64,000 bases of DNA. Source: an uncultured Campylobacterales bacterium. GTDB lineage: Bacteria; Campylobacterota; Campylobacteria; Campylobacterales; Arcobacteraceae. Shown here piece by piece: positions 1 through 64,000 of the stretch. The first letter of the stretch is position 1. The number at the start of each line of letters is the position of its first letter. The notes below the pieces were generated by a model, which was given only the letters and a program-made list of their open reading frames with translations, was not told the DNA's origin and searched no databases. The translations under genes and the position numbers were made by a program. Location: contig CANNFB010000007.1 of the NCBI GenBank assembly GCA_947503785.1, positions 1 through 64,000 of the forward strand. Direction: 5' to 3'.

Positions 1-161
1 ATTTGGTTTGGTTTATAGTTTAAGAGGTTTAGTCGGGCTTTTATGTTTTGTGTTATTTGCGGACGGAGGGCTTTTAGTTCATTTGGTATTATATCATTTA
101 GGGTGTCTTCTATTTTATCACTTAGATTGTTTTTTATATTATTTACTAGTTGTTCTGACAA
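1..161 (-). CDS. N-terminal part of an unidentified protein (truncated by window edge)
   Basis: An open frame of 53 codons runs off the left edge. It begins with a TTG codon at 161-159, preceded at normal distance by AAAGG, and reads MSEQLVNNIKNNL and onward as a charged, probably helical segment without signal peptide or membrane segment. It lies downstream of the proC/pseudopilin operon on the same strand, about 60 bases after the last pilin-like gene, so it may belong to the same transcript. I do not recognise the family. The plus-strand open frame over the same bases is hydrophobic only because it is the complement of this A-rich coding strand. Confidence 0.6.
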   Translation of the reverse strand, partial: MSEQLVNNIKNNLSDKIEDTLNDIIPNELKALRPQITQNIKARLNLLNYKPNQ

Positions 162-219
162 AACTAACCTTTAATGTTATTTTTTGTCATTATAATATCT
201 AAAATTATTTAAAATTAGG

Positions 220-543
220 TTATTTTATTATCTTTTCATGTATTGAAATATCAAACTTTTTTGATTTTACAAAGAAATCAATTTCAAAAGAGTTTGTTTT
301 CTTTTTAATAAGTGCGTAAATTTCAAAAAAATTATCTTCTATAGTTAAATGGTTTATATTCTTCAAATCAATAGACTTTATATATGCCTTTAAAAACTCT
401 TTATGGTTTTTTGCTTGGAGATATAAATACTGGTTTTGTAAATTTGTATTTCTTAAGGATTTTGTTTCTAATATAGAAACTGCTAAATATGAAAAAATAG
501 CTAATAGAAATATTGTGATTAGTAAAGAAAAGGATTTCTTCAT
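220..543 (-). CDS. Pilin-like membrane-anchored protein, last gene of proC operon
   Basis: This 107-residue protein has one N-terminal hydrophobic helix (SFSLLITIFLLAIFSYLAV) followed by a soluble, Lys/Asn/Ile-rich domain, the layout of a minor pseudopilin. It lacks a clear prepilin peptidase motif with Glu at position +5, so processing is uncertain. The start is chosen at the ATG at 543-541, because the stop of the preceding gene overlaps it as ATGA; an upstream in-frame ATG at 558 lies inside the previous gene. Its neighbours are two better pseudopilin candidates, so a role in a DNA-uptake or secretion pseudopilus is inferred from position only. Confidence 0.65.
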   Translation of the reverse strand: MKKSFSLLITIFLLAIFSYLAVSILETKSLRNTNLQNQYLYLQAKNHKEFLKAYIKSIDLKNINHLTIEDNFFEIYALIKKKTNSFEIDFFVKSKKFDISIHEKIIK

Positions 544-884
544 ATTGATATATTCCATTTTTGTTTTACTTTATTACTTACTTTTATAGAAATTTCATAA
601 TATGTTACTTTTTTTAATATAGCAAATTCATTTACATTTTGAAGCAAAATATTTTTATCAAAATAAAGTGTATTATTTTTAAAACTTAGCTTTTCTTTTA
701 AATCTTTATTATTCTTTTGCAAAAATATTTTTGTTGATAATAAATCCAATTTTAGTATTTCAATATTTTGCATATCTTTATTTGTTTGAAACAACTCTTT
801 TGAAAAGTATGCAGTGTTGATTATAACTATCGCTGAAATTAAAATACTTAAAATAACTTCTAGAAGTGTAAAACTATTTCTCAT
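540..884 (-). CDS. Type II/IV pseudopilin-like protein
   Basis: The 114-residue product begins MRNSFTLLEVILSILISAIV. This is a prepilin-like N-terminus, in which a short charged leader is followed by FTLLE with the conserved Glu five residues into the mature protein, then a hydrophobic helix of about 20 residues. The rest is a small soluble domain without recognised motif. Such proteins are processed by a prepilin peptidase and assemble in the inner membrane. It overlaps the preceding gene by 11 bases and the following one by 4, so all are probably translated together. Competence or type II secretion are both possible roles. Confidence 0.75.
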   Translation of the reverse strand: MRNSFTLLEVILSILISAIVIINTAYFSKELFQTNKDMQNIEILKLDLLSTKIFLQKNNKDLKEKLSFKNNTLYFDKNILLQNVNEFAILKKVTYYEISIKVSNKVKQKWNISI

Positions 885-1161
885 ATTTAAAAATCTTTAT
901 TTCGTTATTTTTAAAGGTGTGTTTTTTAACTAGTACTTCTTCTTTTTGATTCTGATTTTTGATGATAGTGATTTTTACATTACTTGTAGAAAAAGAATCG
1001 AAATTATTTGAGTCAAATTTGTTCTCTAGGGTATTTAGTAAGTTTGAAGTATTTATTGCTTCTTCATCATAATAAGAGGAGTTTAAAAATCCACTTATTA
1101 TGATTATAAGAATTGTAATACTTAATAAAGTTTCAAATAGAGTAAAACTATTTTTTACCAA
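874..1161 (-). CDS. Pseudopilin-like protein, possible competence protein CtsT counterpart
   Basis: The product (95 residues) reads MVKNSFTLFETLLSITILII, with the prepilin motif FTLFE and a hydrophobic helix to about residue 25, then a small domain ending in charged residues. The start is a TTG at 1161-1159 inside the end of proC, giving a 14-base overlap, so translation is likely coupled. In Campylobacter jejuni, as I recall, proC is followed by ctsT, a small protein needed for natural transformation, and the same neighbours (lon, BamD-like gene) occur here. The assignment to CtsT rests on that gene order and the motif, not on an alignment. Confidence 0.7.
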   Translation of the reverse strand: MVKNSFTLFETLLSITILIIIISGFLNSSYYDEEAINTSNLLNTLENKFDSNNFDSFSTSNVKITIIKNQNQKEEVLVKKHTFKNNEIKIFKYEK

Positions 1162-1912
1162 GTTCTACGGCTTTATCGTATGCTGCACTGATTGCTTCAA
1201 TCATTGCAGATCTTACTGCATGTTCTTCTAGTTTTGCATAACCAGCAGCTGTTGTTCCTCCTGGACTCATAACTGAATCTTTAATAATTGCAGGATGAGA
1301 TTGTTCTAATAATGATGCAGTTCCTGAGAATAAACCTTGAACTAATTCTCGACTTAGTCTTCTCTCTAATCCAGCATTTACAGCTCCATCAGTTATAGCT
1401 TCAGCAATAAGTGCAAGGAATGCAGGACCAGAACCTGCAATTGCTGTTGCAATATCAAGTTGATTTTCTGTATTTACCCATAATGTTTTACCAATTGAAG
1501 AACAAATTTCAAGTGCGATGTTTTTTGCTTCATTATCACCTGTTATTGTTGTCATTGAATTTTGAACAGATGCTGCAATATTGGGCATTGTTCTTACATA
1601 ATATTTTGATTTGATTTGTTTTTTTAAAGAAGATAGCGTTGTTCCCGCTAATATTGATAATAATACATTAGCCTCTCCTGTAAGTCTAGCCGATACACTT
1701 TGTAAAGCATAAGGTTTTACACAAAATATTACATTTTTCCCTTGTATATTTTCTTGATCATCTAATGTTTTAAATGTAATTTCTGGTATTTTTTCTTGAA
1801 TAGCCTTTAGTTTACTTTCGTCTCTTCCAACTATCTCAACTTCGTGATTTTTTACTAATCCTCGAGCTAAAGATTGAGCCATAATTCCGTTACCAATTAA
1901 AGTAAGTTTCAT
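1148..1912 (-). CDS. proC: Pyrroline-5-carboxylate reductase
   Basis: The 254-residue enzyme catalyses the last step of proline synthesis, the NAD(P)H-dependent reduction of 1-pyrroline-5-carboxylate. The N-terminus MKLTLIGNGIMAQSLARGL holds the Rossmann dinucleotide-binding motif (GNGIMA, residues 7-12). The C-terminal half carries the family signature around AGSGPAFLALIAEA and the MSPGGTTAAGYAKLEEH stretch that forms the substrate site and dimer. Length is near the usual 260-280. It is the first gene of a minus-strand operon with three pilin-like genes; this pairing looks accidental in function but is conserved in Campylobacter as far as I recall. Confidence 0.96.
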   Translation of the reverse strand: MKLTLIGNGIMAQSLARGLVKNHEVEIVGRDESKLKAIQEKIPEITFKTLDDQENIQGKNVIFCVKPYALQSVSARLTGEANVLLSILAGTTLSSLKKQIKSKYYVRTMPNIAASVQNSMTTITGDNEAKNIALEICSSIGKTLWVNTENQLDIATAIAGSGPAFLALIAEAITDGAVNAGLERRLSRELVQGLFSGTASLLEQSHPAIIKDSVMSPGGTTAAGYAKLEEHAVRSAMIEAISAAYDKAVELGKK

Positions 1913-2006
1913 AAAATTGCCTTTTAAATTATTTTAAATAATTATAGCAGATATTTCCTAAGCAAGTATTAGATAAAATACCATCTTTATAATAAAGGAT
2001 ATTTAG

Positions 2007-2663
2007 ATGATTAATAACTCAAAAATTAAAAGTTTATTATTAGTAATTACTTCAATATTTGTTTTTACAGCATGTTCAAGTAAAAACGAAGTGTCAGAGT
2101 ATAATAAGCCAGCGCTTTATTGGTACAACAAAATGTTAACACAAATTTCAAGAGGTGATTTAGATCAAGCTGATGATACCTATACATCTTTAGAAAGTGA
2201 ACATAGAAATTCACCACTGATTGCTACGTCTTTACTTATTTTAGTAAATTCACATATTGATGAAGAAGAATACTCTTTAGCAAACTTTTATTTAGATGAA
2301 TATATCAAAAGATTTGCACTTAGCAAAAATATTGATTATGCTAGATATTTAAAAATTAAAGCAAACTTTTTAGGTTTTTCATATCAGTTAAGAGATCAAG
2401 AGCTAATAGAAAATACAATTAAAGATGTTGCAGATTTTAAAGTGAAATATAGAAATTCACCTTATATGCCTTTAGTTGATACAATAAATGCAAGATTATA
2501 TATGGCAAAAGCCTCATTAGACTTATCAATTGCAAAGCTATATGAGAAAAAAGACAAAAAAGTAGCAGCAGCTTTTTATAATGAAAAAGTTAAAGAATCT
2601 TGGATTAATCCAAAAGAAATTGAACCTGTTAATGTTCCATATTACAGATCACTTTTCGAATAA
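2007..2663 (+). CDS. bamD: Outer membrane assembly lipoprotein BamD
   Basis: This 218-residue protein has a lipoprotein signal: a hydrophobic stretch from about residue 10 followed by the lipobox TACSS with the lipidated Cys at 23. The mature part is built from helical TPR-like repeats (for example ALYWYNKMLTQISRGDLDQA and EYSLANFYLDEYIKRF), as in BamD, the helper lipoprotein of the BAM complex that inserts beta-barrel proteins in the outer membrane. AAAGGA at 1995-2000 is the ribosome binding site. Its position directly before lon is shared with Campylobacter. It is divergent from proC. Confidence 0.88.
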   Translation: MINNSKIKSLLLVITSIFVFTACSSKNEVSEYNKPALYWYNKMLTQISRGDLDQADDTYTSLESEHRNSPLIATSLLILVNSHIDEEEYSLANFYLDEYIKRFALSKNIDYARYLKIKANFLGFSYQLRDQELIENTIKDVADFKVKYRNSPYMPLVDTINARLYMAKASLDLSIAKLYEKKDKKVAAAFYNEKVKESWINPKEIEPVNVPYYRSLFE

Positions 2664-2691
2664 ATATAATAAATTTTAGGAGCCAGACTAC

Positions 2692-5109
2692 ATGGAATTA
2701 GAAAATTACGATAAATTTCCACAAGATATACCCTTAATAATTGAAGATGAAATATTTTTATACCCATTTATGATTGCACCACTTTTTTTAAGTAATGAAG
2801 ATAATATTAAAGCAGTTGAATATGCGATTGAAAATAATAAACTAGTAATAGTTGCAGTTTCAAAACAAGGTAATGAAGACAAAAGAGAAAAAGATTCTTT
2901 TTATGATGTTGGTGTTATTGGAAATATCATGAGAAAGGTATCTTTACCAGATGGTAAAATAAAAGTACTTTTTCAAGGATTAGCTAAAGGAAGTATAAAA
3001 GAGTTTAATGAAGAAAACTCACTTTTTACAAGTGTTGATATTTTAGAAAATAAAGCGTTTAATGAAGAAAATGTTAAATCTATTATTTCAGTTTTAATTG
3101 AACAAATCAAAAAACTTTCAAGACTTAATGCAAAATTTCCAGCTGATTTAATTAAAACAATTGAAGAAAATGATGATGCGGTTAGAATTGCTGATCTAAT
3201 CTCTTCTGTTTTAAAAGTAAAAAAAGATGAAGCTTATCTTTTATTTGCACAAACAGATATCGAAATAAGATTATTAGATATTATTGAAGTAGTAAAAAAA
3301 GAGATTGAATCATATAAAATTCAAAAAGAGATTACACAGAAAGTAAACTCAAAGATTGAAAAAACTCATAAAGACTACTTCTTAAAAGAACAAGTAAAAG
3401 CTATTAATAAAGAGCTTGGTAATGATAATAAAAAAGATGAAGAGATTAAGTCTTATAAAAAAAGACTTAAAAAAATAAAAAAACATATGCCAAAAGATGG
3501 ATATAAAGAAGTAAAAAAACAAATTGAAAAACTTGGACGAATGCACCAAGATTCACCTGATGCTTCGCTTTTACAAACTTATATTGAGCAAGTATTAGAT
3601 ATTCCTTTTGGAAAATTTGCAAATGATGAAATTTCTGTTGCTAATGTTGAAGATCAATTAAATAAAGATCATTATTCACTATTTAAAGCAAAAGAGCGAA
3701 TTTCTGAATTCTTTGCAGTTAAAGAATTACTTGAAAAAAGAAAAGTTGAAAACTTAAAAACAAGAGGAACTGTTTTATGTTTTGTTGGACCTCCCGGTGT
3801 TGGTAAAACTTCACTTGCAAACTCAATTTCAAAAGCACTTAAAAGACCACTTGTAAGAATTGCACTTGGTGGAATGGAAGATGTAAATGAATTAAGAGGG
3901 CATAGAAGAACTTATGTTGGAGCAATGCCAGGACGTTTAGTAAAAGGTCTAATTGACGCAAAAACAATGAATCCAGTTATGGTTTTAGATGAGATTGATA
4001 AACTAGGAGCAAATCACAGAGGTGATCCAACTGCTGTTATGTTAGAGATTTTAGATCCTGAACAAAATAATGAGTTTCGAGATTTATACTTAAATTTCCC
4101 AATTGACTTATCTCAAACTATATTTGTTTCAACTGCAAATGATGCTAGAAGAATTCCAGCACCATTAAGAGATAGAATGGAATTTATTGAAATTTCATCT
4201 TATACTCCTAATGAAAAATACCATATTGCTAAAGATTATCTAATTCCTCAAGAGCTAGAAAAACATGGACTTAAAAAATCTGAAATATCTTTAAGTAAGG
4301 CAACAATTGAATTAATTATTGCTAAATATACAAGAGAAGCAGGGGTAAGAAACTTACGTAGAGTATTCTCTAAACTATTTAGAAAGGCTGTTAAAAAAAT
4401 ATTAAGTGATGATACTTTAACAAAAGTAACAATTTCTACTAAGAATTTAAAATCATACTTAGATAATCCTATTTTTGAAATAGACCCAGCTGATAAGAAA
4501 AACTCAATCGGTATTGCAAACGGACTAGCATGGACTGCTGTTGGTGGAGATGTTTTAAAAAGTGAAGCTATTAAGTTAAAAGGTAAGGGACTATTATCTG
4601 TTACTGGTAACTTAGGTGATGTTATGAAAGAATCATCTAGAATTTCTTATTCAGTTGTAAAAGTTTTAATTGATAATGGAAGTTTAAAAATTGATAATTC
4701 AATTATTCCAAAAACAGTAAAAGAAAAAGAAGATAAAACACAATTAGATTCAAGTGAAGTTTATAAAAGATTTGATATTCACTTACATATCCCAGCTGGA
4801 GCAACGCCAAAAGATGGACCTAGTGCTGGTATTACAATGGCTTTAACTATTGCATCAGTTTTATGTGAAAGAGAAATTAAATCAGATATTGCAATGACAG
4901 GAGAGCTTACTCTTTCTGGAAAAGTTTTACCTATTGGTGGTTTAAAAGAGAAATTAATTGCAGCATTTAAAGCAAAAATGACAAAAGCTTTAATTCCTAG
5001 AAAAAACTATGAAAGAGATTTAGAAGATATCCCTGAAGAAGTTAAAAAAGCTATGGAAATTATTCCTGTTGATATTATAGAAGATGTTTTAAAAGAGGCA
5101 TTAGTTTAA
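2692..5109 (+). CDS. lon: ATP-dependent protease Lon
   Basis: The 805-residue protein has all Lon parts in order: an N-terminal substrate-binding domain (about 10-200), a coiled-coil middle, an AAA+ module with Walker A GPPGVGKT (366-373) and Walker B VMVLDEID (429-436), and the C-terminal protease with catalytic Ser711 in DGPSAG and Lys754 in GGLKEK, the expected 43 residues apart. It degrades misfolded and regulatory proteins in the cytoplasm. AGGAG lies ten bases before the ATG. It follows bamD by 28 bases and probably shares its transcript; no HspR/CIRCE-type site was recognised. Confidence 0.98.
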   Translation: MELENYDKFPQDIPLIIEDEIFLYPFMIAPLFLSNEDNIKAVEYAIENNKLVIVAVSKQGNEDKREKDSFYDVGVIGNIMRKVSLPDGKIKVLFQGLAKGSIKEFNEENSLFTSVDILENKAFNEENVKSIISVLIEQIKKLSRLNAKFPADLIKTIEENDDAVRIADLISSVLKVKKDEAYLLFAQTDIEIRLLDIIEVVKKEIESYKIQKEITQKVNSKIEKTHKDYFLKEQVKAINKELGNDNKKDEEIKSYKKRLKKIKKHMPKDGYKEVKKQIEKLGRMHQDSPDASLLQTYIEQVLDIPFGKFANDEISVANVEDQLNKDHYSLFKAKERISEFFAVKELLEKRKVENLKTRGTVLCFVGPPGVGKTSLANSISKALKRPLVRIALGGMEDVNELRGHRRTYVGAMPGRLVKGLIDAKTMNPVMVLDEIDKLGANHRGDPTAVMLEILDPEQNNEFRDLYLNFPIDLSQTIFVSTANDARRIPAPLRDRMEFIEISSYTPNEKYHIAKDYLIPQELEKHGLKKSEISLSKATIELIIAKYTREAGVRNLRRVFSKLFRKAVKKILSDDTLTKVTISTKNLKSYLDNPIFEIDPADKKNSIGIANGLAWTAVGGDVLKSEAIKLKGKGLLSVTGNLGDVMKESSRISYSVVKVLIDNGSLKIDNSIIPKTVKEKEDKTQLDSSEVYKRFDIHLHIPAGATPKDGPSAGITMALTIASVLCEREIKSDIAMTGELTLSGKVLPIGGLKEKLIAAFKAKMTKALIPRKNYERDLEDIPEEVKKAMEIIPVDIIEDVLKEALV

Positions 5110-5118
5110 GAATTATTA

Positions 5119-5730
5119 ATGAAAAGAAATAGAAGACAAAGTACAATAATAAACAACTTTTTTACTTTGGCTTCTATTATTATGATTACTATTACCTTAG
5201 TAATTTATATGAAATATATACAAGTTGAGGAACCAAGTCCTGATTCTAAAGATGAGTATATGAAAAAAGAAAAAGTAACTCCCCTAGAGTGTGAAGACGA
5301 AACTTCAAAATCAAAACTATTTAATCAAAAACTTTTAAATAAGTCATTAGAAGCTTTACGTAAAGGTTATTATAAACTTGATGGTGGACATGTTAAAGCT
5401 TTAAGTTCTAAGTCTATTATTGAAGAGTTTATTTCAATATCTCAAGCCAATGAATATTTTACCAAAGCTATAAAAATTCCTGCAAAAAAAGATATTCAAA
5501 AGTTTTTAACAATTAATTATGAAATTATTGAAACTGATAAAGATAAAAAAATAGATTTAAAAAAAGAAAATAAGTTTAAATCAGGAACTATAAGAACTTC
5601 TTTTAGAGCAAATGCTATAGAGATTTTTATATTTTCAAAAGATTTTAAATTTTATGATAAAAATGAAATACAATCTATAATTGATTGTACTATAAAGGTA
5701 TATAAAAATAATGCTAAAAAATATAAGTAA
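5119..5730 (+). CDS. Single-pass membrane protein of unknown function
   Basis: The product is 203 residues with a basic N-terminus (MKRNRRQS), one transmembrane helix at about residues 15-32, and a periplasmic or cytoplasmic domain rich in Lys, Asp and Glu, including a pair of cysteines (about residues 55 and 191). No family was recognised. It starts 9 bases after the lon stop with no strong ribosome binding site, and its end overlaps the rhomboid gene by 20 bases, so lon, this gene and the rhomboid gene are probably one translationally coupled unit. It could be a partner or substrate of the rhomboid protease, but this is only suggested by the overlap. Confidence 0.7.
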   Translation: MKRNRRQSTIINNFFTLASIIMITITLVIYMKYIQVEEPSPDSKDEYMKKEKVTPLECEDETSKSKLFNQKLLNKSLEALRKGYYKLDGGHVKALSSKSIIEEFISISQANEYFTKAIKIPAKKDIQKFLTINYEIIETDKDKKIDLKKENKFKSGTIRTSFRANAIEIFIFSKDFKFYDKNEIQSIIDCTIKVYKNNAKKYK

Positions 5731-6250
5731 AAAAGATTTCACAGCTACAAATATAATTATAATTATCACAATTTTAATGTATATTTTTCAAATAAATTTA
5801 CAAAATGGTGGCTTATATTTAGGTCTTAATATGTATATGCTAATTGCCGATTTTTGGTGGCAACCTCTTTCTTCTATGTTTGCTCATGGTGGATTAGGGC
5901 ATTTGGGTATGAATATGTTTGTTTTATATCAATTTGGTTCACTAATTGAACGTGGACGTGGGGCTAAAGAGTTAATTTATGTATATTTTATTTGTGGTAT
6001 TTTAACTTCTCTAGGTTCTTTTGCCTATGTTTATTATTTAGATCAATCTGTAAATATAGTAGGAGCTTCAGGAGCTATTTCTGCACTTTTAGGATATGTA
6101 GCTTACTATGATAAAGCTCAAAGAAGTGGAATTATTACTTGGGTGTTACTAATCTCTGTTGCTCCACTTTTACTTGGACTTCCAATTGCTTGGTATGCTC
6201 ACTTCATAGGTTTAGCTTTAGGCTTTATTTATGCATTAATTAGAAAATAA
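5711..6250 (+). CDS. Rhomboid-family intramembrane serine protease
   Basis: This 179-residue integral membrane protein has about six hydrophobic helices. The catalytic dyad of the family is present: Ser120 in GASG and His164 in WYAHFIG. The second helix carries HGGLGHLGMN (His59, His64, Asn68), matching the conserved HxxxxHxxxN region of rhomboids. It cleaves transmembrane segments of other proteins within the inner membrane; the substrate cannot be told from the sequence. The start overlaps the previous gene by 20 bases, suggesting coupled translation. Confidence 0.93.
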   Translation: MLKNISKKDFTATNIIIIITILMYIFQINLQNGGLYLGLNMYMLIADFWWQPLSSMFAHGGLGHLGMNMFVLYQFGSLIERGRGAKELIYVYFICGILTSLGSFAYVYYLDQSVNIVGASGAISALLGYVAYYDKAQRSGIITWVLLISVAPLLLGLPIAWYAHFIGLALGFIYALIRK

Positions 6251-6265
6251 AAGGAATAAAATCAC

Positions 6266-7126
6266 ATGGCATCAGGATTTTTCGCTCTATTAGACGATCT
6301 TGCTATTTTAGCAGATGATATAGCCCTTAGTACAAAAATAGCTACACAAAAAACAGCAGGTATTTTAGGGGATGATTTAGCAGTAAATGCTGAAAAAGCG
6401 ACTGGTTTTAAACAAGATAGAGAACTAAAAGTTATTTGGGAAATTACAAAAGGATCTTTAAAAAATAAAGCTATTATTCTGCCTATTTCTTTTATTTTAA
6501 GTGCAATCGCTCCTTGGACAATTCCTATCATACTTGTTTTTGGTGGTTTATATCTTCTTTATGAAGGTGCTGAAAAAATAGAAGAATACTTTCATAAAAA
6601 ATCACATACAAAAGAAGATGAAGAGGTATTAAAAAACTCTACAAATGAAGATGTTATTGCTATTGAAAAAGAAAAGATTAAATCAGCGGTAATTACAGAT
6701 TTTATTTTATCTGTTGAGATTGTAATACTTGCTTTAGGAACAGTTTTAGATAAGCCTTTGATTACTCAGATTATTTCAACAACGATTGTTGCTTTAGTAG
6801 CTACTTTTGGTGTATATGGAATAGTTGCTTTAATAGTTCGTATTGATAATTTAGGCTTTTATTTAATAAAAAAAGAAAAAGTAAGTTTAGGAAACTTTTT
6901 CATTGCTTTAATGCCAAAACTAATAAAAACTTTATCTATAGTTGGAACTATTGCTATGATTTTAGTAGGTGGTGGAATTCTATCTCATAATATTGAGTTT
7001 GTGCATCATTTATTTATAAGTGCTATTCCTGCAATTTTAAATGAATTTGTAATAGGTTTAATAGTTGGATTTATCGTTTTATTTGTGATAACTAGAATTA
7101 AAAGTTTTAAGAAAAAAATGGCTTAG
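6266..7126 (+). CDS. DUF808 (YedI-like) inner membrane protein
   Basis: The 286-residue protein begins MASGFFALLDDLAILADDIA, the characteristic opening of the DUF808/YedI family, followed by GILGDDLAVNAEKATGF. It has several transmembrane helices (about residues 75-95, 145-165, 170-195, 225-245, 255-280). The function of this family is not known; members are found as isolated genes in many proteobacteria. AAAGGAA precedes the ATG by about 8 bases. It follows the rhomboid gene by 15 bases and may be the last gene of the lon transcript. Confidence 0.93.
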   Translation: MASGFFALLDDLAILADDIALSTKIATQKTAGILGDDLAVNAEKATGFKQDRELKVIWEITKGSLKNKAIILPISFILSAIAPWTIPIILVFGGLYLLYEGAEKIEEYFHKKSHTKEDEEVLKNSTNEDVIAIEKEKIKSAVITDFILSVEIVILALGTVLDKPLITQIISTTIVALVATFGVYGIVALIVRIDNLGFYLIKKEKVSLGNFFIALMPKLIKTLSIVGTIAMILVGGGILSHNIEFVHHLFISAIPAILNEFVIGLIVGFIVLFVITRIKSFKKKMA

Positions 7127-7135
7127 TAATATTTT

Positions 7136-7297
7136 TTATGTTTTCATAAAATAAGTTACTACACCCATTACTGCTAAAACAAATGCTAATGATATAAAGA
7201 TGTCCTTTAGTGTTACTGTTGGATTTAAGATACCACAATAGGGGCATTGTCTTTTTTTTGCTTCGATTTCTCTTTTGCAATTTTTACACTTTACTAT
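7136..7297 (-). CDS. Small zinc-ribbon membrane protein with apparent ATA start codon
   Basis: A 53-codon minus-strand frame encodes a zinc ribbon (CKNC at residues 4-7, CPYC at 18-21) followed by one transmembrane helix (about residues 33-50) and the end YFMKT. The frame has an in-frame stop upstream and no ATG, GTG or TTG before the first Cys pair. An AAGGA ribosome binding site lies at the usual distance before an ATA codon at 7297-7295, which would read (M/I)VKCKNCKREIEAKK. The likely explanation is an ATA start or a mutated ATG. Gene callers that require canonical starts will miss it. It converges with the DUF808 gene. Confidence 0.7.
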   Translation of the reverse strand: MVKCKNCKREIEAKKRQCPYCGILNPTVTLKDIFISLAFVLAVMGVVTYFMKT

Positions 7298-7430
7298 TTT
7301 ATATCCTTTTTAAAGAAAGTGTAAAATAATATCTTTTAAGTGCTATATCTTTACTTAATAATATCTTACTGTTTGTACTTTATTTTTATTGCAATCTGCA
7401 ATAGAAACTAAAACTTTTAAAAATATTCAA

Positions 7431-7436
7431 TATAAT
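7431..7436 (+). promoter_or_regulatory. Probable -10 box for dinB
   Basis: TATAAT lies 26 bases before the dinB start codon, which leaves room for a short leader carrying AGGAG at 7451-7455. No LexA-type site was recognised near it. Confidence 0.45.
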
Positions 7437-7461
7437 AGAGTTTATAAAATAGGAGACTGTA

Positions 7462-8742
7462 TTGTTCATACATTTAGACTTAGATTGCTTTTTCGTATCT
7501 GCTCATAGAACTATTGATTCTAGTTTACTTCATATTCCAGTTGCTGTGGGAGGAAGAAGTAATTTAAATATTTTTTCTAGTAAAAAAGAAATACGAAAAA
7601 TATCATCAAACGAGGGTGCTTTTGTATCTTCTATACTTACAAATGAAGGACAAAAAACTTTCAAAGAGTACTTTGTAGATGAAAATGGAAAAATAAGAGG
7701 AATAATTACAACTTCTTCGTATGAAGCAAGAGCTTATGGTGTAAAAACGGCTATGAGTGTAAACGAAGCTTTAACTTTATGTCCAAAGCTTAAAATGCTT
7801 CCTCCTAATTATCCTTTATATCACGAATTATCAGAAAAATTAAAAAAATTATTAGTAAAAGAAATTCCCCTAGTTGAACAGTTCTCAATTGATGAGTTTT
7901 TTGGTGATTTAAGTGGATATATTGAAGAAAATGAAGTAGTAGAGTTTGCTTATAATTTAAAGAATAAAATACAAGATGAGTTAGGACTTCCAATCTCTAT
8001 TGGTATTGCAAATACAAAATATCTTTCAAAACTAATAACAGAATATGCAAAACCAGATGGTGTTAAATATGTAAGTAAAGATAATGTTGGAAATTTTATA
8101 CGAAATATTCCAATCTCTGAATTTCCTGGGATTGGAAAAGCTTTTCAAGAAAGACTTAAAGGTTATGGGGTTAAGACTTTAGGTGATATAAAAAATAAAA
8201 GGGAGCTTTTTTATTCTTGGAAAAAACCAGGAATTGATTTATATAACCGTGTTTGTGGAATTAGAGATAATAAACTTACAACATTTAGAGAAAAAAAATC
8301 CATTGGAATTGGGCGAACTTTTGATTGTATTTATGACAGAAATGAACTAAGAAGAAGAGTGGCAATCCTCTCACGCTATCTTTGTTTTTTAGTAAAAAAA
8401 TCAAAAGTTAATCCCTTAACTTATGCTATAAAAATTAAGTATGAGTCAAACTTAAAATCAAAAAATTATATAAATGTAAATACGATTTTTAATGAACTAG
8501 ATTTTAAAAACCATATGACAAATCTTTTTTCAAATAATGACACTCATCCAAGTCATGGAGTTGTTCAGTTAAGCATTACTGTTTCAAATTTTGCAAGGGC
8601 AAATGAGTTTACATATAATCTTTTTGAATATGAAGAGGATAGTAAAAAGAGTGCATTAACAAATCAAATGCAAAAGCTAAGAGATAAATATGGTATAGAT
8701 ATTATTAAAACTGCTTTTGAAATTAAAGATGAAAAAAACTAG
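7462..8742 (+). CDS. dinB: Y-family DNA polymerase (DinB/Pol IV type)
   Basis: The 426-residue protein is a translesion DNA polymerase. The N-terminal palm has the metal-binding acidic residues in HLDLDCFFVS (Asp6, Asp8) and in FSIDEFFGD (Asp144, Glu145), then the helix-hairpin-helix region (FPGIGKAFQERLKGYG) and a C-terminal little-finger domain. It is longer than Escherichia coli DinB (351). The start is a TTG at 7462 with AGGAG eight bases before it. It extends past damaged bases at low fidelity; the lesion type cannot be read from the sequence. It stands as a single gene with its own promoter. Confidence 0.93.
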   Translation: MFIHLDLDCFFVSAHRTIDSSLLHIPVAVGGRSNLNIFSSKKEIRKISSNEGAFVSSILTNEGQKTFKEYFVDENGKIRGIITTSSYEARAYGVKTAMSVNEALTLCPKLKMLPPNYPLYHELSEKLKKLLVKEIPLVEQFSIDEFFGDLSGYIEENEVVEFAYNLKNKIQDELGLPISIGIANTKYLSKLITEYAKPDGVKYVSKDNVGNFIRNIPISEFPGIGKAFQERLKGYGVKTLGDIKNKRELFYSWKKPGIDLYNRVCGIRDNKLTTFREKKSIGIGRTFDCIYDRNELRRRVAILSRYLCFLVKKSKVNPLTYAIKIKYESNLKSKNYINVNTIFNELDFKNHMTNLFSNNDTHPSHGVVQLSITVSNFARANEFTYNLFEYEEDSKKSALTNQMQKLRDKYGIDIIKTAFEIKDEKN

Positions 8743-8769
8743 AAAAATTTTTCGTTAATTGTTAAATGC

Positions 8770-8775
8770 TATAAT
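8770..8775 (+). promoter_or_regulatory. Extended -10 promoter box
   Basis: TGCTATAAT, an extended -10 of the type common in Campylobacterota, lies 25 bases before the ATG at 8800. Confidence 0.55.
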
Positions 8776-8799
8776 GATAAAAAATTAATGGGAAACTTA

Positions 8800-9081
8800 A
8801 TGAGCCTAAAACAAATTATAAAAGAAAATGCAAATAGAGCATTTGATTATCCTAAAATTAAAAGTAGAAAATTAAAAGATGCAGTTAACTCTAAAATAAG
8901 AGAAAAAGCAGTTCTTGCAACTAAAGCTAGGCTTGCAGAAAATCACAAAACATTTCATGATTATACTGATGATGAACTTGAAGTTATTATTTCAGATGAA
9001 GAAAGAAAAATAATTGACGATTTAAAGACAAAATCTTTAGTAGTTGCCCTTGCTGCTTTAGGTTTAAACTTTTTTGTATAA
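8800..9081 (+). CDS. Small conserved-looking protein of unknown function
   Basis: The 93-residue product starts MSLKQIIKENANRAFDYPKI and is mostly charged and helical, with a hydrophobic C-terminal stretch (SLVVALAALGLNFFV) that could be a membrane anchor. The ATG at 8800 was preferred over the ATG at 8788, because GGAA at 8791-8794 is then a ribosome binding site at normal distance. No family was recognised. The next gene starts 9 bases after its stop, so the two form an operon. Confidence 0.7.
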   Translation: MSLKQIIKENANRAFDYPKIKSRKLKDAVNSKIREKAVLATKARLAENHKTFHDYTDDELEVIISDEERKIIDDLKTKSLVVALAALGLNFFV

Positions 9082-9090
9082 AGATGAAAT

Positions 9091-9498
9091 ATGTTTAAAC
9101 AAGTAAAATCTGCACTTTTTTGGTATTATTTAATAAAATTTAGAAGAAGAATAATTTTAATTGTCTTACTTTTAATTATTGCATTATTTGCAAATGCAAT
9201 ATATGCTGATGTTGTTGAATATTTGACTTTAAAAAAGAAATTAGAATTCTTAGAGATAGTTTTATTAGTAAAATGGATTATTATAATATTTAATATAGTC
9301 TTTTCTATTTATTTACTTTTAACAATGTTTAAAAAAGAAGAGGAAAAAGAAATTTCAGTAAAAAAAGAAAAGAAAAAAATATTTAAAGAAACTTCTAAAA
9401 AGGAAGAAACTTCAAATGAAAAATTCACAGATAGAGAAAAACAATTTTTATATAAGAAAAAACTAAAAAATAAAGCTGACATATTAATAGATAAATAG
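9091..9498 (+). CDS. Small membrane protein with lysine-rich tail
   Basis: The product is 135 residues with two hydrophobic helices (about residues 21-40 and 57-80) and a long C-terminal tail very rich in Lys and Glu, likely cytoplasmic. The short N-terminus is also basic (KFRRR). No family was recognised. It follows the preceding small gene by 9 bases and ends in the stem of a terminator hairpin. Confidence 0.68.
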   Translation: MFKQVKSALFWYYLIKFRRRIILIVLLLIIALFANAIYADVVEYLTLKKKLEFLEIVLLVKWIIIIFNIVFSIYLLLTMFKKEEEKEISVKKEKKKIFKETSKKEETSNEKFTDREKQFLYKKKLKNKADILIDK

Positions 9499-9518
9499 AA
9501 GTTTATTTCTATTTATCT
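9489..9518. terminator. Bidirectional terminator hairpin
   Basis: A perfect 12-bp inverted repeat (AGATAAATAGAA with loop of 6) covers the last bases of the plus-strand gene ending at 9498 and the stop of the minus-strand channel gene at 9518, so it can serve both. Confidence 0.75.
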
Positions 9519-11446
9519 TAACTCATTGATGATAGTTTTTCTGATACTTGATCTATAATTTCTTTTTCTTTTTTTAACATAATAGTTTGAGTAGGATATG
9601 CGAAATCACAATTATTCTTTTTTACTAAAGCTTCAAGTTTAACAATAACATCTTCCTTCGTAATCAACCATTCTTCCCAATCAGGACTTCTTGAAAAACA
9701 ATATATTAAGATATCAATTGATGATGCACCATAAGAATCAATATATACTAATAGTGTTTTTTTAATACCTACTAAGTCTTCTTGTTTTATAGCTTCAAAC
9801 ATTCTTGTTTGTCCCAGTTGTGTATTCTTTTGTGATGCAATACTTGGATGATTTTCTAGCATATTAAAAATATCTTTTTTTAATTGAACAATATCTTTCA
9901 TTTGACTATCATAAGTAACACCTAAAGTCATTTTAATTCTTCTACCAATTCTTCTTTTAGACCAGTTTGTAATAGGTGTATTTGCTAGTGCTGTATTTGG
10001 TACTGTAATCATTGCATTATCAAAAGTTCTAATTCTTGTAGTTCTCATTCTAATATCAACAACTGTTCCTTCTACATCACTTGTTTTTATCCAATCTCCT
10101 TGAGAAAAAGAGTTATCTGTCATGATGTTTAAAGAACTAAAAAAGTTAGCTAAAGTATCTTTTGATGCTAAGGCAATAGCGATACCACCAACTCCAAGTG
10201 AAGCAGCTATTGCTTTTATATCAATGCCTAATTGAGTAAATAGAAAAAGAATAACTAATAAAATTAAAATAATTTTAATAATTCTTAAAATAAATACTAT
10301 CATCTCTTTTCTAACATTAGGATATTTTTCTAGTAAAGTATGCGCATAGATATTTATGCTGTTATTTAAAATAGCATATAATCCCCAAGTTAATAAGGCT
10401 AGATAAGTTGTATTTATCCAAGGCATTATAGTATCTATTTGTTTTGGGTCATCTACTAATATGAAAATTGATATTTGAATCCCTAGTAAATATAAACTAT
10501 ATTTTAGTGGACTATCAATAGACATTCGTAAGTATTGTCTTATGGATTCGCTATCAGAGTCTTTACTTCTTACAAAAAATCTTGCTAAAATATTGGCTAT
10601 TAAACTGATAATCTTTAAATTTAATAGTCTAAGTATCGTCATAATAATAATCACTACAACAATTTGTCCTATAGAAAAATTCAGATGATAAGATGTAAGA
10701 CCTGAAATAAATGATATCCCATAAATTGAGTCTATTTTATTCACTAAATATTGTAAGTTAAACTCATCAAGAAAAAAGTTTGTTTTTCTGAAACTTGACA
10801 TATTATCAAGTAAGTATTCTAATACAAAGGTTTGAATATGAGTTTGATTATATAGTTCAATGTAATTTTCACTAAATGCATTTGATATATAATTGTTGTT
10901 TTTTGATTCTGCTTCATAAAGATCAGAGTATTTGTCAATTGGAAACTTTTCTAAGTCTTTAAGATTATCGTTTATTAGATTATCAAAATATTTTTTATCT
11001 TTGTATTCTTGCTTTGCTAATATTATACTTTTTAATGTTTTCTCATAATTATAGTTTTGTTTTAAATATTGTCTTTTTAATATATCTCTTTTCATTGCAA
11101 GTATATTTTTTTCAATTTTATTGATATTGATTTTATTTGTAAGTAAATTTATTTCTTTTTTATATTCTTTTTCGTCTATAGAAGAGTTTAAATATTTTTC
11201 ATTATTTATATTATTTACTACATCTTCTAAAAGTTTATTTTGTTCTTCTATTTGTTTTTCAATAGAATTGCTATCCTCAATTATTTTATTTTGTTCTTCA
11301 GTATTATTTGAAGTAGTTGTATTATGTGCAGTTTCAATTACTTCTGTTTTTATTAGTTTTACAGGTTCTTTCTTAATATTTTCTGCGTATAAAAATATTG
11401 GAAATATCACAATTAATAAGATTTTATAAATTAGTTTTGAATTCAT
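9518..11446 (-). CDS. MscS-family mechanosensitive ion channel with long periplasmic N-terminus
   Basis: This 642-residue protein has a signal peptide (to about residue 21), an Asn/Glu-rich and probably coiled-coil periplasmic part (about 30-240), then several transmembrane helices (about 258-285, 315-332, 345-365, 383-405). The pore-forming MscS helix is at about 409-440 (ASLGVGGIAIALASKDTLAN), followed by the soluble beta/alpha domain. Such channels release solutes during hypo-osmotic shock; long N-termini of this kind are typical of MscK- or YnaI/YbdG-like relatives, but no exact subfamily is claimed. GGAG precedes the ATG by about 6 bases. It appears to be a single-gene unit. Confidence 0.9.
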   Translation of the reverse strand: MNSKLIYKILLIVIFPIFLYAENIKKEPVKLIKTEVIETAHNTTTSNNTEEQNKIIEDSNSIEKQIEEQNKLLEDVVNNINNEKYLNSSIDEKEYKKEINLLTNKININKIEKNILAMKRDILKRQYLKQNYNYEKTLKSIILAKQEYKDKKYFDNLINDNLKDLEKFPIDKYSDLYEAESKNNNYISNAFSENYIELYNQTHIQTFVLEYLLDNMSSFRKTNFFLDEFNLQYLVNKIDSIYGISFISGLTSYHLNFSIGQIVVVIIIMTILRLLNLKIISLIANILARFFVRSKDSDSESIRQYLRMSIDSPLKYSLYLLGIQISIFILVDDPKQIDTIMPWINTTYLALLTWGLYAILNNSINIYAHTLLEKYPNVRKEMIVFILRIIKIILILLVILFLFTQLGIDIKAIAASLGVGGIAIALASKDTLANFFSSLNIMTDNSFSQGDWIKTSDVEGTVVDIRMRTTRIRTFDNAMITVPNTALANTPITNWSKRRIGRRIKMTLGVTYDSQMKDIVQLKKDIFNMLENHPSIASQKNTQLGQTRMFEAIKQEDLVGIKKTLLVYIDSYGASSIDILIYCFSRSPDWEEWLITKEDVIVKLEALVKKNNCDFAYPTQTIMLKKEKEIIDQVSEKLSSMS

Positions 11447-11677
11447 TTTTTCTCCATATTTTAATATTGAATTTAAATGATATTATAGGATGACTCACCT
11501 TACTTCTAACTATTTTTTTAAATATTATTTTAAACATAATTCTAGTTTTTTTATGAATTAATTTAAATAATAATATTTTATTAAAAAGTAATAGCAGGAT
11601 TTTAAAGTATTTGTAGGTAAATGTAACACTAGGATGTTATTAAATATTTTATAAATAAGATAATTTATAATAAAACT
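11447..11677. other. Non-coding stretch upstream of the MscS gene
   Basis: The 231 bases between the tRNA 3' end and the MscS start hold no convincing gene on either strand. They are A/T-rich and presumably include the minus-strand promoter of the channel gene; no box is clear enough to list. Confidence 0.4.
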
Positions 11678-11761
11678 TGGTGTCGAAGAGGAGATTTGAA
11701 CTCCCACTTCCTAAGAAACGAGCCCCTCAAGCCCGCGCGTCTACCGTTCCGCCACTTCGAC
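11678..11761 (-). tRNA. tRNA-Leu(GAG) with encoded CCA
   Basis: The minus strand folds as a class II tRNA. The acceptor stem GTCGAAG pairs with CTTCGAC, the anticodon stem CGGGC/GCTCG closes a loop TTGAGGG with anticodon GAG, a variable arm follows (CGTTTCTTAGGAAG region), and the T arm contains GTTCAAATC. Discriminator A and CCA are encoded. The anticodon reads CUC and CUU leucine codons. It stands alone between the MscS gene and the histidine kinase gene. Confidence 0.96.
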
Positions 11762-11893
11762 ATTTAATACAAGTAGTTATTTTAAAGCAGGATTCTACTA
11801 CTAATATCCATAAATAATGCTTAATATAATAAAGATTAAATTTATAAAATTACACTATACTATAACTTAAGAGTATAAAAGAGTAGGTGAAAT

Positions 11894-13021
11894 ATGTATG
11901 ATTCAGATGAAAATAAATTTGTTGAATTAATCGGAAAAATACCTAATGTTGCTGTACAGGGTTATGATAAGGATAGAAAAGTTATCTATTGGAATAAAGC
12001 AAGTGAGATTATGTATGGATATACAGAAGAAGAAGCTTTTGGAGAAAAACTTGAAGATTTAATCATTCCTAAAAAACTAAAAAAAACTATTATTAAATTA
12101 CACAAAAATTGGTGTGAAAAAAATATTTCAATACCTTCTGAAAAATTGAGTTTAGTACATAAAAACGGGAATACTGTTTATGTTTACTCTTCACATGTTA
12201 TGTTAAACGAAGAAAGTGATTCTCCTGAGATGTTTTGTATTGATATTGATTTAACAGAGCAAGTAAAAAAAGTAAAAGAGTTAAAGAAAAAAGATGAAAT
12301 ACTTGCTCATCAATCTAAAATGGCTACAATGGGAGAAATGTTAGATAATATTGCACACCAATGGAGACAACCTTTATCTATGATTTCAAGTGTTTCAAGT
12401 GGAATTAAACTTAAGAATAATTATGGTGAACTAACTAGTAAATATATTGATGAATCTATAGATTCAATAGTTGATACTACTAAATATCTATCTCAAACAA
12501 TCGATGACTTTAGAGATTTTATAAGAGGAACTCATGAAAAGAAAGTTTTTGATGTTTTTGATAATTTAAATTATTCTCTAAAACTTCTTGATGGAATAAT
12601 TAAAAAAAATGATATTAAAGTTATTATTTCAAGATCATTAGATGAATTAGAACTATTTGGTTATCCAAATGAACTCGTTCAAGTTGTTATAAATCTTGTT
12701 AATAATTCAAAAGATGCTTTAAACGACAATAATATAAAAGAAAAGTACATTTTTATTAATGTAAGTAAAGAAAAAAACTTTATCCATTTAAATATAAAAG
12801 ATAATGGAAGAGGAATAAAAAACAATAAAATAGATAAGATATTTGAATCAGATTTTACAACTAAAACAGCTAAAGAAGGTTCGGGTGTTGGTTTATATAT
12901 GTCTAGAAAACTTGTAAGAGAAAGTATGAATGGAACGATTAATGTTTCGAATGTTGATTATGAATATGAAGGTAATACTTTTAGAGGTGCTTTATTTAGT
13001 ATTACTCTTCCTAATAATTAA
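11894..13021 (+). CDS. PAS-domain sensor histidine kinase
   Basis: The 375-residue protein is cytoplasmic: no transmembrane helix is seen. An N-terminal PAS domain (about 10-130, AVQGYDKDRKVIYWNKASEI) is followed by the dimerisation/phosphoacceptor region with His155 in AHQWRQPL, a subtype common in Campylobacterota, and then the ATPase domain with N box (INLVNNSKDAL), G1 (DNGRGI) and G2 (GSGVGLYMSRKLV). It would autophosphorylate on His155 and pass phosphate to a response regulator, but none lies next to it, so it is an orphan kinase. TAGGTG is a weak ribosome binding site before the ATG. Confidence 0.92.
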   Translation: MYDSDENKFVELIGKIPNVAVQGYDKDRKVIYWNKASEIMYGYTEEEAFGEKLEDLIIPKKLKKTIIKLHKNWCEKNISIPSEKLSLVHKNGNTVYVYSSHVMLNEESDSPEMFCIDIDLTEQVKKVKELKKKDEILAHQSKMATMGEMLDNIAHQWRQPLSMISSVSSGIKLKNNYGELTSKYIDESIDSIVDTTKYLSQTIDDFRDFIRGTHEKKVFDVFDNLNYSLKLLDGIIKKNDIKVIISRSLDELELFGYPNELVQVVINLVNNSKDALNDNNIKEKYIFINVSKEKNFIHLNIKDNGRGIKNNKIDKIFESDFTTKTAKEGSGVGLYMSRKLVRESMNGTINVSNVDYEYEGNTFRGALFSITLPNN

Positions 13022-13039
13022 GAGATTCTCTCTTAATTA
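13015..13039. terminator. Bidirectional terminator between histidine kinase and chemoreceptor genes
   Basis: A perfect 11-bp inverted repeat (TAATTAAGAGA, 3-base loop) overlaps the stop of the kinase gene and is followed on the plus strand by a T-run at 13047-13053; the chemoreceptor gene ends at 13052 on the other strand. Confidence 0.75.
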
Positions 13040-13051
13040 TTAATAGTTTTT

Positions 13052-15175
13052 TTATTTTTCTCTAAATTTCTTAGCATTTACCGTTTCCAAAATTTGAATA
13101 GCTAGTTTTGAAGTATCTTCTGCAATTTCATGTGTTTGCGTTGCTACTGCTGCGTTATTTTGAGATTGCTGATCTAGTTTAGTAATCACATCATTTATTT
13201 GCTCAATACTAGTTTTTTGTTCTTTTGAAGCTTCTGATATATCAACAATCGCATCTGTTGTTTTTGTGATATTTTCATTTAATTTAGCATATCCTTTAAT
13301 CATACTATCTGCAATCTGCTTTCCATTATCAGTTTTTGAAGTTGCATTTTGAACCAAATCTTTAATTTCTTTGGCAGCTTCTGCTGATCTATTTGCAAGA
13401 TTTCGAACTTCAGCTGCAACTACGGCAAATCCTTTTCCAGCCTCACCTGCAGTTGCTGCTTCTACTGCTGCATTTAGTGAAAGAATATTTGTTTGGAAAG
13501 CAATTTGATCAATTACTGTAATTGCATCTGCGATAGCTTGTGTTTGTTCATTAATCTCATCCATTGAAATAACAGTTGAGTTAGCAAGTTCTTGTCCTTC
13601 TTTTATTGAAGTAGAAAGCTCATTTGAATGATTAGACATTTCTGTAATACGATTAGTATTATTTATAATAGTACTTGTAATCTCTTCAATAGCAGCTGCT
13701 GTCTCTTCTAAAGATACGGCAGTTATATTTGAGGATTTATTTAAGCTATCTACATTTTGAAGTAAAGTTTTTGAGCTATCTTCTAGTGCTAAGCCATTTG
13801 ATTTATTTTCTTGAAGCATTTGATTAATAATATTAGATAAGTCATTTAGTCCTTTAGAAATATTACCATCAGCATTTTGTATATTATTTACAAAATTTAA
13901 CTCTGAATACTCTTGAAGTTGAGATAAAATTGGATTAATATCACTATTCACATTATTACTAATTGTTGTAATCATTTCATTTAATATATCTTTTAATTCA
14001 TTTAAAGATTTGTTACAAGCTGAGCTTTTAACTCTTCCATCTAGTTTCCCTTTATTTACTTGTGAAACTATATATTTAACATTATCAATTAATTCATTAT
14101 CTTTTTGAATTCCTTCTGAGATTATTGTCATCTCTTTATTTATAGCTTTTGCCATATTTCCAAATTCATCATCAGAATTAATATCAATTTTTTTGATTTC
14201 ATTTTCATCTCCTTTTAAATACCTAAAAAAGAAGTTTAATCCATTTTCTAAAGTTTTAAGAGGTGCAAGTACTTTTGTTAAAGAATAAAAAATAATACCA
14301 GAGATTAATAATAATAAAACTACATATAGTATGATTTGTTTCATAATAATATTATCTATTTCTTCAAAGATTTCATTTTTATCAAGTTTTATGATAAATT
14401 TCCAGTTTGTTGTTAAGATAGTAGAGTATGCAACTAATTCATCTATTCCTTTTTCAATTGTTTCTCCAAAACCTACTTTTTCTTTTGTTTTAATTTGAGC
14501 ATAAATATCATCTTTTTTATGAATTAATTTCTTATCTTTATGAATTATAATTTTTCCATCTTTATTCAATAAGTAAGAGCTTCCTTTATCATTAATTTTT
14601 ACATTTAAAACTGTATCTACAACTGTTGTGATAAAAATATCTGAACCTACTACACCTATAACTTTATCTTCGATTATTAAAGGCGAATATACAGTAACTA
14701 CAAGTTTTTTAGTAGTTACATCAACATATGGTTCTGATACCCCAGATTTTTTCTTAGCCACAGCATCTATGTACCAAGGTCTAGTTCTTGAGTCAAAATT
14801 ATCTTTTTCAATATTTAATATTGTATTATCTGATAAAAGCAAAGCGCCATCAGATTCAAAAGCAAGATAAACATCAACAAATTTACCTGCTTTTTTACCT
14901 AATATTAGTGAATTTAATATCTCTTTGTTTTCTCTAGTAACATTATCTTTAGGTATTTTCTCTACAATTGCCTCTATAATATTTATTTTTGATTGTAGAT
15001 AACTGTTAATAAATTTTGAAGTACTTTTTGCTAAATTTATTTCTTGTTTTTGAATAAGGCTATATTGAGAACTATATTCATTTTTCGCATTATAAAAACC
15101 TAATATTGCAAATGATATAAAAGTACTTAGTAATACTAATATTACTAACTTTGTTTTAATACTTGTTATTTTCAT
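13052..15175 (-). CDS. Methyl-accepting chemotaxis protein with dCache-type sensor
   Basis: The 707-residue receptor has a transmembrane helix at about 8-27, a periplasmic double-Cache-like domain (about 30-275, with RTRPWYIDA and VDVTTKKLVVTVYSPLI motifs typical of small-molecule-binding dCache_1 domains), a second helix at about 278-300, a HAMP-like linker and the signalling domain. The conserved hairpin tip is visible (AATAGEAGKGFAVVAAEVRN). It would sense a small periplasmic ligand and control CheA/CheW; the ligand, possibly an amino acid or organic acid, cannot be read here. It is a single gene with no che genes nearby. Confidence 0.95.
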   Translation of the reverse strand: MKITSIKTKLVILVLLSTFISFAILGFYNAKNEYSSQYSLIQKQEINLAKSTSKFINSYLQSKINIIEAIVEKIPKDNVTRENKEILNSLILGKKAGKFVDVYLAFESDGALLLSDNTILNIEKDNFDSRTRPWYIDAVAKKKSGVSEPYVDVTTKKLVVTVYSPLIIEDKVIGVVGSDIFITTVVDTVLNVKINDKGSSYLLNKDGKIIIHKDKKLIHKKDDIYAQIKTKEKVGFGETIEKGIDELVAYSTILTTNWKFIIKLDKNEIFEEIDNIIMKQIILYVVLLLLISGIIFYSLTKVLAPLKTLENGLNFFFRYLKGDENEIKKIDINSDDEFGNMAKAINKEMTIISEGIQKDNELIDNVKYIVSQVNKGKLDGRVKSSACNKSLNELKDILNEMITTISNNVNSDINPILSQLQEYSELNFVNNIQNADGNISKGLNDLSNIINQMLQENKSNGLALEDSSKTLLQNVDSLNKSSNITAVSLEETAAAIEEITSTIINNTNRITEMSNHSNELSTSIKEGQELANSTVISMDEINEQTQAIADAITVIDQIAFQTNILSLNAAVEAATAGEAGKGFAVVAAEVRNLANRSAEAAKEIKDLVQNATSKTDNGKQIADSMIKGYAKLNENITKTTDAIVDISEASKEQKTSIEQINDVITKLDQQSQNNAAVATQTHEIAEDTSKLAIQILETVNAKKFREK

Positions 15176-15299
15176 TTTAAAATCCTTTTAAAATTGTTTT
15201 TTACAAGTATAACAAAATATTTATTATTTAGATAGGTGTACCAAATAAAAGCATTTTTAAAGTTATTTTTATGTGAGATAATAAAAGAAGATAAAAAAA

Positions 15300-15324
15300 A
15301 AGGCCAAGCTACAAGCTTGACCTT
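15300..15324 (-). terminator. Terminator of atpE
   Basis: On the minus strand, AAGGTCAAGCT pairs with AGCTTGGCCTT through one G-U pair around a 3-base loop and is followed by eight or more T. It lies 30 bases after the atpE stop. Confidence 0.88.
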
Positions 15325-15354
15325 TTTTATAATTTATAAGTAAAAACTTACAGA

Positions 15355-15669
15355 TTACCCTAAAAATGGGTTTGCATATAATGCAATCATTGCAACAACA
15401 AGTGCATAAATAACTTGTGCTTCGATCATCGCTAAAGCAATGAACATAGTAGTCATTAATTTTCCACCTAAACCTGGGTTTCTAGCAGTACCAGCAATAG
15501 TTGCAGCAGCAGTATTACCCATACCAATAGCTCCACCAAGAGCAGCAAGACCAAGACCAACACCAGCAGCAAGTACTGAATAAGCTTTTAATGTTTCGTT
15601 TGCAACAGCACCATCAGCAGCAAAAGCAGCTCCAGCAATAGCAAGCATTAATAAAACGATTTTTTTCAT
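15355..15669 (-). CDS. atpE: ATP synthase F0 subunit c
   Basis: The 104-residue protein forms the rotating c-ring in the inner membrane. Two hydrophobic helices flank the polar loop with TARNPG (61-66), and the ion-binding carboxylate Glu83 is in MFIALAMIEAQVIYAL. No sodium-type Gln/Thr ligand pattern is evident, so proton coupling is likely. The extra N-terminus (MKKIVLLMLAIAGAAFAADG) looks like a cleavable signal peptide, which I recall as normal for Campylobacterota and gives a length above the usual 75-85. As in related genomes the gene stands apart from the other atp genes, none of which is in this window. Confidence 0.96.
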   Translation of the reverse strand: MKKIVLLMLAIAGAAFAADGAVANETLKAYSVLAAGVGLGLAALGGAIGMGNTAAATIAGTARNPGLGGKLMTTMFIALAMIEAQVIYALVVAMIALYANPFLG

Positions 15670-15858
15670 TGTAAATCCTTAAAAAATATTTTGATAAAAG
15701 TTTGTTCGGATAGCGTAACCAATATATAAATATATTAGCAATACTCACATAAATGCAAATATTTCCCTACTAATTACTTTAATCGTGAAAATTATATAGA
15801 AAATTAGATTACAAATAGATAAAATGACCACCTATCTATAGTTTATTTAAAAATTTGC

Positions 15859-15864
15859 TATAAT
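15859..15864 (+). promoter_or_regulatory. Extended -10 box for the AsmA-like gene
   Basis: TTTGCTATAAT, with TG one base before the hexamer, lies 29 bases upstream of the ATG at 15893 and leaves a leader carrying AAGGA. Confidence 0.55.
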
Positions 15865-15892
15865 TATTCTAATTATTAATTTAAGGATTATT

Positions 15893-17974
15893 ATGAAAAA
15901 GTTTTTTATAGGGTTAACAATATTAATTATACTTATTATAGGTACAGTTTATGGTGTTTTATTTACAAAATCAGGTAACAATTTTGTAGCTTCATATATT
16001 GAAAATAAAGTAAATGATGAGCAAAAAGATGTTCAATTAAAAGTAAATGATTTTACATTAACATTTAATACTATTAATTTTAATGCAACAATAAGTGATA
16101 ATTCAAACATAAATATTTCAGGGGATTTAGAAATATTTAAAAAAAGAGTAGATCTTGAATATGATATCAAAATCAATGAATTATCAAAATTAGAAAACTT
16201 AATTAAGCAAAAATTAAACGGGCCTTTTTCTACAGTAGGAACATTTAAAGGTGATGCAAGTTTTGCAGTTATAAAAGGTGTTTCCGATGTTGCAAAAAGT
16301 AAAACATCTTATGATTTAAAACTTGTAAATTTTGAAGCAAAAAATATTAACTTCCTTGTTGAAAATGCAAGAATTGAAAAACTTCTACATCTGCTAAATC
16401 AAAAAGATTTAGCAATAGGTAATCTTACTTTAAAAGGTGATATTAAAGATGCTAATGTATCTAGTTTAGATGGAAAAGTTATTGTAAATATTTCAAAGGG
16501 TAAATTAAACAATACAGTAATAAATAAAGACTTTAATCAAAATATCTCTTCTCCTATTTATTTTAAAAGTGATATTGTTGCAAATTTAACTCCAAATAAA
16601 GCTACTGTTAAATCGGATTTGATTACTTCTATTGTAGATGTTTTCGCAAATAAAACTGAAATTTCACTAAATAGTGGCAAAATATTAACCGACTATAAAT
16701 TAGATGTAAAAAATTTACAAAAACTTGAAGGAATTATTGGAACAAAATTATATGGTAACTTTATTACTAGTGGCAATGTTACTAAGAATAATGGAATAAT
16801 AAAAGTAGATGGTAATTCAAATATTTTTGATAGTTTAACTAAGTATTCTGTTAAATTAGTAGACTCAAATCCAGAGTATATCAAGTTCAATATTGCAAAT
16901 GCAAAAATTGATAAGTTATTGCATATTTTAAATGAACCTGTATATGCAGATGGTATTTTAAATATTGATGGAAATATCACAAATGCAATACCAGAAGCTT
17001 TAGCTGGAGTTATAAAAACTCAAATTGTGGATGGAAAAATAATCAATCCTGTTGCAAATACAGTATTTAAACAAAACTTAAAAAACAAAATCACTTTTAA
17101 TGGAAATAGCACAACTACTTTAGTTCCAAATCAAGCGATAACAGAAAGTAAAATCACAACTACTTTAGCAAACTTAGATATTAAAAAAGCAGTATTTACT
17201 TTTAATGATGCTTCTTTTGATACTGATTATTTACTTGACGTTCCTAGTTTAGAAAACTTATATGATGTAACATCTACAAAAATGAGAGGTGCAATATCTG
17301 TAAATGGAAATATGAAAAGCAAAAATAAATCACTTCTTTTAACTGGTAACTCAAAGCTTCTTGGTGGAGTTTTAGATTTTAATTTAAAGAATGATGATTT
17401 ACATGCAGATATTAAGAATGTCGAGATAAAGAAACTTACACATATGCTTTATTATCCAGATGTATTTGATTCATCTACTGCTTTAACATTAGATTATAAT
17501 ATGTTAATGAAAAAAGGAAAGCTAAAAGGTAATTTAGTAAAAGGTCACTTCTTACCTAATAATTTTTCTTCTTTATTAAATCAGTTTGCAAAGTTTGATA
17601 TCACTAGAGAAGTTTATGAAACAGTAGATATAAATACAAATATTGATAAATTAGTTTTATCTTCAACTGTTAATATGAAAAGTAAAAATACTCAAATTGA
17701 TGTAACTAAATCTATTTTAGATTTAGAAAAAAGTACAATTGATGCAGTTATAAATACTAAAATCAAAAATACACAATTTGCTTTAAAAGTAAATGGAAAT
17801 ACTTCTAAGCCAAAAATATCACTTGATTCTAAAGATTTAATATCAAATCAAGTAAATAAACAAATTGATAAAAATAAAGAAAAAATAAAAGAAAAATTAA
17901 ATAAAGTTTTAAAAGGAAAATTAGGTGAAGATGGGGCTGAAGAGATATTGAAAAACTTTAAGTCACTTTTTTAA
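15893..17974 (+). CDS. AsmA/TamB-like repeat protein anchored in inner membrane
   Basis: This 693-residue protein has an N-terminal membrane helix (about residues 3-25), then a long beta-rich part rich in Asn, Lys and Thr. Internal repeats are visible: the motif ENARIEKLLHLLNQ recurs as ANAKIDKLLHILNEP and KNVEIKKLTHMLYYPD, each preceded by a LxGNxxxxxxG-type strand and KLxG segment. The C-terminus is a Lys-rich helix. Helix plus long repeated beta strands suggests the AsmA/TamB/DUF748 superfamily, periplasmic bridge-like proteins linked to lipid transport or outer membrane assembly. The exact family was not identified. It seems to be a single gene with its own promoter. Confidence 0.75.
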   Translation: MKKFFIGLTILIILIIGTVYGVLFTKSGNNFVASYIENKVNDEQKDVQLKVNDFTLTFNTINFNATISDNSNINISGDLEIFKKRVDLEYDIKINELSKLENLIKQKLNGPFSTVGTFKGDASFAVIKGVSDVAKSKTSYDLKLVNFEAKNINFLVENARIEKLLHLLNQKDLAIGNLTLKGDIKDANVSSLDGKVIVNISKGKLNNTVINKDFNQNISSPIYFKSDIVANLTPNKATVKSDLITSIVDVFANKTEISLNSGKILTDYKLDVKNLQKLEGIIGTKLYGNFITSGNVTKNNGIIKVDGNSNIFDSLTKYSVKLVDSNPEYIKFNIANAKIDKLLHILNEPVYADGILNIDGNITNAIPEALAGVIKTQIVDGKIINPVANTVFKQNLKNKITFNGNSTTTLVPNQAITESKITTTLANLDIKKAVFTFNDASFDTDYLLDVPSLENLYDVTSTKMRGAISVNGNMKSKNKSLLLTGNSKLLGGVLDFNLKNDDLHADIKNVEIKKLTHMLYYPDVFDSSTALTLDYNMLMKKGKLKGNLVKGHFLPNNFSSLLNQFAKFDITREVYETVDINTNIDKLVLSSTVNMKSKNTQIDVTKSILDLEKSTIDAVINTKIKNTQFALKVNGNTSKPKISLDSKDLISNQVNKQIDKNKEKIKEKLNKVLKGKLGEDGAEEILKNFKSLF

Positions 17975-17999
17975 AATAAGGTTTAATACCTTATTTTAA
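17971..17999. terminator. Inverted repeat between convergent genes, likely terminator
   Basis: An 11-bp perfect inverted repeat (TTAAAATAAGG, 7-base loop) includes the stop codons of the AsmA-like and rhodanese genes. There is no extra T-run, so strength is uncertain. Confidence 0.6.
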
Positions 18000-18683
18000 T
18001 GACTTTGTAACACTAAGAGATAAACTTTCCCAAGAAGACATTCCTCCTCTATACCAAATCATCTTATTTTCTGGATACCCAATTGAGCTTAGATATTTAA
18101 TACTTTTAGATGATATTGGACACCATGGACCATTACAAAAAAATACTGCTGTTTTTGCATTTGTAAAGTCATATTTATTTTTATTTAATACTTTTATTCC
18201 TAGGTTCTTATATGCTTTATTAAAATCCTCTTCAAAATCTTCATCATATTTTAAATCTTCAAAAGGAATATTTACAGAACTAGGAATTGTTCTAAAATCA
18301 AACCATGATTTTACTCTACTATCAACTAAAATATATTCTGCAGAATTTTTTGATGTTTTTGAATATAAAAAATTCATTACTTCTATTTCAGAATAAGTCT
18401 TTATATTTTCATTTATATATAAAGGTTGAATTATTCCTGTTGTTTTTATAACTGTTTTTTTGCATTTATGTGAAATATTATTTGTAATATTTTTATCTTC
18501 AAAACTCTCTGCTGAAACTGAAATATTCATACATTTTGCATCTATTTTTCGTTCAACTAGATAATTTTCTTTTTTTTCATTTGAGTATGTATGTTCTACT
18601 TTTACACCTGTAAATTGCAAGGCATAAGGTTTTACAGCATGTGAATATACAAGTAAACTAAATATTAATATAAGTACTTTCAT
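17991..18683 (-). CDS. Periplasmic rhodanese-domain protein
   Basis: The 230-residue product has a signal peptide (cleavage near residue 16), an N-terminal region of about 80 residues with two cysteines (51 and 74) and no recognised family, and a C-terminal rhodanese domain (about 95-225). The active-site loop is CNGPWCP with Cys183 as the sulfur-accepting residue and Cys188 nearby; the domain start has DSRVKSWFDFRTIPSSVNIP, matching the rhodanese D-x-R and E/D-x-x-x-G-HIP-like signatures. It may carry sulfane sulfur in the periplasm, as in other sulfur-handling Campylobacterota, but a purely structural role is possible. Confidence 0.85.
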   Translation of the reverse strand: MKVLILIFSLLVYSHAVKPYALQFTGVKVEHTYSNEKKENYLVERKIDAKCMNISVSAESFEDKNITNNISHKCKKTVIKTTGIIQPLYINENIKTYSEIEVMNFLYSKTSKNSAEYILVDSRVKSWFDFRTIPSSVNIPFEDLKYDEDFEEDFNKAYKNLGIKVLNKNKYDFTNAKTAVFFCNGPWCPISSKSIKYLSSIGYPENKMIWYRGGMSSWESLSLSVTKSLK

Positions 18684-18761
18684 TATTATCCTTTTTTTTA
18701 CTTTCTATTAAGTCTAATAGAGTATTATTTACAGTGATAATATCATAAAAAAGGGTTTCTC

Positions 18762-19025
18762 ATCAAAATATTGCTTTTAATATTCATAACAATTGGATTA
18801 AGTGCTAATACTTATAAGTTTAAAATGTTAGAAGAAGAGAAAATCGGACTTATAAATAAATATGAAATAAGAGTTGAAGTTGCAAGGCTTGACAGATTTT
18901 TTAAAAGAGTAAAACTATTAAATAAAACTCTTAGCTGTTTTAAAAATTCAAGAAGTAAAAGAGAAATTACAGCTTGTAAAATAGATGAAAATAAAAGAAT
19001 AATGAAAATAATAAAAAAAGGTTAA
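18762..19025 (+). CDS. Small secreted protein, possible ATC start
   Basis: The frame encodes a signal peptide ((M)KILLLIFITIGLSANT) and a short basic mature domain of about 70 residues with two cysteines (in LSCFKN and TACKID). The first canonical start is TTG at 18771, but AAGGG at 18751-18755 is then 15 bases away; an in-frame ATC at 18762 is 6 bases from it and restores the usual Met-Lys start of a signal peptide. Either start gives essentially the same mature protein. No family was recognised. It is divergent from the rhodanese gene. Confidence 0.55.
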   Translation: MKILLLIFITIGLSANTYKFKMLEEEKIGLINKYEIRVEVARLDRFFKRVKLLNKTLSCFKNSRSKREITACKIDENKRIMKIIKKG

Positions 19026-19143
19026 TTCTCTTTTTTCTATAAACTCTACTGCAAATAAAACAAACTACTTTTTAATCCAATCTAAAGAAAAAAAAACTAA
19101 AATAATCATATATAAAAACAATATACAACTACAAGGATAATCT

Positions 19144-19848
19144 ATGTCAAAAAGAGTATTAGTAACAGGTGGAAATAAAGGAATCGGATTAGCCGTTTCA
19201 AGAGCAATGTTAGAACTGGATTATGAAGTAATAGTAGTAGCTAGAGACTTTAAAGACTTTGTCTTAGGTGGACTTCCCAATGTTACAGAAATAGAATACG
19301 ATTTATCAAATATTGATGGTTTAGAAGTTTTAGCAAAAAAGATTGGGAATGTTGATATTTTAATTAACAATGCAGGTTTTATGCAACCAAAATACTCTTA
19401 TGACAATTACCCAAAAGAAGCAAAAGAAAAAATATTAAATGTAGATTTACACGCTCCTGTTGAATTAATGAATCTATTATGTGAAAATATGAAAGCTCAA
19501 AAATCTGGGAAAATAGTAAACGTAGCTTCAATAGCAGGACAAATTGGGCATCCAGACATTTGGTATGGAATAGCAAAGGCAGGATTAATTAATGCTACAA
19601 AAATATATGGAAAGCTTTTAGGTGCACATGGAATTACAGTAAATTGTGTAGCACCAAGTCCAACTGAAACTGATATGCAAAAAGACAATTCCCAAGAGAG
19701 AAAAAAAGAGTTTAAAAAAACTGTTTCTTCAGGAAGATTTGCCCAACCTGAAGAAGTTGCAAAAGCCATTGTCTGGTTAGCAACAGAATGTCCTACTTAT
19801 ATCAATGGAATTACCCTTGATATAAATGATTGTTCATATCCTAGATAA
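19144..19848 (+). CDS. Short-chain dehydrogenase/reductase
   Basis: The 234-residue enzyme has the classical SDR layout: cofactor motif TGGNKGIG (8-15), NNAG (75-78), catalytic Ser129 (NVASIAG), Tyr141 and Lys145 (YGIAK), and the C-terminal NGITLDIND that corresponds to the NGxxLxVDGG end of FabG-like proteins. It most resembles 3-oxoacyl-ACP reductases, but the substrate is not determined. It is a single gene; the TetR-controlled efflux operon begins 86 bases downstream on the same strand, so read-through is possible. Confidence 0.92.
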   Translation: MSKRVLVTGGNKGIGLAVSRAMLELDYEVIVVARDFKDFVLGGLPNVTEIEYDLSNIDGLEVLAKKIGNVDILINNAGFMQPKYSYDNYPKEAKEKILNVDLHAPVELMNLLCENMKAQKSGKIVNVASIAGQIGHPDIWYGIAKAGLINATKIYGKLLGAHGITVNCVAPSPTETDMQKDNSQERKKEFKKTVSSGRFAQPEEVAKAIVWLATECPTYINGITLDINDCSYPR

Positions 19849-19888
19849 TTAAAACCAATACGAAATCTACTTTGATAAGCTAATCATT

Positions 19889-19902
19889 AGAACACTTGTT
19901 CT
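19889..19902 (+). promoter_or_regulatory. Palindromic operator 1 upstream of tetR efflux operon
   Basis: AGAACACTTGTTCT is a perfect palindrome with 6-bp arms. The same arms recur 20 bases downstream. Its position at the promoter of a tetR-led operon suggests autoregulation by the TetR protein. Confidence 0.72.
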
Positions 19903-19907
19903 ATACT
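19902..19907 (+). promoter_or_regulatory. Probable -10 box of efflux operon
   Basis: TATACT lies between the two AGAACA/TGTTCT palindromes, 27 bases before the TTG start of tetR; a repressor bound to either palindrome would cover it. Confidence 0.5.
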
Positions 19908-19908
19908 T

Positions 19909-19922
19909 AGAACAAATGTTCT
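19909..19922 (+). promoter_or_regulatory. Palindromic operator 2 upstream of tetR efflux operon
   Basis: AGAACAAATGTTCT repeats the arms of the first operator with a different 2-base centre. Centre-to-centre spacing is 20 bases, about two helical turns, which would place two TetR dimers on the same DNA face. Confidence 0.72.
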
Positions 19923-19934
19923 AAAAGGATAAGC

Positions 19935-20585
19935 TTGTCAGATAGAAAAGATAAAATTATTGAAGCCTCTATAAAACTTTTTAATGAAAAAGGCTGTTTA
20001 AATACTTCAACTAGACATATTTGTGAAAGTATTGGGATTAGTGTTGGAAACTTGTATTATTATTTTAAAAATAAAGAAGAGATTTTAATTGAAATATATA
20101 CAAGACATTTAGAAACTATTTTTAAAGAAGTTAAACTTATTGATTATGAAAGTGATGATGTTTTTTTATTTAAAGATTTTTTATTAAATCATATAATCGA
20201 AGAAGAAAAACATAATTTTATATATCTTGAATTAAATGCAATTGTTTCAAAATTTCCTAAGTTTAGAGAAATAAAAATACAAAATCTAAAGCTCAACACA
20301 GAACTTTTAAAAAAACTAATAAAACATCAAATCAACTATAAATATTTTATACCATTAAGTAATCATGAAATAGATTTCTTAATAGCAAATGCTTGGTCTA
20401 TTGGATTAAATTCAATTAATTATTGGAATTTATTAGATAATGATCTCAAATTAAATAGGCAAAAAAGTTCACTAAATATGTATTATTTGATGAAACCTTA
20501 TCTTACAAGTAAGGCTTATGAAAATGGTGATTTAGATGAAGCACTTGATAAATTAAATAAAGGTTTAGTAAATGAAAATGACTAG
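19935..20585 (+). CDS. TetR-family transcriptional repressor of efflux operon
   Basis: The 216-residue protein has an N-terminal TetR helix-turn-helix (about 8-55, TSTRHICESIGISVGNLYYY, followed by FKNKEEIL) and a helical ligand-binding C-terminal domain without recognised subfamily. The start is TTG at 19935 behind AAAGGA. It opens an operon with tolC, adaptor and RND permease genes; its stop overlaps the tolC start. Twin palindromes just upstream are the likely binding sites, so it probably represses its own operon until an effector binds. The effector is unknown. Confidence 0.9.
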   Translation: MSDRKDKIIEASIKLFNEKGCLNTSTRHICESIGISVGNLYYYFKNKEEILIEIYTRHLETIFKEVKLIDYESDDVFLFKDFLLNHIIEEEKHNFIYLELNAIVSKFPKFREIKIQNLKLNTELLKKLIKHQINYKYFIPLSNHEIDFLIANAWSIGLNSINYWNLLDNDLKLNRQKSSLNMYYLMKPYLTSKAYENGDLDEALDKLNKGLVNEND

Positions 20586-22386
20586 TAAACTTATTCTTCT
20601 TTTAATGATAATGTTTTTAAATAATGCAAATGCAAAAATATATAAAATAGATTTACTCCTTGATTCCACATCAAGTGAATACTTAAGTGAAATAAAAACA
20701 CAAGCAAAAGCTTTATTTTCTTCAAATGATAAAATAGTTTATAATATAAAATCATGTGATGAGTATTGCAAAGAAAATATTGACAATTATAGAAATACAT
20801 ATACAAATAAAATAGTTCTACTTAATAATAAAAAAAGATACGAAAAAACAAATAGCTTATATGTAATTTCATATAATTTTTTACTAAGTAAATATGAAAA
20901 AGACATTTTTATAAGAACAAGTGCCTTAGCTATTTTTGAATACTTAAAAGAAAAAATAAAAACGAAATCTATTTACCTTGAAAATAAAGAGATATTAACA
21001 AATAGCAAAAATATAATAAAAGAAAATAATAAAATTACAGCAAATACAAAAAAACTAAATCTAAATGATGTCTTTTCTCTAGCTTTTAAAAATAGTTTAG
21101 AAATACAGCAAAATGAAAATAACTTATTAATAAACAAGCTAAATATTAATACTGCTAAAAGTGCTTATAAACCAAATATTAGCCTTTTTTCTAACTATGC
21201 TCAAATAGATAATGATCGTGCAAAATATTCTAATGGTGTTTATTCAGAAGGCACTTTTAACGCTGGTTTAAAAATAAGTCAATTAATCTATTCAAATGAT
21301 GTGATTCAAAATATCAATATTAGGAAATCTATTTTCAATTCATCTACTGAAGAAACAAAAGCTTTAAATGATGAGATTATGTATAGGCTAACACTTCTAT
21401 ATCTAAATATAATAAAAGCAAAAAAATATAATGAGATTATAAATATTAAACATGATTTTATTTCACAGAATTTAAACTTCTCAAAACAAAGAGTGAGTAT
21501 TGGAGTTCAAGATAGAAGTGATATTTATAGATGGGAAAGTGAATTAGCAAATGCTAATATAGAATTATCTCAATCAAAAAAAAGTTTAAACTCATTAAAA
21601 ATTGAATTAGCAAATATTCTACAAATAGAAAATAATTTAGATTTTAAAGAGTACGGCATGAACTCAGAGCTATTTAAAATATTAAAAGAAGATGCAATTG
21701 AACATATAAAAGATAAAAAAGTACAAAATAGTTTTATTAATGAACTTATTTTTACTCATTCAAGATTAAAACAACTAAAAGAGCTAAAAGTTGCAAAAGA
21801 CAAGGAATTAGGTATGAATAAAGATTCAAGATACCTTCCAACTCTTGCATTTACAGGAAGTGCTACAAAAATAATAGATAGGTATGGGGAAGGAAGTGAT
21901 ACTACAAGATTTACCGATGATAAAGAATATCAAGCTGTAATAAGTTTAAACTTGCCCTTATATGAAGGTGGAATTAAAAACAATAAAATTGAAAAAAATT
22001 CAATAGAGTTAATAAATTTGAAACTAAAATATAATGAAACAAAAAACTTAATAATCCAAAATGTAAAGAAAAACTATGAATCAATAAAAAGCTCTTATGA
22101 AAAAATTGGCTTTGCAAGAGTTTCAGAAAATTCATCACAAAAAAACTTTGAGCTAATACAAGATAAATATAAAAATGGAAAAGAAAATATCATATCACTA
22201 CTAGATGCACAAAACTCATATATAGTTTCAAAATTAAATTTAAATATTTCAATTATTGATTATTTAGTTGATTTGAGTTCTATATATTTCTTTAGTGGAA
22301 AAATAGGTATCTTGGTAGATGAAGAAAAAAAAGCGCAATTAGAAGAAAAAATTATAAATATTATGAAGGGAACACAAAATGACTAA
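20572..22386 (+). CDS. TolC-family outer membrane efflux channel with extra N-terminal domain
   Basis: The 604-residue protein has a signal peptide (cleavage near 21), then about 150 residues not part of the usual TolC fold, and from about residue 165 the two outer membrane efflux protein repeats (LNLNDVFSLAFKNSLEIQQN start; later SLNLPLYEGGIKNNKIEKN). TolC proteins are normally 420-490 residues, so the N-terminal part is an addition. It contains a Cys pair (CDEYC) and alternating helix/strand pattern, perhaps a ligand-binding fold. It overlaps tetR by 14 bases and the adaptor gene by 8. It forms the outer membrane exit of the RND pump. Confidence 0.88.
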   Translation: MKMTSKLILLLMIMFLNNANAKIYKIDLLLDSTSSEYLSEIKTQAKALFSSNDKIVYNIKSCDEYCKENIDNYRNTYTNKIVLLNNKKRYEKTNSLYVISYNFLLSKYEKDIFIRTSALAIFEYLKEKIKTKSIYLENKEILTNSKNIIKENNKITANTKKLNLNDVFSLAFKNSLEIQQNENNLLINKLNINTAKSAYKPNISLFSNYAQIDNDRAKYSNGVYSEGTFNAGLKISQLIYSNDVIQNINIRKSIFNSSTEETKALNDEIMYRLTLLYLNIIKAKKYNEIINIKHDFISQNLNFSKQRVSIGVQDRSDIYRWESELANANIELSQSKKSLNSLKIELANILQIENNLDFKEYGMNSELFKILKEDAIEHIKDKKVQNSFINELIFTHSRLKQLKELKVAKDKELGMNKDSRYLPTLAFTGSATKIIDRYGEGSDTTRFTDDKEYQAVISLNLPLYEGGIKNNKIEKNSIELINLKLKYNETKNLIIQNVKKNYESIKSSYEKIGFARVSENSSQKNFELIQDKYKNGKENIISLLDAQNSYIVSKLNLNISIIDYLVDLSSIYFFSGKIGILVDEEKKAQLEEKIINIMKGTQND

Positions 22387-23491
22387 ATATATTAAAACTT
22401 CACTTTTATTACTTACTCTTACTTTACTTTTTAGTTCTTGTGAAAAGAAGCAAGAAATAGTAGAAAAAAAAGACTTAGTAAAATCTGTATATGTAACATT
22501 TCCAAAAGTAAATAAAGATAATGAAAAGAGGGTGTTTAATGCAATTGCAACTTCTAATAATCAAATAAAACTTAGTTTTAAAGTTCAAGGAAATCTAAAT
22601 TATTTTAAGCTTAAAAATGGAGCAGAAGTAAACAAAGGTGATTTATTAGCAAAACTAGATTCAAAACCTTATGAGCTAAAAGTATCTCAAGTTAAATATG
22701 GTCTTTCGGAAGCTAAAGCTGCTTTAAAAAATGCGAAGAGTATTTATGATAGAACTAAAAAACTATATGTAAACCAAAATGCAAGTGTTAGTGATATAGA
22801 TAACGCAAGAGCAAATTATAATGCAAGTAAAGCAAAAGTAAACAATGTGTCAAAAGAGTTAGAGTATGCAAAACTACAGTTATCATATACTAAGCTATAC
22901 ACGCCAATTAGTGGATATATATCTTCAAAGTTTGTATCACAAAATGAAAATATAGCAGTTGGAACACCAATAGTTTTAATAAGTGATAAATTAGTAGATG
23001 AAGTAACAGTTCATCTTCCTGAGTCTTATATAAATAAAATTAAAAAAGGTGATAAAGTAAAAGTTACTTTTACTTCAATAGATAATGAAAAGTTTGATGC
23101 AAGTATTTCCGAAATATCAAAGTTTATATCTCAAAACTCAAAAACATATTTAGTAATTGTAAAGCTTAAAAACACTTCAGCAAAAATAAAATCAGGAATG
23201 TCAGCTGATGTCTCTTTTTCTATACTAAATGAAGATAAACAACAGATATTAAAAGTACCATCAAACTCTGTACTAAATGACAATAACGGATATTTTGTAT
23301 ATATCTTAAAAGAAAAAGATAATAAATATTTTATAAAAAGAAAAGATATAAGTATTGGAAAACTTGAAGATGATGGTTTTGAAATATTTTCAGGTTTAAA
23401 AAAAGATGACTTAATTTTAAAAGCTGGAATGAGTCAAGTTTTTGAAGATATGGAAATTATTATAGGAAATAAAAAAGAGTTAGGATTATAA
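22379..23491 (+). CDS. RND efflux periplasmic adaptor lipoprotein
   Basis: The 370-residue membrane fusion protein has a lipobox (LLFSSC, Cys near 21), a lipoyl/barrel-sandwich part (SFKVQGNLNYFKLKNGAEVN), a helical hairpin (about 95-160) and the returning half LYTPISGYISSKFVSQNENI, then beta-barrel and membrane-proximal domains. It links the inner membrane permease to TolC. It overlaps tolC by 8 bases and ends 1 base before the permease gene, consistent with a single polycistron. Substrates are unknown. Confidence 0.93.
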   Translation: MTKYIKTSLLLLTLTLLFSSCEKKQEIVEKKDLVKSVYVTFPKVNKDNEKRVFNAIATSNNQIKLSFKVQGNLNYFKLKNGAEVNKGDLLAKLDSKPYELKVSQVKYGLSEAKAALKNAKSIYDRTKKLYVNQNASVSDIDNARANYNASKAKVNNVSKELEYAKLQLSYTKLYTPISGYISSKFVSQNENIAVGTPIVLISDKLVDEVTVHLPESYINKIKKGDKVKVTFTSIDNEKFDASISEISKFISQNSKTYLVIVKLKNTSAKIKSGMSADVSFSILNEDKQQILKVPSNSVLNDNNGYFVYILKEKDNKYFIKRKDISIGKLEDDGFEIFSGLKKDDLILKAGMSQVFEDMEIIIGNKKELGL

Positions 23492-23492
23492 G

Positions 23493-26400
23493 ATGGATAT
23501 AACGTCATTTGCTCTTAAGAAAGATAAAGTAACTATAGTTTTTACATTGCTACTTTTTGTTTATGGACTAATATCTTTTATGGATTTACCGCGTGCTAAA
23601 GATCCTGGTTTTATAATAAGAACTGCAACAGTAGTTACTTATTTCCCAGGGGCTAGTGCTAAAAGAGTTGAACAACTTGTAACTGATAAGTTAGAAAAAA
23701 ACATTCAAGAAATGCCTGAAATTGATTTTATAAAATCAACATCAAAATCAGGTGTTTCTATAATCTTTGTCAATATTTTAGAAAAACATAAAGTTATGCG
23801 TCCTATTTGGGACTCTTTACGAAGAAAAGTTGAAAATGGTAAAAGAGAATTGCCAAGTGGTGTTTCAACTCCTATTGTAAATGATGAGTTTGGAGATGTA
23901 TACGGAACTTTAATCTCAATATCAAGTGATGGCTTAAGCCCTAAAGAGTTAGAAAATATTGCTGATGATACAAAAGATGTATTCTTAAGACTTGATGAGG
24001 TTGCTAAAATAAATATTTTAGGAATTCAGCCACAACGTGTTCATATAGAGTTTGATAACTCAAAACTTGCAAGTTTAAATTTAAGTGCATCATACTTAAA
24101 AACTATTTTAGAAAGTAAAAATATTGTTTTATCAGGTGGAAGTATAAAAGTTGATTCTTCTAGATTATCAATAGAACCCTCAGGAAATTACAATAATCTA
24201 AAAGAGATTGAGAATACTTTAATTCCTTTAAATACAGGAGAGAGTATATATTTAAAAGATGTAGCAGTTATAAGTTATGCATATAAAGATCCTACTAGTT
24301 ATTTAGTAAATAAAGATGCTAAAAATTCTTTAGTTTTAGCAATCTCTATGAAAAAAGATGGAGACATTATAACTTTAGGTAAAAAGATTGATGAACTTCA
24401 AAAAAAAGTTCAAAGTAAATTAGCTCTTGGAGTTCATCTTGATAGACTTTTTAATGAGCCAAAAATTGTAGATACTATTATAAGTAACTTTGTAAGCAAT
24501 TTATTACAAGCAATGGCTTTAGTAATTATTGTGATGCTTTTATCTTTGGGTTTAAGATCAGGACTTATCGTTGCTGTTTTAATTCCTATGTCAATTTTAA
24601 CTTCTTTTATAATTATGTCAATTTTTGATATTTGGTTAGATCAAGTTTCCCTTGCTGCTTTAATTATATCATTAGGTCTTTTAGTTGATTCTGCAATTGT
24701 TATGAGTGAATCAATTATGGTTTTAATGCAAAGAGGAAAAAGTGTAGTTGAAGCTTCAATTCAAAGTGCAAAAGAATTAAGAGTTCCTCTTTTAACTTCA
24801 GCACTTACAACATCAGCCGCTTTTTTACCAATTTTTTTAGCTAAATCAATGACGGGAGAATATACTGCTTCTATTTTTAAAGTAGTAACTATTGTTCTTT
24901 TATCATCTTGGGTTTTAGCTCTTACTTTAACTCCTGTTTTAAGTAAATATTTTATGAAAAAAGATATCAAAGAAGTTAAAGAAGAAGGCTTTATTTATAA
25001 AATATATAGGAAGTTTTTAAATCTTATTTTAAACTTTAGATTAATTACAGTTTCTCTTGTAATATTACTGTTCCTTGGCTCTTTCACTCTTTTAGATAAA
25101 GTTCCAAAAAAGTTTTTTCCAGATTCTAGTGAAAATAGTTTTACAGTAGAAATACGACTTCCTGTTGGCACAGCAATTGAAACTACTATAAAAAATTTAG
25201 CTGTAATTGAAAAGTTCATAAGTGAAAAATATATGAAAAAAGAGAATAAGGAAGTTATAAACTTTGTCACTTTTATAGGAGAGAGTGCTCCTAGATTTTG
25301 GCTTGCATATAATCAAGAATTAGCAAGTAGTGAATATAGTACGATTCTTGTAAATACAAAAGATTTTAAGTCAAAAAGTAGAATAAAAAAAGAGATAGAA
25401 ATTTTTGCTAAGTCAAAATTTCCAAATATGCAAGTTGATGCAAAAGATTTATCCAACGGCCCACCAGTTACTAAACCAATAGAGATTAGACTAAGTGGTA
25501 AAGATATAGATGTTTTATTTAATATGGCATCAAAAATAAAACAAAAACTTACAAAAATAGATGGTGTAAAAAATATTTCTGATGATTGGGGTTTAAAAAA
25601 TAAAAAACTTATAGTAAACATTGATGAAGCAAAAGCTTTAAAAGAGGGTGTTTCAAACTTTGATATTGCACTTTCTTTACAAACTTCATTAAGTGGATTT
25701 GAGGTTACAACTTTTAGAAAAGAAGATAAGTTAATTCCAATTGTATTACGTTCAAATCAAAATAGCAAAGATAGTATTAATGCTCTAGAATCTATTAATG
25801 TATATGCACAAAGTAGTGGAAAAAATATTCCTCTTTCTCAAGTTGCAAGTATTCAAACTGTTTATGAGGAATCAAAAATTATTAGACGAGATAGGTCTAA
25901 AACTGTAACAATTGGAGCGTATGTAAAAGATGGATTTAGTGCAATGGCAATATTTGAAGAGATAAAACCTTGGTTAGATAAGTATTCAAAGGATTTTGAC
26001 TTGGGATATTATTATTCTTTTGGTGGAGAATATGAAGCTTCAGGAAAAGCTAATGAATCAATTGCTGTAAATATTCCAATAGCTTTTATGATTATTTTAC
26101 TTTTAATGGTTACTCAGTTTAACTCAATTAGAAAGCCCTTAATCATCCTAAGTACAATTCCTCTAGGAATGATTGGTGTTTCCTTAGGTTTATATGTTAT
26201 GGGCTCTTATTTTGGCTTTATGACACTGCTTGGTATTATCTCTTTAGCTGGAATTGTAATTAATAATGCAATAGTTTTATTAGAGCGAATTAAAACAGAA
26301 GAAGAGGATAATAATAGAAGTTCTTATGATGCAATAATTGAAGCTTGTATTTCAAGATTTAGACCAATATTATTAACAACAATAACAACTGTATTTGGCC

Positions 26401-26561
26401 TTATCCCTTTATGGTATAGCGGAGGAGCTATGTGGGAACCAATGGCTATTGCTATTATTTTTGGTTTAATGTTCTCAACAATATTAACACTAGGTTTTGT
26501 ACCTGTGTTATATTCATTATTATTTAGAATTAAAAAACAAAAGGTAGAAGATGTTAAATAA
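23493..26561 (+). CDS. RND efflux permease (HAE1-like)
   Basis: The 1022-residue inner membrane pump has 12 predicted helices and two large periplasmic loops, the standard resistance-nodulation-division layout. The proton relay region is visible in LGLLVDSAIVMSESIMVLM in the first half, and GIISLAGIVINNAIVLLE marks the matching helix of the second half. It would export drugs, detergents or similar compounds with proton exchange, together with the adaptor and TolC encoded upstream. The PRAKDPGFIIRTATV segment near the start is typical of a branch of proteobacterial AcrB-like pumps. Its end overlaps the symporter gene. Confidence 0.95.
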   Translation: MDITSFALKKDKVTIVFTLLLFVYGLISFMDLPRAKDPGFIIRTATVVTYFPGASAKRVEQLVTDKLEKNIQEMPEIDFIKSTSKSGVSIIFVNILEKHKVMRPIWDSLRRKVENGKRELPSGVSTPIVNDEFGDVYGTLISISSDGLSPKELENIADDTKDVFLRLDEVAKINILGIQPQRVHIEFDNSKLASLNLSASYLKTILESKNIVLSGGSIKVDSSRLSIEPSGNYNNLKEIENTLIPLNTGESIYLKDVAVISYAYKDPTSYLVNKDAKNSLVLAISMKKDGDIITLGKKIDELQKKVQSKLALGVHLDRLFNEPKIVDTIISNFVSNLLQAMALVIIVMLLSLGLRSGLIVAVLIPMSILTSFIIMSIFDIWLDQVSLAALIISLGLLVDSAIVMSESIMVLMQRGKSVVEASIQSAKELRVPLLTSALTTSAAFLPIFLAKSMTGEYTASIFKVVTIVLLSSWVLALTLTPVLSKYFMKKDIKEVKEEGFIYKIYRKFLNLILNFRLITVSLVILLFLGSFTLLDKVPKKFFPDSSENSFTVEIRLPVGTAIETTIKNLAVIEKFISEKYMKKENKEVINFVTFIGESAPRFWLAYNQELASSEYSTILVNTKDFKSKSRIKKEIEIFAKSKFPNMQVDAKDLSNGPPVTKPIEIRLSGKDIDVLFNMASKIKQKLTKIDGVKNISDDWGLKNKKLIVNIDEAKALKEGVSNFDIALSLQTSLSGFEVTTFRKEDKLIPIVLRSNQNSKDSINALESINVYAQSSGKNIPLSQVASIQTVYEESKIIRRDRSKTVTIGAYVKDGFSAMAIFEEIKPWLDKYSKDFDLGYYYSFGGEYEASGKANESIAVNIPIAFMIILLLMVTQFNSIRKPLIILSTIPLGMIGVSLGLYVMGSYFGFMTLLGIISLAGIVINNAIVLLERIKTEEEDNNRSSYDAIIEACISRFRPILLTTITTVFGLIPLWYSGGAMWEPMAIAIIFGLMFSTILTLGFVPVLYSLLFRIKKQKVEDVK

Positions 26562-27831
26562 ACTTTGGGTTCAAGTTGTAATTGGAATGATTTTAGGTGT
26601 TGTTGTTGGATTACTCTTATCTCCAAGTGCCTTTGCTTTAGTTCCCCAAGATATTGCTCTTGCAATTGCTCCTTGGGTTGCCTTAGCTGGCAATATTTTC
26701 TTAGCTTTAATTAAAATGGTTGTAATTCCTTTAGTTATGAGCTCAATTATTTTAGGAATTACAAGTGCAGATAATACAGAAACTTTAAAAAGTTTAGGAA
26801 TTATAATTGCTCCATATTTTGTGTTTACTACAGTTGTTGCCGTTACTATTGGTATTTTTATTGCTTTTGCAATACAACCTGGAAACTTTGTTTCAAGTGA
26901 TATTATAAATAGTATAACTTCAAGTGCCACAGTTGTAAGAGAAGTAATTGTACCAATACAAAGTATTTCTATCCCTGATATGATAGTTGGATTAATTCCT
27001 GTAAATACTGCACAATCTGAACTTGATGGAAATATTCTAGCTTTCGTAGTTTTAGCAATTTTTGTAGGAGTTGCTTTAATGAATATGGATAATGAAGATG
27101 CCAAACCTATGAAAGATTTAGCAAGATCTTTTCAAGCTTTTTCTATGAAAGTAGTTGATTGGGCTATGAAGCTTGCTCCTTATGCAGTATTTGGTCTTCT
27201 ATGTAGTATTACTATTAAAATTGGTTTTGACGCAATTTCATCTATGTCTATGTATATAATAACTGTTTTATTAGGACTTTTTGCTCTTTTATGTTTTTAT
27301 TTATGTATTGCATATTTTATTGGAAAAGTAAAACCACTGGATTTTTTAAGAGATATAAGAGAAGTTCAACTTATGGCATTTTCAACTTCAAGTTCAGCTG
27401 CAGTTATGCCTTTATCTATAAAAACTGCAGAAGAAAAACTTCATATTCCAACTCCAATTTCAAAGTTTGTAATTCCTTTGGGTGCAACTATTAATATGGA
27501 TGGAACAGCTATATATCAAGTAATAGCTGCAATTTTTTTAACGCAGCTTTTTGGTATTGATTTATCACTAGTTGAAATTATAATCTTAGCACTTACAACA
27601 GTAGGAGCATCAATAGGAGCACCTAGTACTCCAGGTGTGGGTATTGTAATACTTGCAACGATACTTCAAGGTATCGGAGTTCCTATTGAAGGAATTGCTT
27701 TAATCCTTGGAGTTGATAGAATACTTGATATGTGTAGAACAACAATTAATGTTACAGGTGATTTAACTGCTACTTTAGTAATGAAAAGATTTACTTCATT
27801 TAATCAAGGAAGTAATATTAACGAATCCTAA
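26551..27831 (+). CDS. Dicarboxylate/amino acid:cation symporter (DAACS family)
   Basis: The 426-residue transporter carries the hallmarks of the glutamate/dicarboxylate symporter family: the serine-rich loop SSSSAAVMPL, the NMDGTAIYQ motif in TM7 and the second re-entrant loop GASIGAPSTPGVGI, followed by the substrate-site helix DRILDMCRTTINVTGD, where Arg and Asp suggest an acidic substrate such as glutamate, aspartate or C4-dicarboxylate. It would import substrate with Na+ or H+. The start lies 11 bases inside the RND permease gene, so it is translated from the efflux mRNA, an unusual partner for such a pump. Confidence 0.93.
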   Translation: MLNKLWVQVVIGMILGVVVGLLLSPSAFALVPQDIALAIAPWVALAGNIFLALIKMVVIPLVMSSIILGITSADNTETLKSLGIIIAPYFVFTTVVAVTIGIFIAFAIQPGNFVSSDIINSITSSATVVREVIVPIQSISIPDMIVGLIPVNTAQSELDGNILAFVVLAIFVGVALMNMDNEDAKPMKDLARSFQAFSMKVVDWAMKLAPYAVFGLLCSITIKIGFDAISSMSMYIITVLLGLFALLCFYLCIAYFIGKVKPLDFLRDIREVQLMAFSTSSSAAVMPLSIKTAEEKLHIPTPISKFVIPLGATINMDGTAIYQVIAAIFLTQLFGIDLSLVEIIILALTTVGASIGAPSTPGVGIVILATILQGIGVPIEGIALILGVDRILDMCRTTINVTGDLTATLVMKRFTSFNQGSNINES

Positions 27832-27859
27832 ATTGTTATAAATCAATATTTTTTATTTA

Positions 27860-27892
27860 GAGTTGTAATATAATTATCTATTATTACAACTC
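27860..27892 (+). promoter_or_regulatory. 11-bp inverted repeat over a -10-like box upstream of nosD-like gene
   Basis: GAGTTGTAATA (27860-27870) and TATTACAACTC (27882-27892) are perfect complements around an 11-base centre. TATAAT at 27869-27874 lies within it and no T-run follows on the plus strand, so an operator is favoured over a terminator of the symporter gene. Confidence 0.5.
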
Positions 27893-27908
27893 ATAAAAAG
27901 AAGGTTTT

Positions 27909-29138
27909 TTGCTAAAATTTTTACTTATTTTAATAATACTTATATCAAATATTCATGCAAACTTATTACAAGGTGCAATTAATAAAGCATCTGCTTATTC
28001 AATTATAAAACTTCCCAAAGGTACATATATTGGCAATATTACTATTTCAAAACCCCTTACTTTAATAGGAATTGAAAAAGGTGTAATTATTCAAGGAGAG
28101 CAAAAATCTAATGTAATTACTATTAACTCTTCAAATGTAAAACTTGAAAATTTTGAAGTAATAAATAGTGGAAAAAGAAGAGACACTTTAGATGCAGCGA
28201 TTCTTGTAAATAATTCAAAAAATGTAGAGTTAAAAAATTTGACTATTAGAAAATCTCATATTGGTATTTTTTTAGATTATGTAAGTGATTCAATAATTCA
28301 TGGAAATGAAATATCATCAGATGACCCAAATATTGATTTAAGAGGGGATGGTGTTAGGCTTTGGTTTTCTAGTAACAATAAAATAGTAAATAACAGTTTT
28401 AAAAATGTAAGAGATATCGTCTTGATGCAATCAAAAGATAATACAGTTTCAAATAATAAAATGATTGATTGTAGGTATTCAGTTCTTACCTCTCATTCAA
28501 ATAACACAAGAATAGAAAATAATGAAATAATCAATAGTTCTGTTGGTATTTATCTGCAAGCAAGTAAAGGTGGATATGTTTCAAATAACAGTATAAAAGG
28601 CTCACTAGGTTCTGCAACTAGTGTAGGATTATTGCTAAAAGGAGCTTCTGATACAAGAATAGAGAATAACTATATGGGTATGTGTAATCAAGCTTTTTAT
28701 ATAGATAATTCACCAATGAAACAAGGCCAAAAAAACTGGATTTATGACAATCAAATCATGTATAGCACAACAGGTTTTAATCTTAGAGGATTTAGCTTAA
28801 AAAATGTAATGAAAAGAAATATATTATTAGGAAATATTGATAATATTATGACTGAAAGTTACAAAGGAAAAATGGATGCAAATGAGATTGAAGGAAACTA
28901 TTGGGATGATTATGAAGGCTTTGATTTAAACAAAGATAATATTGGGGACAGCTCTTATAAAAAGTATTTATATATAGATCAAATTTGGGTTAAAAATCCT
29001 GAAGTAAAGTTTTTCTATGGTTCGCCTATTTTATCAATTTTAAATTTTATTTTAAAAATGGCTCCTTTTGTAGAGCCTATTTTTTTAATTGAAGATAAAA
29101 AGCCTATTTTTAACTACGAGATTTCTTCAGATAAGTAA
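27909..29138 (+). CDS. NosD-like periplasmic beta-helix protein (orphan)
   Basis: The 409-residue protein has a signal peptide (cleavage near 17) and a right-handed beta-helix made of short Asn-rich repeats (NNSKNVELKNLTI, NNTRIENNEIINSS, SDTRIENNYMGM), the NosD/CASH fold. The C-terminal block EGNYWDDYEGFDLNKDNIGD, followed by a hydrophobic stretch before the end, is characteristic of NosD proteins, which are needed for maturation of the copper centre of nitrous oxide reductase. No nosZ, nosF or nosY is near, so this may be a stand-alone paralogue with another cargo. Start is TTG at 27909 behind GAAGG. Confidence 0.82.
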   Translation: MLKFLLILIILISNIHANLLQGAINKASAYSIIKLPKGTYIGNITISKPLTLIGIEKGVIIQGEQKSNVITINSSNVKLENFEVINSGKRRDTLDAAILVNNSKNVELKNLTIRKSHIGIFLDYVSDSIIHGNEISSDDPNIDLRGDGVRLWFSSNNKIVNNSFKNVRDIVLMQSKDNTVSNNKMIDCRYSVLTSHSNNTRIENNEIINSSVGIYLQASKGGYVSNNSIKGSLGSATSVGLLLKGASDTRIENNYMGMCNQAFYIDNSPMKQGQKNWIYDNQIMYSTTGFNLRGFSLKNVMKRNILLGNIDNIMTESYKGKMDANEIEGNYWDDYEGFDLNKDNIGDSSYKKYLYIDQIWVKNPEVKFFYGSPILSILNFILKMAPFVEPIFLIEDKKPIFNYEISSDK

Positions 29139-30330
29139 ATACAAATAAGGCAATAATTACGCCTAAAATAAAGATATTTGAAAAGAGTAGAATTACTCCA
29201 AAAAGAAAAGCCAAAATAATAGCACTAGTTTTTAAAAAACCTTTTTCAAAAAGGATTATTGCTGTGATTAAACCAATTATTGCATTTGCAATAAAAAAGC
29301 CATCAGCAAAGGCTACTAAATTCTCTAGTGTTAAAATATCAAAATATACTAATAAAAGTGTAATAATATATATCATTGACAAAAGATTTAATGCACCAAT
29401 TGGAGTATTGTTTTTTAAATGTTTTGAAGTGTAAGAAGTAAGTTTTAAAGATGAAATAAGTCTTGAAACTCCACCTACAAAAAGAATCAAAGTACCAACA
29501 CAAAGTATTGTTGAAACACTTGCAAGTATTACATTTGAGTACTCTTTAAAAATAGGTTCTATTATCCATACAAGTTTAAACTCTTCCTCTTTTGGAAATT
29601 CACCAAAGCAAATAGCTAGAGTTGTTAATATATAAACTAGTGATATTATAATCGCAGATAACTTAACAGAATTTGTAAGTATCTTAGTGTTTTTTACTTC
29701 TGTTGAATAATTTCCAATAACTTCCCAACCAACGATTGACCAAAATACGATAATCAAAGCATGACCAAATTCTTTTACTGAAATTGTAGGAATTGAAAAA
29801 TGAAACTCATGTATATTTACTATTATACTTATACTTGAAATTAGAAAAATTAAGGTAATAGCAGAACTAACTACAAGCATAATTTTTCCAAGAAAATCTA
29901 TCTTAGTTAAAAGTAAAATATAAGTAATAATATAAGTGAAAAAACCTAATACTTCAAGTGATATATTTGGAAAATAGGGCTGTATAAATTGTGCTGCGAT
30001 TATTAAAACAGCAACTGGTCCAAAGAAAACGGCACAGATTAGATAAAAAGATGTAAGAAGTTGATACTTTTTTCCCATAGCTTCTTTTGTAGCAAGCGAT
30101 ACGCCGCCATCACCTGGATATAAAATAGCAAGTTTTCCAAAGATAAGTGCAAATACAAAACCTAATACTAATATAATCGCCCAAACAATTAGAGAAAAAT
30201 TTCCAACCATATTATATAAAAGAGGAGGAAGTAGTATCAATCCTGAACCTAAAATTGGTCCAATAATAAGTCCTGATAAGGTAAAGGTATTTAGTTTTTT
30301 ACTTTGATTATTAGTGATACTAGTGTCCAA
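29110..30330 (-). CDS. APC-superfamily amino acid permease
   Basis: The 406-residue membrane protein has 11-12 hydrophobic helices and starts with LSGLIIGPILGSGLILLPP, matching the glycine-rich unwound first helix of APC transporters (GxGxG region). The middle has FWSIVGWEVIGNYSTEVKN, resembling the conserved FxxFxGxExxxxxAxE segment. It probably moves an amino acid or amine; direction and substrate are unknown. It overlaps the preceding EamA gene by 11 bases and its end overlaps the convergent nosD-like gene by 29 bases. Confidence 0.85.
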   Translation of the reverse strand: MDTSITNNQSKKLNTFTLSGLIIGPILGSGLILLPPLLYNMVGNFSLIVWAIILVLGFVFALIFGKLAILYPGDGGVSLATKEAMGKKYQLLTSFYLICAVFFGPVAVLIIAAQFIQPYFPNISLEVLGFFTYIITYILLLTKIDFLGKIMLVVSSAITLIFLISSISIIVNIHEFHFSIPTISVKEFGHALIIVFWSIVGWEVIGNYSTEVKNTKILTNSVKLSAIIISLVYILTTLAICFGEFPKEEEFKLVWIIEPIFKEYSNVILASVSTILCVGTLILFVGGVSRLISSLKLTSYTSKHLKNNTPIGALNLLSMIYIITLLLVYFDILTLENLVAFADGFFIANAIIGLITAIILFEKGFLKTSAIILAFLFGVILLFSNIFILGVIIALFVFTYLKKSRS

Positions 30331-31222
30331 TTTTTTTCTTTTTAAATATAGTAATATTATTTAATATCTTAACAGCAAAAAGCGTTAATAATACACCAAC
30401 AATTGTTGTAATATGTACTTTTTCACCTAAAAAAATTATACTTAAAACAATTGCAAAAAATGGAACTAAAAAGATAAAAGAACTAACTTCATTTGTTCCT
30501 AGTTTTTCAATACCAACAAAATATATAGTTGTTGCAAAAGTTGTTGAAATTACTGATAAAACTAAAAGGTTTATCCAAAAAATAGAATCAAAAGCTTCAT
30601 AGTTTATTGCAGAAAAATCTACAAAAAATAGTGATACTAAAACCGTACTAATAATATACATATATAAAGTAAATACCATTGGAGAGGTTTTTGTTATCTT
30701 AGAACTAGTGATTGTTAAAGCTGGCCACAATATACTTGCTCCCAAAAAATACATATTTTGAGTTGAAAATACTTGTTCGTAAGAAAAAGACCAAATATTA
30801 AGCATAGTTAGAACTCCAAGAGCTCCAATTATTAGTGCAAAGATATCTTTTTTTAGTATTTTTTTGCCAAAAAATAAAGCCATAAATATAAAAGTATTTA
30901 TAGGTATTAGTGTAGTTACTAAAGCACCTCCTAAAGAAGCAGTTCCATGCATTGTTCCTAAAAAATAACACTTTAAATAAACAATCATAATAACAGAGGC
31001 TAATATAGCAAGTAAAAAACTATGTTTATTTATATAAAAGTATTTTTTTGTGATTATTAAAACCGGTGCTAATGTTATAATTGTAAAGAAGTTTCTTAAG
31101 AATATCATTTCATATTCATTTACATAGGCACTTAATACTTTTGCATTAACCCAAGATGCTCCCCATCCAGCCATTGCTAGAATCATTAAAATATAAAATA
31201 TATTTTTATTTGCTTGTGTCAT
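30320..31222 (-). CDS. EamA-family (DMT superfamily) transporter
   Basis: The 300-residue protein has ten hydrophobic helices in two EamA repeats (MAGWGASWVNAKVLSAYVN in the first; LGTNEVSSFIFLVPFFAIVL in the second). Members commonly export amino acids or other metabolites. The gene lies between an AraC-type regulator gene upstream and an APC permease gene that overlaps it, so the three may form one metabolite-handling operon. No substrate can be assigned. Confidence 0.9.
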   Translation of the reverse strand: MTQANKNIFYILMILAMAGWGASWVNAKVLSAYVNEYEMIFLRNFFTIITLAPVLIITKKYFYINKHSFLLAILASVIMIVYLKCYFLGTMHGTASLGGALVTTLIPINTFIFMALFFGKKILKKDIFALIIGALGVLTMLNIWSFSYEQVFSTQNMYFLGASILWPALTITSSKITKTSPMVFTLYMYIISTVLVSLFFVDFSAINYEAFDSIFWINLLVLSVISTTFATTIYFVGIEKLGTNEVSSFIFLVPFFAIVLSIIFLGEKVHITTIVGVLLTLFAVKILNNITIFKKKKIGH

Positions 31223-31260
31223 TTAATCTCTTTTTTTATGATAGTTTATATGAAATAATA

Positions 31261-32061
31261 TTATTTGTATAGAATAAAATTGCTCTTTTGTAAAAGCTCT
31301 TTTGGTGAGTAACCATATATTTTTCTAAAATTTCTAATAAAATGTGATTGGTCATTAAAACCAACATTTAGTCCAGCCTGATTTAGACTTTGACCTTGTA
31401 ATATTAACTCTTTGGCTTTTTGTATCTTTTGAGTTAATATGTAATGATGAGGAGTTAATCCAACATTCTTTTTAAATACTCTTAAAAAATGATACTTACT
31501 TAAAGAAGAGTTTTTGGCTAGTTCTTCAAGTGAAATATTTGAATCTAGGGTATCTTTTATAAATTCAATAGAGTTTTTTATAATACTTTTATCATCAAAT
31601 ATATTGTTGAAACTTTTTGTATTATATGTATACTTTTTTACTAGGTATGATAAAGCATGAATCAAATTAGTCTCAATTTCTATATCATCTACATTTGAAT
31701 AAGCACTTAGAAAAAACTTATATAATAAGCCATATAAAGTTATATCATTTACAATATGTTTTTCAAAAATAGGTACTTTTTTATCAAAAAATATTTGCTC
31801 ATGTATTTGCACTAATACTTCTATTTTAGGATAAAAATTTGTATATTTCCATGATTGTGAATCCCCACAATGAACCTCTCCTGGATTAATAATTCTTGTT
31901 GAGTTTTTATATGCTAAAGTAGTTTGATTTAAATTCACAGATTTAAATAATCCATCATGAGTTAAACCTATAGTATAAGTATCATGAAAATGTTTTGAGA
32001 AGTTTCCATTTGAGTTTTTAACATCTTCAAAAATAGTATTATTTAGCATTTTTAAATTCAT
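31261..32061 (-). CDS. AraC-family transcriptional regulator
   Basis: The 266-residue protein has an N-terminal cupin-like ligand-binding domain (about 15-110, with FHDTYTIGLTHDG and NPGEVHCGD motifs) and a C-terminal double helix-turn-helix of the AraC type (about 165-262: NISLEELAKNSSLSKYHFLR and QAGLNVGFNDQSHFIRNFRK). It is followed 38 bases downstream by the EamA transporter gene; AraC regulators of this build often switch on an adjacent amino acid exporter in response to its substrate. That link is inferred. Confidence 0.93.
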   Translation of the reverse strand: MNLKMLNNTIFEDVKNSNGNFSKHFHDTYTIGLTHDGLFKSVNLNQTTLAYKNSTRIINPGEVHCGDSQSWKYTNFYPKIEVLVQIHEQIFFDKKVPIFEKHIVNDITLYGLLYKFFLSAYSNVDDIEIETNLIHALSYLVKKYTYNTKSFNNIFDDKSIIKNSIEFIKDTLDSNISLEELAKNSSLSKYHFLRVFKKNVGLTPHHYILTQKIQKAKELILQGQSLNQAGLNVGFNDQSHFIRNFRKIYGYSPKELLQKSNFILYK

Positions 32062-32110
32062 GAAGTATTATAACAGATAAGTTTATTTTAAAATAGGATA
32101 ATATTGCTAT

Positions 32111-33268
32111 TTATTTATATTCATGAGAAGAAAGAACTTTATTTCTACCTTCTTCTTTAGCTTTATATAGTTGTTCATCAGCTATTTTAATAGCTTCGCT
32201 AAGTGAGAGAGATTGTTGAGGTCTATTATTAACTCCAAAGGAAGCAGTAATGTAGATTGTTTCATTATCTGTTACAATTGGAGTACTTTCAATCTCTTTT
32301 CTTATTCTTTCTGGTACTTTATAGGCTCTTTTATGATTTAATTTTGAAATTATTAAAAGAAATTCTTCTCCTCCAAATCTAATTAGGATATCATCTTTTT
32401 TTATTTTATTTAATATTCTTTTTGCAAAAGCTTCTAAAACAATATCTCCTGTATTATGTCCATAGGTATCATTGATCTTTTTAAAATAATCAATATCTAT
32501 CATACATAATTCATAATTATTTAAGTTAATATTCTTTTTTAAAGTGTCAAGATATAGCCTATTATAAGCTGTTGTTAAAGGATCAATAAAACCTCTTTTT
32601 TCTGTTTTATTGTGTCTGTATAATTGAAAATAACTATATATTAAAAATATTACTAATATTAAAGATGAATATAAGAACATACTTTTAATTGGATTAATCA
32701 TATTTACTATAAAAGTATGTTCATTTGAAGAAAAGTCAAAAGCAAGAATAGCAATTGTTTTATTGTTGACTCTAATTGGATATAAATAAGTAATCCACAA
32801 GTCTTTAATATTTTCTTGAAAAGCATATTCAGGAATGGATGAATCAAATACTTTATTCCAAAGATTACTTAGAGGATCAAATTTTTGATTGAAAAAACCT
32901 CTTTCTTCTAAGTTTGTTTCAGCATCAAGAAGATATCTAAGTCGTCCTTTTTCATCTTTTCTTATTACAAATATTTGAATATATTTTGAAGACTTAAATA
33001 AAGATAATTCAGCTTCAATTTTATTTCTTAGTTTTTCATCTTTTTTTAAATGTTCATAAATATCATTATTTTTTAGGTGAGTTCTAATCATTATACTTAT
33101 ATTTTGAGCATACTCAGAAGTTTTGTAAATTTCATTTTGTAAGATATCTTTTTTTATTTGTTCTGTATTTTTATCAAATTGAAAATATACAATAGTTATT
33201 ATTACTGTAAAGACAGTAAGGATTGCTAGTGAGAATATATTTATTTTAGATTGAATAAATTGTTTCAT
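32111..33268 (-). CDS. Membrane-bound diguanylate cyclase
   Basis: The 385-residue protein has a helix at about 11-30, a periplasmic domain (about 31-192), a second helix at about 195-215 and a GGDEF domain with the active motif GGEEF at 299-303. It makes cyclic di-GMP. The inhibitory site that is usually RxxD five residues before the motif reads KxxD (Lys290, Asp293), so product inhibition may be weak. It is the third gene of an operon with a TonB-dependent receptor and a small periplasmic protein, which suggests that its periplasmic domain is controlled by them, as YfiN is by YfiR. Confidence 0.93.
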   Translation of the reverse strand: MKQFIQSKINIFSLAILTVFTVIITIVYFQFDKNTEQIKKDILQNEIYKTSEYAQNISIMIRTHLKNNDIYEHLKKDEKLRNKIEAELSLFKSSKYIQIFVIRKDEKGRLRYLLDAETNLEERGFFNQKFDPLSNLWNKVFDSSIPEYAFQENIKDLWITYLYPIRVNNKTIAILAFDFSSNEHTFIVNMINPIKSMFLYSSLILVIFLIYSYFQLYRHNKTEKRGFIDPLTTAYNRLYLDTLKKNINLNNYELCMIDIDYFKKINDTYGHNTGDIVLEAFAKRILNKIKKDDILIRFGGEEFLLIISKLNHKRAYKVPERIRKEIESTPIVTDNETIYITASFGVNNRPQQSLSLSEAIKIADEQLYKAKEEGRNKVLSSHEYK

Positions 33269-33271
33269 ATT

Positions 33272-33685
33272 TTATTCAATATACTTATAAAACTCACTAG
33301 GCAAAGTTATATTATGTTTTTTCAAGATTTCTTCTCTAAAAATTATATTAGGTCTTCCTTTTTGATAGAAGAATGCTCCAATCGCCTGTGGTAAAGCTTT
33401 AAAAGCTAAATAGTTTGTAGCAAATACAAGTACTTTTTTATCACATGTAGGAATATGTTTAGTATGAGTTATTATAATATCTACTTTATCGCAAGAAGAA
33501 ATATTTTTCATTGTACTAGAATATGAAACAATTTCCTTATTTCTTATATCCTTTGCGATTATAAAAGTAGGCTCTTTTTTTATTAAAGCATTAGTGATTT
33601 TATCCATAATTTTTGAGGCAGTTTCCAATTCGCCAGAGAATAAAGGAGATAAGATAAGGATTAGAGTAAGTAGAAACTTTTTCAA
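33272..33685 (-). CDS. Small periplasmic protein, possible YfiR-like regulator
   Basis: The 137-residue product has a signal peptide (cleavage near 18) and a domain with two cysteines (in SSCDKVDII and IPTCDKK). The pattern CDKVDIIIT, VLVFATN, GAFFYQKGRPNIIFREE and a final LPSEF resembles the YfiR (DUF4154) family: a CxxxFI strand, a VLTVSD-like strand and a final G-x-I-x-F-x-x-x-x-x-R-x-x-F stretch. YfiR is a periplasmic inhibitor of the diguanylate cyclase YfiN. It overlaps the receptor gene by 4 bases and ends 3 bases before the cyclase gene. The family assignment is tentative. Confidence 0.7.
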   Translation of the reverse strand: MKKFLLTLILILSPLFSGELETASKIMDKITNALIKKEPTFIIAKDIRNKEIVSYSSTMKNISSCDKVDIIITHTKHIPTCDKKVLVFATNYLAFKALPQAIGAFFYQKGRPNIIFREEILKKHNITLPSEFYKYIE

Positions 33686-35643
33686 AATCTATACTCCATC
33701 GTAAGCCAAAACTTTTTAGTTGCTACTGAAATTGGCCCTAAGTCATTTGGAGAATCTGCATAAATGCTTTTAAGAGCTTTATTGAAAATATTTTCACCTT
33801 TTACAGATACTGATAAATCTTTTGAGTGCTTATATGTAATTGCACTATTAAAATCATATCCTGCGTCCAAGTCTTCGTATCCATCTTTGTATATTAATTC
33901 ATTGTAAAAATCAAATTTTTTATAAGTATTTAAAAATCTTATGTATCCTCCATAAACAGTATCTTTTTTATTTGAAAATTTATTTTCTACATTCATAATA
34001 TAAAAATTTGTATCAACTCTATTTAATTTATTAAAGTTATAAGTATTTTTTAATGATATCCCCTGCCTATAATAAGGTTTAGGAAGATTTTGAATAAAAG
34101 TATTGCTATAAAGTTTATTTGTTTGTTTTGTTTTAAATAAGTTTATGCCATATTGATGTGACTTCTTCTTCCAGTTAGCCTCTATATTAATTGAGTCATC
34201 TCTTTGAGGATTTAGGTCACTAGCAATATTAAATCTTGTATAATAATTTGGATCAAATCTTGATTGGGTAGATACTAAAAAAGTTTTAAAACTAAAATTA
34301 CTATTAGCATAAATATATCCTAATCGATAAAGAGATAATTTTTGATCTTCTAACCCGCCATTTGGCTTAACAATATCTTTTTTTATTGCAGCTATTATTG
34401 CTTGATTGTCATTTATTGAATAAGTATCTTCTACAAATACTCCATAAAGTTTTTCACTTGTATAATTAAATAAGTTTGGCAATATACTAGCATCAATATT
34501 AGTTGGGCCCCTACCTAAAATATTTGCATTTATTTCAGAAAAAGTGAAATCTTTTTTTCTATATTGTAGTCCTGTTAATAGATTATGATTACCTATCTTT
34601 TCTTTATACTTTAAAACTGCACTTACTTGTTTCTCTTTTGACTTTACAAAATATGAATTATATTGCACTGGTACTAGGGTTCCCGTAAGAAATGGATTAA
34701 TAAATCCTCCATCAATCATTAATGTGGCTAATGGATCATCATCGCTTTCTGCAGTCTTAGCTGTATCACTTATATAATCTAAGGATAAAGATACTTTATC
34801 TTCAAAATATGTTGAATACCAACCTAAAAGATTATATACAACTTCAGTGTTATTTTCTTTTGGGGAACCATCTCCTCCTCCAATACCATCCATAAATAAA
34901 TCAGAGTTTGCTTCAATTCTATTATATTCTAACCTATTCGTATCGTTTTGCAATGAAAGAAAAAGATGCTTACTCTCTTTATCTCTTGATAAATCTGTAC
35001 CTTCGTGGTTAATTTTTTCTTCATTCGTAGTTTTTTTATTTACATATGCATAATATGAGAAATCTTCAAGAATATCAGAATAAGAAATACTGTTTTCTTT
35101 TGAACTATTAGAACCAATACTTGTTTTAACTTGTCCTCCAACTTCTCTTTGAGGGTCTTTTGTATAAAGTCTTACAACCATGCTCGCAGGTTCAACTCCA
35201 AATTCAAAAGATGTTACACCTGTATATATTTCTATATGATCAATATAAGCAAGGTCAAATTTTGAAACAATACCTAATCCATTTCCGTAGAAGGGAGAAG
35301 TAACTTCTCTTTCATTTATATAAACTCTTGCATCACTACTTAAAGATGGAAAGCCATCTTCTCTTAATAAATCGGTATAACCTAGTTTATTTTCATTGTA
35401 ACTATAAAATGGAATATTTTTTAGAAGTTCGGATAAAGATTTAACTTGCATTCTTTCTAAATCTTGTTTTGTATATATGATTACATTTCCAGCGGCTTCT
35501 TTTTTAGTTTTTACAGATAGGTCATTTTCTTTTGCATATATATTTAATAATGTATCTATATTTTCTTCTGCATTAACATGTAATTGCAAAGAGATTATAA
35601 TAAAAAAATAAATTATAATATTTTTAATGTAGTTTTCTTTCAT
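33682..35643 (-). CDS. TonB-dependent outer membrane receptor
   Basis: The 653-residue protein has a signal peptide (cleavage near 25), a plug domain (about 45-150: NVIIYTKQDLERMQVKSLSE and ARVYINEREV followed by IDHIEIYTG) and a 22-strand barrel region ending in WLTMEYRF with the C-terminal Phe of outer membrane barrels. Such receptors import siderophores, metals or other scarce ligands using TonB energy; here no uptake genes follow, but a small periplasmic protein and a diguanylate cyclase do, so it may act as a sensor. No Fur box was recognised upstream. Confidence 0.93.
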   Translation of the reverse strand: MKENYIKNIIIYFFIIISLQLHVNAEENIDTLLNIYAKENDLSVKTKKEAAGNVIIYTKQDLERMQVKSLSELLKNIPFYSYNENKLGYTDLLREDGFPSLSSDARVYINEREVTSPFYGNGLGIVSKFDLAYIDHIEIYTGVTSFEFGVEPASMVVRLYTKDPQREVGGQVKTSIGSNSSKENSISYSDILEDFSYYAYVNKKTTNEEKINHEGTDLSRDKESKHLFLSLQNDTNRLEYNRIEANSDLFMDGIGGGDGSPKENNTEVVYNLLGWYSTYFEDKVSLSLDYISDTAKTAESDDDPLATLMIDGGFINPFLTGTLVPVQYNSYFVKSKEKQVSAVLKYKEKIGNHNLLTGLQYRKKDFTFSEINANILGRGPTNIDASILPNLFNYTSEKLYGVFVEDTYSINDNQAIIAAIKKDIVKPNGGLEDQKLSLYRLGYIYANSNFSFKTFLVSTQSRFDPNYYTRFNIASDLNPQRDDSINIEANWKKKSHQYGINLFKTKQTNKLYSNTFIQNLPKPYYRQGISLKNTYNFNKLNRVDTNFYIMNVENKFSNKKDTVYGGYIRFLNTYKKFDFYNELIYKDGYEDLDAGYDFNSAITYKHSKDLSVSVKGENIFNKALKSIYADSPNDLGPISVATKKFWLTMEYRF

Positions 35644-35713
35644 AACCGTTAGTATACCGTCTTTTAGGGTTAAAAGTAAATTAATAATTTAGGTATATTG
35701 AATGAAATGTAGT

Positions 35714-35749
35714 AAAAAGAGTAAAACTTTTTAAGTTTTAACTCTTTTT
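35714..35749 (-). terminator. Terminator of nhaA
   Basis: A long stem, AAAAAGAGT and AAACTT arms pairing with AAGTTTT and ACTCTTTTT apart from one bulged base, overlaps the end of nhaA; on the minus strand it ends in a T-run. Confidence 0.75.
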
Positions 35750-37017
35750 GTATTTAATATAAGGATTACTCCTATAACTGCTGCAATAAATGAAGCTGCA
35801 AATACTCCTAATTTAACTGCTGCTATTACTGATTCATCTAAAAAGGCAAGATGTGTAATAAAGATTGACATTGTGAATCCTATTCCACCTAAGAATCCTA
35901 CTGCAACAACTTCAGCCCAGGAGATATTATCTGGTTTTTTAATTATATTTAATTTAGTAGCTAAATAAGTAAATCCAAAAATACCAATTGGTTTACCTAC
36001 AACTAGTCCAAATACAACACCTAAAACAATCATCAAGTTTGCATCAACTGTTGAAAAATCTATTAAAACACCTGCATTTGAGAATGCAAATAAAGGCATA
36101 ATAAAAAATGCAGAAAGTCCATGTAAATCATGTTCTAATCTAACTAATGGATTTTGAACTTTATCATAGTTATATCCAATGTTTTCTAGTGAATCAATTT
36201 GATCATGATTTAACATTGGAATATCATCAATATGTTTTTCAAAGTCTTCAAGGTCTTTTTTAGATTCTTGTATAAATTTCTTTTCATCTAATTTTGATTT
36301 AATTGGAATTGCAAAAGCTAATAAAACACCCGCAATAGTTGCATGAATACCAATAGCGTGAATATATACCCATAAAGCAATACCTAAAATTAAATAAGGT
36401 AAAAGTTTTGTAACACCTTTTATATTTAATCCCCAAATAACTGCATATATAATAGCTGCATGTAAAAAATATTGTGATTGGATATCGCTTGTATAAACAG
36501 TTGCAACAACTAAAACAGCACCTAAATCATCAACAACTGCAAGTGCAACTAAAAATAGTTTTAATGCTGGGTTTACTCTTGTTCCTAAAAGCATTAAAAT
36601 ACCAAGTGCAAAGGCAATATCAGTAGCCATTGGAATACCAAAACCTAAAGGATTATCAGGATTAAAAGCTACATATACAAGTGCTGGTATTAACATCCCA
36701 CCAATTGCTGCAACAATAGGAAATGAAGCTTTCGATACACTAGAAAGTTCACCAATCATCATTTCTCTTTTTATTTCAAGTCCAACCATAAGAAAAAATA
36801 GAGCCATTAAACCATCATCAATCCAGTATGTTAAAGTCATGGATATTGAAAGCTCTCCAATATTTATTCCAAGAGGTAAGTGCCATAAATCATAGTAATC
36901 TTGCCCTAAACTTGAATTTGCAATAATAACAGCTGCAACTGTTGCTACAAAAAGTAAGATTCCACTTAGGGCTTCTTTGTTTATAAACTGATTTAATGCA
37001 ACTAGATTTTTAATCAT
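35731..37017 (-). CDS. nhaA: Na+/H+ antiporter NhaA
   Basis: The 428-residue inner membrane protein exchanges cytoplasmic Na+ for external H+. The paired aspartates of the ion site are in LALVVDDLGAV-like context (sequence FLVALAVVDDLGAVLVVATV), and GIPMATDIAFALGI is the conserved TM4 region of NhaA. A charged cytoplasmic insert (about residues 238-285, KKFIQESKKDLEDFEKHIDD) makes it longer than E. coli NhaA (388). It starts 21 bases after the zur stop on the same strand, so zinc-responsive co-transcription is possible, though functionally unexplained. Confidence 0.96.
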   Translation of the reverse strand: MIKNLVALNQFINKEALSGILLFVATVAAVIIANSSLGQDYYDLWHLPLGINIGELSISMTLTYWIDDGLMALFFLMVGLEIKREMMIGELSSVSKASFPIVAAIGGMLIPALVYVAFNPDNPLGFGIPMATDIAFALGILMLLGTRVNPALKLFLVALAVVDDLGAVLVVATVYTSDIQSQYFLHAAIIYAVIWGLNIKGVTKLLPYLILGIALWVYIHAIGIHATIAGVLLAFAIPIKSKLDEKKFIQESKKDLEDFEKHIDDIPMLNHDQIDSLENIGYNYDKVQNPLVRLEHDLHGLSAFFIMPLFAFSNAGVLIDFSTVDANLMIVLGVVFGLVVGKPIGIFGFTYLATKLNIIKKPDNISWAEVVAVGFLGGIGFTMSIFITHLAFLDESVIAAVKLGVFAASFIAAVIGVILILNTKRVKT

Positions 37018-37038
37018 ATTTTTATCCTTTTAATTTTT

Positions 37039-37407
37039 CTAATTTTCTAAACACTTAGGGCAGATACCCTTAATGATTATATTATCAACTTGATAGTTGA
37101 CAAGATTTAAATCAAGTCTTTCATGTATGCATTCTATTTTTGAACAAGTTGTACAAATAAAATGAGAATGCTTTGTCTTTTGTATTTCAAAATATCTTTT
37201 TTTATCATTTGATTCAAAAGAGTTTATAATATTTTCTTCTTCAAACTTTGTTATATTTCTATAAAAAGTTGCTTTGTCCATTGACAATTCATTCTTTATA
37301 TCTTCATAAGATAAGGGTTTATCAGAAGATATCAATATCTCTAATATAGCTTTTCTCGCACTTGTTAGTTTTATATTTTTTACATTTATTATTTTTTCTA
37401 TGTTCAT
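37039..37407 (-). CDS. zur: Fur-family regulator, probably zinc-responsive Zur
   Basis: The 122-residue protein has a winged helix (about 10-75, MDKATFYRNITKFEEENII) and a C-terminal metal domain with HSHFICTTCSKIEC and GICPKC, giving the CxxC...CxxC structural zinc site. A His-rich sensor region typical of Fur is reduced. It is divergent from znuA, and two CAACTAAGTTG palindromes lie between, so it most likely represses zinc uptake genes when zinc is plentiful. A -10 box (TATAAT) ends 6 bases before the ATG with no ribosome binding site, suggesting a leaderless mRNA. Confidence 0.88.
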   Translation of the reverse strand: MNIEKIINVKNIKLTSARKAILEILISSDKPLSYEDIKNELSMDKATFYRNITKFEEENIINSFESNDKKRYFEIQKTKHSHFICTTCSKIECIHERLDLNLVNYQVDNIIIKGICPKCLEN

Positions 37408-37413
37408 AAGAGA

Positions 37414-37419
37414 ATTATA
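37414..37419 (-). promoter_or_regulatory. -10 box of zur, suggesting a leaderless mRNA
   Basis: On the minus strand TATAAT is separated from the zur ATG by only six bases (TCTCTT), which places the expected transcript start at or next to the start codon. Confidence 0.5.
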
Positions 37420-37444
37420 TCTATTTTTCTTTAAAATTCATTTA

Positions 37445-37455
37445 CAACTAAGTTG
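37445..37455. promoter_or_regulatory. Zur-type operator, copy 1
   Basis: CAACTAAGTTG is an 11-bp perfect palindrome with central A, flanked on one side by GCA. It lies on the zur side of the zur-znuA intergenic region. Confidence 0.72.
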
Positions 37456-37489
37456 CATTAAAGAATAAATTCATTAAAATTCGCTAATC

Positions 37490-37502
37490 GCAACTAAGTT
37501 GC
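37490..37502. promoter_or_regulatory. Zur-type operator, copy 2
   Basis: GCAACTAAGTTGC contains the same core as copy 1, extended by a matching G/C pair, 46 bases from copy 1 and 23 bases before the znuA start, where it would block the znuA promoter. Confidence 0.75.
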
Positions 37503-37524
37503 AGTATATAGAAAAAGGAAATAA

Positions 37525-38457
37525 ATGAAAAGATTATTAATAATCGCTTTTTTGATGATATCATCATTAAGTGCTCAAATAAAAGATGTAACTGTAAGTA
37601 TTGTTCCTCAAAAATATTTTGTAAAAAAAATTGCAGGTGATAAAATAAATGTAAATGTAATGGTAAAACAAGGTTTCTCTCCTGCAAACTATGAACCAAA
37701 AACTTCACAAATGAAAAAACTATCAGATTCTAGTATTTACTTTGCAATTGGCGTGGCTTTTGAAAACTCATGGCTTAAAAAGTTTAAAAATGCAAATAAG
37801 AATATTCTTATGGTTGATACTTCTTTAGGAATAAAAAAATTAGAAATGGCAGAGCATTCACATCACGAAGATGAAAAACATGTTGATGATGATCACGAAA
37901 AACATGGCGATCATGATGACCATGATGATCACGAAAAACATGACGATCATGATGATCATGCAAAACATGAATCTTTAGATCCTCATATTTGGAATGATCC
38001 GATATTAGTAAAAATACAAGCAAAAAATATTTATGAAGCACTTGTAAAAGTAGATAAAGCGAATGCATCTTTTTATAAAGAAAATTATGAAAACTTTATT
38101 AAAGAATTAGATTTATTAAATCAAAAATTAGAAACTATTTTAAATCCTTATAAAAACAAAGCTTTTATGGTATTCCATCCATCTTGGGGATATTTTGCTA
38201 AAAGATATTCTTTAGAACAAGTTGCAATTGAATCACAAGGAAAAGAGCCAAAACCAAAAGAATTAGTTGAATTAATCAAAGATGCAAAAGAACATAATAT
38301 TAAAATAGTATTTGTAGCTCCTCAATTTTCACAAAAAAGTGCAAAACTAATAGCAAATAGTATTAATGGTTCCGTTCACGTTATTGACCCATTAGCAAAG
38401 AACTGGGAAGAAAACCTAATTCAAACTGCAGAAAAAATAGCTGATACTTATAAGTAA
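37525..38457 (+). CDS. znuA: Zinc ABC transporter substrate-binding protein ZnuA
   Basis: The 310-residue periplasmic protein has a signal peptide (cleavage near 17) and the cluster A-I metal-binding fold (VSIVPQKYFVKKIAGDKINV at the start, DPHIWNDP in the middle, FHPSWGYFAKRY). A loop at about 112-152 is extremely rich in His, Asp and Glu, as in ZnuA proteins, where it collects zinc. GGAAAT precedes the ATG. No znuB or znuC is in the window; the next gene, directly abutting, encodes a DUF1007-NicO transporter, so ZnuA may feed that, or a ZnuBC encoded elsewhere. Confidence 0.93.
   Translation: MKRLLIIAFLMISSLSAQIKDVTVSIVPQKYFVKKIAGDKINVNVMVKQGFSPANYEPKTSQMKKLSDSSIYFAIGVAFENSWLKKFKNANKNILMVDTSLGIKKLEMAEHSHHEDEKHVDDDHEKHGDHDDHDDHEKHDDHDDHAKHESLDPHIWNDPILVKIQAKNIYEALVKVDKANASFYKENYENFIKELDLLNQKLETILNPYKNKAFMVFHPSWGYFAKRYSLEQVAIESQGKEPKPKELVELIKDAKEHNIKIVFVAPQFSQKSAKLIANSINGSVHVIDPLAKNWEENLIQTAEKIADTYK
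37888..37959 (+). repeat. 36-bp tandem duplication in the znuA His-rich loop
   Basis: Two adjacent 36-base units (37888-37923 and 37924-37959) differ at two positions. They encode DDHEKHGDHDDH and DDHEKHDDHDDH. The in-frame unit length means copy number can vary without breaking the gene. Confidence 0.8.
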
Positions 38458-39897
38458 ATGATTAGATATTTAATATTTGTTTTAATTTTTAAGAGCATCC
38501 TTTTTGGATGTTCTATCTGTTCTATTTATTCTCCAAGAACAGATGTATCAATAAATATAGAAGCAGATGAAAAATATATAAAAAGTGCAGATTTTAAGTG
38601 GGTTTTTGCAAAAAAGTTTACCGAAGAACTATTGAAAATTTATGATACAAATTTAGATGGTACATTTAGTAAAAAAGAATTAGCACCGATTGAAAACTCT
38701 TTGTTGTCTTATATTGAAGCATATAATTATCTTACATTTATTTCGTATGCAAAGAATATAGAAGAAGAAAGTAGAACATTAGATATAAGAAATAACAAAT
38801 TATCTTTTAAAAATTCTATTTTAACTTTTAAATATACAACTGATTTAAATTATAAAATAATTAATAATCATAAATTACATATAAAAGTTAATGATGACTC
38901 TGAATATTTTATAATGCATCTTAATAAAAAAGAACAAGTATTTGATACATTATATGAATACAATAGTAGTGTGTTAGATAGTAGTGTAACTTATGCAATT
39001 TCTTTACCTAAAGGTATGGTAGAAAAAGAAGCTAAAGATAATTTAATATCAAATAGTTTTAAAGAAGAAAATCTAGAAGAAATAAAACCTAAGGTAATAG
39101 AAGAAAAAACGTCTCTACTAGATGAGTTTATTAGTAAAATAAAAGAATCTTTACTTGAAGTTGAAAAAGGTGAAGATAAATATGCAATTGTATTTTTATT
39201 ATTTGCATCATTTGTTTATGGTCTTATTCATGCTTTAGGCCCTGGACATGGAAAAGCACTAGCATTTTCATATTTTAGTTCAAGAAAAAATACATATTTT
39301 CAAGCCTTTTCCATATCATTTCTAACTGCTTTTATTCATATATTAGGAGCTTTAATTTTAGTTAGTATTTCAATTTTTATTATTGAAGAGATATTTTCTA
39401 GTTTTTTAGATGACTCAATATCTTATATTACAAAAGTAAGTGCTGTTTTAATTATTCTTTTATCTTTGTATATACTTTACCGAAAATTAAAAAATAAATC
39501 TTGTGAATGCTGTGCTTGTAATATAGAAGATAGTTCAAGTTCAAAGTTTGTTGTTAATAAAGATAAAAATCAATTTATTTTAAAGAATAGTTCTCCTATA
39601 CATATAAAACCAAATATAAAAGCTCAGAATGTATTCTTTGTTTTAACTGCAGGGTTGGTACCTTGTCCTGGGACAGTAATATTATTCGTATATGCCTTTA
39701 TATTAGAAACTTATTTTGCTGTATTTTTAGCAAGTATATTTATTAGTTTAGGTATGGGAATAGTGATTTTTGCATCTTCTTTTTTAGGAGTATCTTTATA
39801 TAAAGTATCAAATAAATCATCAAATATTACAAACTTATTAGAGATAATATCCCCAATAATTATGTGTTTACTAGGAGTGTTTCTCTTCTTTAATTAA
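38458..39897 (+). CDS. DUF1007-NicO fusion, probable zinc transporter (ZevA-ZevB type)
   Basis: The 479-residue protein joins two known parts. The N-terminal secreted half (signal to about 17; residues 25-190) is DUF1007-like, including an EF-hand-like loop DTNLDGTFSKKE (63-74). The C-terminal half is a NicO/RcnA-type transporter with HALGPGHGKA (His258, His264), a Cys-rich cytoplasmic loop CECCAC (about 349-355) and AGLVPCPGTVILF. In Haemophilus, ZevA (DUF1007) and ZevB (NicO) together support zinc uptake. Here they are one protein, start at the base after the znuA stop, and lie behind a Zur-type operator, so zinc is the likely ion; nickel or cobalt cannot be excluded. Confidence 0.87.
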   Translation: MIRYLIFVLIFKSILFGCSICSIYSPRTDVSINIEADEKYIKSADFKWVFAKKFTEELLKIYDTNLDGTFSKKELAPIENSLLSYIEAYNYLTFISYAKNIEEESRTLDIRNNKLSFKNSILTFKYTTDLNYKIINNHKLHIKVNDDSEYFIMHLNKKEQVFDTLYEYNSSVLDSSVTYAISLPKGMVEKEAKDNLISNSFKEENLEEIKPKVIEEKTSLLDEFISKIKESLLEVEKGEDKYAIVFLLFASFVYGLIHALGPGHGKALAFSYFSSRKNTYFQAFSISFLTAFIHILGALILVSISIFIIEEIFSSFLDDSISYITKVSAVLIILLSLYILYRKLKNKSCECCACNIEDSSSSKFVVNKDKNQFILKNSSPIHIKPNIKAQNVFFVLTAGLVPCPGTVILFVYAFILETYFAVFLASIFISLGMGIVIFASSFLGVSLYKVSNKSSNITNLLEIISPIIMCLLGVFLFFN

Positions 39898-39913
39898 AAA
39901 TAAAAAAGAGAAA
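39880..39913 (+). terminator. Possible terminator after the NicO fusion gene
   Basis: TTTCTCTT and AAGAGAAA form an 8-bp stem with an A/T-rich 18-base loop across the stop codon; weak but positioned between convergent genes. Confidence 0.45.
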
Positions 39914-39924
39914 TATTTGAAGAT

Positions 39925-41421
39925 TTAGTTTTTTATTCTTTCAAACTCTTTTATAATTTCATCAATAGGTTCAATTCCTACAGAAATTCTAACTAAATCA
40001 ATTGGTAATGATATTTGTTTTAAAAATTCATTACCTTCTTTTGAAATAATCATATCATAGTGAGCCAGATAAGTATAAGGCATAAGTAAAGTAAACTCTG
40101 TACCTAAACTTGGACCCTTTGCAAAGTTTAACTTATCATATACCTCTTTTATAGGTTTGTTAAAAGTTACAGAAACTACTCCTGTATATGAGTTGTCATC
40201 AATAATTGTTTGAGAATAGTTCTCTTTATTATTCTTATCAAAACAATAAAAAACTTCATCTATATAAGAGCAGTTTTCTAAATAATCAACTAAGAGTTTT
40301 GTATTTGAAGATATTTTTTTTACTCTAGTTTTATAATCTTTTATTTGTAAAGCTAATCTTTGTATATCTTTTATAAATACAGGTTCACAGTGTCTAAAAA
40401 ACTCTGTTGTCATATGTGATAAATTATGCTTTTTATTTAGTATTATTGCACCCATTAAAACATCAGCATTTCCACAAGCGAATTTTGTAAGAGATTCTAC
40501 AAATATATCTGCATAGTTTGTTAAATCAAGATTATAAGGTGTTGCAAAAGTTGTATCTATTACTAAAGGTATATTGTATTTGTCACAAAGTTTACGTAAT
40601 CTTTTTATGTCAACACTTGTTAATAATGGATTTGTTGGAACTTCCGTAACAATAGCACTAACTTTTAAACCATTTACTTTTAAATAATCTTCAAGTAAAT
40701 CTAGATTTGTAATATCTGAAAATACTTTTTGTTGTGAATAATGATGATTTACAATATTCATAGTATCTAAATACAACCAGCCAAATTGAACTAAAATATC
40801 TCTTCCATTATGGCTTTGAATAGAGTTTAATCCTCTTATTACTGAATATATTGCATTCATCCCAGAAGGTGCTAAGCAAATATTTTCTTTTGGCTGAGAA
40901 TACGCTTTGCTAAGAGTTTGTATAATAATATCTTTTGATGTAGTACTATCTTCCAATTCTTCTTTATGTAGAGTATCAATCAAGTTTTCTTTATATAAAT
41001 ACTCTTCTGCTAATCTTGAAGATAAATTACAACCTACATGTTGAATATAAGTTAGAACTTTTTGAAGTTGGCATGTTCCTTTTTGAACTAAAATAACTCC
41101 AAAAGGCTCATTGATTTCAATTTTATTATGAATAAAATACTTATCACTTATAAGCTCAACAGCTTTTGAAGAACTAAGAACTACAACTTCATAATCATCA
41201 CAAATTTTATACTTTTCTTTTATAAAAAGTCCAAGTTTTTTTAAATATGGATGAAGAATAAATCTAGGATATCCACTTTGGATTTTTTCTAAAATTTCTG
41301 GTGTTTGCTCTTCATAATCAATCACATCTTGTATTGTAGGCATTGATACTGATACTGCATGTACATTATTTATAGGTAATGTTTCGCCGCATTTTATTGG
41401 TTTAAAAAACTCTTTATTCAT
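39925..41421 (-). CDS. Cys/Met-metabolism PLP enzyme with N-terminal extension (cystathionine gamma-synthase-like)
   Basis: The 498-residue protein belongs to the Cys/Met metabolism PLP enzyme family: PLP-Lys313 in ESLTKFACGNADV, the Asp before it in PLVIDTTFATPY, and TEVPTNPLL. It has about 130 extra N-terminal residues (starting MNKEFFKPIKCGETLPINNV) compared with the 383-residue neighbour, like the long cystathionine gamma-synthases known from fungi. It may use an activated homoserine and cysteine or another sulfur donor. It begins 10 bases after its paralogue ends, so both are one operon. Which of the two makes and which cleaves cystathionine cannot be told from sequence. Confidence 0.85.
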   Translation of the reverse strand: MNKEFFKPIKCGETLPINNVHAVSVSMPTIQDVIDYEEQTPEILEKIQSGYPRFILHPYLKKLGLFIKEKYKICDDYEVVVLSSSKAVELISDKYFIHNKIEINEPFGVILVQKGTCQLQKVLTYIQHVGCNLSSRLAEEYLYKENLIDTLHKEELEDSTTSKDIIIQTLSKAYSQPKENICLAPSGMNAIYSVIRGLNSIQSHNGRDILVQFGWLYLDTMNIVNHHYSQQKVFSDITNLDLLEDYLKVNGLKVSAIVTEVPTNPLLTSVDIKRLRKLCDKYNIPLVIDTTFATPYNLDLTNYADIFVESLTKFACGNADVLMGAIILNKKHNLSHMTTEFFRHCEPVFIKDIQRLALQIKDYKTRVKKISSNTKLLVDYLENCSYIDEVFYCFDKNNKENYSQTIIDDNSYTGVVSVTFNKPIKEVYDKLNFAKGPSLGTEFTLLMPYTYLAHYDMIISKEGNEFLKQISLPIDLVRISVGIEPIDEIIKEFERIKN

Positions 41422-41431
41422 ATAATCTTTC

Positions 41432-42583
41432 TTATTTTACAGCTTGTTCAATATCTTTGATTAAGTCTTCTACATTTTCTAAACCAATTGAAAATCTAAC
41501 CGTACTATCACTTATTCCAATTGCTGCAAGTTCTTCTTTAGAAAATGTTGCATGAGAAATCTTTGCAGGTATTTCAACTCTAGAATCAGGACTACCAAAT
41601 GAACACTTTTCACCAAATATTTTTGTATTCTCAATAAACTGTTCAGCTAATTCTATACTAGTAAAATCAACACAAAATAATCCTGGAATATAAGTCATCT
41701 GCTCATTTGCTAAATCATGTTGCGGATGTGATTTTAAACTTGGATGCGTAACTTTTTCAATATAGTCTTGATCTTCTAAATACTGCGCAATGATAATTGA
41801 GTTCTTTTCATGCTCAACCATTCTCACCTTTAGAGTAGGAATACCAAGTGTAATTAAATATACATCCATAGGATTTTGACTTCGTCCACCTGCATTTGCA
41901 TAATAGTGTATTTGCTCAGATAACTCTTGAGTTTTTGCCACAATTGCACCAGCAACTACTGCACCATGACCTGAGATATATTTAGTTGTAGAAAATAGTG
42001 AAAAATCAGCACCAAGGTTTAAAGGCTGTTGAGAAATAAATGTAGCAAGAGAATTATCAACTGCAAATAAGGCATTGTTTTCTTTTGCTAATGCTCCAAC
42101 TCTTTTAAGGTCAATAATTTTTAAACCAGGATTTGTAGGACTTTCACATAGAACTAAATCAATAGGATTGTTTTTTAAAATATTTTCAAGATAATCAAAG
42201 TCTAAAAAATCTGCAAAATGAACAGTAACATTGTACTTCTCTTCAAATATCTTAAGTAATCTAAACGTACCACCATAACAATCAGCCTCAACTAAAATAT
42301 GAGAATTTGCTTGTAAAGTAGTTTCAAAAAGTAAAGCAACAGAAGCAATACCCGTATGAGTACAAACACAACCAGCTCCCCCTTCAACTTCAGTAAAAAG
42401 ATTTTCTAACATCTCTCTAGTTGGATTATCACTTCTCGTATAGTCATATATTTTATCACCATCTTGTTTTTTTAAATCAAAAGTTCCTGTGTTGTAAATA
42501 GGAAAATGTGACGCTCCAGTTTGTTCAGCAAAAGGAGCAAATTTTGCAATATGACTTAGATTTGTTTCTACATGTTTTTTCAT
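41432..42583 (-). CDS. Trans-sulfuration PLP enzyme (cystathionine gamma-synthase/lyase family)
   Basis: The 383-residue enzyme has the family signature with PLP-Lys201 in FSTTKYISGHGAVVAG, the preceding VDNSLATFISQQPL, and TRSDNPTREMLE near the start, which contains phosphate-binding Tyr/Arg residues. Length is that of normal cystathionine gamma-synthase, beta/gamma-lyase or O-acetylhomoserine sulfhydrylase. It is the first gene of a two-gene operon with a longer paralogue, so the pair likely serves methionine/cysteine interconversion. AGGA precedes the ATG, and TATAAT lies about 32 bases upstream of the start. Confidence 0.9.
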   Translation of the reverse strand: MKKHVETNLSHIAKFAPFAEQTGASHFPIYNTGTFDLKKQDGDKIYDYTRSDNPTREMLENLFTEVEGGAGCVCTHTGIASVALLFETTLQANSHILVEADCYGGTFRLLKIFEEKYNVTVHFADFLDFDYLENILKNNPIDLVLCESPTNPGLKIIDLKRVGALAKENNALFAVDNSLATFISQQPLNLGADFSLFSTTKYISGHGAVVAGAIVAKTQELSEQIHYYANAGGRSQNPMDVYLITLGIPTLKVRMVEHEKNSIIIAQYLEDQDYIEKVTHPSLKSHPQHDLANEQMTYIPGLFCVDFTSIELAEQFIENTKIFGEKCSFGSPDSRVEIPAKISHATFSKEELAAIGISDSTVRFSIGLENVEDLIKDIEQAVK

Positions 42584-42856
42584 GGAAGTCCTATGTTTAT
42601 TATAATTTGACGTGATTATATCTAAGTTTGTCTTTGAATTTAAATGAAGGAATGTATAGTATTTTTGTAGTGATTTCTGCAGGTTAACTTATCTTTAGTC
42701 TGAATATTTAATATAAGTCTTAATTTAAAGTAACAATTAGTGAAATATAGTTACTTTTCGTATTTAAATAGAAATTATCTCTATAAGTAATAAAATAACG
42801 ACGGTATTATGTAATAATAATCTCTTTAATTTTTTAATGTAAAAAAGGTTTAGATT
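42584..42856. promoter_or_regulatory. Divergent intergenic region
   Basis: These 273 bases separate the PLP-enzyme operon from the helicase gene. On the minus strand TATAAT (42615-42620) is a plausible -10 for the PLP operon. I see no gene, riboswitch or palindrome in the rest, and no clear -10 for the helicase. Confidence 0.4.
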
Positions 42857-45800
42857 TTGAATAATATAGGTATTTATGAACAAGTAATTAATTCAATAGT
42901 TTCAAAGAAATTAAATGAATTAAATCAAGATGAATTTTATTTTAAGACTTCACAGATAGAAAAAAATGAAGCTTCAATTATTTTGACGCAATATTTATCA
43001 AAGATTTTAAAATTGGCATTTGATTTAATCAGTGGTGAAAATAGTATTCCAGAACAACTTAACCTTACAAATAAAATTATTTTATTATTAAAAGATGAAA
43101 TTGAAAAGCAGAATTTTGAAGATAACTTACTAGATACAAATACCTCTATATTAAAGGCCATCTTACCCAAAATAAATTCTAATATTAATGATTTTGATAA
43201 GTATATAAATGAAATTACACCATATTCAGGTCTTTCACAAAGCGAACTTTTTACAGGAAGTAATGCTGGTGTTTCATTAGAAAGCGAAATAAAAAAAGAG
43301 ATACTCTCATCAGATAAAATATATTTACTAGTTTCATTTATCAAATGGACAGGTATTAGAATATTTGAAAAAGAGTTAAAACAATTTACTTCAAGTGGTA
43401 AAAAATTGAAAATAATTACTACCTCTTATATGGGAGCAACTGATTTAAAAGCAATAGAATTTTTGTCTACTCTAGAGAATACGGAGATAAAAATTTCATA
43501 TAATACTGCAAATGAAAGACTCCATGCTAAATCATATTTATTTTTTAGAAATACAGGATTTCATACTGGATATATTGGCTCATCAAATATATCAAAAAGT
43601 GCATTAACAAGTGGTCTTGAATGGAATCTTAAAGTAACTACTGCTGAAATTTCACATATAATAAAAAAGTTTGCAAAAACATTTGAAACTTATTGGGAAA
43701 ATAAAGAATTTGAGTTATTTACTAAATCAGATACTTTAAAATTAAAAAAAGCATTACAAAATAGTTCCATAAAAGATAAATATAGTTCTTTAGCATATTT
43801 TGAAATAAAACCTTTTAATTATCAAAATGAGATTTTAGAAGAATTGCAAGTCCAAAGAGAAGTACATAAAAGATATAAGAACTTAATTGTTGCAGCAACA
43901 GGAACAGGTAAAACAGTTATTAGCGCTTTTGACTATAAGCAATTTAAAAATAAAAATAAAAGTTCAAAATTACTTTTTATTGCTCATAGAAAAGAAATAT
44001 TGATACAAGCAAGAGCTACATTCCAAGGTGTCCTTCGAGATAATAATTTTGGAGAATTATGGGTTGATGGAATTGTTCCTGATTCAAATGAATATGTTTT
44101 TGCATCAGTTCAAACTCTAAAAAATAGTATTAAAAATTTAAAACTTAGTGAAAATTATTATGATTTTATTATTATTGATGAAGTTCATCATATTTCAGCA
44201 AATAGTTATCGGCCAGTTTTAGAAAAGTTTAATCCAATGATATTACTTGGATTAACTGCTACTCCTGAAAGAATGGATAACGAAAATATATTAAATGATT
44301 TTTGCGATGTTATAGCAGCTGAAATTAGATTGCCTGAAGCTTTAAATAGAAAACTTCTTTGTCCTTTTCAATACTTTGGAATTAGTGACAATATTGATTT
44401 GAAAAATATTAAATGGCAAAATGGAAAATATTCACAAAGTGAATTAACAAATGTATTTAATAGTGAGTTACGAGTATCTGACATTATTTCAAAATGTAAT
44501 GAATATTTAACTGATATGTATGAGGTAAGAGCTTTATGCTTTTGTGTTACTCAAGAACATGCAAGGTTTATGAGTATTAAGTTTAATGAGTTTGGTTTAA
44601 GCTCTGATTATTTAATCAGTGGACGTAATGATGTAAGAGATAATATTAAATCTAGATTGTTAAAAAAAGAAATTAATTATCTTTTTGTTGTAGATATCTT
44701 CAATGAAGGGGTTGATATTCCTGAGATAGATACAGTTTTATTTTTAAGGCCAACGGAAAGTTTAACTGTATTTCTACAACAACTAGGTAGAGGTCTTAGG
44801 TTTGCTGAGAATAAAGAATGCTTAACAGTACTAGATTTTGTTGGAAACGCAAGAGATGAGTATGATTTTGAAGGAAAATTTAGAAACTTAGTTGGAAAAA
44901 CAACTCAATCTATAAAAGATGAAATAGAAAGAGATTTTCCTCATTTACCGCTTGGTTGTTCTATTGTTTTAGAAAAAAAAGCAAAAGATCATATTTTAAA
45001 TAACATCAAAAAAGCAACTACCTTAAATAGAAGAAAGTTAATTTATAAACTAACTAATTATAATAACCAGACTACTTTGCCTTTAACGATTGATAATTTT
45101 ATTAAGATAAATCATATTCCTTTATCAACTATTTACAAAAAAGGAAGTTTCTCTAGACTATGTTATGAAGCAGGAATAAATAAAACTTTTAATGAAGAAA
45201 ATGAACTTGAACTTGTACGTGCAGTTTCAAAAAAATGGTTATTATCAAAATCAATAAGTTATTTTGAGTTTATACAAAAGTTAATTAAAAATGATTTTAA
45301 TACTTCATCCATAGATAATGAAAATGAAAAATTAATGCTTACGATGTTGTACTACGATTTCTGGCAATATCCACAAAAGTTTAATACTTTAGAAGATGGA
45401 ATTAAATATATTGGTACAAATAAAACTTTAATAAAAGAACTAAGTCAAATTATAACAATTTTAATAGAAAAAATTAACTATCTTGAATTGGATTTAATTT
45501 TACCTTATTTTTGTCCCTTGAAAATACATTCAAGATATACAAGAGAACAAATATTATGTGCATTTGAGTTAAATAATATTAATAGGAAGTCAAGTAGTCG
45601 AGAGGGTGTTTTAAATATAAAAGAAAAAAATACAGAATTGCTATTTGTTACCTTAGAAAAAACAGAAGAAAAGTATTCACCTACTACAATGTATGATGAT
45701 TATGCAATTAGTGAAAAACTTTTTCACTGGCAATCTCAAAACTCAACTAAACCCACCTCTGTTAAGGGATCAAGTTATATTAATCAAAAAATAGAAAATA

Positions 45801-45985
45801 AAAATATTATATTATTTGTAAGAGAGTCAAATCATGATAAAAATAAAAATGTGATTACATATATCTGTTTAGGAAAAGTTTTTTATAAAAGTCACTATGG
45901 TAGTCAACCAATGAGTATTACTTGGGAATTAGAAAATAATATACCTCCATTTTTATGGAATAGTATTGCAAAAATGGCGATTTGA
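42857..45985 (+). CDS. PLD-nuclease/SF2-helicase protein with DUF3427-type C-terminus
   Basis: The 1042-residue protein has an N-terminal phospholipase-D-like nuclease region (about 140-290) with the HxK motif at His223-Lys225 followed by GSSN, then a superfamily 2 helicase with Walker A AATGTGKT (346-353), DEVHH (441-445), LTATPER and the QLGRGLR motif VI, and a long C-terminal region (about 700-1042) resembling DUF3427. The start is TTG at 42857 behind AAAGG. It probably unwinds or translocates on DNA and cleaves it. Helicase-PLD-DUF3427 proteins occur sporadically in bacteria and may be defensive, but this is not proven. It is next to a HipBA pair. Confidence 0.88.
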   Translation: MNNIGIYEQVINSIVSKKLNELNQDEFYFKTSQIEKNEASIILTQYLSKILKLAFDLISGENSIPEQLNLTNKIILLLKDEIEKQNFEDNLLDTNTSILKAILPKINSNINDFDKYINEITPYSGLSQSELFTGSNAGVSLESEIKKEILSSDKIYLLVSFIKWTGIRIFEKELKQFTSSGKKLKIITTSYMGATDLKAIEFLSTLENTEIKISYNTANERLHAKSYLFFRNTGFHTGYIGSSNISKSALTSGLEWNLKVTTAEISHIIKKFAKTFETYWENKEFELFTKSDTLKLKKALQNSSIKDKYSSLAYFEIKPFNYQNEILEELQVQREVHKRYKNLIVAATGTGKTVISAFDYKQFKNKNKSSKLLFIAHRKEILIQARATFQGVLRDNNFGELWVDGIVPDSNEYVFASVQTLKNSIKNLKLSENYYDFIIIDEVHHISANSYRPVLEKFNPMILLGLTATPERMDNENILNDFCDVIAAEIRLPEALNRKLLCPFQYFGISDNIDLKNIKWQNGKYSQSELTNVFNSELRVSDIISKCNEYLTDMYEVRALCFCVTQEHARFMSIKFNEFGLSSDYLISGRNDVRDNIKSRLLKKEINYLFVVDIFNEGVDIPEIDTVLFLRPTESLTVFLQQLGRGLRFAENKECLTVLDFVGNARDEYDFEGKFRNLVGKTTQSIKDEIERDFPHLPLGCSIVLEKKAKDHILNNIKKATTLNRRKLIYKLTNYNNQTTLPLTIDNFIKINHIPLSTIYKKGSFSRLCYEAGINKTFNEENELELVRAVSKKWLLSKSISYFEFIQKLIKNDFNTSSIDNENEKLMLTMLYYDFWQYPQKFNTLEDGIKYIGTNKTLIKELSQIITILIEKINYLELDLILPYFCPLKIHSRYTREQILCAFELNNINRKSSSREGVLNIKEKNTELLFVTLEKTEEKYSPTTMYDDYAISEKLFHWQSQNSTKPTSVKGSSYINQKIENKNIILFVRESNHDKNKNVITYICLGKVFYKSHYGSQPMSITWELENNIPPFLWNSIAKMAI

Positions 45986-46038
45986 TAAAGAACAAAATAT
46001 TAATTTAATTTTTTTGTTTTTTATAATTACTTCTTCCT

Positions 46039-47190
46039 TTATATTTTGTGTTTCCATATCTCTTTTAATTTTTCTAAAAATAGAAGGATCTCTTTATTAT
46101 CAGTTTTATACTTATCTATTTCTTCTTTAGTTTTTTCAATTGCATTTATACACTCACTGATTATTAAATCATATTCTTTATCATTTATCATACAAGAATT
46201 CTTTGCAAAATTTTTATAAGTTTTTTCTTTCCACCAAAGTTTTCCATCTGACATTCTAAGTGCGGGGATATCGTTTTTGATGTAAATTGTTGTTGTGATT
46301 ACGTCATATATTGGAGAAAATCTTGCATCTTCAAAATCTTTATCATATATAATCCCATAGTTTTTAAGATGTCCATCGCCATTTTGTAAAAGATGATTCA
46401 TCACTATTGCTTTGAAAAAATCTTTTAGTGTTTTCTTTCTATTTTGTATTGGGATTATTTCTTTTATAACTCTTACTATTTCTTCATAAGAACCATTGTA
46501 TTTATCATCTGTTCCTCTACCTGTTAATACACACATATCTTCAAAACCTAAATAAGTGTTATCTTCTTTTACATCAAATCTTTTCATTATAAACATTGAT
46601 AAATCATCTGAAAGATAAAAATCTTCCGTTTCTAATCCTGCGTTTTTAATAGCTCTCATACAAAAGTATTCATTTAAGGCTAACTGTGAATATTCACTTG
46701 TCCATGATTTTACTATGTAGTGTTCAAAATTCATGGATGTTTTGTTTTGTGCTGTAAGTAGTAGTTTTGGTTGTACTCCTGAAACACCTGATGTTATTGC
46801 AAACTTTTTTAGTAATTCATCAAATAAGTTTTCAGTTTTACTATTTAAAATTTCATCTAGTTTTAGTTGTTCAGCATCTTCTAGTATTTCTTTATATTTT
46901 ACTCTACCTAAAACATAAGGACCTATAAGTTCTAAGAAACCTATATCATCCATTTTTTTGATTTTTGAAAAGTGATTTTTGATTACTTCTTTTAATGCAC
47001 CTTCTGGAAGGTTCATCTGAAAAATAGGGTGAAGTTTTTTAGAAGTCCAAGAGTTTGAACGAATTGGCATAGTAAGAGATACTATATTTTTTGTATTTTC
47101 ATTGTAGTTAAACACATAAATATCATTCTCTTTATAAAGATTACCCGCAAGTTTTTTATTTGTAAATACTTTTAGTTTATTATTCTTCAT
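46039..47190 (-). CDS. hipA: HipA-family serine/threonine kinase toxin
   Basis: The 383-residue protein has HipA kinase motifs: the glycine-rich GVSGVQPK (135-142), Lys161 in IVKSW, the catalytic loop LLQNGDGHLKN (Asp272, Asn277) and the metal-binding Asp296 in IYDVITT. HipA of E. coli phosphorylates glutamyl-tRNA synthetase and causes persistence; shorter HipA-like proteins have other targets. It overlaps the upstream antitoxin gene by 11 bases. All key residues are present, so it should be active. Confidence 0.93.
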   Translation of the reverse strand: MKNNKLKVFTNKKLAGNLYKENDIYVFNYNENTKNIVSLTMPIRSNSWTSKKLHPIFQMNLPEGALKEVIKNHFSKIKKMDDIGFLELIGPYVLGRVKYKEILEDAEQLKLDEILNSKTENLFDELLKKFAITSGVSGVQPKLLLTAQNKTSMNFEHYIVKSWTSEYSQLALNEYFCMRAIKNAGLETEDFYLSDDLSMFIMKRFDVKEDNTYLGFEDMCVLTGRGTDDKYNGSYEEIVRVIKEIIPIQNRKKTLKDFFKAIVMNHLLQNGDGHLKNYGIIYDKDFEDARFSPIYDVITTTIYIKNDIPALRMSDGKLWWKEKTYKNFAKNSCMINDKEYDLIISECINAIEKTKEEIDKYKTDNKEILLFLEKLKEIWKHKI

Positions 47191-47434
47191 TTTTTAACTC
47201 CTCTTGGAGTTCTTCTAGTGTTCTTGGACGATTTTTTAATCGTATACTAAGCTCATAACCTAACAAATCAAGAATAGTTTCTACTTTTTTAATTCCAACT
47301 TCATCATTAAAACCATTTTCCATTTTAGAAATAGTTTTTTTAGTGATGTTAGAATATTCTTCTAATTGTTCTTGTGTTAAGTTTTTTTCTTTTCTTAACT
47401 CTTTTAGTTTATAGCCTAAGTCTTCTATTTTCAA
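47180..47434 (-). CDS. hipB: HipB-family antitoxin/repressor
   Basis: The 84-residue protein is an Xre-type helix-turn-helix regulator (LGYKLKELRKEKNLTQEQLE followed by TKKTISKMENGF), with a short acidic C-terminal tail. It would bind the HipA kinase to neutralise it and repress the operon. Two AAGTAT/ATACTT palindromes lie within 70 bases upstream of its start. The next gene, hipA, overlaps it by 11 bases, the usual order. Confidence 0.92.
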   Translation of the reverse strand: MKIEDLGYKLKELRKEKNLTQEQLEEYSNITKKTISKMENGFNDEVGIKKVETILDLLGYELSIRLKNRPRTLEELQEELKNEE

Positions 47435-47451
47435 AAAATATCCTTTTTTAG

Positions 47452-47463
47452 GAAGTATACTTC
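47452..47463. promoter_or_regulatory. HipB operator, copy 1
   Basis: GAAGTATACTTC is a perfect 12-bp palindrome 18 bases upstream of the hipB start. Confidence 0.68.
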
Positions 47464-47489
47464 TTATTATAAGTTTTTTGTACTTAAAT

Positions 47490-47503
47490 AAGTATTATAC
47501 TTC
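47490..47503. promoter_or_regulatory. HipB operator, copy 2
   Basis: AAGTATTATACTTC repeats the arms AAGTAT/ATACTT around a single T. Centre spacing from copy 1 is about 39 bases, and the repeat is shared by no other intergenic region here. Confidence 0.65.
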
Positions 47504-47519
47504 TCTTTTAAAAGGTGTA

Positions 47520-48605
47520 TTATTTCTCTTTCTTATGAGCTAATACCCATAATTCAACTTTTTCATTTGCTCTTTCATCTGTTCTTTTTGTTCTTCTTGA
47601 TGATGCTCTTACATCTCGTCTTAGGTGTAGGTCTTTTCTAAATCGATTATTGTTTCTTAACTCTTCAATTATTGGATGTGTACTTTCTTCATCTACTACT
47701 TCTGAAAGGTTTGAGAAGATTAGTACTATTTTTCCATCAGGTTTTAGGTGTTGTTTTGCTTGCTCGAAGAATCTTGGGAAAAGTTCTTCTTCATAATACA
47801 TAGCTTTATCAATTCCTTCTTCTAGTTTATGTTTAGCTTTTAACCATGGAGGATTAAAAACAATAACATCAGCTTTAATATCACAGTTTTCAAATAAATC
47901 ACCATGATTTAAAGTTATCTTATCATCAAATCCTAAGCCTTTACTTTCTTTTGCAACTCCAATTATAGAGTTTTTATTTGTATCTGTTGCAAAAATATTT
48001 TCAAAATCATTTTGGATTAATTGAAATGATAAAATACCACTTCCTACACCAATTTCAATAGCATTTTCTTTTGAACCATCGTATTTTTTTAACCATTTAT
48101 CAAATAGTTTAAGATGGTCAAATCTTGTAGGGAAATATGTACCATAATAAGGAAAAATTGTTAAATCTAAAGTTTTAATTTCAATTCCTTTTTTATACCA
48201 TTGCCAAGAGCTATTCATTCCTTGAATTTCAGGAAAAGATATGTAAAACTCACTTACTTCAGGATATAAAATTTCTAACCAACCAACATGAGGAGCTTTC
48301 TTAACTGTTATTTTATTATCAATTACTTTTAGTAATAATCTATGCGAAGCTTCTCTAAAAGCAGAACGATATTCTCTTTGACCTTTAAAACTTTTGTCTG
48401 TGTGTACTGCTGAAAGATTCTTTTTAAGTTCGGCTAAAACTTGTAAACCATTAGAAAAGTACTCTTCAACTATTACATATTTTCCAGCAATCATATCTTT
48501 TACTGTAGCTTCTGTATCCATCTTACGATAGAAGCCAATTGCTTCAATTTCTGTAGTTATGATGTTTGGTCTGTCTGGTTTTAGTAATTGTATATTGTTA
48601 TCCAT
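47520..48605 (-). CDS. Class I SAM-dependent methyltransferase (NPPW type)
   Basis: The 361-residue protein has an N-terminal domain of unknown type (about 1-165) and a Rossmann methyltransferase domain (about 180-340): the SAM site AIEIGVGSGILSFQL, the acidic FATDTNKN and the catalytic VFNPPWLKAKH. NPPW/NPPY marks enzymes that methylate amide or exocyclic nitrogens of RNA, DNA or protein. The C-terminus is Arg-rich (RRDVRASSRRTKRTDER), which would suit a nucleic acid substrate. It is a single gene with no restriction enzyme near, so a housekeeping role, such as rRNA or protein modification, is more likely than restriction. Confidence 0.85.
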   Translation of the reverse strand: MDNNIQLLKPDRPNIITTEIEAIGFYRKMDTEATVKDMIAGKYVIVEEYFSNGLQVLAELKKNLSAVHTDKSFKGQREYRSAFREASHRLLLKVIDNKITVKKAPHVGWLEILYPEVSEFYISFPEIQGMNSSWQWYKKGIEIKTLDLTIFPYYGTYFPTRFDHLKLFDKWLKKYDGSKENAIEIGVGSGILSFQLIQNDFENIFATDTNKNSIIGVAKESKGLGFDDKITLNHGDLFENCDIKADVIVFNPPWLKAKHKLEEGIDKAMYYEEELFPRFFEQAKQHLKPDGKIVLIFSNLSEVVDEESTHPIIEELRNNNRFRKDLHLRRDVRASSRRTKRTDERANEKVELWVLAHKKEK

Positions 48606-48770
48606 GTAGTTAATTCCTATGTTCTGTTTTCTTTTGACATAATAGCTGATTTTTTATAATACTTGGAAATTAAATTTTCATACTTTTTATTATAATATTA
48701 ATAGTAATTATTATAATTGATTAAGTTTTTATTTGTTATTATTTCATTCTTAAATTAAAGGACTAAATAT

Positions 48771-49289
48771 ATGAAGATAAGAAAGATTAATACAAAGTTA
48801 CATTATTGGGGATCTGCTTTAATAATTATTCCTTTTTCAATTGTTTTACTAAGTGGCATATTATTACAAGTAAAAAAAGAATTTACATGGATACAACCTA
48901 AAACAGTAAAAACTAAATATAGAGAATTAACATTAAGCTTTGATAAAATTCTTGAAGCAGCAATTAGTGTAGAGAATGTTGGTGTAAAATCATGGAAAGA
49001 CGTGAAATTATTAGATGTCAGACCAGGAAAAGGTATAACTAAAATTAGAACAAAAGATAATTGGGAAATTCAAATTGATAATAAAACAGCTGAGGTATTA
49101 GCAGTTAATTTTAGGCGATCTGATATTATTGAATCTATACATGATGGTTCATGGTTTCATGAAAAAGCTAAACTTTGGCTATTCCTTCCAGCTGCAATTA
49201 TTATGTTAATGATGTCAATTACGGGAATATATTTATTCTTTAAAAATTTACCTTCAAAACTTAGAAAAAAAAGAAATATAAATAGCTAA
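48771..49289 (+). CDS. PepSY-associated membrane protein
   Basis: The 172-residue protein has a transmembrane helix near the N-terminus (about 13-34, HYWGSALIIIPFSIVLLSGI), a periplasmic PepSY-like domain (LSFDKILEAAISVENVGVKS; WEIQIDNKTAEVLAVNF) and a second helix near 140-160 (FLPAAIIMLMMSITGIYLFF). The HYW and GIYLFF features are those of the PepSY-associated TM helix family, which includes iron-regulated and flavin-linked proteins. The precise role is not known. It is a single gene. Confidence 0.85.
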   Translation: MKIRKINTKLHYWGSALIIIPFSIVLLSGILLQVKKEFTWIQPKTVKTKYRELTLSFDKILEAAISVENVGVKSWKDVKLLDVRPGKGITKIRTKDNWEIQIDNKTAEVLAVNFRRSDIIESIHDGSWFHEKAKLWLFLPAAIIMLMMSITGIYLFFKNLPSKLRKKRNINS

Positions 49290-49324
49290 AATCAAAGATT
49301 AACTCTTTTAAATCATAACTTGAC

Positions 49325-49330
49325 TATAAT
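49325..49330 (+). promoter_or_regulatory. -10 box of truD
   Basis: TTGACTATAAT lies about 30 bases before the truD ATG, with TATAAT as the -10. Confidence 0.5.
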
Positions 49331-49359
49331 TGCAAAAAATAAATACAAAGATATAACTT

Positions 49360-50361
49360 ATGATTAAAAGAGAGTTTTTACAAAAGCACGAAAAATTAGA
49401 TTTTAAATTCTATCAAAATGTTGATGATTTTATTGTTGAAGAAGTTCCCATTAAATTTAAAGGTCGTGGTAATTTTATAATTGCAAAGATTAAAAAAACT
49501 AGATTAGGAACTTGGGATTTATTAGAAAGTTTAGCAAAGGGCTTACGAATTTATGAAAATGAATTAGGCTATGCAGGACTTAAAGATAAAAATGCAACAA
49601 CAACTCAATATATATCAATTCCAAAAAAGTATTCAAAAGATTTAAAGCAATTTAGACATAATAAAATTAAAATTTTAGAAACTACACTTCATGGAACAAA
49701 ACTAAATATTGGAGATTTAATTGGAAACTCTTTTGAAATAAATCTTCATGAAGTTAAAGCACAAGATGTTGGAAAAATTGAAAAACTTCTAAAGCAAATT
49801 TCTACTGTTGGTATGCCAAATTATTTTGGTTATCAAAGATTCGGTCGTGATGGTAAAGAAAACTTAGAGAAAGCTAGAAGATATATTTATGAAGATTATC
49901 AAATCAAAGATAGAAAAATATCTAAGATGTTAGTATCAGCTTATCAAAGTGACTTTTTTAATAAATGGTTAGTTGAGAGATTGAGTTTATGTGAAGATAC
50001 ATTTAAGCCAATGGATGGTGATGTATTTAGAGAGTATAGAAGTGATGAGTTTTTTACACCAAAGAATCTAACACCTGAAATGTTAAATGACTTTAATGAT
50101 AAAAAAATAGTACCTACAGGATTATTACCTGGAAATAAAGCATTTAGAAGTATCAAAGATGCAAGAGAAATTGAAGAAAAGTATGATGATACTTATATTC
50201 AAGAAAAAGGTTATAGAAGAGATGCTGTTGTTTATCCTAAAGATATAAGTGTACAGTATGATAAAAATACCAGTAAGTGTAAAGTTAAATTTACATTGCC
50301 AAAAGGCTCGTATGCTACAGTTCTAATTGAAAATATTGCTAATAGAAACCTAAGAGCTTAG
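49360..50361 (+). CDS. truD: tRNA pseudouridine(13) synthase TruD
   Basis: The 333-residue enzyme converts U13 of tRNA (chiefly tRNA-Glu) to pseudouridine. The TruD catalytic motif GYAGLKDKNATTTQY holds the nucleophile Asp76; FGYQRFGRDG and the C-terminal PKGSYATVLIENI (following the KFTLP strand) are further family marks. Length is near that of E. coli TruD (349). It has its own promoter and ends inside the stem of a bidirectional terminator shared with the thioredoxin gene. Confidence 0.95.
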   Translation: MIKREFLQKHEKLDFKFYQNVDDFIVEEVPIKFKGRGNFIIAKIKKTRLGTWDLLESLAKGLRIYENELGYAGLKDKNATTTQYISIPKKYSKDLKQFRHNKIKILETTLHGTKLNIGDLIGNSFEINLHEVKAQDVGKIEKLLKQISTVGMPNYFGYQRFGRDGKENLEKARRYIYEDYQIKDRKISKMLVSAYQSDFFNKWLVERLSLCEDTFKPMDGDVFREYRSDEFFTPKNLTPEMLNDFNDKKIVPTGLLPGNKAFRSIKDAREIEEKYDDTYIQEKGYRRDAVVYPKDISVQYDKNTSKCKVKFTLPKGSYATVLIENIANRNLRA

Positions 50362-50370
50362 GTTTCTATT
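50341..50370. terminator. Bidirectional terminator between truD and thioredoxin gene
   Basis: A perfect 14-bp inverted repeat (AATAGAAACCTAAG, 2-base centre) contains the stop codons of both convergent genes. Confidence 0.8.
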
Positions 50371-50743
50371 TAGTAGAAGTGTTTGTAAAATATTCTTTTT
50401 CATATTTTTTTAGTTGTTCAACACTTCGAACTCCTAGTTGTTTACCAACAATTTGTCCATTTTCTAGATAAATTAAAGTAGGAACACCTTTAATTTGAAA
50501 TTGTGCTGCAAGAAGTTCTTGTTCTTGAATATCTAGTTTATAAATTTCTACGTTATCTTGTTTGCTTGTATTATATTTTGTCAAGTTTTTACCTAAAACC
50601 TTACAAGACCCTCACCAAGTAGCATAAAAATCAATAATTACATTTTTGTTTTTAATTTTATCTTCAATATTTTCAAGAGTTAAATGTTCAAATGCAAATA
50701 ACGATGAAAAACTTAAAAAGAAAATTACAAGTAATTTTTTCAT
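50366..50743 (-). CDS. Secreted thioredoxin-fold selenoprotein (UGSC motif, UGA read as selenocysteine)
   Basis: The minus-strand frame from ATG 50743-50741 (behind AAGGAT) encodes a signal peptide (MKKLLVIFFLSFSSLFA) and a thioredoxin fold: IIDFYATW, then TGA at 50614-50612 (codon 44), then GSCKVLGKNL, and later KGVPTLIYLENGQIVG with the cis-proline. The UGA stands exactly where the first Cys of WCxxC belongs. An 11-bp hairpin with a GG-containing loop starts 6 bases after it. Read through, the product is 125 residues, a normal periplasmic thioredoxin length. It would be a thiol/disulfide reductase with selenocysteine in the active site. A nonsense mutation is possible but the hairpin argues against it. 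Confidence 0.85.
50579..50605 (-). promoter_or_regulatory. Bacterial SECIS-like hairpin
   Basis: On the minus strand TGTAAG-GTTTT pairs with AAAAC-TTGACA (one A-G mismatch, one G-T pair) around the 5-base loop AGGTA. The stem begins 6 bases, and the loop GG 18 bases, after the UGA at 50612. Bacterial SECIS elements bound by SelB have this distance and a guanine-containing apical loop. Confidence 0.75.
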
Positions 50744-50905
50744 TTTATTAATCCTTTATAAATTTTAGAAAGTATAGTTTTTCTATGTGTAGTCTTTGTT
50801 AAGAAAAGATAAACAATTTAAATAAGACAAATTTTATCTTATTTTATAAATAGTTTTGATATCTTATTTTTTACAAATTATATATTTTATTAAAAGAGAA
50901 AAATT

Positions 50906-52360
50906 ATGAAATTAAATGACTTAAAAGTTGATATGGATTATTTCCATATAGATGAAAAATTATATCAAAAACTAAACCCAACACCTTTGAAAAATCCAAA
51001 ATTAGTATCTTTCAATAAAAAAGCCTGTGATTTAATAGATTTAGATTATGGTGAATGTGAAACACAAGAATTTTTAGATCTTTTAAATGGTGTTAAAACT
51101 TTAGAAAATTCACAAAGCTATTCTATGGTTTATGCAGGTCATCAGTTTGGATATTTTGTTCCACAATTAGGTGATGGACGTGCTATAAACTTAGGAAAGG
51201 TAAAGTCATGGCATTTACAAACAAAAGGCTCAGGACTTACTAAATACTCAAGACAAGGGGATGGAAGGGCAGTGCTTCGTTCTTCCATTAGAGAATATAT
51301 TATGAGTGAAGCTATGCATGCTTTAGATATTCCAAGTACAAGAGCTCTAGCTATTATTGACTCAGATACCTTTGCTCATAGAGAATGGGAAAAAGAGTCT
51401 TGTTCTGTTGTGATGAGAATGTCACCTTCTTGGGTAAGAATAGGTACTTTCGAGTTTTTTGCAAATACAGAGAACTCAAAAGAAAATACAACAAAACTTG
51501 CAGATTATGTAATAGAACAAAATTATGCACATTTAAAAGATGAAAAAAACAAGTATGAAAAAATGTTTTATTCTTTAGTTGATAAAACAGCTTCAATGCT
51601 CGCACGTTGGCAAGTATATGGATTTATGCATGGTGTTATGAATACTGATAACTTCTCAATGGCAGGTGTTACTATTGATTATGGTCCCTTTGCTTTTATG
51701 GATTATTTTGACAAAAACTGTATTTGTAATCATACAGATGGGGAAGGGCGATATTCGTATAATAATCAGCCATACGTAGCTAGATGGAATTTGAGTGTAT
51801 TAGCTAATGCCTTAAGAGAAATATGTGATGAAGATAAACTTCTTGAATATTTGAAAACATTTCTTCCTCAGCATGAAAATGTATACTTAGAACTAATAAA
51901 TCAAAGACTTGGACTGCTTGCGAATAAAAGTGGAAATAGAAATCTTGATTTAATCTTAGAACTTTTAGGAGCATTAGAAACTTCTAAAATGGATTACAAT
52001 GTATTCTTTCACAGATTAACATCTTTAAAATCTTTTAATGATTTATCTTCAATTACTAACTTTTGTGTATTTAGAGAGCCTTTAGAAAAATGGTTTGATT
52101 CATATAGAAAAGTTTGTGAAAAAGAAGAAAGTAGTTTTGAGCAAAGACATGAAATAATGAAAATAGTAAACCCTAAATATATAATCAAAAACTATATGCT
52201 TCAAGAAGCAATTGAGTTAGCTCATACGGGAGATTATTCACTAGTAAATGATTTATTTGAAATTGCACAAAATCCGTTTGATGAACATAAAAAATATGAT
52301 AGATACTCAAATCCTACACCAATGGAATTTGCAAATATAAAACTTTCTTGTTCTTCTTAA
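50906..52360 (+). CDS. selO: Protein adenylyltransferase SelO (YdiU family)
   Basis: The 484-residue pseudokinase-like enzyme transfers AMP from ATP to proteins. Family marks include VYAGHQFGYFVPQLGDGRAI near residue 75, LQTKGSGLTKYSRQGDGRAV, the catalytic NTDNFSMAGVTIDYGPFAF and FDKNCICNHTDGEGRYSY. The protein ends in LSCSS; in animal SelO the corresponding residue is selenocysteine, and here it is the cysteine coded by TGT. Its neighbour in the opposite direction is the selenocysteine thioredoxin gene, with 162 bases between; shared regulation is not evident. Confidence 0.96.
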   Translation: MKLNDLKVDMDYFHIDEKLYQKLNPTPLKNPKLVSFNKKACDLIDLDYGECETQEFLDLLNGVKTLENSQSYSMVYAGHQFGYFVPQLGDGRAINLGKVKSWHLQTKGSGLTKYSRQGDGRAVLRSSIREYIMSEAMHALDIPSTRALAIIDSDTFAHREWEKESCSVVMRMSPSWVRIGTFEFFANTENSKENTTKLADYVIEQNYAHLKDEKNKYEKMFYSLVDKTASMLARWQVYGFMHGVMNTDNFSMAGVTIDYGPFAFMDYFDKNCICNHTDGEGRYSYNNQPYVARWNLSVLANALREICDEDKLLEYLKTFLPQHENVYLELINQRLGLLANKSGNRNLDLILELLGALETSKMDYNVFFHRLTSLKSFNDLSSITNFCVFREPLEKWFDSYRKVCEKEESSFEQRHEIMKIVNPKYIIKNYMLQEAIELAHTGDYSLVNDLFEIAQNPFDEHKKYDRYSNPTPMEFANIKLSCSS

Positions 52361-52363
52361 TCT

Positions 52364-52395
52364 AAGAGGAATAAGTCTGTGGAGCTATTCCTCTT
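52364..52395. terminator. Terminator between selO and yceI
   Basis: A 10-bp perfect inverted repeat (AAGAGGAATA with a 12-base loop) lies between the selO stop and the yceI stop on the other strand. Confidence 0.68.
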
Positions 52396-52413
52396 GATTG
52401 ATTATTTTATGGA

Positions 52414-52962
52414 CTACTTATATGGAATAGTAAATTCTATATTTACATCAGAAAATGATTTATTTCCATGAAAACTTGCGCATTTTTTAGCAAAAGCCAT
52501 AAATGAATTTTTCATACCAAAATCTAAGATTTCAATACTTCCCTTTGCTACAATCTTTGAATCTTCTATATCGTAAGACATTGAAACTTCTTTTGAAACT
52601 TCATTCATAGTTACATTTAAAACCATTTTTTTATTTTCAACATCAATACTTTTAATACTTCCTTTTATTACCTCAGAAGTTGCTAATGAAAATAGTGTGC
52701 TAGTAATATTTTTATCTCTAAATGGATTTTTAGAATCAAAAGAAGCGGTCTTGATTTCTACTTTTGCACTTGTTAAGAATTTTGATAAATCATCATTCTT
52801 TTCAATACTTAAGTTGATGTCTTTAAATGTTCCAGAAACAGGAGCTTTCTTTTCAGTTTTAAATCCAGTCCATTTAACACCTAAGTCACCATTTACCTCA
52901 TACGCATTTAAATTTATACCTAATGCTAATGCTAAAATTGAGCTTAATAATATCTTTTTCAT
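52414..52962 (-). CDS. YceI-family periplasmic protein
   Basis: The 182-residue product has a signal peptide (MKKILLSSILALALGINLNA) and a YceI-like lipocalin barrel (YEVNGDLGVKWTGFKTEKKA at the start; VEIKTASFDSKNPFRDKNIT). Related proteins bind isoprenoid quinone-like lipids. The ATG at 52962 was chosen over TTG at 52968 because AAAGGA then has normal spacing. The gene is divergent from the second TetR-led RND operon, and one palindromic operator lies between, so it may be controlled by the same regulator. Confidence 0.92.
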   Translation of the reverse strand: MKKILLSSILALALGINLNAYEVNGDLGVKWTGFKTEKKAPVSGTFKDINLSIEKNDDLSKFLTSAKVEIKTASFDSKNPFRDKNITSTLFSLATSEVIKGSIKSIDVENKKMVLNVTMNEVSKEVSMSYDIEDSKIVAKGSIEILDFGMKNSFMAFAKKCASFHGNKSFSDVNIEFTIPYK

Positions 52963-53027
52963 TTCCAATCCTTTTTGTTGTTTATATAAATGTACATGAA
53001 TATTATTTAATTGTTACTTATTTCTAC

Positions 53028-53042
53028 TTGACCAGTGGTCAA
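53028..53042. promoter_or_regulatory. TetR operator 1, shared by yceI and RND operon
   Basis: TTGACCAGTGGTCAA is a perfect 15-bp palindrome with central G, lying between the divergent yceI and tetR genes near the -35 regions of both. Confidence 0.75.
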
Positions 53043-53070
53043 TTTAAAATTATATTAAGAGTTTTGAAGC

Positions 53071-53076
53071 TATAAT
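53071..53076 (+). promoter_or_regulatory. -10 box of second RND operon
   Basis: TATAAT (in GCTATAATTTT) lies 43 bases before the TTG start of tetR and just before the second operator. Confidence 0.5.
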
Positions 53077-53082
53077 TTTAAA

Positions 53083-53095
53083 TGACCAATAGTCA
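53083..53095 (+). promoter_or_regulatory. TetR operator 2
   Basis: TGACCAATAGTCA repeats the TGACC/GGTCA arms of operator 1 with one mismatch. It sits at the expected transcription start of the tetR operon. Confidence 0.68.
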
Positions 53096-53118
53096 GTTAA
53101 AATAAAAAAGGAAATTTT

Positions 53119-53733
53119 TTGCCAAGAATTGTTGATAAAGAACAAAAAAGAAAAGATATTGCACTTTCATGTAGTGACTTGATTTATGATGTTGGTATTA
53201 AGAAACTAACTGTAGCACAAGTAGCAAAAACTGCAGGAATTGGAAAAGGTACTATTTATCAGTATTTTGAAAATAAAGAAGATATTATTTTTGAAATTAT
53301 AAATATACATATTGAGGAATATCATAATAATTTTTTAAAATCTATAAAAGGTGTAAAATCAACAAGAGAGAAAGTTTTTTATTTTTTTAATTTTGTAATT
53401 GATGAAAGTGAAGAAAATCAAAAACATTTTAATGGATATAAAGAGTATTTATCAATTGTTTTATCAAATAGTGATGAAAAAATGGTTGCTTTTAATAATA
53501 CATGTAATGTATTTTTTCAAAATCAGTTAAAGAAAGTAATTCAAGATGGAATAAATGAGGGTGATTTAATGCCTAATGCTATTGATTTTTGTGTGCCTTT
53601 ATTGATTTTTGAAAAAGGTCTTTTACTAAGAAAAATGACGGAGTTTGAGTTTCATCCAAAAGATGTATGTTTAGACTTTATAAATAATTTATTTGATTTA
53701 ATAGAAATAAAAAAGGAAAAAAAGAATGTATAA
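53119..53733 (+). CDS. TetR-family repressor of second RND operon
   Basis: The 204-residue protein has a TetR helix-turn-helix (about 18-62, KLTVAQVAKTAGIGKGTIYQ, followed by YFENKEDII) and a helical effector domain. The start is TTG at 53119 behind AAAGGAA. It overlaps the adaptor gene by 8 bases and heads a hlyD-RND-tolC operon. Two TGACC-type palindromes upstream are the probable binding sites. Confidence 0.92.
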   Translation: MPRIVDKEQKRKDIALSCSDLIYDVGIKKLTVAQVAKTAGIGKGTIYQYFENKEDIIFEIINIHIEEYHNNFLKSIKGVKSTREKVFYFFNFVIDESEENQKHFNGYKEYLSIVLSNSDEKMVAFNNTCNVFFQNQLKKVIQDGINEGDLMPNAIDFCVPLLIFEKGLLLRKMTEFEFHPKDVCLDFINNLFDLIEIKKEKKNV

Positions 53734-54793
53734 AAAAATTGTTATAAGTTTTGCTCTGTTTTTAGCAACACTTACAAATATAAACGCAGCGAAAACTGCT
53801 TTAGTTAATACTGATGTAATAAAAACTTCAGAGGTAAATCCCTTACAAGAGTTTGTTGGAACTGTATCATTTGACAAAAAATCTAAAATTGCTAGTCAAA
53901 GTTCAGGAGTTGCAAAAAAGATAAGTTTTGAAGTGGGAAAGAAAGTTAAAAAAGGAGAGGTTTTAGTATCTATTGATTCAGATATTTTAAATGCACAAAT
54001 TAAAGCAGCTGCATCATCAGTTAATATGTATAGTGCACAACTTAAAAATACAAAGAAAAATTATTTAAGATATAAAGCCTTAGTTGCAAAAAAATCTATA
54101 GCTCAAAAAGTTTTTGATGATTCAAAGTTAGCTTACGATGTAGCAAATTCAAGTTTGATTTCATCTCAAGCAAAATTAAATGAGCTTAAAATTCAAAAGT
54201 CAAAAAAAGTAATTAAAGCTCCATTTTCTGGTGTAATTGTAGAAAAAAATATAAATATTGATGAGTGGTTAAATACAGGTTCACAAGTTGCAACTATTGT
54301 AAATACACAAGAAGTGCAAATAATATTTAATTTACCACTTAGTTTTATAGATGGTTTAAACACAGGTGATATGTATGATGTAAATATTTCAGGAAAAATT
54401 GTAAAAGCTAAGTTATATGCAGCAATTCCAAGTGGAGATACATTAACAAGAACTTTCCCTGTTAGATTTAAAGCAAATGTAGGAGATATGTTTATTTATG
54501 ATGGTGCACAAGCAAAAGTTGGTTTTGCAAAAAATGCAAAAACACAAGCTTTAGTAATTAATAGAGATGCTGTAATAAATAGATTTAATATGGATGTAGT
54601 ATTTGCCGTTGTTGAAAATAAAGCTGTTATGATTCCTGTTCAAATTATAGGTTTTGTAGGAACAAATGCTGCCATTGCTGGAAAAGGTTTAGTTGAAGGC
54701 ATGGATATTGTTGTTAAAGGAAATGAGAGAGTTTTTCCTAAAATGGATGTAAAAATTCTAAATAAACCAGAAATAAATGAAAAAGAGAAATAG
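53726..54793 (+). CDS. RND efflux periplasmic adaptor
   Basis: The 355-residue membrane fusion protein has a signal peptide (MYKKIVISFALFLATLTNIN), lipoyl halves (SSGVAKKISFEVGKKVKKGE and KAPFSGVIVEKNINIDEW) flanking a helical hairpin (about 95-155), and beta-barrel parts. It is not lipidated, unlike the adaptor of the first operon. It connects the permease encoded 8 bases downstream with TolC. Confidence 0.94.
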   Translation: MYKKIVISFALFLATLTNINAAKTALVNTDVIKTSEVNPLQEFVGTVSFDKKSKIASQSSGVAKKISFEVGKKVKKGEVLVSIDSDILNAQIKAAASSVNMYSAQLKNTKKNYLRYKALVAKKSIAQKVFDDSKLAYDVANSSLISSQAKLNELKIQKSKKVIKAPFSGVIVEKNINIDEWLNTGSQVATIVNTQEVQIIFNLPLSFIDGLNTGDMYDVNISGKIVKAKLYAAIPSGDTLTRTFPVRFKANVGDMFIYDGAQAKVGFAKNAKTQALVINRDAVINRFNMDVVFAVVENKAVMIPVQIIGFVGTNAAIAGKGLVEGMDIVVKGNERVFPKMDVKILNKPEINEKEK

Positions 54794-54801
54794 GATAAAT
54801 A

Positions 54802-57800
54802 ATGGATTTAATTAAATTTTCAATTAAAAACCCTGTAACTATTATAGTTTCAGTTTTAATTGTGGTTTTATTTGGTTTTATATCTTTAGATAAATTACCA
54901 TACCAATTAACACCAAGTGTTAGTAAACCAGAAATTAAAATTACAACTGTGTGGCCAGGTGCTACTCCTTTAGAAATTGAACGGGAGATTATAGAAGATC
55001 AAGAAGATGCACTAAAGAGTTTAAATAATTTAATAGAGTATGAGTCATCTTCACAAGATAATATGGGTTCAATTACTTTAACTTTTTCTTTAGGTACTGA
55101 TATTAGAGCAGCACTACAAGATGTTTCAAATAAGTTAAATGAAGTAAGTAATTATCCATCAGAAGCTGAAGAACCAATAATTGAAACAGCAAGTGCTAGT
55201 CCTATTATTTGGATGATGCTTCAAACACAAGAAGAAAATAAAAGACATATTGATGAATATAAAACATTCTTTGATGATGAAATTGTTCCTGCTATAAAAA
55301 GAGTTTCTGGAGTTTCTGGAACTATGACAGCTGGTGGAAGAAAACAAGAGATGCAAATCAATTTAGATTTAAATAAATTAGCATCATTTAATCTTACAAT
55401 TCCTCAAGTTACAAGTATTTTACGAAGTGAGAATATAAATGTATCCGCTGGGGTTCAGAATATGGGTAGACGTTCTTATAGAATTAGAACAGTTCATAAG
55501 TTTGCAACTGCGCAAGATATTAAAGATATTATTCTTATTTCAAATAGAGAACAAAGAGTAACATTAGGTGATGTTGCAAATGTAGACTTTGGATACCAAA
55601 CTGCTAAATCAGTTGCTATGTTCTTAGGTAAAGATGGTATTTTCCTAGGTGTGCAACCAACAGCAAATGCTAATGCTGTTAAGCTTACTAATGATGTAGA
55701 AAAAATTGTAAATGAACTAAATGCAGGTGTACTAGAAAAACAAAAACTTAAAATGATATGGATCTACGATGAAAGAGGTTATATTGTTGGTTCTGTTGAT
55801 TTAGTACAGCAAAATATTATAATTGGTGGAATTTTAGCCATATTTATGCTTATTCTATTTTTAAGAGCTATTTCTCCAACAGCGGTTGTATCTATTGCAA
55901 TTCCTATTTCAGTAATTGGTACATTTATTGTTCTTTCAGTAATGGAAAGAAGTTTAAATACTATCTCACTTGCAGGTATTTCCTTTGCAGTAGGTATGTT
56001 AGTTGATAGTGCTATTGTTGTATTAGAAAATATTGATAGACATAGAAAAGAGGGAATGAGTATTCCTGATGCTGCATATAAAGGTGCTAGTGAAGTTTGG
56101 GGTGCGTTAATTGCATCTGCTTCTACGACTATGGCAGTATTCTTACCAATCATTTTCTTAGAAGATGAAGCAGGTCAACTATTTAAAGATATTGCAATTG
56201 CTGTTGTATCTTCTGTATCATTTTCATTATTTGTATCAATTGCAGTTATTCCAATGTTATGGAAAAAATTTGCAAGTATGTCAGGTAAAGAAGTGAAAAG
56301 TGAAAGTGCATTAACAAGATTTGGTAATAAAATTGTAGATTTCTTTATGAGTTTTGTACATTGGTCTTTAAAATCTGTACTTACAAAATTAGTTACAATT
56401 TTTACATTAGGAATTTTATCGGCTTCAACAATTTATTTATTATTCCCAAAATTAGACTATTTACCACAAGGTAATAAAAACTTAATTTTTAATATTTTAA
56501 TTACACCTCCAGGTTTATCATATCAAGAAAGATATGATATGGGTTCTTATTTAATGAAGAAAATTGAACCAAATATTAATAAGGATGTTGATGGAGTTCC
56601 TGGCCTGAACAGAGCTTTTTATGTTTCATTTGGTGATTTTAACCTTTTTGGTGGAACTTCAATGCATGAAAGTAGAGCAAAAGAATTAATTCCTTTCTTT
56701 AGACCTATTGTAAACTCTATGCCATCTATTTTTGGGGTATCACTTCAATCAGGTGTATTTGAAAATGGAATAGGTGAGGGTAAGACAGTAGATATTGATA
56801 TAAGTGGTGAAAAGATTGAAGATATTGCTGGAGTTGGAATGCAGTTATTCATGGCTTCACAAGGAGCTATTAAAGGTGCACAGGTGAGACCAGTACCTTC
56901 AATTGAGTTACTTTATCCCGAAGTTAGAATAAAACCAAATCAAGATGCTCTAAAAGCACTTGGTATGAGTTCACTTGATTTAGGAAATACTATTGATGTA
57001 TTAATGAGTGGAAGAAAAATCTCAGACTTTGAACAAGATGGTAAAAAGAAAATTGACTTAGTATTAAAAGCTAATGATGAACAAATTCAAACACCTGAAG
57101 ATATTATGGCCACTCAAATTGCTTTACCTAATTCTTCATTGTTACCAATCTCATCATTAGCTACAGCTGAGAATTTTACTGGTATTTCTGAGATTAGACA
57201 CCTTGCTGGTAAAAGAACGATTACTCTGCAAGTTACACCACCTGAAAATATGACTATTCAAGAAACGATGGTTATTTTACAAGGTACGATTAAAGGTATG
57301 AAAGATGGAGGATCTATATCTAAAGATGTAGATATAGGAATTTCTGGAACTGCTGATAAACTAACACAAACAATTGATATGTTAAGTTTAAATTTTATTT
57401 TAGCACTTATAATTATTTACTTACTAATGTCAGCATTATTTGGTAACTTTTTATATCCTATTGTTATTATGTTTACAGTACCTCTTGCTACTGCTGGTGG
57501 GTTTATTGGACTTGCTTTAACAAATGCATTTATAGCTCCTCAGCCATTGGATGTATTAACAATGCTAGGTTTTATTATTCTAGTTGGTATTGTTGTTAAT
57601 AATGCAATTTTAATTGTACACCAAAGTCAGAACCTTATTAAAAATGAAGGTTATGATCATAAAAAAGCAGTTATTGAAGCTACAAGAACAAGAATTAGAC
57701 CTATTTATATGTCTTCATTAACTTCAATCTTTGGTATGTTGCCTCTTGTATTACTTCCAGGTCCTGGAAGTGAGTTCTATAGAGGTTTAGGTTCAGTAAT

Positions 57801-57930
57801 TACAGGTGGTCTTGCACTTTCAACTGTATTTACTATTTTTGTAACGCCAGCACTTTTAATGTTCTTTATAAAATTAGAACATAGAATGGCTGGAAAAGTA
57901 AAAGAACCAGCTGATGTTAGTAAAGCCTAG
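54802..57930 (+). CDS. RND efflux permease
   Basis: The 1042-residue pump has the N-terminal helix, two periplasmic loops and two six-helix blocks of the RND family. The first block contains ISFAVGMLVDSAIVVLENID with the proton-relay acidic residue, the second GFIILVGIVVNNAILIVH. Compared with the first RND permease (1022 residues) the sequences differ strongly, so the two systems are not recent duplicates. Substrates are unknown. Confidence 0.95.
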   Translation: MDLIKFSIKNPVTIIVSVLIVVLFGFISLDKLPYQLTPSVSKPEIKITTVWPGATPLEIEREIIEDQEDALKSLNNLIEYESSSQDNMGSITLTFSLGTDIRAALQDVSNKLNEVSNYPSEAEEPIIETASASPIIWMMLQTQEENKRHIDEYKTFFDDEIVPAIKRVSGVSGTMTAGGRKQEMQINLDLNKLASFNLTIPQVTSILRSENINVSAGVQNMGRRSYRIRTVHKFATAQDIKDIILISNREQRVTLGDVANVDFGYQTAKSVAMFLGKDGIFLGVQPTANANAVKLTNDVEKIVNELNAGVLEKQKLKMIWIYDERGYIVGSVDLVQQNIIIGGILAIFMLILFLRAISPTAVVSIAIPISVIGTFIVLSVMERSLNTISLAGISFAVGMLVDSAIVVLENIDRHRKEGMSIPDAAYKGASEVWGALIASASTTMAVFLPIIFLEDEAGQLFKDIAIAVVSSVSFSLFVSIAVIPMLWKKFASMSGKEVKSESALTRFGNKIVDFFMSFVHWSLKSVLTKLVTIFTLGILSASTIYLLFPKLDYLPQGNKNLIFNILITPPGLSYQERYDMGSYLMKKIEPNINKDVDGVPGLNRAFYVSFGDFNLFGGTSMHESRAKELIPFFRPIVNSMPSIFGVSLQSGVFENGIGEGKTVDIDISGEKIEDIAGVGMQLFMASQGAIKGAQVRPVPSIELLYPEVRIKPNQDALKALGMSSLDLGNTIDVLMSGRKISDFEQDGKKKIDLVLKANDEQIQTPEDIMATQIALPNSSLLPISSLATAENFTGISEIRHLAGKRTITLQVTPPENMTIQETMVILQGTIKGMKDGGSISKDVDIGISGTADKLTQTIDMLSLNFILALIIIYLLMSALFGNFLYPIVIMFTVPLATAGGFIGLALTNAFIAPQPLDVLTMLGFIILVGIVVNNAILIVHQSQNLIKNEGYDHKKAVIEATRTRIRPIYMSSLTSIFGMLPLVLLPGPGSEFYRGLGSVITGGLALSTVFTIFVTPALLMFFIKLEHRMAGKVKEPADVSKA

Positions 57931-57939
57931 GAGAGATTA

Positions 57940-59178
57940 ATGAAAAATATAAAAACAAAACTAATTCTAAGTATGTTAGCAGCTTCAATTTTAGCTGTTA
58001 ATGTAAATGCTTTAAATTTATCTCAAGCTGTTGATATAGCTTTAAAAAACAATCATGAAGTTCAAGCTAAGAACTTCGATTATTTAGAAGCAGTTGAAAA
58101 TGTAAAGCTAAATAATTCAGATCTTTTACCAAAAATTGGTTTAGGTTTTGTATATAATAATAGAGATGAAGTGAACGTAAGTCAAGTAGATACAGATGCT
58201 GCTTTTAAAGCTGAGGTTTCTTACAACTTATTTAATGGTTTTAAAAACATATCAGATAGAAATTCATCAAGATTTTTATCTCAAAGCTCACAATATTCAT
58301 TAACTGCTTTAAAACAAGATATTATTTTAAATACTAAAACAGCATATATAAATTATCTTGATAAAGAAAATGCACTTGAAACTTATAATAGTGCTTATAA
58401 TCTTTTTCAAGAACAGTATATTGATTCAAAAAATAGATATGATCAAGGCTTAATTGCTAAAAATGACTTATTACAAGTTCAAGTAAATATGTCATCTGCT
58501 AAGCAAAATGTTGCAAAAGCAAAAGGTGATTTAAAAACAGCAAAAAACATTTTATCAAATATTTTAGGTGGAATGGATTTATCTTCAGAAAATATTGAAA
58601 AATTAAATAATACTACTCTAAAAGCTTCTGATTATAATGTAAAATTATTAGATAATAGAAGTGAAATTCAAGCTTTAAATATGAATTTAGAAGCTATTAA
58701 AGAACAGAAAAAATCTATAAAAAGTTCTTTTTATCCAAAAGTAGATGCTTCTGTTTCTCATAATCAATATTTTGAAGACATAAGTGATTATAAAGATCAA
58801 AATATAGCAACTTTAAGTGCATCATGGAATTTATATAATGGTGGTTTTGATGAAACTAAAGGTAATATTTACAGAACTAGATATTTAAAAGCAAAAACGC
58901 AAGTAGAGAAAACAAAACTTGATATTAAACTTCAATATGAAAATGCAATTTCAAATTTAGAAGTAGCAATTGAAAACTTTACAACAGCTAGTTTATCACT
59001 AACACAAGCAGAAGAAAATTATCAAATAGTTAAAAATAGATTTGATGAAGGTGTTTCTACAAGTACTGATTTAACTGATGCTAACTATTTATTAACTCAA
59101 GCAAAACAAGGTTTAAATAGAGCCTATTTTGATAAGTTTCTAGCAGTTTCTACACTTGATAGAATATTTGAAAAATAA
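57940..59178 (+). CDS. TolC-family outer membrane efflux channel
   Basis: The 412-residue protein has a signal peptide (cleavage after VNA near 24) and the two repeats of TolC-like channels (LNLSQAVDIALKNNHEVQAK; TLSASWNLYNGGFDETKGNI). It completes the tripartite pump with the preceding adaptor and permease genes, with 9 bases after the permease stop. Unlike the TolC of the first operon it has no added N-terminal domain. Confidence 0.93.
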   Translation: MKNIKTKLILSMLAASILAVNVNALNLSQAVDIALKNNHEVQAKNFDYLEAVENVKLNNSDLLPKIGLGFVYNNRDEVNVSQVDTDAAFKAEVSYNLFNGFKNISDRNSSRFLSQSSQYSLTALKQDIILNTKTAYINYLDKENALETYNSAYNLFQEQYIDSKNRYDQGLIAKNDLLQVQVNMSSAKQNVAKAKGDLKTAKNILSNILGGMDLSSENIEKLNNTTLKASDYNVKLLDNRSEIQALNMNLEAIKEQKKSIKSSFYPKVDASVSHNQYFEDISDYKDQNIATLSASWNLYNGGFDETKGNIYRTRYLKAKTQVEKTKLDIKLQYENAISNLEVAIENFTTASLSLTQAEENYQIVKNRFDEGVSTSTDLTDANYLLTQAKQGLNRAYFDKFLAVSTLDRIFEK

Positions 59179-59190
59179 GAATTCTTCTCT

Positions 59191-59225
59191 TAGATAAGTT
59201 TTTATTTTATATAAAAACTTATCTA
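59191..59225 (+). terminator. Terminator of second RND operon
   Basis: A perfect 15-bp inverted repeat (TAGATAAGTTTTTAT, 5-base loop) 12 bases after the tolC stop; no T-run follows on the plus strand, but the stem is strong. Confidence 0.65.
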
Positions 59226-59330
59226 CTTAAAACACTTAACCTAGCTATTAATTTATTTCCAATACACTTCGCACTTATTATAAAATTAATATACGTAAAA
59301 AGAATAATTTTTATGTAATAAAGGAAGCAG

Positions 59331-60656
59331 ATGAATTCTGTAATAATTGCAGTTATGGTTATGGTAATACTATCACTTGTGAGAGTAAATATTGTAATTG
59401 CATTAATAATTGGTGCAATAGTAGGTGGATTAAGTGGTGGACTTGGTTTAATTGAAACAATAGAAGCTTTTAACAAAGGTTTAGGAAATGGTGCAACGAT
59501 TGCCTTATCTTATGCTATGTTAGGAACATTTGCAGTTGCAATTTCAAAATCTGGAATTACTGATTTATTATCAAATATGATTATAAAAAGAGTAAATTCA
59601 AATGCTTCTGCAATGCAGTTTATATATATAAAATACATGTTATTGACACTTGTATTATTTGCTGCTATTTCTTCTCAAAACTTAGTACCTGTTCATATTG
59701 CATTTATTCCTATTTTAATTCCTCCTTTACTTCACTCAATGGCTCAATTACAACTTGATAGAAGAGTTATTGCTTGTGTAATTACTTTTGGTTTAGTTGG
59801 AACTTATATGTTACTACCTGTTGGTTTTGGTGGGATTTTCCTAAATGAAATTTTATTAAAAAACTTGATTAATAGTGGAATAGAAGCTAATTCTTCTCAG
59901 CTACCTCTTGCTATGGCACTTCCTGTATTTGGAATGTTTTTAGGTTTATTAACAGCAATTTTTTTCACATATAGAAAAAAAAGAGTTTATGATGTAAGTA
60001 AAATACTTGAAGTTGAAGCCAAAAAAAAAGATATAAAACCTTTTTATATTTTTATTGCTTTACTTTCAATAATAACTGCACTTGGTTTACAGTTATATAC
60101 AAACTCTATTATTATAGGTTCTTTAGCTGGTTTTATTATCTTTATTGTTGCAGGAGTGATAAAATCTAATGAAACACAAGATTTCTTCACAAGAGGCCTT
60201 AAGATGATGGGAATGATAGGTTTTATTATGATTGCTGCAAATGGTTTTGCAAGTGTTATAAATAGTACAGGTGGAGTTGAAACATTGGTTGCTTCAATTG
60301 TTAATATTATTGGAGATAATAAATCACTTGCAGCTTTACTTATGTTGGTAGTTGGTTTATTTACTACTATGGGAATAGGTTCATCTTTTTCAACTATACC
60401 AATTATTGCAGCTATTTATGCACCTTTATGCTTATCCTTAGATTTTTCAGTAATGGCAACGATTACTTTAATAGGTACATCAGCAGCACTAGGTGATGCA
60501 GGAAGTCCAGCATCAGATAGTACACTTGGGCCCACTTCTGGACTTAATGTAGATGGACAACATGATCATATTTGGGATTCCGTAGTACCAACTTTTATTC
60601 ATTATAATATACCTCTAATTATTTTTGGATGGTTTACATCTGTTTATATTTTTTAA
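59331..60656 (+). CDS. Na+/H+ antiporter-family membrane protein
   Basis: The 441-residue protein has about 11-12 hydrophobic helices and resembles the NhaC/YuiF-type antiporter family ([60 protein letters not shown]). Some members move amino acids such as histidine rather than sodium, so function is not certain. AAGGAAGC precedes the ATG. It has its own unit, bounded by hairpins. Confidence 0.87.
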
Positions 60657-60667
60657 TATAAACAGAT
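60638..60667 (+). terminator. Terminator of the antiporter-family gene
   Basis: A perfect 13-bp inverted repeat (ATCTGTTTATATT, 4-base loop) includes the stop codon and is followed by TTTT. Confidence 0.78.
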
Positions 60668-60693
60668 TTTAGAAAAAGCTAATTCTTTTATGC

Positions 60694-60699
60694 TATATT
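60694..60699 (+). promoter_or_regulatory. Extended -10 box next to the EamA start codon
   Basis: TGCTATATT lies 7 bases before the ATG at 60707, with no ribosome binding site between, so the mRNA may be leaderless. Confidence 0.4.
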
Positions 60700-60706
60700 A
60701 TTTCTT

Positions 60707-61570
60707 ATGATTACACTAAATAAAGAAATTACAAAACTATTAACTTTTACTATTTTAGCATTACTTTTTTTAGCTTTAAACTCTATTTTTTGTAAAGCTG
60801 CACTTGTAAATAATTATATTGATGCCTACTCTTTTACCTTTCTTAGACTTTTTTTTGGAGCACTTACTTTAGTTTCAATTTATTATTATAAAAATAAAAG
60901 AATTACTATATTGCTAAAAACAAATTGGATTACTTCTTTTATGCTTTTTATATATGCTATTTGCTTTTCGTATGCATATATTAGTTTAGATGCAGGATTA
61001 GGAACTCTATTGTTGTTTGGTGTTGTTCAAATTACTATGCTTATCTCTTCTTTATTTTTAAAAGAGAAAATTAGCTTACAAAAAGTTTTTGGAATGCTAA
61101 TAGCTTTTTTAGGTTTAGTATATTTACTTTATCCCAAAGAGAGTTTTCACTTATCATATATACATATTATTTGGATGATTTTTTCAGGTATTGCTTGGGC
61201 TTTTTATTCAATATTAGGAAAAAAATCTAAAGATGCAATAGCAAATACTATGGATAACTTTATAAAAGCTACTTTTTTTGCAATAATCTTTTATTTAGTT
61301 TTTAATTTAAATGATTTAAATATTTCTTCAAATGGAGCTTTTCTAGCTTTTTTTTCTGGAAGTTTAACATCTGCTATTGGGTATGTAATTTGGTATAAAG
61401 TATTACCTCAAATGCAAATTATAACAGCTTCAGTAATTCAACTATTTGTTCCTATTTTATCTATTGTATTTAGTGTGATTTTCCTAAATGAGCTTTTTAC
61501 TTTTGATTTAGCACTTGCAACAATTATTATATCAATTGGGATTTTGCTATCTGTATTATCAAGGGAATAA
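60707..61570 (+). CDS. EamA-family (DMT superfamily) transporter
   Basis: The 287-residue protein has ten hydrophobic helices in two EamA repeats (YIDAYSFTFLRLFFGALTLV and SAIGYVIWYKVLPQMQIITA). It most likely exports small metabolites. It differs clearly from the other EamA gene at 30320-31222. No ribosome binding site precedes the ATG. It ends in a terminator stem shared with the convergent small gene. Confidence 0.88.
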   Translation: MITLNKEITKLLTFTILALLFLALNSIFCKAALVNNYIDAYSFTFLRLFFGALTLVSIYYYKNKRITILLKTNWITSFMLFIYAICFSYAYISLDAGLGTLLLFGVVQITMLISSLFLKEKISLQKVFGMLIAFLGLVYLLYPKESFHLSYIHIIWMIFSGIAWAFYSILGKKSKDAIANTMDNFIKATFFAIIFYLVFNLNDLNISSNGAFLAFFSGSLTSAIGYVIWYKVLPQMQIITASVIQLFVPILSIVFSVIFLNELFTFDLALATIIISIGILLSVLSRE

Positions 61571-61588
61571 ATATAGTTATTTATTCCC
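61563..61588. terminator. Bidirectional terminator
   Basis: A perfect 11-bp inverted repeat (GGGAATAAATA, 4-base loop) spans the stop codons of the convergent EamA and small genes. Confidence 0.78.
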
Positions 61589-61825
61589 ACTATTATTAAT
61601 TCCTTTGAAAGAATCTGCCCATTTTAACTTAGCAGGTTGTTCACTACCATCTGGCTTAGAATTTCCCGAATATAAAGCACTAAATCCGTTAGTGCTTTTT
61701 TTTGGTTTAGGAGTTGTTTTCATTGATATATAGGCATATACAGCTATTATAATTAATATTGTGTAAATTACTGTTTTCTTAATGTTACTCATTTTAGGTT
61801 TTGCAGATTGATTTATTGTTTTCAT
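61577..61825 (-). CDS. Small single-pass membrane protein
   Basis: The 82-residue product has a short basic N-terminus, one transmembrane helix (about 17-35, TVIYTILIIIAVYAYI) and a hydrophilic, Ser/Lys/Pro-rich tail with LKWADSFKGINNSGNK. No family was recognised. It lies about 50 bases after the sufT-like gene on the same strand. The start at 61825 lacks a strong ribosome binding site; an internal ATG at residue 12 is an alternative. Confidence 0.6.
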   Translation of the reverse strand: MKTINQSAKPKMSNIKKTVIYTILIIIAVYAYISMKTTPKPKKSTNGFSALYSGNSKPDGSEQPAKLKWADSFKGINNSGNK

Positions 61826-61875
61826 TTCGAAATTCTTACATAATTCATATTAATTTAATATTATAAGAGTTTTTA

Positions 61876-62220
61876 TTATATAACTGCCCCTGAAGCTGCC
61901 ATAATTTCTTTTCCTTCTTCACTAACCATATCATTTGTCCATCTTGGTTTAAATGTTATATGAACCTTTGTTTCATTAATTTCTTCAACTGCTTGAGTTA
62001 CTAGTCTAACCTGTTCCATTAGTGAACCTGCAACTGGACAAGCAGGACTTGTTAGAGTCATATAAATAACACAGTATAAACCTGCATCTCTTTGCTCAAA
62101 GTTTATTTCGTATATTAATCCTAAATCATAAAGGTTTACAGGAATTTCAGGATCAAATACATTCTTTAAATTTTCTATTACTTTTTCTCTTATTTCTTCA
62201 AAATCATTACTACTTGACAT
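61876..62220 (-). CDS. DUF59/MIP18-family protein (SufT-like)
   Basis: The 114-residue protein has the DUF59 features: DPEIPVNLYDLGLIYEI and the conserved Cys61 in TSPACPVAG. Such proteins assist iron-sulfur cluster assembly and delivery. It is the last recognisable gene of a suf operon (sufD, sufS, sufE, this gene), 9 bases after sufE, which supports the SufT-like role. Confidence 0.92.
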   Translation of the reverse strand: MSSSNDFEEIREKVIENLKNVFDPEIPVNLYDLGLIYEINFEQRDAGLYCVIYMTLTSPACPVAGSLMEQVRLVTQAVEEINETKVHITFKPRWTNDMVSEEGKEIMAASGAVI

Positions 62221-62229
62221 TTTAATCCT

Positions 62230-62637
62230 TTACGCTTTTAGTGCATACTCTTTAATTTTTTTAATCATTCCAATAACTCCACTTTGTCTATTTGGTGTTA
62301 TTATCTCACTTAAATTTAGTTCATGAACTATATCCATATCAATTTCTTGTAATTCTTCAATTGTAGAATCAGAAAATATTTGTAAAATCATATAAACTAA
62401 ACCTTTTACAATTATCGCATCAGACGTTCCTTTAAAGATAAGTCTATTATCAACTTGTTCACATATTAACCAAACTTGTGAAGTACAACCATGTACTAAG
62501 TTTACAGGAGTTTGATACTTTTCATCTAAAGACTCTAGCTTTTTTCCTAAGTCAATAATATATTCATATTTTTGTAATTCATCTTCAAAAAATTCTAAAT
62601 CTTCTTTTATATCTGCTACTTTTTTTTCAATACTCAT
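62230..62637 (-). CDS. sufE: Cysteine desulfuration protein SufE
   Basis: The 135-residue protein accepts sulfane sulfur from SufS through Cys51 (VNLVHGCTSQVWL) and hands it to the cluster scaffold. The surrounding motif and length match SufE. It follows sufS by 13 bases. Confidence 0.95.
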   Translation of the reverse strand: MSIEKKVADIKEDLEFFEDELQKYEYIIDLGKKLESLDEKYQTPVNLVHGCTSQVWLICEQVDNRLIFKGTSDAIIVKGLVYMILQIFSDSTIEELQEIDMDIVHELNLSEIITPNRQSGVIGMIKKIKEYALKA

Positions 62638-62650
62638 TTTTAATCCTATT

Positions 62651-63835
62651 TTAATTCTCTAACATATTTAAAGCTCTTTTTAATGCAATAATTAATTTAT
62701 CTACATCACCATAATCATTATAAAAGCTAATTGATACTCGTATAGTACCTTTAATATTAAGACTTTTCATAATAGGTTGAGCACAGTGATGCCCAACTCT
62801 TAGTGCTATTTTCATTTTGTCAACTAAAATACCAACATCATCATGAATAAGTCCTTTAAAGTTAAAACTTCTACTTCCAATTGAATCGCTTATATCATTA
62901 TAGAATATGATGTTTGGAAGTTTTTCTAACTCTTCATTTAAGTAGTTGAAAACATCTTTTTCTATTAATTCAATATTTTCATAGCCAACATGATTTAAGT
63001 ACTCTAATGCTTGTCCAAATCCAATTATTCCTGCTATATTTTGTGTTCCTGCTTCAAACTTATAAGGTGCATCTAAAAGTGTTGAACTATTAAAATCAAC
63101 TTGATCAATAGTTGCTCCTCCTGTTTGATAAACATTTACATCTTTTAAATATTTTTCTTTTATATAAATAGCTCCAACGCCTGTTGGTGCAAATGTTTTA
63201 TGACCTGAAATAGCAAAAAAGTCAACATCAAGTTCTTGCATATCAACTCTCATGTGAGCTAAACTTTGAGCTCCATCAATCATCACAACAGCTTCATATT
63301 TATGAGCTAGTGCAATAATTTCTTTAATATCATGTATTTTTCCAAAAGCATTTGATATATGTGTAATACTTACAAAAGATTTTGGATTTTCTTTTAATAA
63401 TTCTTCAAAATTTTCCATATCAAAATCAAGATTTTTATTGTACTTTACAACTTCAAGTCCATTTCCTAAACTTCTTCCTTGCATATGCCAAGGAACTATA
63501 TTAGAGTGATGTTCTAGTGAAGATATAATTACTGTTTTAAAATCTTTTGCATAAGAGTTTGCAATAAAATTAATAGACTCTGTCACACCTTTTGTAAATA
63601 TTATCTCTTCTTTATTTTTTGCATTTATAAACTCTTTTAATGTTTTTCTCGCATTTTCAAATTTTTGTGTTGCTTTATTTGCATCACCAAAATTACTTCT
63701 ATGTGTATTTGCACAATATTTTTCATAATACTCAACTTGCGAAGCAACTACTGTTTTTGGTTTTTGAGTAGTTGCTGCATTGTCTAAATATACTATGTCA
63801 GAGTTTTCAAAATATGTAAAATCTTTTTTAAACAT
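62651..63835 (-). CDS. sufS: Cysteine desulfurase SufS
   Basis: The PLP-dependent enzyme (394 residues from this start) takes sulfur from cysteine. PLP-Lys213 is in SGHKTFAPTGVG and the persulfide-carrying Cys351 in RVGHHCAQPIM. The ATG at 63835 is chosen over the one at 63850, because AAAGGAAAA, which overlaps the end of sufD, then serves as ribosome binding site; the earlier ATG lies upstream of it. Partner SufE is encoded next. Confidence 0.95.
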   Translation of the reverse strand: MFKKDFTYFENSDIVYLDNAATTQKPKTVVASQVEYYEKYCANTHRSNFGDANKATQKFENARKTLKEFINAKNKEEIIFTKGVTESINFIANSYAKDFKTVIISSLEHHSNIVPWHMQGRSLGNGLEVVKYNKNLDFDMENFEELLKENPKSFVSITHISNAFGKIHDIKEIIALAHKYEAVVMIDGAQSLAHMRVDMQELDVDFFAISGHKTFAPTGVGAIYIKEKYLKDVNVYQTGGATIDQVDFNSSTLLDAPYKFEAGTQNIAGIIGFGQALEYLNHVGYENIELIEKDVFNYLNEELEKLPNIIFYNDISDSIGSRSFNFKGLIHDDVGILVDKMKIALRVGHHCAQPIMKSLNIKGTIRVSISFYNDYGDVDKLIIALKRALNMLEN

Positions 63836-64000
63836 AGTTTTTCCTTTCATATGAATCTATAAATTCTTTAATTAATTCATCTTCAATATTATCATATATT
63901 TTACTTTCGAAAGCTTTTAAAAGTATCTCATATGCTAGGTCTTTATTTATTCCACGTGATTGTAAGTATAATAATTGGTCTTTATCTAAAGTTCCTGTTG
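63828..64000 (-). CDS. sufD: SufD-like Fe-S assembly protein, C-terminal part
   Basis: A 56-residue open frame enters from the right edge and ends with TAA at 63830-63828, overlapping the sufS start. It contains LDKDQLLYLQSRGINKDLAY, the conserved SRGI segment of the SufB/SufD family C-terminus. SufD is more likely than SufB, because sufS follows directly as in the SufCDSE order, but the two cannot be separated on this short piece. Confidence 0.8.
   Translation of the reverse strand, partial: TGTLDKDQLLYLQSRGINKDLAYEILLKAFESKIYDNIEDELIKEFIDSYERKNYV

Follow-up and report, generated by a model that had tools for sequence, protein, structure and literature searches.

A TonB-dependent receptor, a small protein with a predicted YfiR fold and a predicted diguanylate cyclase are encoded together in Campylobacterota and Aquificota

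Introduction

What controls a membrane diguanylate cyclase whose gene lies beside those of a TonB-dependent receptor and a small secreted protein? The question arises from three genes in a stretch of 64,000 nucleotides, here called the window (positions 1 to 64,000 of contig CANNFB010000007.1, assembly GCA_947503785.1), from an uncultured bacterium of the Arcobacteraceae. A first-pass annotation had seen in them an operon of the Yfi type, in which the TonB receptor takes the place of the lipoprotein that relieves inhibition of the cyclase. The majority of divergent YfiR-YfiN systems are reported to be without YfiB (Malone et al, 2012; PMC3375315); its absence leaves their input open, and a conserved TonB receptor is a concrete candidate for the slot. 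The relay reading of the annotation is partly supported by our analysis, and we consider it probable that the genes encode a Yfi-type transenvelope relay that takes its outer-membrane input from a TonB receptor and not from the lipoprotein YfiB.

Results

Three adjacent genes and their conservation

The three minus-strand open reading frames are all real and are arranged as had been annotated, overlapping or 3 bases apart (Table 1). The overlap between the receptor and the small gene suggests that the two may be translationally coupled, and overlaps of 4, 13 or 28 bases are found at this junction in most relatives; the gap between the small gene and the cyclase comprises positions 33269-33271. 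Upstream, an NhaA-like gene ends 87 bases ahead of the receptor and downstream an AraC-family gene starts 49 bases past the cyclase. Because the flanking neighbours vary among relatives, the unit was taken to be the three genes. Promoter-like sites in the region were at the level found on shuffling (49 found versus 48.9 expected).

Table 1. Position of the three genes and of the receptor/small-gene overlap in the window
Feature	Position	Strand	Details
TonB-dependent receptor	33682..35643	-	653 aa, ATG start; Pfam Plug 1.3e-9
Small secreted protein, predicted YfiR fold	33272..33685	-	137 aa, TTG start; no family match; AlphaFold pLDDT 94.5
Membrane diguanylate cyclase (predicted)	32111..33268	-	385 aa, ATG start; Pfam GGDEF 3.7e-38; model pLDDT 90
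4-base overlap, receptor stop / small-gene start	33682..33685	-	coordinates and sequence

By scanning a named genome collection, in which loci were picked by the pattern F[FY][WY]xK[SG]RP[NES]I in the small protein, we found the receptor, small-protein and GGDEF genes directly adjacent and on one strand in 68 of 80 loci, with the trio present in Campylobacterota and Aquificota. Many bacteria of sulfur vents and the sea keep the three genes side by side, among them the environmental isolates Sulfurospirillum arcachonense DSM 9755 (L113) and Sulfurimonas indica NW8N (L110), and the trio recurs in 30 of the 40 neighbourhoods fetched from the same bacterial family. The arrangement is far beyond chance, and the gene order that the annotation had singled out is strongly conserved. 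In a profile search of the phylum the receptor was upstream in all 29 loci examined and a GGDEF gene downstream in 28 of them, and the receptor was still present in 17 of 20 further loci, which were mostly the weakest matches. The small-protein family occurs in 86 of the 397 genomes of the phylum that were sampled and DUF4154 proper in 33. The receptor is missing at L068, L069, L070, L111, L137, L231, L235 and L236 and the output gene at L032, L103 and L114, while frames are interrupted at three loci (L052, L053 and the receptor of L129). Pairwise distances between the proteins correlate (n=55), with r of 0.87 for receptor and small protein and 0.82 for small protein and sensor; such a correlation is also expected from shared descent.

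The small secreted protein

A 'CDK...IIFREE' pattern had been read as a YfiR-like signature of the 137-residue protein. The size stands, but the pattern is no DUF4154 motif. The protein has no Pfam or NCBIfam family match, DUF4154/YfiR (PF13689) included, and no match to DUF4154 over the Pfam cut-off was found in the whole of its own genome or in any of 66 family members. Direct searches with the small protein returned chance-level hits only and a search of plasmids with it returned no match. Judged by its sequence, it represents an uncatalogued protein family.

What the protein appears to have in common with YfiR is the fold. The confident AlphaFold model (Table 1) matches the YfiR entries 4xjy, 4zhu, 4yn7 and 4yn9 with a VIA Z of 9.1-9.6 and an rmsd of 3.3-3.4 over 122 of the 137 residues, the best being 4xjy (Z 9.6); Foldseek alone gave an E of 0.16 or worse against YfiR. 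On this model the small protein has the YfiR fold. ABC-type binding proteins match it equally well (VIA Z 10.2 for 3lft and 9.2 for 3lkv), and the fold by itself therefore does not mark the protein as a repressor. When hhalign was used on the mature sequences only, the small family aligned to YfiR with a score of 30.0, an E of 1.3e-4 and a probability of 54% with the larger alignments, whereas no score exceeded 18.4 when the columns were shuffled 200 times; with smaller alignments the probability was 12%. This hints at a sequence homology of the mature protein to YfiR, weak but above controls. An initial hhalign probability of 87-89% was rejected as evidence of homology because it came mostly from the signal peptide, and a second comparison, with a divergent DUF4154 group, gave 0.6% once the signal peptide was removed, which is not significant.

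The matches to binding proteins raise an alternative in which a ligand imported by the receptor is passed on by the one-lobe small protein, and the cyclase's Cache-like domain detects either the ligand or its loaded carrier; the small protein would then be an activator or co-receptor rather than a repressor. Amino-acid binding proteins of the ABC type are among the top fold matches, one of them, 3lft, with L-Trp bound, small ligands are the usual partners of Cache-type domains, and a gene for a TonB-family protein lies just upstream at the Aliarcobacter-type locus L048. YfiR itself is reported to bind L-Trp and vitamin B6 weakly, in the pocket used by YfiB (PMC4887326). We nevertheless think ligand delivery unlikely: the model is a single lobe, about half a binding protein, and the studied proteins of the same fold that lie beside a cyclase, YfiR and HmsC, repress. 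The neighbours scanned, which include acetolactate synthase, FtsW, LepA, cytochromes and response regulators among others, had no ligand theme and no consistent transporter or catabolic gene.

The C-terminal hairpin of the small protein, GAFFxxKGRPNI, is conserved, though as the loci of the collection scan were chosen by pattern the invariance of those positions in the alignment is partly by construction. The protein also has a pair of cysteines, C65/C81. C65 is found in 48 of the 66 members, all of which have a second cysteine nearby, and in the hhalign alignment it falls where YfiR has C110. The two YfiR pairs, C71-C110 and C145-C152, are not both kept, C65/C81 being the only pair in those 48 members. 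It could be that this pair senses the thiol state of the periplasm and signals it to the cyclase, with the receptor as a co-regulated passenger; the constant company of the second cysteine would fit with this, as would the report that disulphides of HmsC control its binding to HmsD (PMC5550408). Of the readings weighed here we hold this to be the least probable, since 14 of the 66 members have neither cysteine, the pair may be structural only and the conserved receptor would be left unexplained.

The receptor and true YfiR genes

The receptor is made up of a signal peptide, a conserved pre-plug segment (NIDTLLNIYAKENDLSVKTKKEAAG), a plug and a beta-barrel. The Plug match bears out its annotation as an outer-membrane TonB-dependent receptor, and the domain is present in all 22 related receptors; only three of these match the barrel profile, though the length and C-terminal F fit a barrel. 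The pre-plug segment, with the pattern IDxLLxxYxxxSDLSxxTK, is not found in any of the other three TonB receptors that the genome encodes. No STN signalling domain was found in the window receptor or among the 22 relatives. FhuA, the nearest solved relative by sequence, matched with an E of only 0.0065 and over the plug region alone, which is too distant to suggest a ligand, and an identity as NCBIfam TonB-B12 was rejected at 36.9 bits, below the cut-off of 599.7.

True YfiR genes adjoin TonB receptors in Campylobacterota too. The same was seen in all four plasmid loci opened (Pseudoalteromonas, two Sphingobium and Indioceanicola), which are from Alpha- and Gammaproteobacteria. At L090 a DUF4154-GGDEF fusion directly follows a TonB barrel, and L091 and L092 have the same fusion after the barrel as judged by blast and ORF size. 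Together with the conservation of the receptor in the trio, these loci favour the annotation's idea of a TonB receptor in the lipoprotein's place. In the open-access papers covered by our searches, none was seen to describe YfiR/DUF4154 and a TonB receptor as parts of a single system.

The cyclase and other output genes

The annotation of a membrane diguanylate cyclase was upheld by the GGDEF match. The protein has a TM helix, a periplasmic Cache/PAS-like domain at about residues 35-195, a second TM helix and a GGDEF domain, and GGDEF entries fill the list of its structure matches with a Z of about 20-23. In the alignment the GGEEF motif is intact and the I-site is KKDD, with the arginine missing. 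By its intact GG[DE]EF motif the protein is classed as a diguanylate cyclase and predicted to be catalytic. The periplasmic sensor domain looks Cache-like; of 23 members, just two match Cache-type Pfam models, and these weakly. No HAMP domain was found in the window cyclase and CHASE8 models gave no match to its sensor.

The output gene varies between loci, being GGDEF, GGDEF-EAL or a histidine kinase. EAL is added in 10 of 23 aligned members, a set of our own choosing, and in two cases checked (L221 and L225) a histidine kinase is followed by a receiver-PAS-EAL protein. This pattern bears on whether the genes are simply an uptake operon, with the receptor and small protein importing a nutrient and the cyclase merely co-expressed and sensing something else. 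TonB receptors are indeed uptake proteins, but the output gene is kept with the other two while the remaining neighbours change and, where GGDEF is missing, another signalling protein often takes its place, and we regard this explanation as very unlikely.

Discussion

A Yfi-type relay with a TonB receptor as its input is supported by the genes themselves, their folds or domains, their conserved order and co-inheritance, and outputs that mostly carry c-di-GMP domains; its physical contacts, the sign of regulation and the identity of the ligand we infer. Most likely the small protein would use the region of its conserved C-terminal hairpin to bind the cyclase at its periplasmic Cache-like domain and, once bound, would keep the cyclase inactive, in the way that YfiR holds YfiN. 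The conserved N-terminal pre-plug segment of the receptor may then be exposed, either when a ligand binds or when TonB moves the plug, and, like YfiB in Pseudomonas, would capture the small protein. We propose that this capture releases the cyclase so that c-di-GMP rises. Binding at the surface could in this way set c-di-GMP, and hence swimming versus sticking, without a sigma-factor cascade.

It is also possible, and we put this forward tentatively, that TonB receptors are a general, undescribed input to YfiR-type signalling, with capture or import of a specific ligand acting through a one-lobe YfiR-fold protein on an output of c-di-GMP or, in some loci, a kinase. In that case the short family would be an uncatalogued YfiR-fold lineage with this role in Campylobacterota and Aquificota, and IDxLLxxYxxxSDLSxxTK the docking element.

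The closest likeness is to YfiBNR of Pseudomonas, YfiR-DgcN-YfiB of E. coli and HmsCDE of Yersinia, all of which combine an outer-membrane protein, a periplasmic YfiR-fold protein and an inner-membrane cyclase with a periplasmic sensor. The missing I-site arginine is a further likeness, as YfiN is described as being without I-sites (PMC10127611). The window operon differs from these systems in having a TonB-dependent receptor and no YfiB-like OmpA/Pal-like lipoprotein, in that the small protein is shorter and unrecognised as DUF4154, and in the Cache-like look of the sensor, with neither the CHASE8 match nor HAMP. The YfiB-less YfiR-YfiN systems likewise have a YfiR-type regulator with variable outputs, including GGDEF-EAL pairs and histidine kinases (PMC3375315), though TonB is not named in the main text of that paper whereas the window family is nearly always found with a receptor. 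With the ABC-type amino-acid binding proteins (3lft and 3lkv) the small protein has the one-lobe fold in common, but it is single-lobed and no ABC transporter is among the neighbours scanned. Finally, FecA-FecR-FecI and other ECF signalling differs in the STN domain, which the 22 window-type receptors do not have, and in the output, which here is a c-di-GMP domain or a kinase and not a sigma factor; the likeness is that a TonB receptor passes an outside signal across the envelope, as we propose for the window operon.

A conserved receptor-small protein-cyclase unit

The first-pass annotation had placed three minus-strand genes in this part of the window, and ORFs lie at exactly the coordinates it claimed, with the receptor and small-protein ORFs overlapping by 4 bases and the small-protein and GGDEF ORFs 3 bases apart. 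Its identification of a TonB receptor and a diguanylate cyclase is borne out by Pfam. There is no DUF4154 (PF13689, YfiR) gene in the window's own genome. The trio is flanked by an NhaA-like gene upstream and by genes for an AraC-family regulator, EamA and an amino-acid permease downstream, which are not common to the 40 same-family neighbourhoods described below. Elsewhere in the window (37039-38457) a Fur-family-like regulator gene is divergent from one for a substrate-binding protein that contains a histidine-rich segment; these translations suggest zinc uptake.

Genes of the trio and the matches supporting their assignment
Feature	Position	Strand	Basis
TonB receptor, 653 aa	33682-35643	minus	ORF; Pfam TonB plug 1.3e-9
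Small protein, 137 aa, TTG start	33272-33685	minus	ORF; no Pfam or NCBIfam match
GGDEF protein, 385 aa	32111-33268	minus	ORF; Pfam GGDEF 3.7e-38

Relatives of the small protein occur in 42/104 genomes of the window's family, and neighbourhoods (loci, L-numbers) were fetched for 40 of the 45 matches outside its own genome. The order receptor-small-GGDEF was found in 30, including L058 and L060, where the receptor is split between ORFs; beyond these, L052 and L053 have all three genes with the small frame interrupted. The output is a histidine kinase in three (L033, L034, L044), L032 has no output gene, L039 is ended by a contig edge, L068 has GGDEF without a receptor, and L069 and L070 have neither. 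The small-family members in L069 (4641-6870), L070 and L235 are divergent and, without receptor or GGDEF, lie beside an M23 peptidase (a call from a scan of L069 only) and a 248-aa protein with no family match. In L048 a gene for a TonB-family energising protein (9057-9743) is immediately upstream of the trio, and two small ORFs lie past it.

When the named genome collection was scanned with a profile, 98 relatives were obtained, in records of Campylobacterota and of Aquificota (Persephonella, Aquificaceae and a record with the label Aquifex). Among the best 80 of these 98, 68 loci hold a complete adjacent trio, 62 directly and six whose small ORF an ORF filter had hidden, so that the gene order, for which the first-pass annotation had proposed a neighbourhood survey, is conserved. 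The same-family and collection counts overlap because several loci are repeated contigs (L122 is the same contig as L033, and L118 as L034). Among the other 12 the receptor-small pair is duplicated ahead of GGDEF (L117), the receptor is broken (L129) or missing (L137), the locus reaches a contig end (L130, L172, L180, L141), the output gene is missing (L103, L114) or the output is a kinase (L118, L122). The contig of L122 also occurs in G050, a genome of the window's family, and the title of its public record, Helicobacter pylori PMSS1, looks wrong. In L111 (5489-7479) a small-family gene, without receptor or cyclase, sits between DksA-like and MotA/ExbB-family genes.

With a wider profile the small family was found in 86/397 phylum genomes and 24/68 genera, against 33/397 genomes for DUF4154. 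In 29 new loci (L190-L218), nearly all best matches, the receptor is upstream in every case and GGDEF downstream in 28, the exception being L213, the kinase locus of genome G044. As these were biased towards the best matches, 20 further loci, mostly the weakest, were added: the receptor is directly upstream in 17 (absent there in L231, L235 and L236) and GGDEF directly downstream in nine, L231 among them. L230 has a GGDEF-EAL gene upstream of the receptor instead of GGDEF directly downstream, and in L238 the next ORF after the small gene is a hydrolase-like fragment.

The downstream output, in the window a lone GGDEF, may also be GGDEF-EAL or a histidine kinase; EAL is present in 10/23 aligned outputs, a set chosen to show both forms. 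In L221 (4018-7601) and L225 (3969-7413) a gene for a receiver-PAS-EAL protein comes after that of the kinase (the two being 42% identical), a putative two-component route to c-di-GMP breakdown. L219, L220, L223, L224 and L227 have ORFs that match this pair in size.

The small protein has a YfiR-like predicted fold

The first-pass description of the small protein as YfiR-like is upheld for the fold, but not by profile search, where 0/66 family members matched DUF4154. Comparison of the family and YfiR profiles with hhalign gave a probability of 87% with the signal peptide and 12% without it; deeper alignments without it gave 54% (E 1.3e-4), scoring 30.0 against 18.4 for the best of 200 shuffled trials. 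By sequence the protein is barely YfiR-like. Its AlphaFold model (pLDDT 94.5) is YfiR-like, with YfiR crystal structures among its top structural matches (Z 9.1-9.6 and rmsd 3.3-3.4 over 122 residues). The ABC-type binding proteins 3lft (Z 10.2) and 3lkv (Z 9.2) tie with them; excerpts of PMC4655355 note that YfiR itself resembles such proteins. Foldseek alone matched YfiR weakly (E 0.16 or worse).

In the hhalign alignment including the signal peptide, whose register may be off by one or two residues, the invariant Ile114 aligns at YfiR Phe162, in the middle of the patch proposed to bind YfiN (PMC3375315, excerpt), and Leu121 at Ile169, part of the YfiB/YfiN surface (PMC4887326, excerpt). Cys65 is present in 48/66 members, all with a second cysteine nearby; both are absent in 14 and the second occurs alone in four, the pattern that a disulphide would leave. 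Disulphides in YfiR and HmsC affect stability and partner binding, according to excerpts of PMC4655355 and PMC5550408.

The receptors carry a conserved N-terminal segment

All 22 aligned receptors have the plug and none a signalling domain. Their mature N-terminus carries a conserved segment (consensus IDxLLxxYxxxSDLSxxTKxExAG), which may dock the periplasmic protein. Its profile matched neither the other three TonB receptors of the window's genome nor the YfiR-associated receptors fetched, many of which are cut before the N-terminus; the complete ones carry their own comparable segment, e.g. KSLEELLxxETELKAxxGSR.

Discussion

Pairwise distances among the genes of 55 complete trios are correlated, at 0.87 for receptor-small, 0.82 for small-sensor and 0.90 for receptor-sensor, values reached by 0/1000 permutations. 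Since shared descent alone would give such a correlation, it shows a stable unit, not contact. That the TonB receptor takes the place of the outer-membrane lipoprotein of the Yfi system, so that a ligand bound outside the cell could set cyclic di-GMP levels within it, as the first-pass annotation proposed, is the leading hypothesis. Relative to the literature searched, both the small-protein family, which is uncatalogued, and the TonB receptor as a regular partner of YfiR-fold regulators are new.

E. coli K-12 carries YfiR-DgcN-YfiB, and an E. coli YfiR query matched 88 plasmid records, mainly from Pantoea. Two campylobacterotal DUF4154 queries matched four plasmid records, all receptor-YfiR-output, the output being an EAL protein in Pseudoalteromonas and a kinase in two Sphingobium and in Indioceanicola, whose unannotated locus was read from its ORFs. 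In L090 (1426-2952), L091 (1426-2928) and L092 (1429-2973) DUF4154 and GGDEF are joined in one protein, a fusion that occurs naturally and ties YfiR to cyclase output, with a long ORF directly upstream of each (a TonB barrel in L090, the one scanned). Across 30 loci in Campylobacterota, many DUF4154 genes adjoin a TonB receptor gene, which may come first or second, and are accompanied by GGDEF or kinase genes; of ten neighbours scanned with Pfam, the eight campylobacterotal ones were six TonB barrels, a PAS-HD protein and a CHASE8 kinase. True YfiR genes share with the small family the partnership with a TonB receptor.

Follow-up and report, generated by a model that had tools for sequence, protein, structure and literature searches.

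Thioredoxins that carry selenocysteine (Sec) form a catalogued family, counted among the experimentally characterised ones in a 2026 review (PMC13188914, PMC1794560). For the epsilonproteobacteria, Cravedi et al. (PMC4607533) give one annotated Sec thioredoxin by 2015, besides Fdh, SelD and SelW, and describe a hairpin that is short and has an invariant G in its loop. Arcobacter has been found to contain DsbC and DsbD and not the classical DsbA/DsbB (PMC4460558). Oxidative-stress genes have been found enriched around SELO genes (PMC3281104). Our search of the open-access literature, with most subscription journals lying outside it, found no paper on a signal-bearing Sec/Cys thioredoxin subfamily of the Arcobacteraceae.

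Here we describe such a gene from a marine Arcobacter-type bacterium with a genome of 2.76 Mb, estimated to be 100% complete. The window, by which we mean the whole stretch of 64,000 nucleotides that was analysed, contains a thioredoxin gene in which an in-frame UGA at codon 44 very probably encodes selenocysteine, so that Sec would be the first catalytic residue of a signal-bearing thioredoxin. Its features are as follows.

50366..50743, minus strand: coding sequence of the Sec-thioredoxin, 125 amino acids plus a TAG stop (50368-50366), under purifying selection before as well as after the UGA
50612..50614, minus strand: in-frame UGA, codon 44, at the first active-site position of W-U-G-S-C
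50603..50605, minus strand: TGT codon of the resolving cysteine (C47), aligned with the second Cys of WCxxC proteins
50693..50743, minus strand: N-terminus resembling a signal peptide, with probable cleavage after SLFA17 (by eye)
50480..50482, minus strand: codon of the cis-proline (P88) of the thioredoxin fold, in the sequence GVPTL
50752..50757, minus strand: ribosome-binding-site-like AAAGGA upstream of the ATG, taken from the sequence

An earlier, sequence-only reading had reported one frame at 50366-50743 with a signal-like N-terminus, IIDFYATW, TGA, GSCKVLG and GVPTLIYLENG; frame and motifs are confirmed and the coordinates are right, and the strand, which had been left unstated, is the minus strand, with the gene running from 50743 to 50366. 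The frame reads MKKLLVIFFLSFSSLFAFEHLTLENIEDKIKNKNVIIDFYATW-U-GSCKVLG...GVPTLIYLENG...TSTK-stop with a single TGA (codon 44, 50614-50612), giving a hydrophobic signal-like N-terminus followed by IIDFYATW-U-GSC and then the cis-proline loop GVPTL, and the same frame on the plus strand over 50366-50743 has stops throughout. With Cys placed at the TGA the product matches PF00085 over residues 20-114 (2.8e-23, 82.3 bits against a gathering cut-off of 23.5), and because this match runs across the UGA the minus-strand frame is not a chance reading. The closest NCBIfam model, the thioredoxin equivalog TIGR01068, scores 88.9 bits, just below its curated cut-off of 96.8, and the protein is therefore not filed under that equivalog. 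The hydrophobic N-terminus is kept in the aligned relatives, its signal character being judged by eye; the nearest named relative found for the gene, in Poseidonibacter ostreae, is 88% identical. An AlphaFold2 model built from a three-row alignment had a mean pLDDT of 52.5, too poor for interpretation, and scans for promoters and terminators gave nothing beyond chance. A standard gene caller offers just a TTG-started ORF of 72 amino acids at the locus, the very artefact that had been predicted and with which the ORF listing agrees, and a redox protein reduced in this way to a fragment readily goes missing from proteome databases.

The thioredoxin gene lies between two genes on the opposite strand, both named by eye.

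50906..52360, plus strand: selO-type gene, Cys form, ending ...SCSS, divergent head-to-head neighbour
49360..50361, plus strand: truD-like gene, convergent neighbour, conserved in the genus

The head-to-head pairing with selO occurs at 11 loci in three genera, the source locus included, and involves a UGA copy at all but one of them (L017). The intergenic region between selO and the Sec-thioredoxin may hold a common regulatory site. Thioredoxin loci adjoined by dsbD number 44, of which 42 are Cys and two Sec (L037 and L069). The Sec form is often head-to-head with selO, and the Cys form is mostly beside dsbD. In the source genome a full dsbD is found on a different contig, where it has no thioredoxin neighbour, so that the link to DsbD is here by homology only.

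The Sec-thioredoxin is likely a periplasmic disulfide reductase. It would be exported, as predicted from its signal-like N-terminus; the targets attacked by the selenolate of U44 would then be the disulfides or sulfenic acids that periplasmic proteins carry, and C47 would act as the resolving residue, as the thioredoxin fold and the UxxC motif suggest, and the membrane reductase DsbD would probably re-reduce the oxidised protein. We consider this role of DsbD somewhat better than an even prospect, because dsbD is the neighbour of most Cys relatives and of two Sec copies. A function without DsbD, for example one linked to peroxide or to selO or served by another donor, would rival only the functional half of our account, and we hold it to be a serious if minority possibility: selO, not dsbD, is the commoner conserved neighbour of the Sec loci tested, where flanks of only about 1.5 kb leave neighbour absences not firm, and the oxidative-stress genes of SELO neighbourhoods (PMC3281104) point the same way, but UxxC proteins of the thioredoxin class need a reductant, DsbD is a periplasmic one present here, and dsbD does adjoin those two Sec copies. 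For the reductase with DsbD as its partner, the head-to-head arrangement hints weakly at regulation shared with selO, perhaps by oxidative stress. The fullest picture, in which periplasmic reduction in the Arcobacteraceae would have a branch that depends on selenium and leads from DsbD to the Sec-thioredoxin, in which Sec and Cys copies existing in parallel would swap roles between species, and in which selO would be co-regulated via a conserved divergent promoter region, is offered tentatively and is as a whole rather doubtful.

Alternation of TGA and Cys codons at one site usually marks Sec/Cys exchange. Across 72 homologues, drawn from Campylobacterales genomes and selected partly by a motif expecting U or C at the site, the codon at the active-site position is TGA in 23, TGT in 42, TGC in 7 and anything else in none, in agreement with the claim of the sequence-only reading that the TGA stands at the first-Cys place of WCxxC; every row discarded from the set was a DsbD domain and none a homologue with a different residue. 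Internal TAG or TAA codons in some search rows proved, once the fetched loci were examined, to be the terminal stops of shorter proteins. TGA-bearing homologues come from 20 Arcobacteraceae genomes, the source genome included, and from one genome of another family. This last (L136 in genome G428, from another family of the order) is the sole UGA homologue noticed outside the Arcobacteraceae; its hairpin is intact, and horizontal transfer is possible. Because the same codon is conserved in independent congeners, the TGA at 50612-50614 is not a sequencing error, a contingency that the earlier reading had itself raised.

That reading had also made the assignment hinge on selB and tRNA-Sec, and both are present in the source genome, together with selD and a selA-like ORF. 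Against a cut-off of 242.25 bits the selB gene scores 290.7, and selD reaches 347.4 bits against 125, while the tRNA-Sec, with anticodon UCA, scores 49 bits against a gathering value of 47 and is called tRNA-SeC by ARAGORN; the selA-like ORF adjoins it in the opposite direction and was named by eye from its position, without a profile. A TPP riboswitch (L001, 1863-1974, 80.2 bits) lies about 270 bases downstream of the tRNA-Sec. Three further genes with an in-frame TGA share one contig, C17, of this genome (G000).

C17:1049-1969: selD with in-frame TGA (L104)
C17:21946-23475: fdhA with in-frame TGA (L109)
C17:54486-54698: selW with in-frame TGA (L138)

With the Sec-thioredoxin these make at least four predicted selenoprotein genes. 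Among 91 genomes selB exceeds its cut-off in 19 of the 20 Arcobacteraceae genomes with a UGA copy versus 42 of 71 others (Fisher 0.0024). Genome G006, UGA-bearing with an assembly 86% complete, has neither selB nor tRNA-Sec over cut-off, and since selB, selA and tRNA-Sec all lie within about 3.4 kb in G000, one assembly gap could explain both absences. The UGA case outside the Arcobacteraceae, G428, has both.

SelB and tRNA-Sec would decode the UGA under the guidance of a hairpin within the coding sequence, starting 10 nt after the UGA.

50583..50601, minus strand: SECIS-type hairpin inside the coding sequence, at bases 14-32 with the U of UGA as base 1, stem 14-20/26-32
50594-50590, minus strand: hairpin loop AGGUA, with an invariant G at +22

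Its core stem (five pairs, 16-20/26-30) is intact in 22 of 23 UGA genes versus 7 of 49 Cys genes, with a Fisher value of 1.7e-11 that overstates independence because the homologues are related; in the one exception, L089, inspection by eye shows pairing shifted by one base, and G at +22 is found in all 23. The 19 distinct UGA sequences show compensatory changes on both sides at pairs 16-30, 17-29 and 19-27. Covarying cells number 19 against a shuffled mean of 6.9, with 0 of 500 shuffles as high and slid controls at 0-3, in a shuffle control that leaves the relatedness of the sequences in place. Few variants exist, and so neither the number of pairs changed on both sides (3) nor that of pair types exceeds the shuffles; the signal lies in the consistency of joint change. 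Folded as a single sequence the hairpin is thermodynamically unremarkable (z -1.0), and its case therefore rests on covariation. Across six congeners the longest invariant stretch of the gene, 35 nt, begins six bases past the initial U of the UGA. Codons 47-56 are free of synonymous changes, and variable sites are 1 of 15 in codons 47-62 against 28 of 57 elsewhere (p 0.0027). Hairpins of this type, loop G included, also follow the UGA in selD, fdhA and selW (selW by eye). A loose SECIS pattern run over the genome was uninformative (571 matches versus 562 in the control). An E. coli-like bulged U17 is not conserved here, because base 17 pairs with base 29 and covaries with it (UA to CG).

Could the UGA instead be read as Cys or Trp, whether by a suppressor tRNA, by reassignment of the code or by near-cognate readthrough? 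Relatives do have Cys at the site, but TGA terminates 3 of 44 long ORFs in the window, so there is no genome-wide recoding of UGA, and the genome has a Sec-decoding system and a SECIS-type hairpin that tracks the UGA; we regard such a reading as very improbable. That the UGA is a true stop in a decaying pseudogene, which would need only the standard code and would suit the fragments of standard annotation, is scarcely credible with the same-codon TGA kept in about 20 species, dN/dS of about 0.13-0.25 upstream and 0.11-0.56 downstream of the UGA, which indicates purifying selection, and a hairpin that covaries. Decoding as selenocysteine, as first proposed from the letters of the gene, is strongly supported in comparative genomics by the machinery, the covarying hairpin and the strict TGA/Cys alternation, and this assignment is much firmer than the step that involves DsbD.

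In a protein tree with the UGA masked as Cys, all 23 Sec rows fall in one weakly supported group (83/81), within which three Cys rows (L017, L088 and L091) are nested, and at least four label changes are required. L017, from genome G001, has TGT CCA at the site and keeps the hairpin letter for letter; since TGT replaces TGA while the hairpin is unchanged, it is best read as an apparently recent Sec-to-Cys change with the hairpin a fossil. G001 still has selB, plus a second UGA-bearing paralogue, L094, and G003 has the reverse arrangement, with L018 Sec and L088 Cys. A second paralogous group, mostly of the same genus and without the W before the active site, comprises L089, L090 and L094 with UGA and L088 and L091 with Cys, so that UGA/Cys alternation is seen there too. 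Locus L019 (genome G009, about 1501-2278) has tandem Sec and Cys (WCDIC) thioredoxins on one strand beside selO. The pair L018 (Sec) and L017 (Cys), two closely similar proteins of one genus that differ at the same site, with L017 still bearing a hairpin no longer needed, provides a natural matched comparison for asking why Sec is used.

The kind of protein is thus already known. The catalogued Sec thioredoxin (PF00085, UxxC; WP_010956703.1, PMC13188914; Zhang and Gladyshev 2006, PMC1794560) has in common with ours the fold, the Sec-first UxxC and decoding by SelB and SECIS; the Arcobacteraceae protein itself has a signal-like N-terminus, and it adds Sec/Cys switching at clade level and the selO and dsbD neighbours. 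The selenoproteins that Cravedi et al. described in 2015 (PMC4607533) are from the same phylum and have the same short loop-G hairpin, and the Sec thioredoxin annotated there is given without a species in the text. Comparable too is the DsbD-linked Cys thioredoxin of the Arcobacteraceae (e.g. L064 and L082, WCPPC), of the same sequence family with a signal-like N-terminus and the same fold, which differs in having Cys for Sec, in mostly lacking the hairpin and in being adjoined by dsbD rather than selO. What looks distinctive is a subfamily, predicted to be secreted and nearly confined to the Arcobacteraceae, in which Sec and Cys are exchanged.

Follow-up and report, generated by a model that had tools for sequence, protein, structure and literature searches.

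The window, a stretch of 64,000 nucleotides, carries on its minus strand a thioredoxin gene (50743-50369) with an in-frame UGA at 50614-50612. Read from the ATG at 50743 with the UGA decoded as selenocysteine (Sec, U44), the gene comprises 125 codons and gives the translation MKKLLVIFFLSFSSLFA-FEHL...DFYATWUGSCKVLGKN..., in which Sec is flanked as MKKLLVIFFLSFSSLFAFEHLTLENIEDKIKNKNVIIDFYATW-U-GSCKVLGKNL.... The product was matched to Pfam PF00085 (thioredoxin) with an E-value of 2.8e-23 and a score of 82 bits against a cut-off of 23.5. The UGA stands where a thioredoxin has the first Cys of its CxxC motif, and was aligned with the WCGxC of solved thioredoxin/PDI chains. The active site reads W-UGA-G-S-C; the resolving residue of the UxxC motif, Cys47, is retained, and its codon (50605-50603, minus strand) doubles as the outermost 5' bases of the hairpin stem described below. 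On inspection of the sequence the protein likely carries a signal peptide, with a positive start, a hydrophobic run and an SLFA cleavage-like end encoded at 50743-50693 of the minus strand. In the standard ORF list the thioredoxin was reduced to a 72-aa fragment after the UGA.

The gene is flanked on the plus strand by truD (49360-50361, PF01142), a convergent neighbour whose adjacency to the thioredoxin is kept in the genus, and by selO (50906-52360, PF02696, E-value 1.2e-125), a divergent neighbour encoding a YdiU-type protein adenylyltransferase. By synteny, selO also adjoins the Sec thioredoxin in Poseidonibacter-type loci and at loci L020, L027 and L031. The SelO of the window has a C-terminal CSS with Cys where eukaryotic SelO has Sec. 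Elsewhere in the window, at 46039-47434 of the minus strand, lies a gene for a HipA-like kinase (PF07804, PF13657) with one for a small helix-turn-helix-like protein ahead of it; these two genes are a possible HipBA toxin-antitoxin pair.

A SECIS-like hairpin had been proposed to lie just after the UGA, with one mismatch, the loop AGGTA, a stem beginning 6 bases past the UGA and GG 18 bases past it. All of this was confirmed on the minus strand, where the UGA is followed by GGGTCT (six bases), TGTAAGGTTTT (50605-50595), the loop AGGTA (50594-50590) and AAAACTTGACA (50589-50579). The full hairpin as first described (50605-50579, minus strand) contains one A-G mismatch at 50602/50582, one G-U pair that had gone uncounted, 7 contiguous pairs and a 5-nt loop. 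In the loop, GG begins 18 bases past the UGA, and 17 nt separate the UGA from the apical loop.

RNAfold predicted the hairpin with a free energy of -6.2 kcal/mol when 39-45 nt were folded and of -9.8 kcal/mol when 61 nt were folded with upstream bases included. Against dinucleotide shuffles of this sequence alone the z-score was -0.9 to -1.15, and 27-34 of 200 shuffles were equally good. The single-sequence fold is unremarkable and barely better than shuffles, and folding of this kind, not being significant, was dropped as proof of a SECIS element. Geometry was scanned over the window for UGAs followed by a stem of 5 bp or more, with at most one G-U pair and GG opening a loop 16-19 nt downstream; 12 of 2401 UGAs matched, and by this measure the hairpin exceeds chance. 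The settings were strict and miss SelD and a few UGA homologues whose stem has two G-U pairs or whose loop has GAG. The Rfam scan of the 64,000-nt window gave no match to a SECIS family, with tRNA-Leu alone being found.

Homologues were sought in 104 Arcobacteraceae genomes with UGA read through, and homologue sets were built from match coordinates. The thioredoxin with an in-frame UGA was present in 20 of the 104 genomes, across several genera, and a Cys version was present in many others. A search of the phylum added one more UGA copy, in a genome of another family of the same order (G418) that has selB. Full-length homologues with the same UGA are 88% identical, the closest named relative being Poseidonibacter ostreae (88%). 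An apparent TGA in genome G149 was rejected, because the codon is a stop that precedes a cytosolic thioredoxin of the ordinary type.

The loop guanine of the original prediction proved invariant: in all 19 distinct UGA sequences the apical hairpin is kept and the second base of its loop is G. UGA homologues lacking the hairpin were looked for among these 19 and none was found; one copy, L071, retains the stem-loop with its register shifted by one base. The compensatory changes sought in relatives were present in the apical pairs. Given the register, the five apical pairs of the UGA set show 19 double-sided changes against 6.7 in shuffles (0 of 500 shuffles), counts that are not independent because the homologues are related to one another. 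Covariation was seen in 3 of the 5 pairs, with UA/CG at alignment columns 17-29 and 19-27 and GC/AU/GU at columns 16-30, and RNAalifold returned the same five pairs from the UGA homologues unprompted. In the 30 Cys homologues there was no consensus structure and no excess of covariation. The stem as first drawn is supported by covariation in its apical part, a 5-bp stem of 50599-50595 with 50589-50585 (hairpin 50599-50585, minus strand) closing the apical loop AGGUA (50594-50590), in which the conserved second base is G50593. For the lower part of the stem, alignment columns 10-15 pairing with 31-36, no covariation support was found, and the Cys-Lys codons fix some of it.

Selection on the RNA was visible at the codon level. 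Each sequence was recoded synonymously with the codon usage of the window, and the mean energy of the hairpin region was -3.7 kcal/mol for the real UGA sequences against -0.6 kcal/mol for the recoded ones (z -13.7, 0 of 1000); the z values overstate independence, the sequences being related, and the direction is clear. The Cys set barely departed from its recoded versions in the same test (z -1.9). Greater stability than shuffled controls is thus borderline for the single sequence (z about -1) and clear over the whole set with synonymous codon shuffles. Between close pairs, dS was 0-0.11 over residues 46-60 and 0.2-0.8 elsewhere, and dN/dS downstream of the UGA was mostly 0.1-0.4 among UGA copies. 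The low dN/dS after the UGA and the near-zero dS under the hairpin indicate that the region past the UGA is translated and selected, and that the RNA itself is selected.

These data bear directly on whether an ordinary Cys thioredoxin has here acquired a nonsense mutation or a sequencing error, the hairpin being a chance product of AT-rich sequence. Such an origin would fit the non-significant stability of the single sequence and the existence of a Cys ortholog (L018) at the same truD-selO locus with 79% identity. The same UGA is found, however, in about 20 separately assembled genomes, the frame after it is under purifying selection, the stem covaries and the genes for selenocysteine are present. 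The shared UGA and the selection on the downstream frame refute this explanation, which we regard as vanishingly improbable; the original prediction had already held a random nonsense mutation to be less likely.

The genome to which the window belongs has a tRNA-Sec with anticodon TCA (score 49 bits, cut-off 47, with ARAGORN in agreement), which is adjoined by selA and selB. Its selD has an in-frame UGA of its own, as has a formate dehydrogenase gene. Hairpins with a GG loop were read by eye 17-18 nt after the UGA in both SelD and FdhA, that of SelD failing the strict scan because of extra G-U pairs. SelD and the formate dehydrogenase subunit are two further predicted selenoproteins of the genome. 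The two genes (G000:C17:1049-1969 and C17:21805-24588, respectively) share a contig, with about 20 kb between them. A TPP riboswitch is located within 300 bp after the tRNA-Sec (L001 1501-1974, contig C4 of the same genome).

Within the family, selA was present in 19 of the 20 genomes with the UGA thioredoxin, and 32 genomes had neither the UGA thioredoxin nor selA (Fisher p 0.003, uncorrected for relatedness). The exception, G097, is an 86%-complete MAG with a UGA copy in which neither selA nor selB was detected. The conservation among homologues, the covariation and the machinery in the same genome together support the SECIS reading.

The machinery also allowed general decoding of UGA to be weighed, in which readthrough or a changed code would place another residue at UGA and the hairpin would merely promote readthrough. 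UGA is indeed rare as a stop in the AT-rich window, ending 2 of 38 long ORFs. Some genes nevertheless still end in UGA, the UCA-anticodon tRNA is by its model a tRNA-Sec, the UGAs that were checked fall at known Sec sites (the first Cys of Trx, SelD and FdhA), and homologues exchange the UGA for Cys codons only. This reading is accordingly given very little weight.

In the tree of the family, UGA and Cys sequences form two groups separated by a weakly supported split, and many genomes carry one of each. Three Cys sequences (L018, L082 and L084) fall within the UGA group. The Cys ortholog L018 (G093:C25) has a TGT Cys codon and the motif CPSC, keeps the hairpin base for base, and belongs to a genome that still has selA; from its sequence it is a recent Sec-to-Cys change with a remnant SECIS element. 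In L082 the GG of the loop and one stem pair are gone. L084 is the tandem neighbour of L020 (G092:C1:911444-912221), the two forming a pair of exported thioredoxins of which one has UGA and one Cys. The genome with this pair has two more copies, L071 with UGA and L080 with Cys.

The Sec-to-Cys changes at L018 (a hairpin remnant) and L082 (hairpin decay) would be compatible with the window gene having once encoded Sec and being no longer decoded in this strain. In the window, however, the UGA, the hairpin and the machinery are all intact, synonymous sites are frozen under the hairpin and dN/dS is low, so that a decayed SECIS element is considered highly improbable for this gene.

The codon at the loop encodes Gly, or Glu (GAG), in the UGA copies, and mostly Ala, Ser, Thr or Asn in the Cys homologues. 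This difference suggests that the RNA loop may constrain the protein residue to Gly or Glu. A history that we somewhat favour is one in which an exported thioredoxin of Arcobacteraceae was duplicated into a Cys and a Sec line, the loop of the Sec line dictated the residue after the active site, and repeated reversion to Cys left hairpins that are intact (L018) or decaying (L082). If this were true, the L018/L082 series would give a natural view of a SECIS element losing its function.

Having weighed these alternatives, we consider it very probable that the hairpin serves as a bacterial SECIS element through which SelB places Sec at the N-terminal active-site position of an exported thioredoxin. 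The UGA and hairpin are conserved, the stem covaries, purifying selection acts past the UGA, and selA, selB, selC and selD are present. The actual insertion of Sec, the export and the redox role of the thioredoxin we infer from these data. The mRNA would offer a short stem with a G-containing apical loop 17 nt past the in-frame UGA; SelB carrying Sec-tRNA-Sec would bind this loop just downstream of the ribosome, which would then put Sec at the UGA instead of terminating. The product would be exported, probably to the periplasm, and act as a UxxC thiol-disulfide reductase whose attacking residue is Sec. Standard gene calling cuts the protein at the UGA and may thereby overlook an active-site redox enzyme in many members of Arcobacteraceae. 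The group offers close orthologs of both kinds, Sec and Cys, at a single locus, some with the hairpin and some lacking it, which should be useful for studying the benefit of selenium to a periplasmic thioredoxin and the decay of SECIS elements.

The SECIS element of E. coli fdhF has GGU in its loop, GG about 18 nt past the UGA and a bulged U in its core stem. The window hairpin is alike in the GGU loop and in the distance of GG from the UGA, whereas its stem has no bulged U, is weaker and is A-U rich. A published model of bacterial SECIS elements has an apical loop of 3-9 nt on an upper stem of 4-16 bp, G within the first two bases of the loop, 16-37 nt from the UGA to the apical loop and an MFE limit of -7.5 kcal/mol (PMC13188914). 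The window hairpin agrees with this model in the sizes of loop and stem, the loop G (AGGUA) and the spacing of UGA and loop (17 nt); of its energies, -6.2 kcal/mol (39-45 nt) lies above the limit, which counts against the SECIS reading, and -9.8 kcal/mol (61 nt) lies below it, and the limit may refer to another fold length. According to the main text of Cravedi et al. (2015; PMC4607533), SECIS elements of epsilonproteobacteria have, a few nt past the UGA, an apical hairpin of 5-6 bp with an invariant loop guanosine, and one Sec thioredoxin is included; that text mentions Arcobacter only for the Cys homologue of another protein and leaves the organism of the Sec thioredoxin unnamed. The window hairpin shares the short apical stem and loop G described there.

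Trx selenoproteins (PF00085, UxxC) are listed as experimentally verified, citing Kim et al. 2015 (PMC13188914, PMC9312934). The Arcobacteraceae proteins are alike in the thioredoxin fold, the one Sec at the N-terminal CxxC position and the in-frame UGA with a bSECIS; they differ in that the branch has a likely signal peptide, has the motifs UGSC, UPSC, UYAC or UPAC and groups beside a Cys group. Cys homologues with remnant SECIS elements also have a precedent (Zhang et al., 2006, Fig. 4; PMC1794560), in which no Sec-to-Cys events are given for Trx. L018 resembles these in that an intact SECIS-like hairpin comes after its Cys codon, and would make Trx a new family for such events. Since the UxxC Trx family, an epsilonproteobacterial Sec thioredoxin with its SECIS element and remnant SECIS elements are all precedented, the mechanism is already known, and the Arcobacteraceae thioredoxin is clearly, at the level of sequence, a well-supported new example of it.
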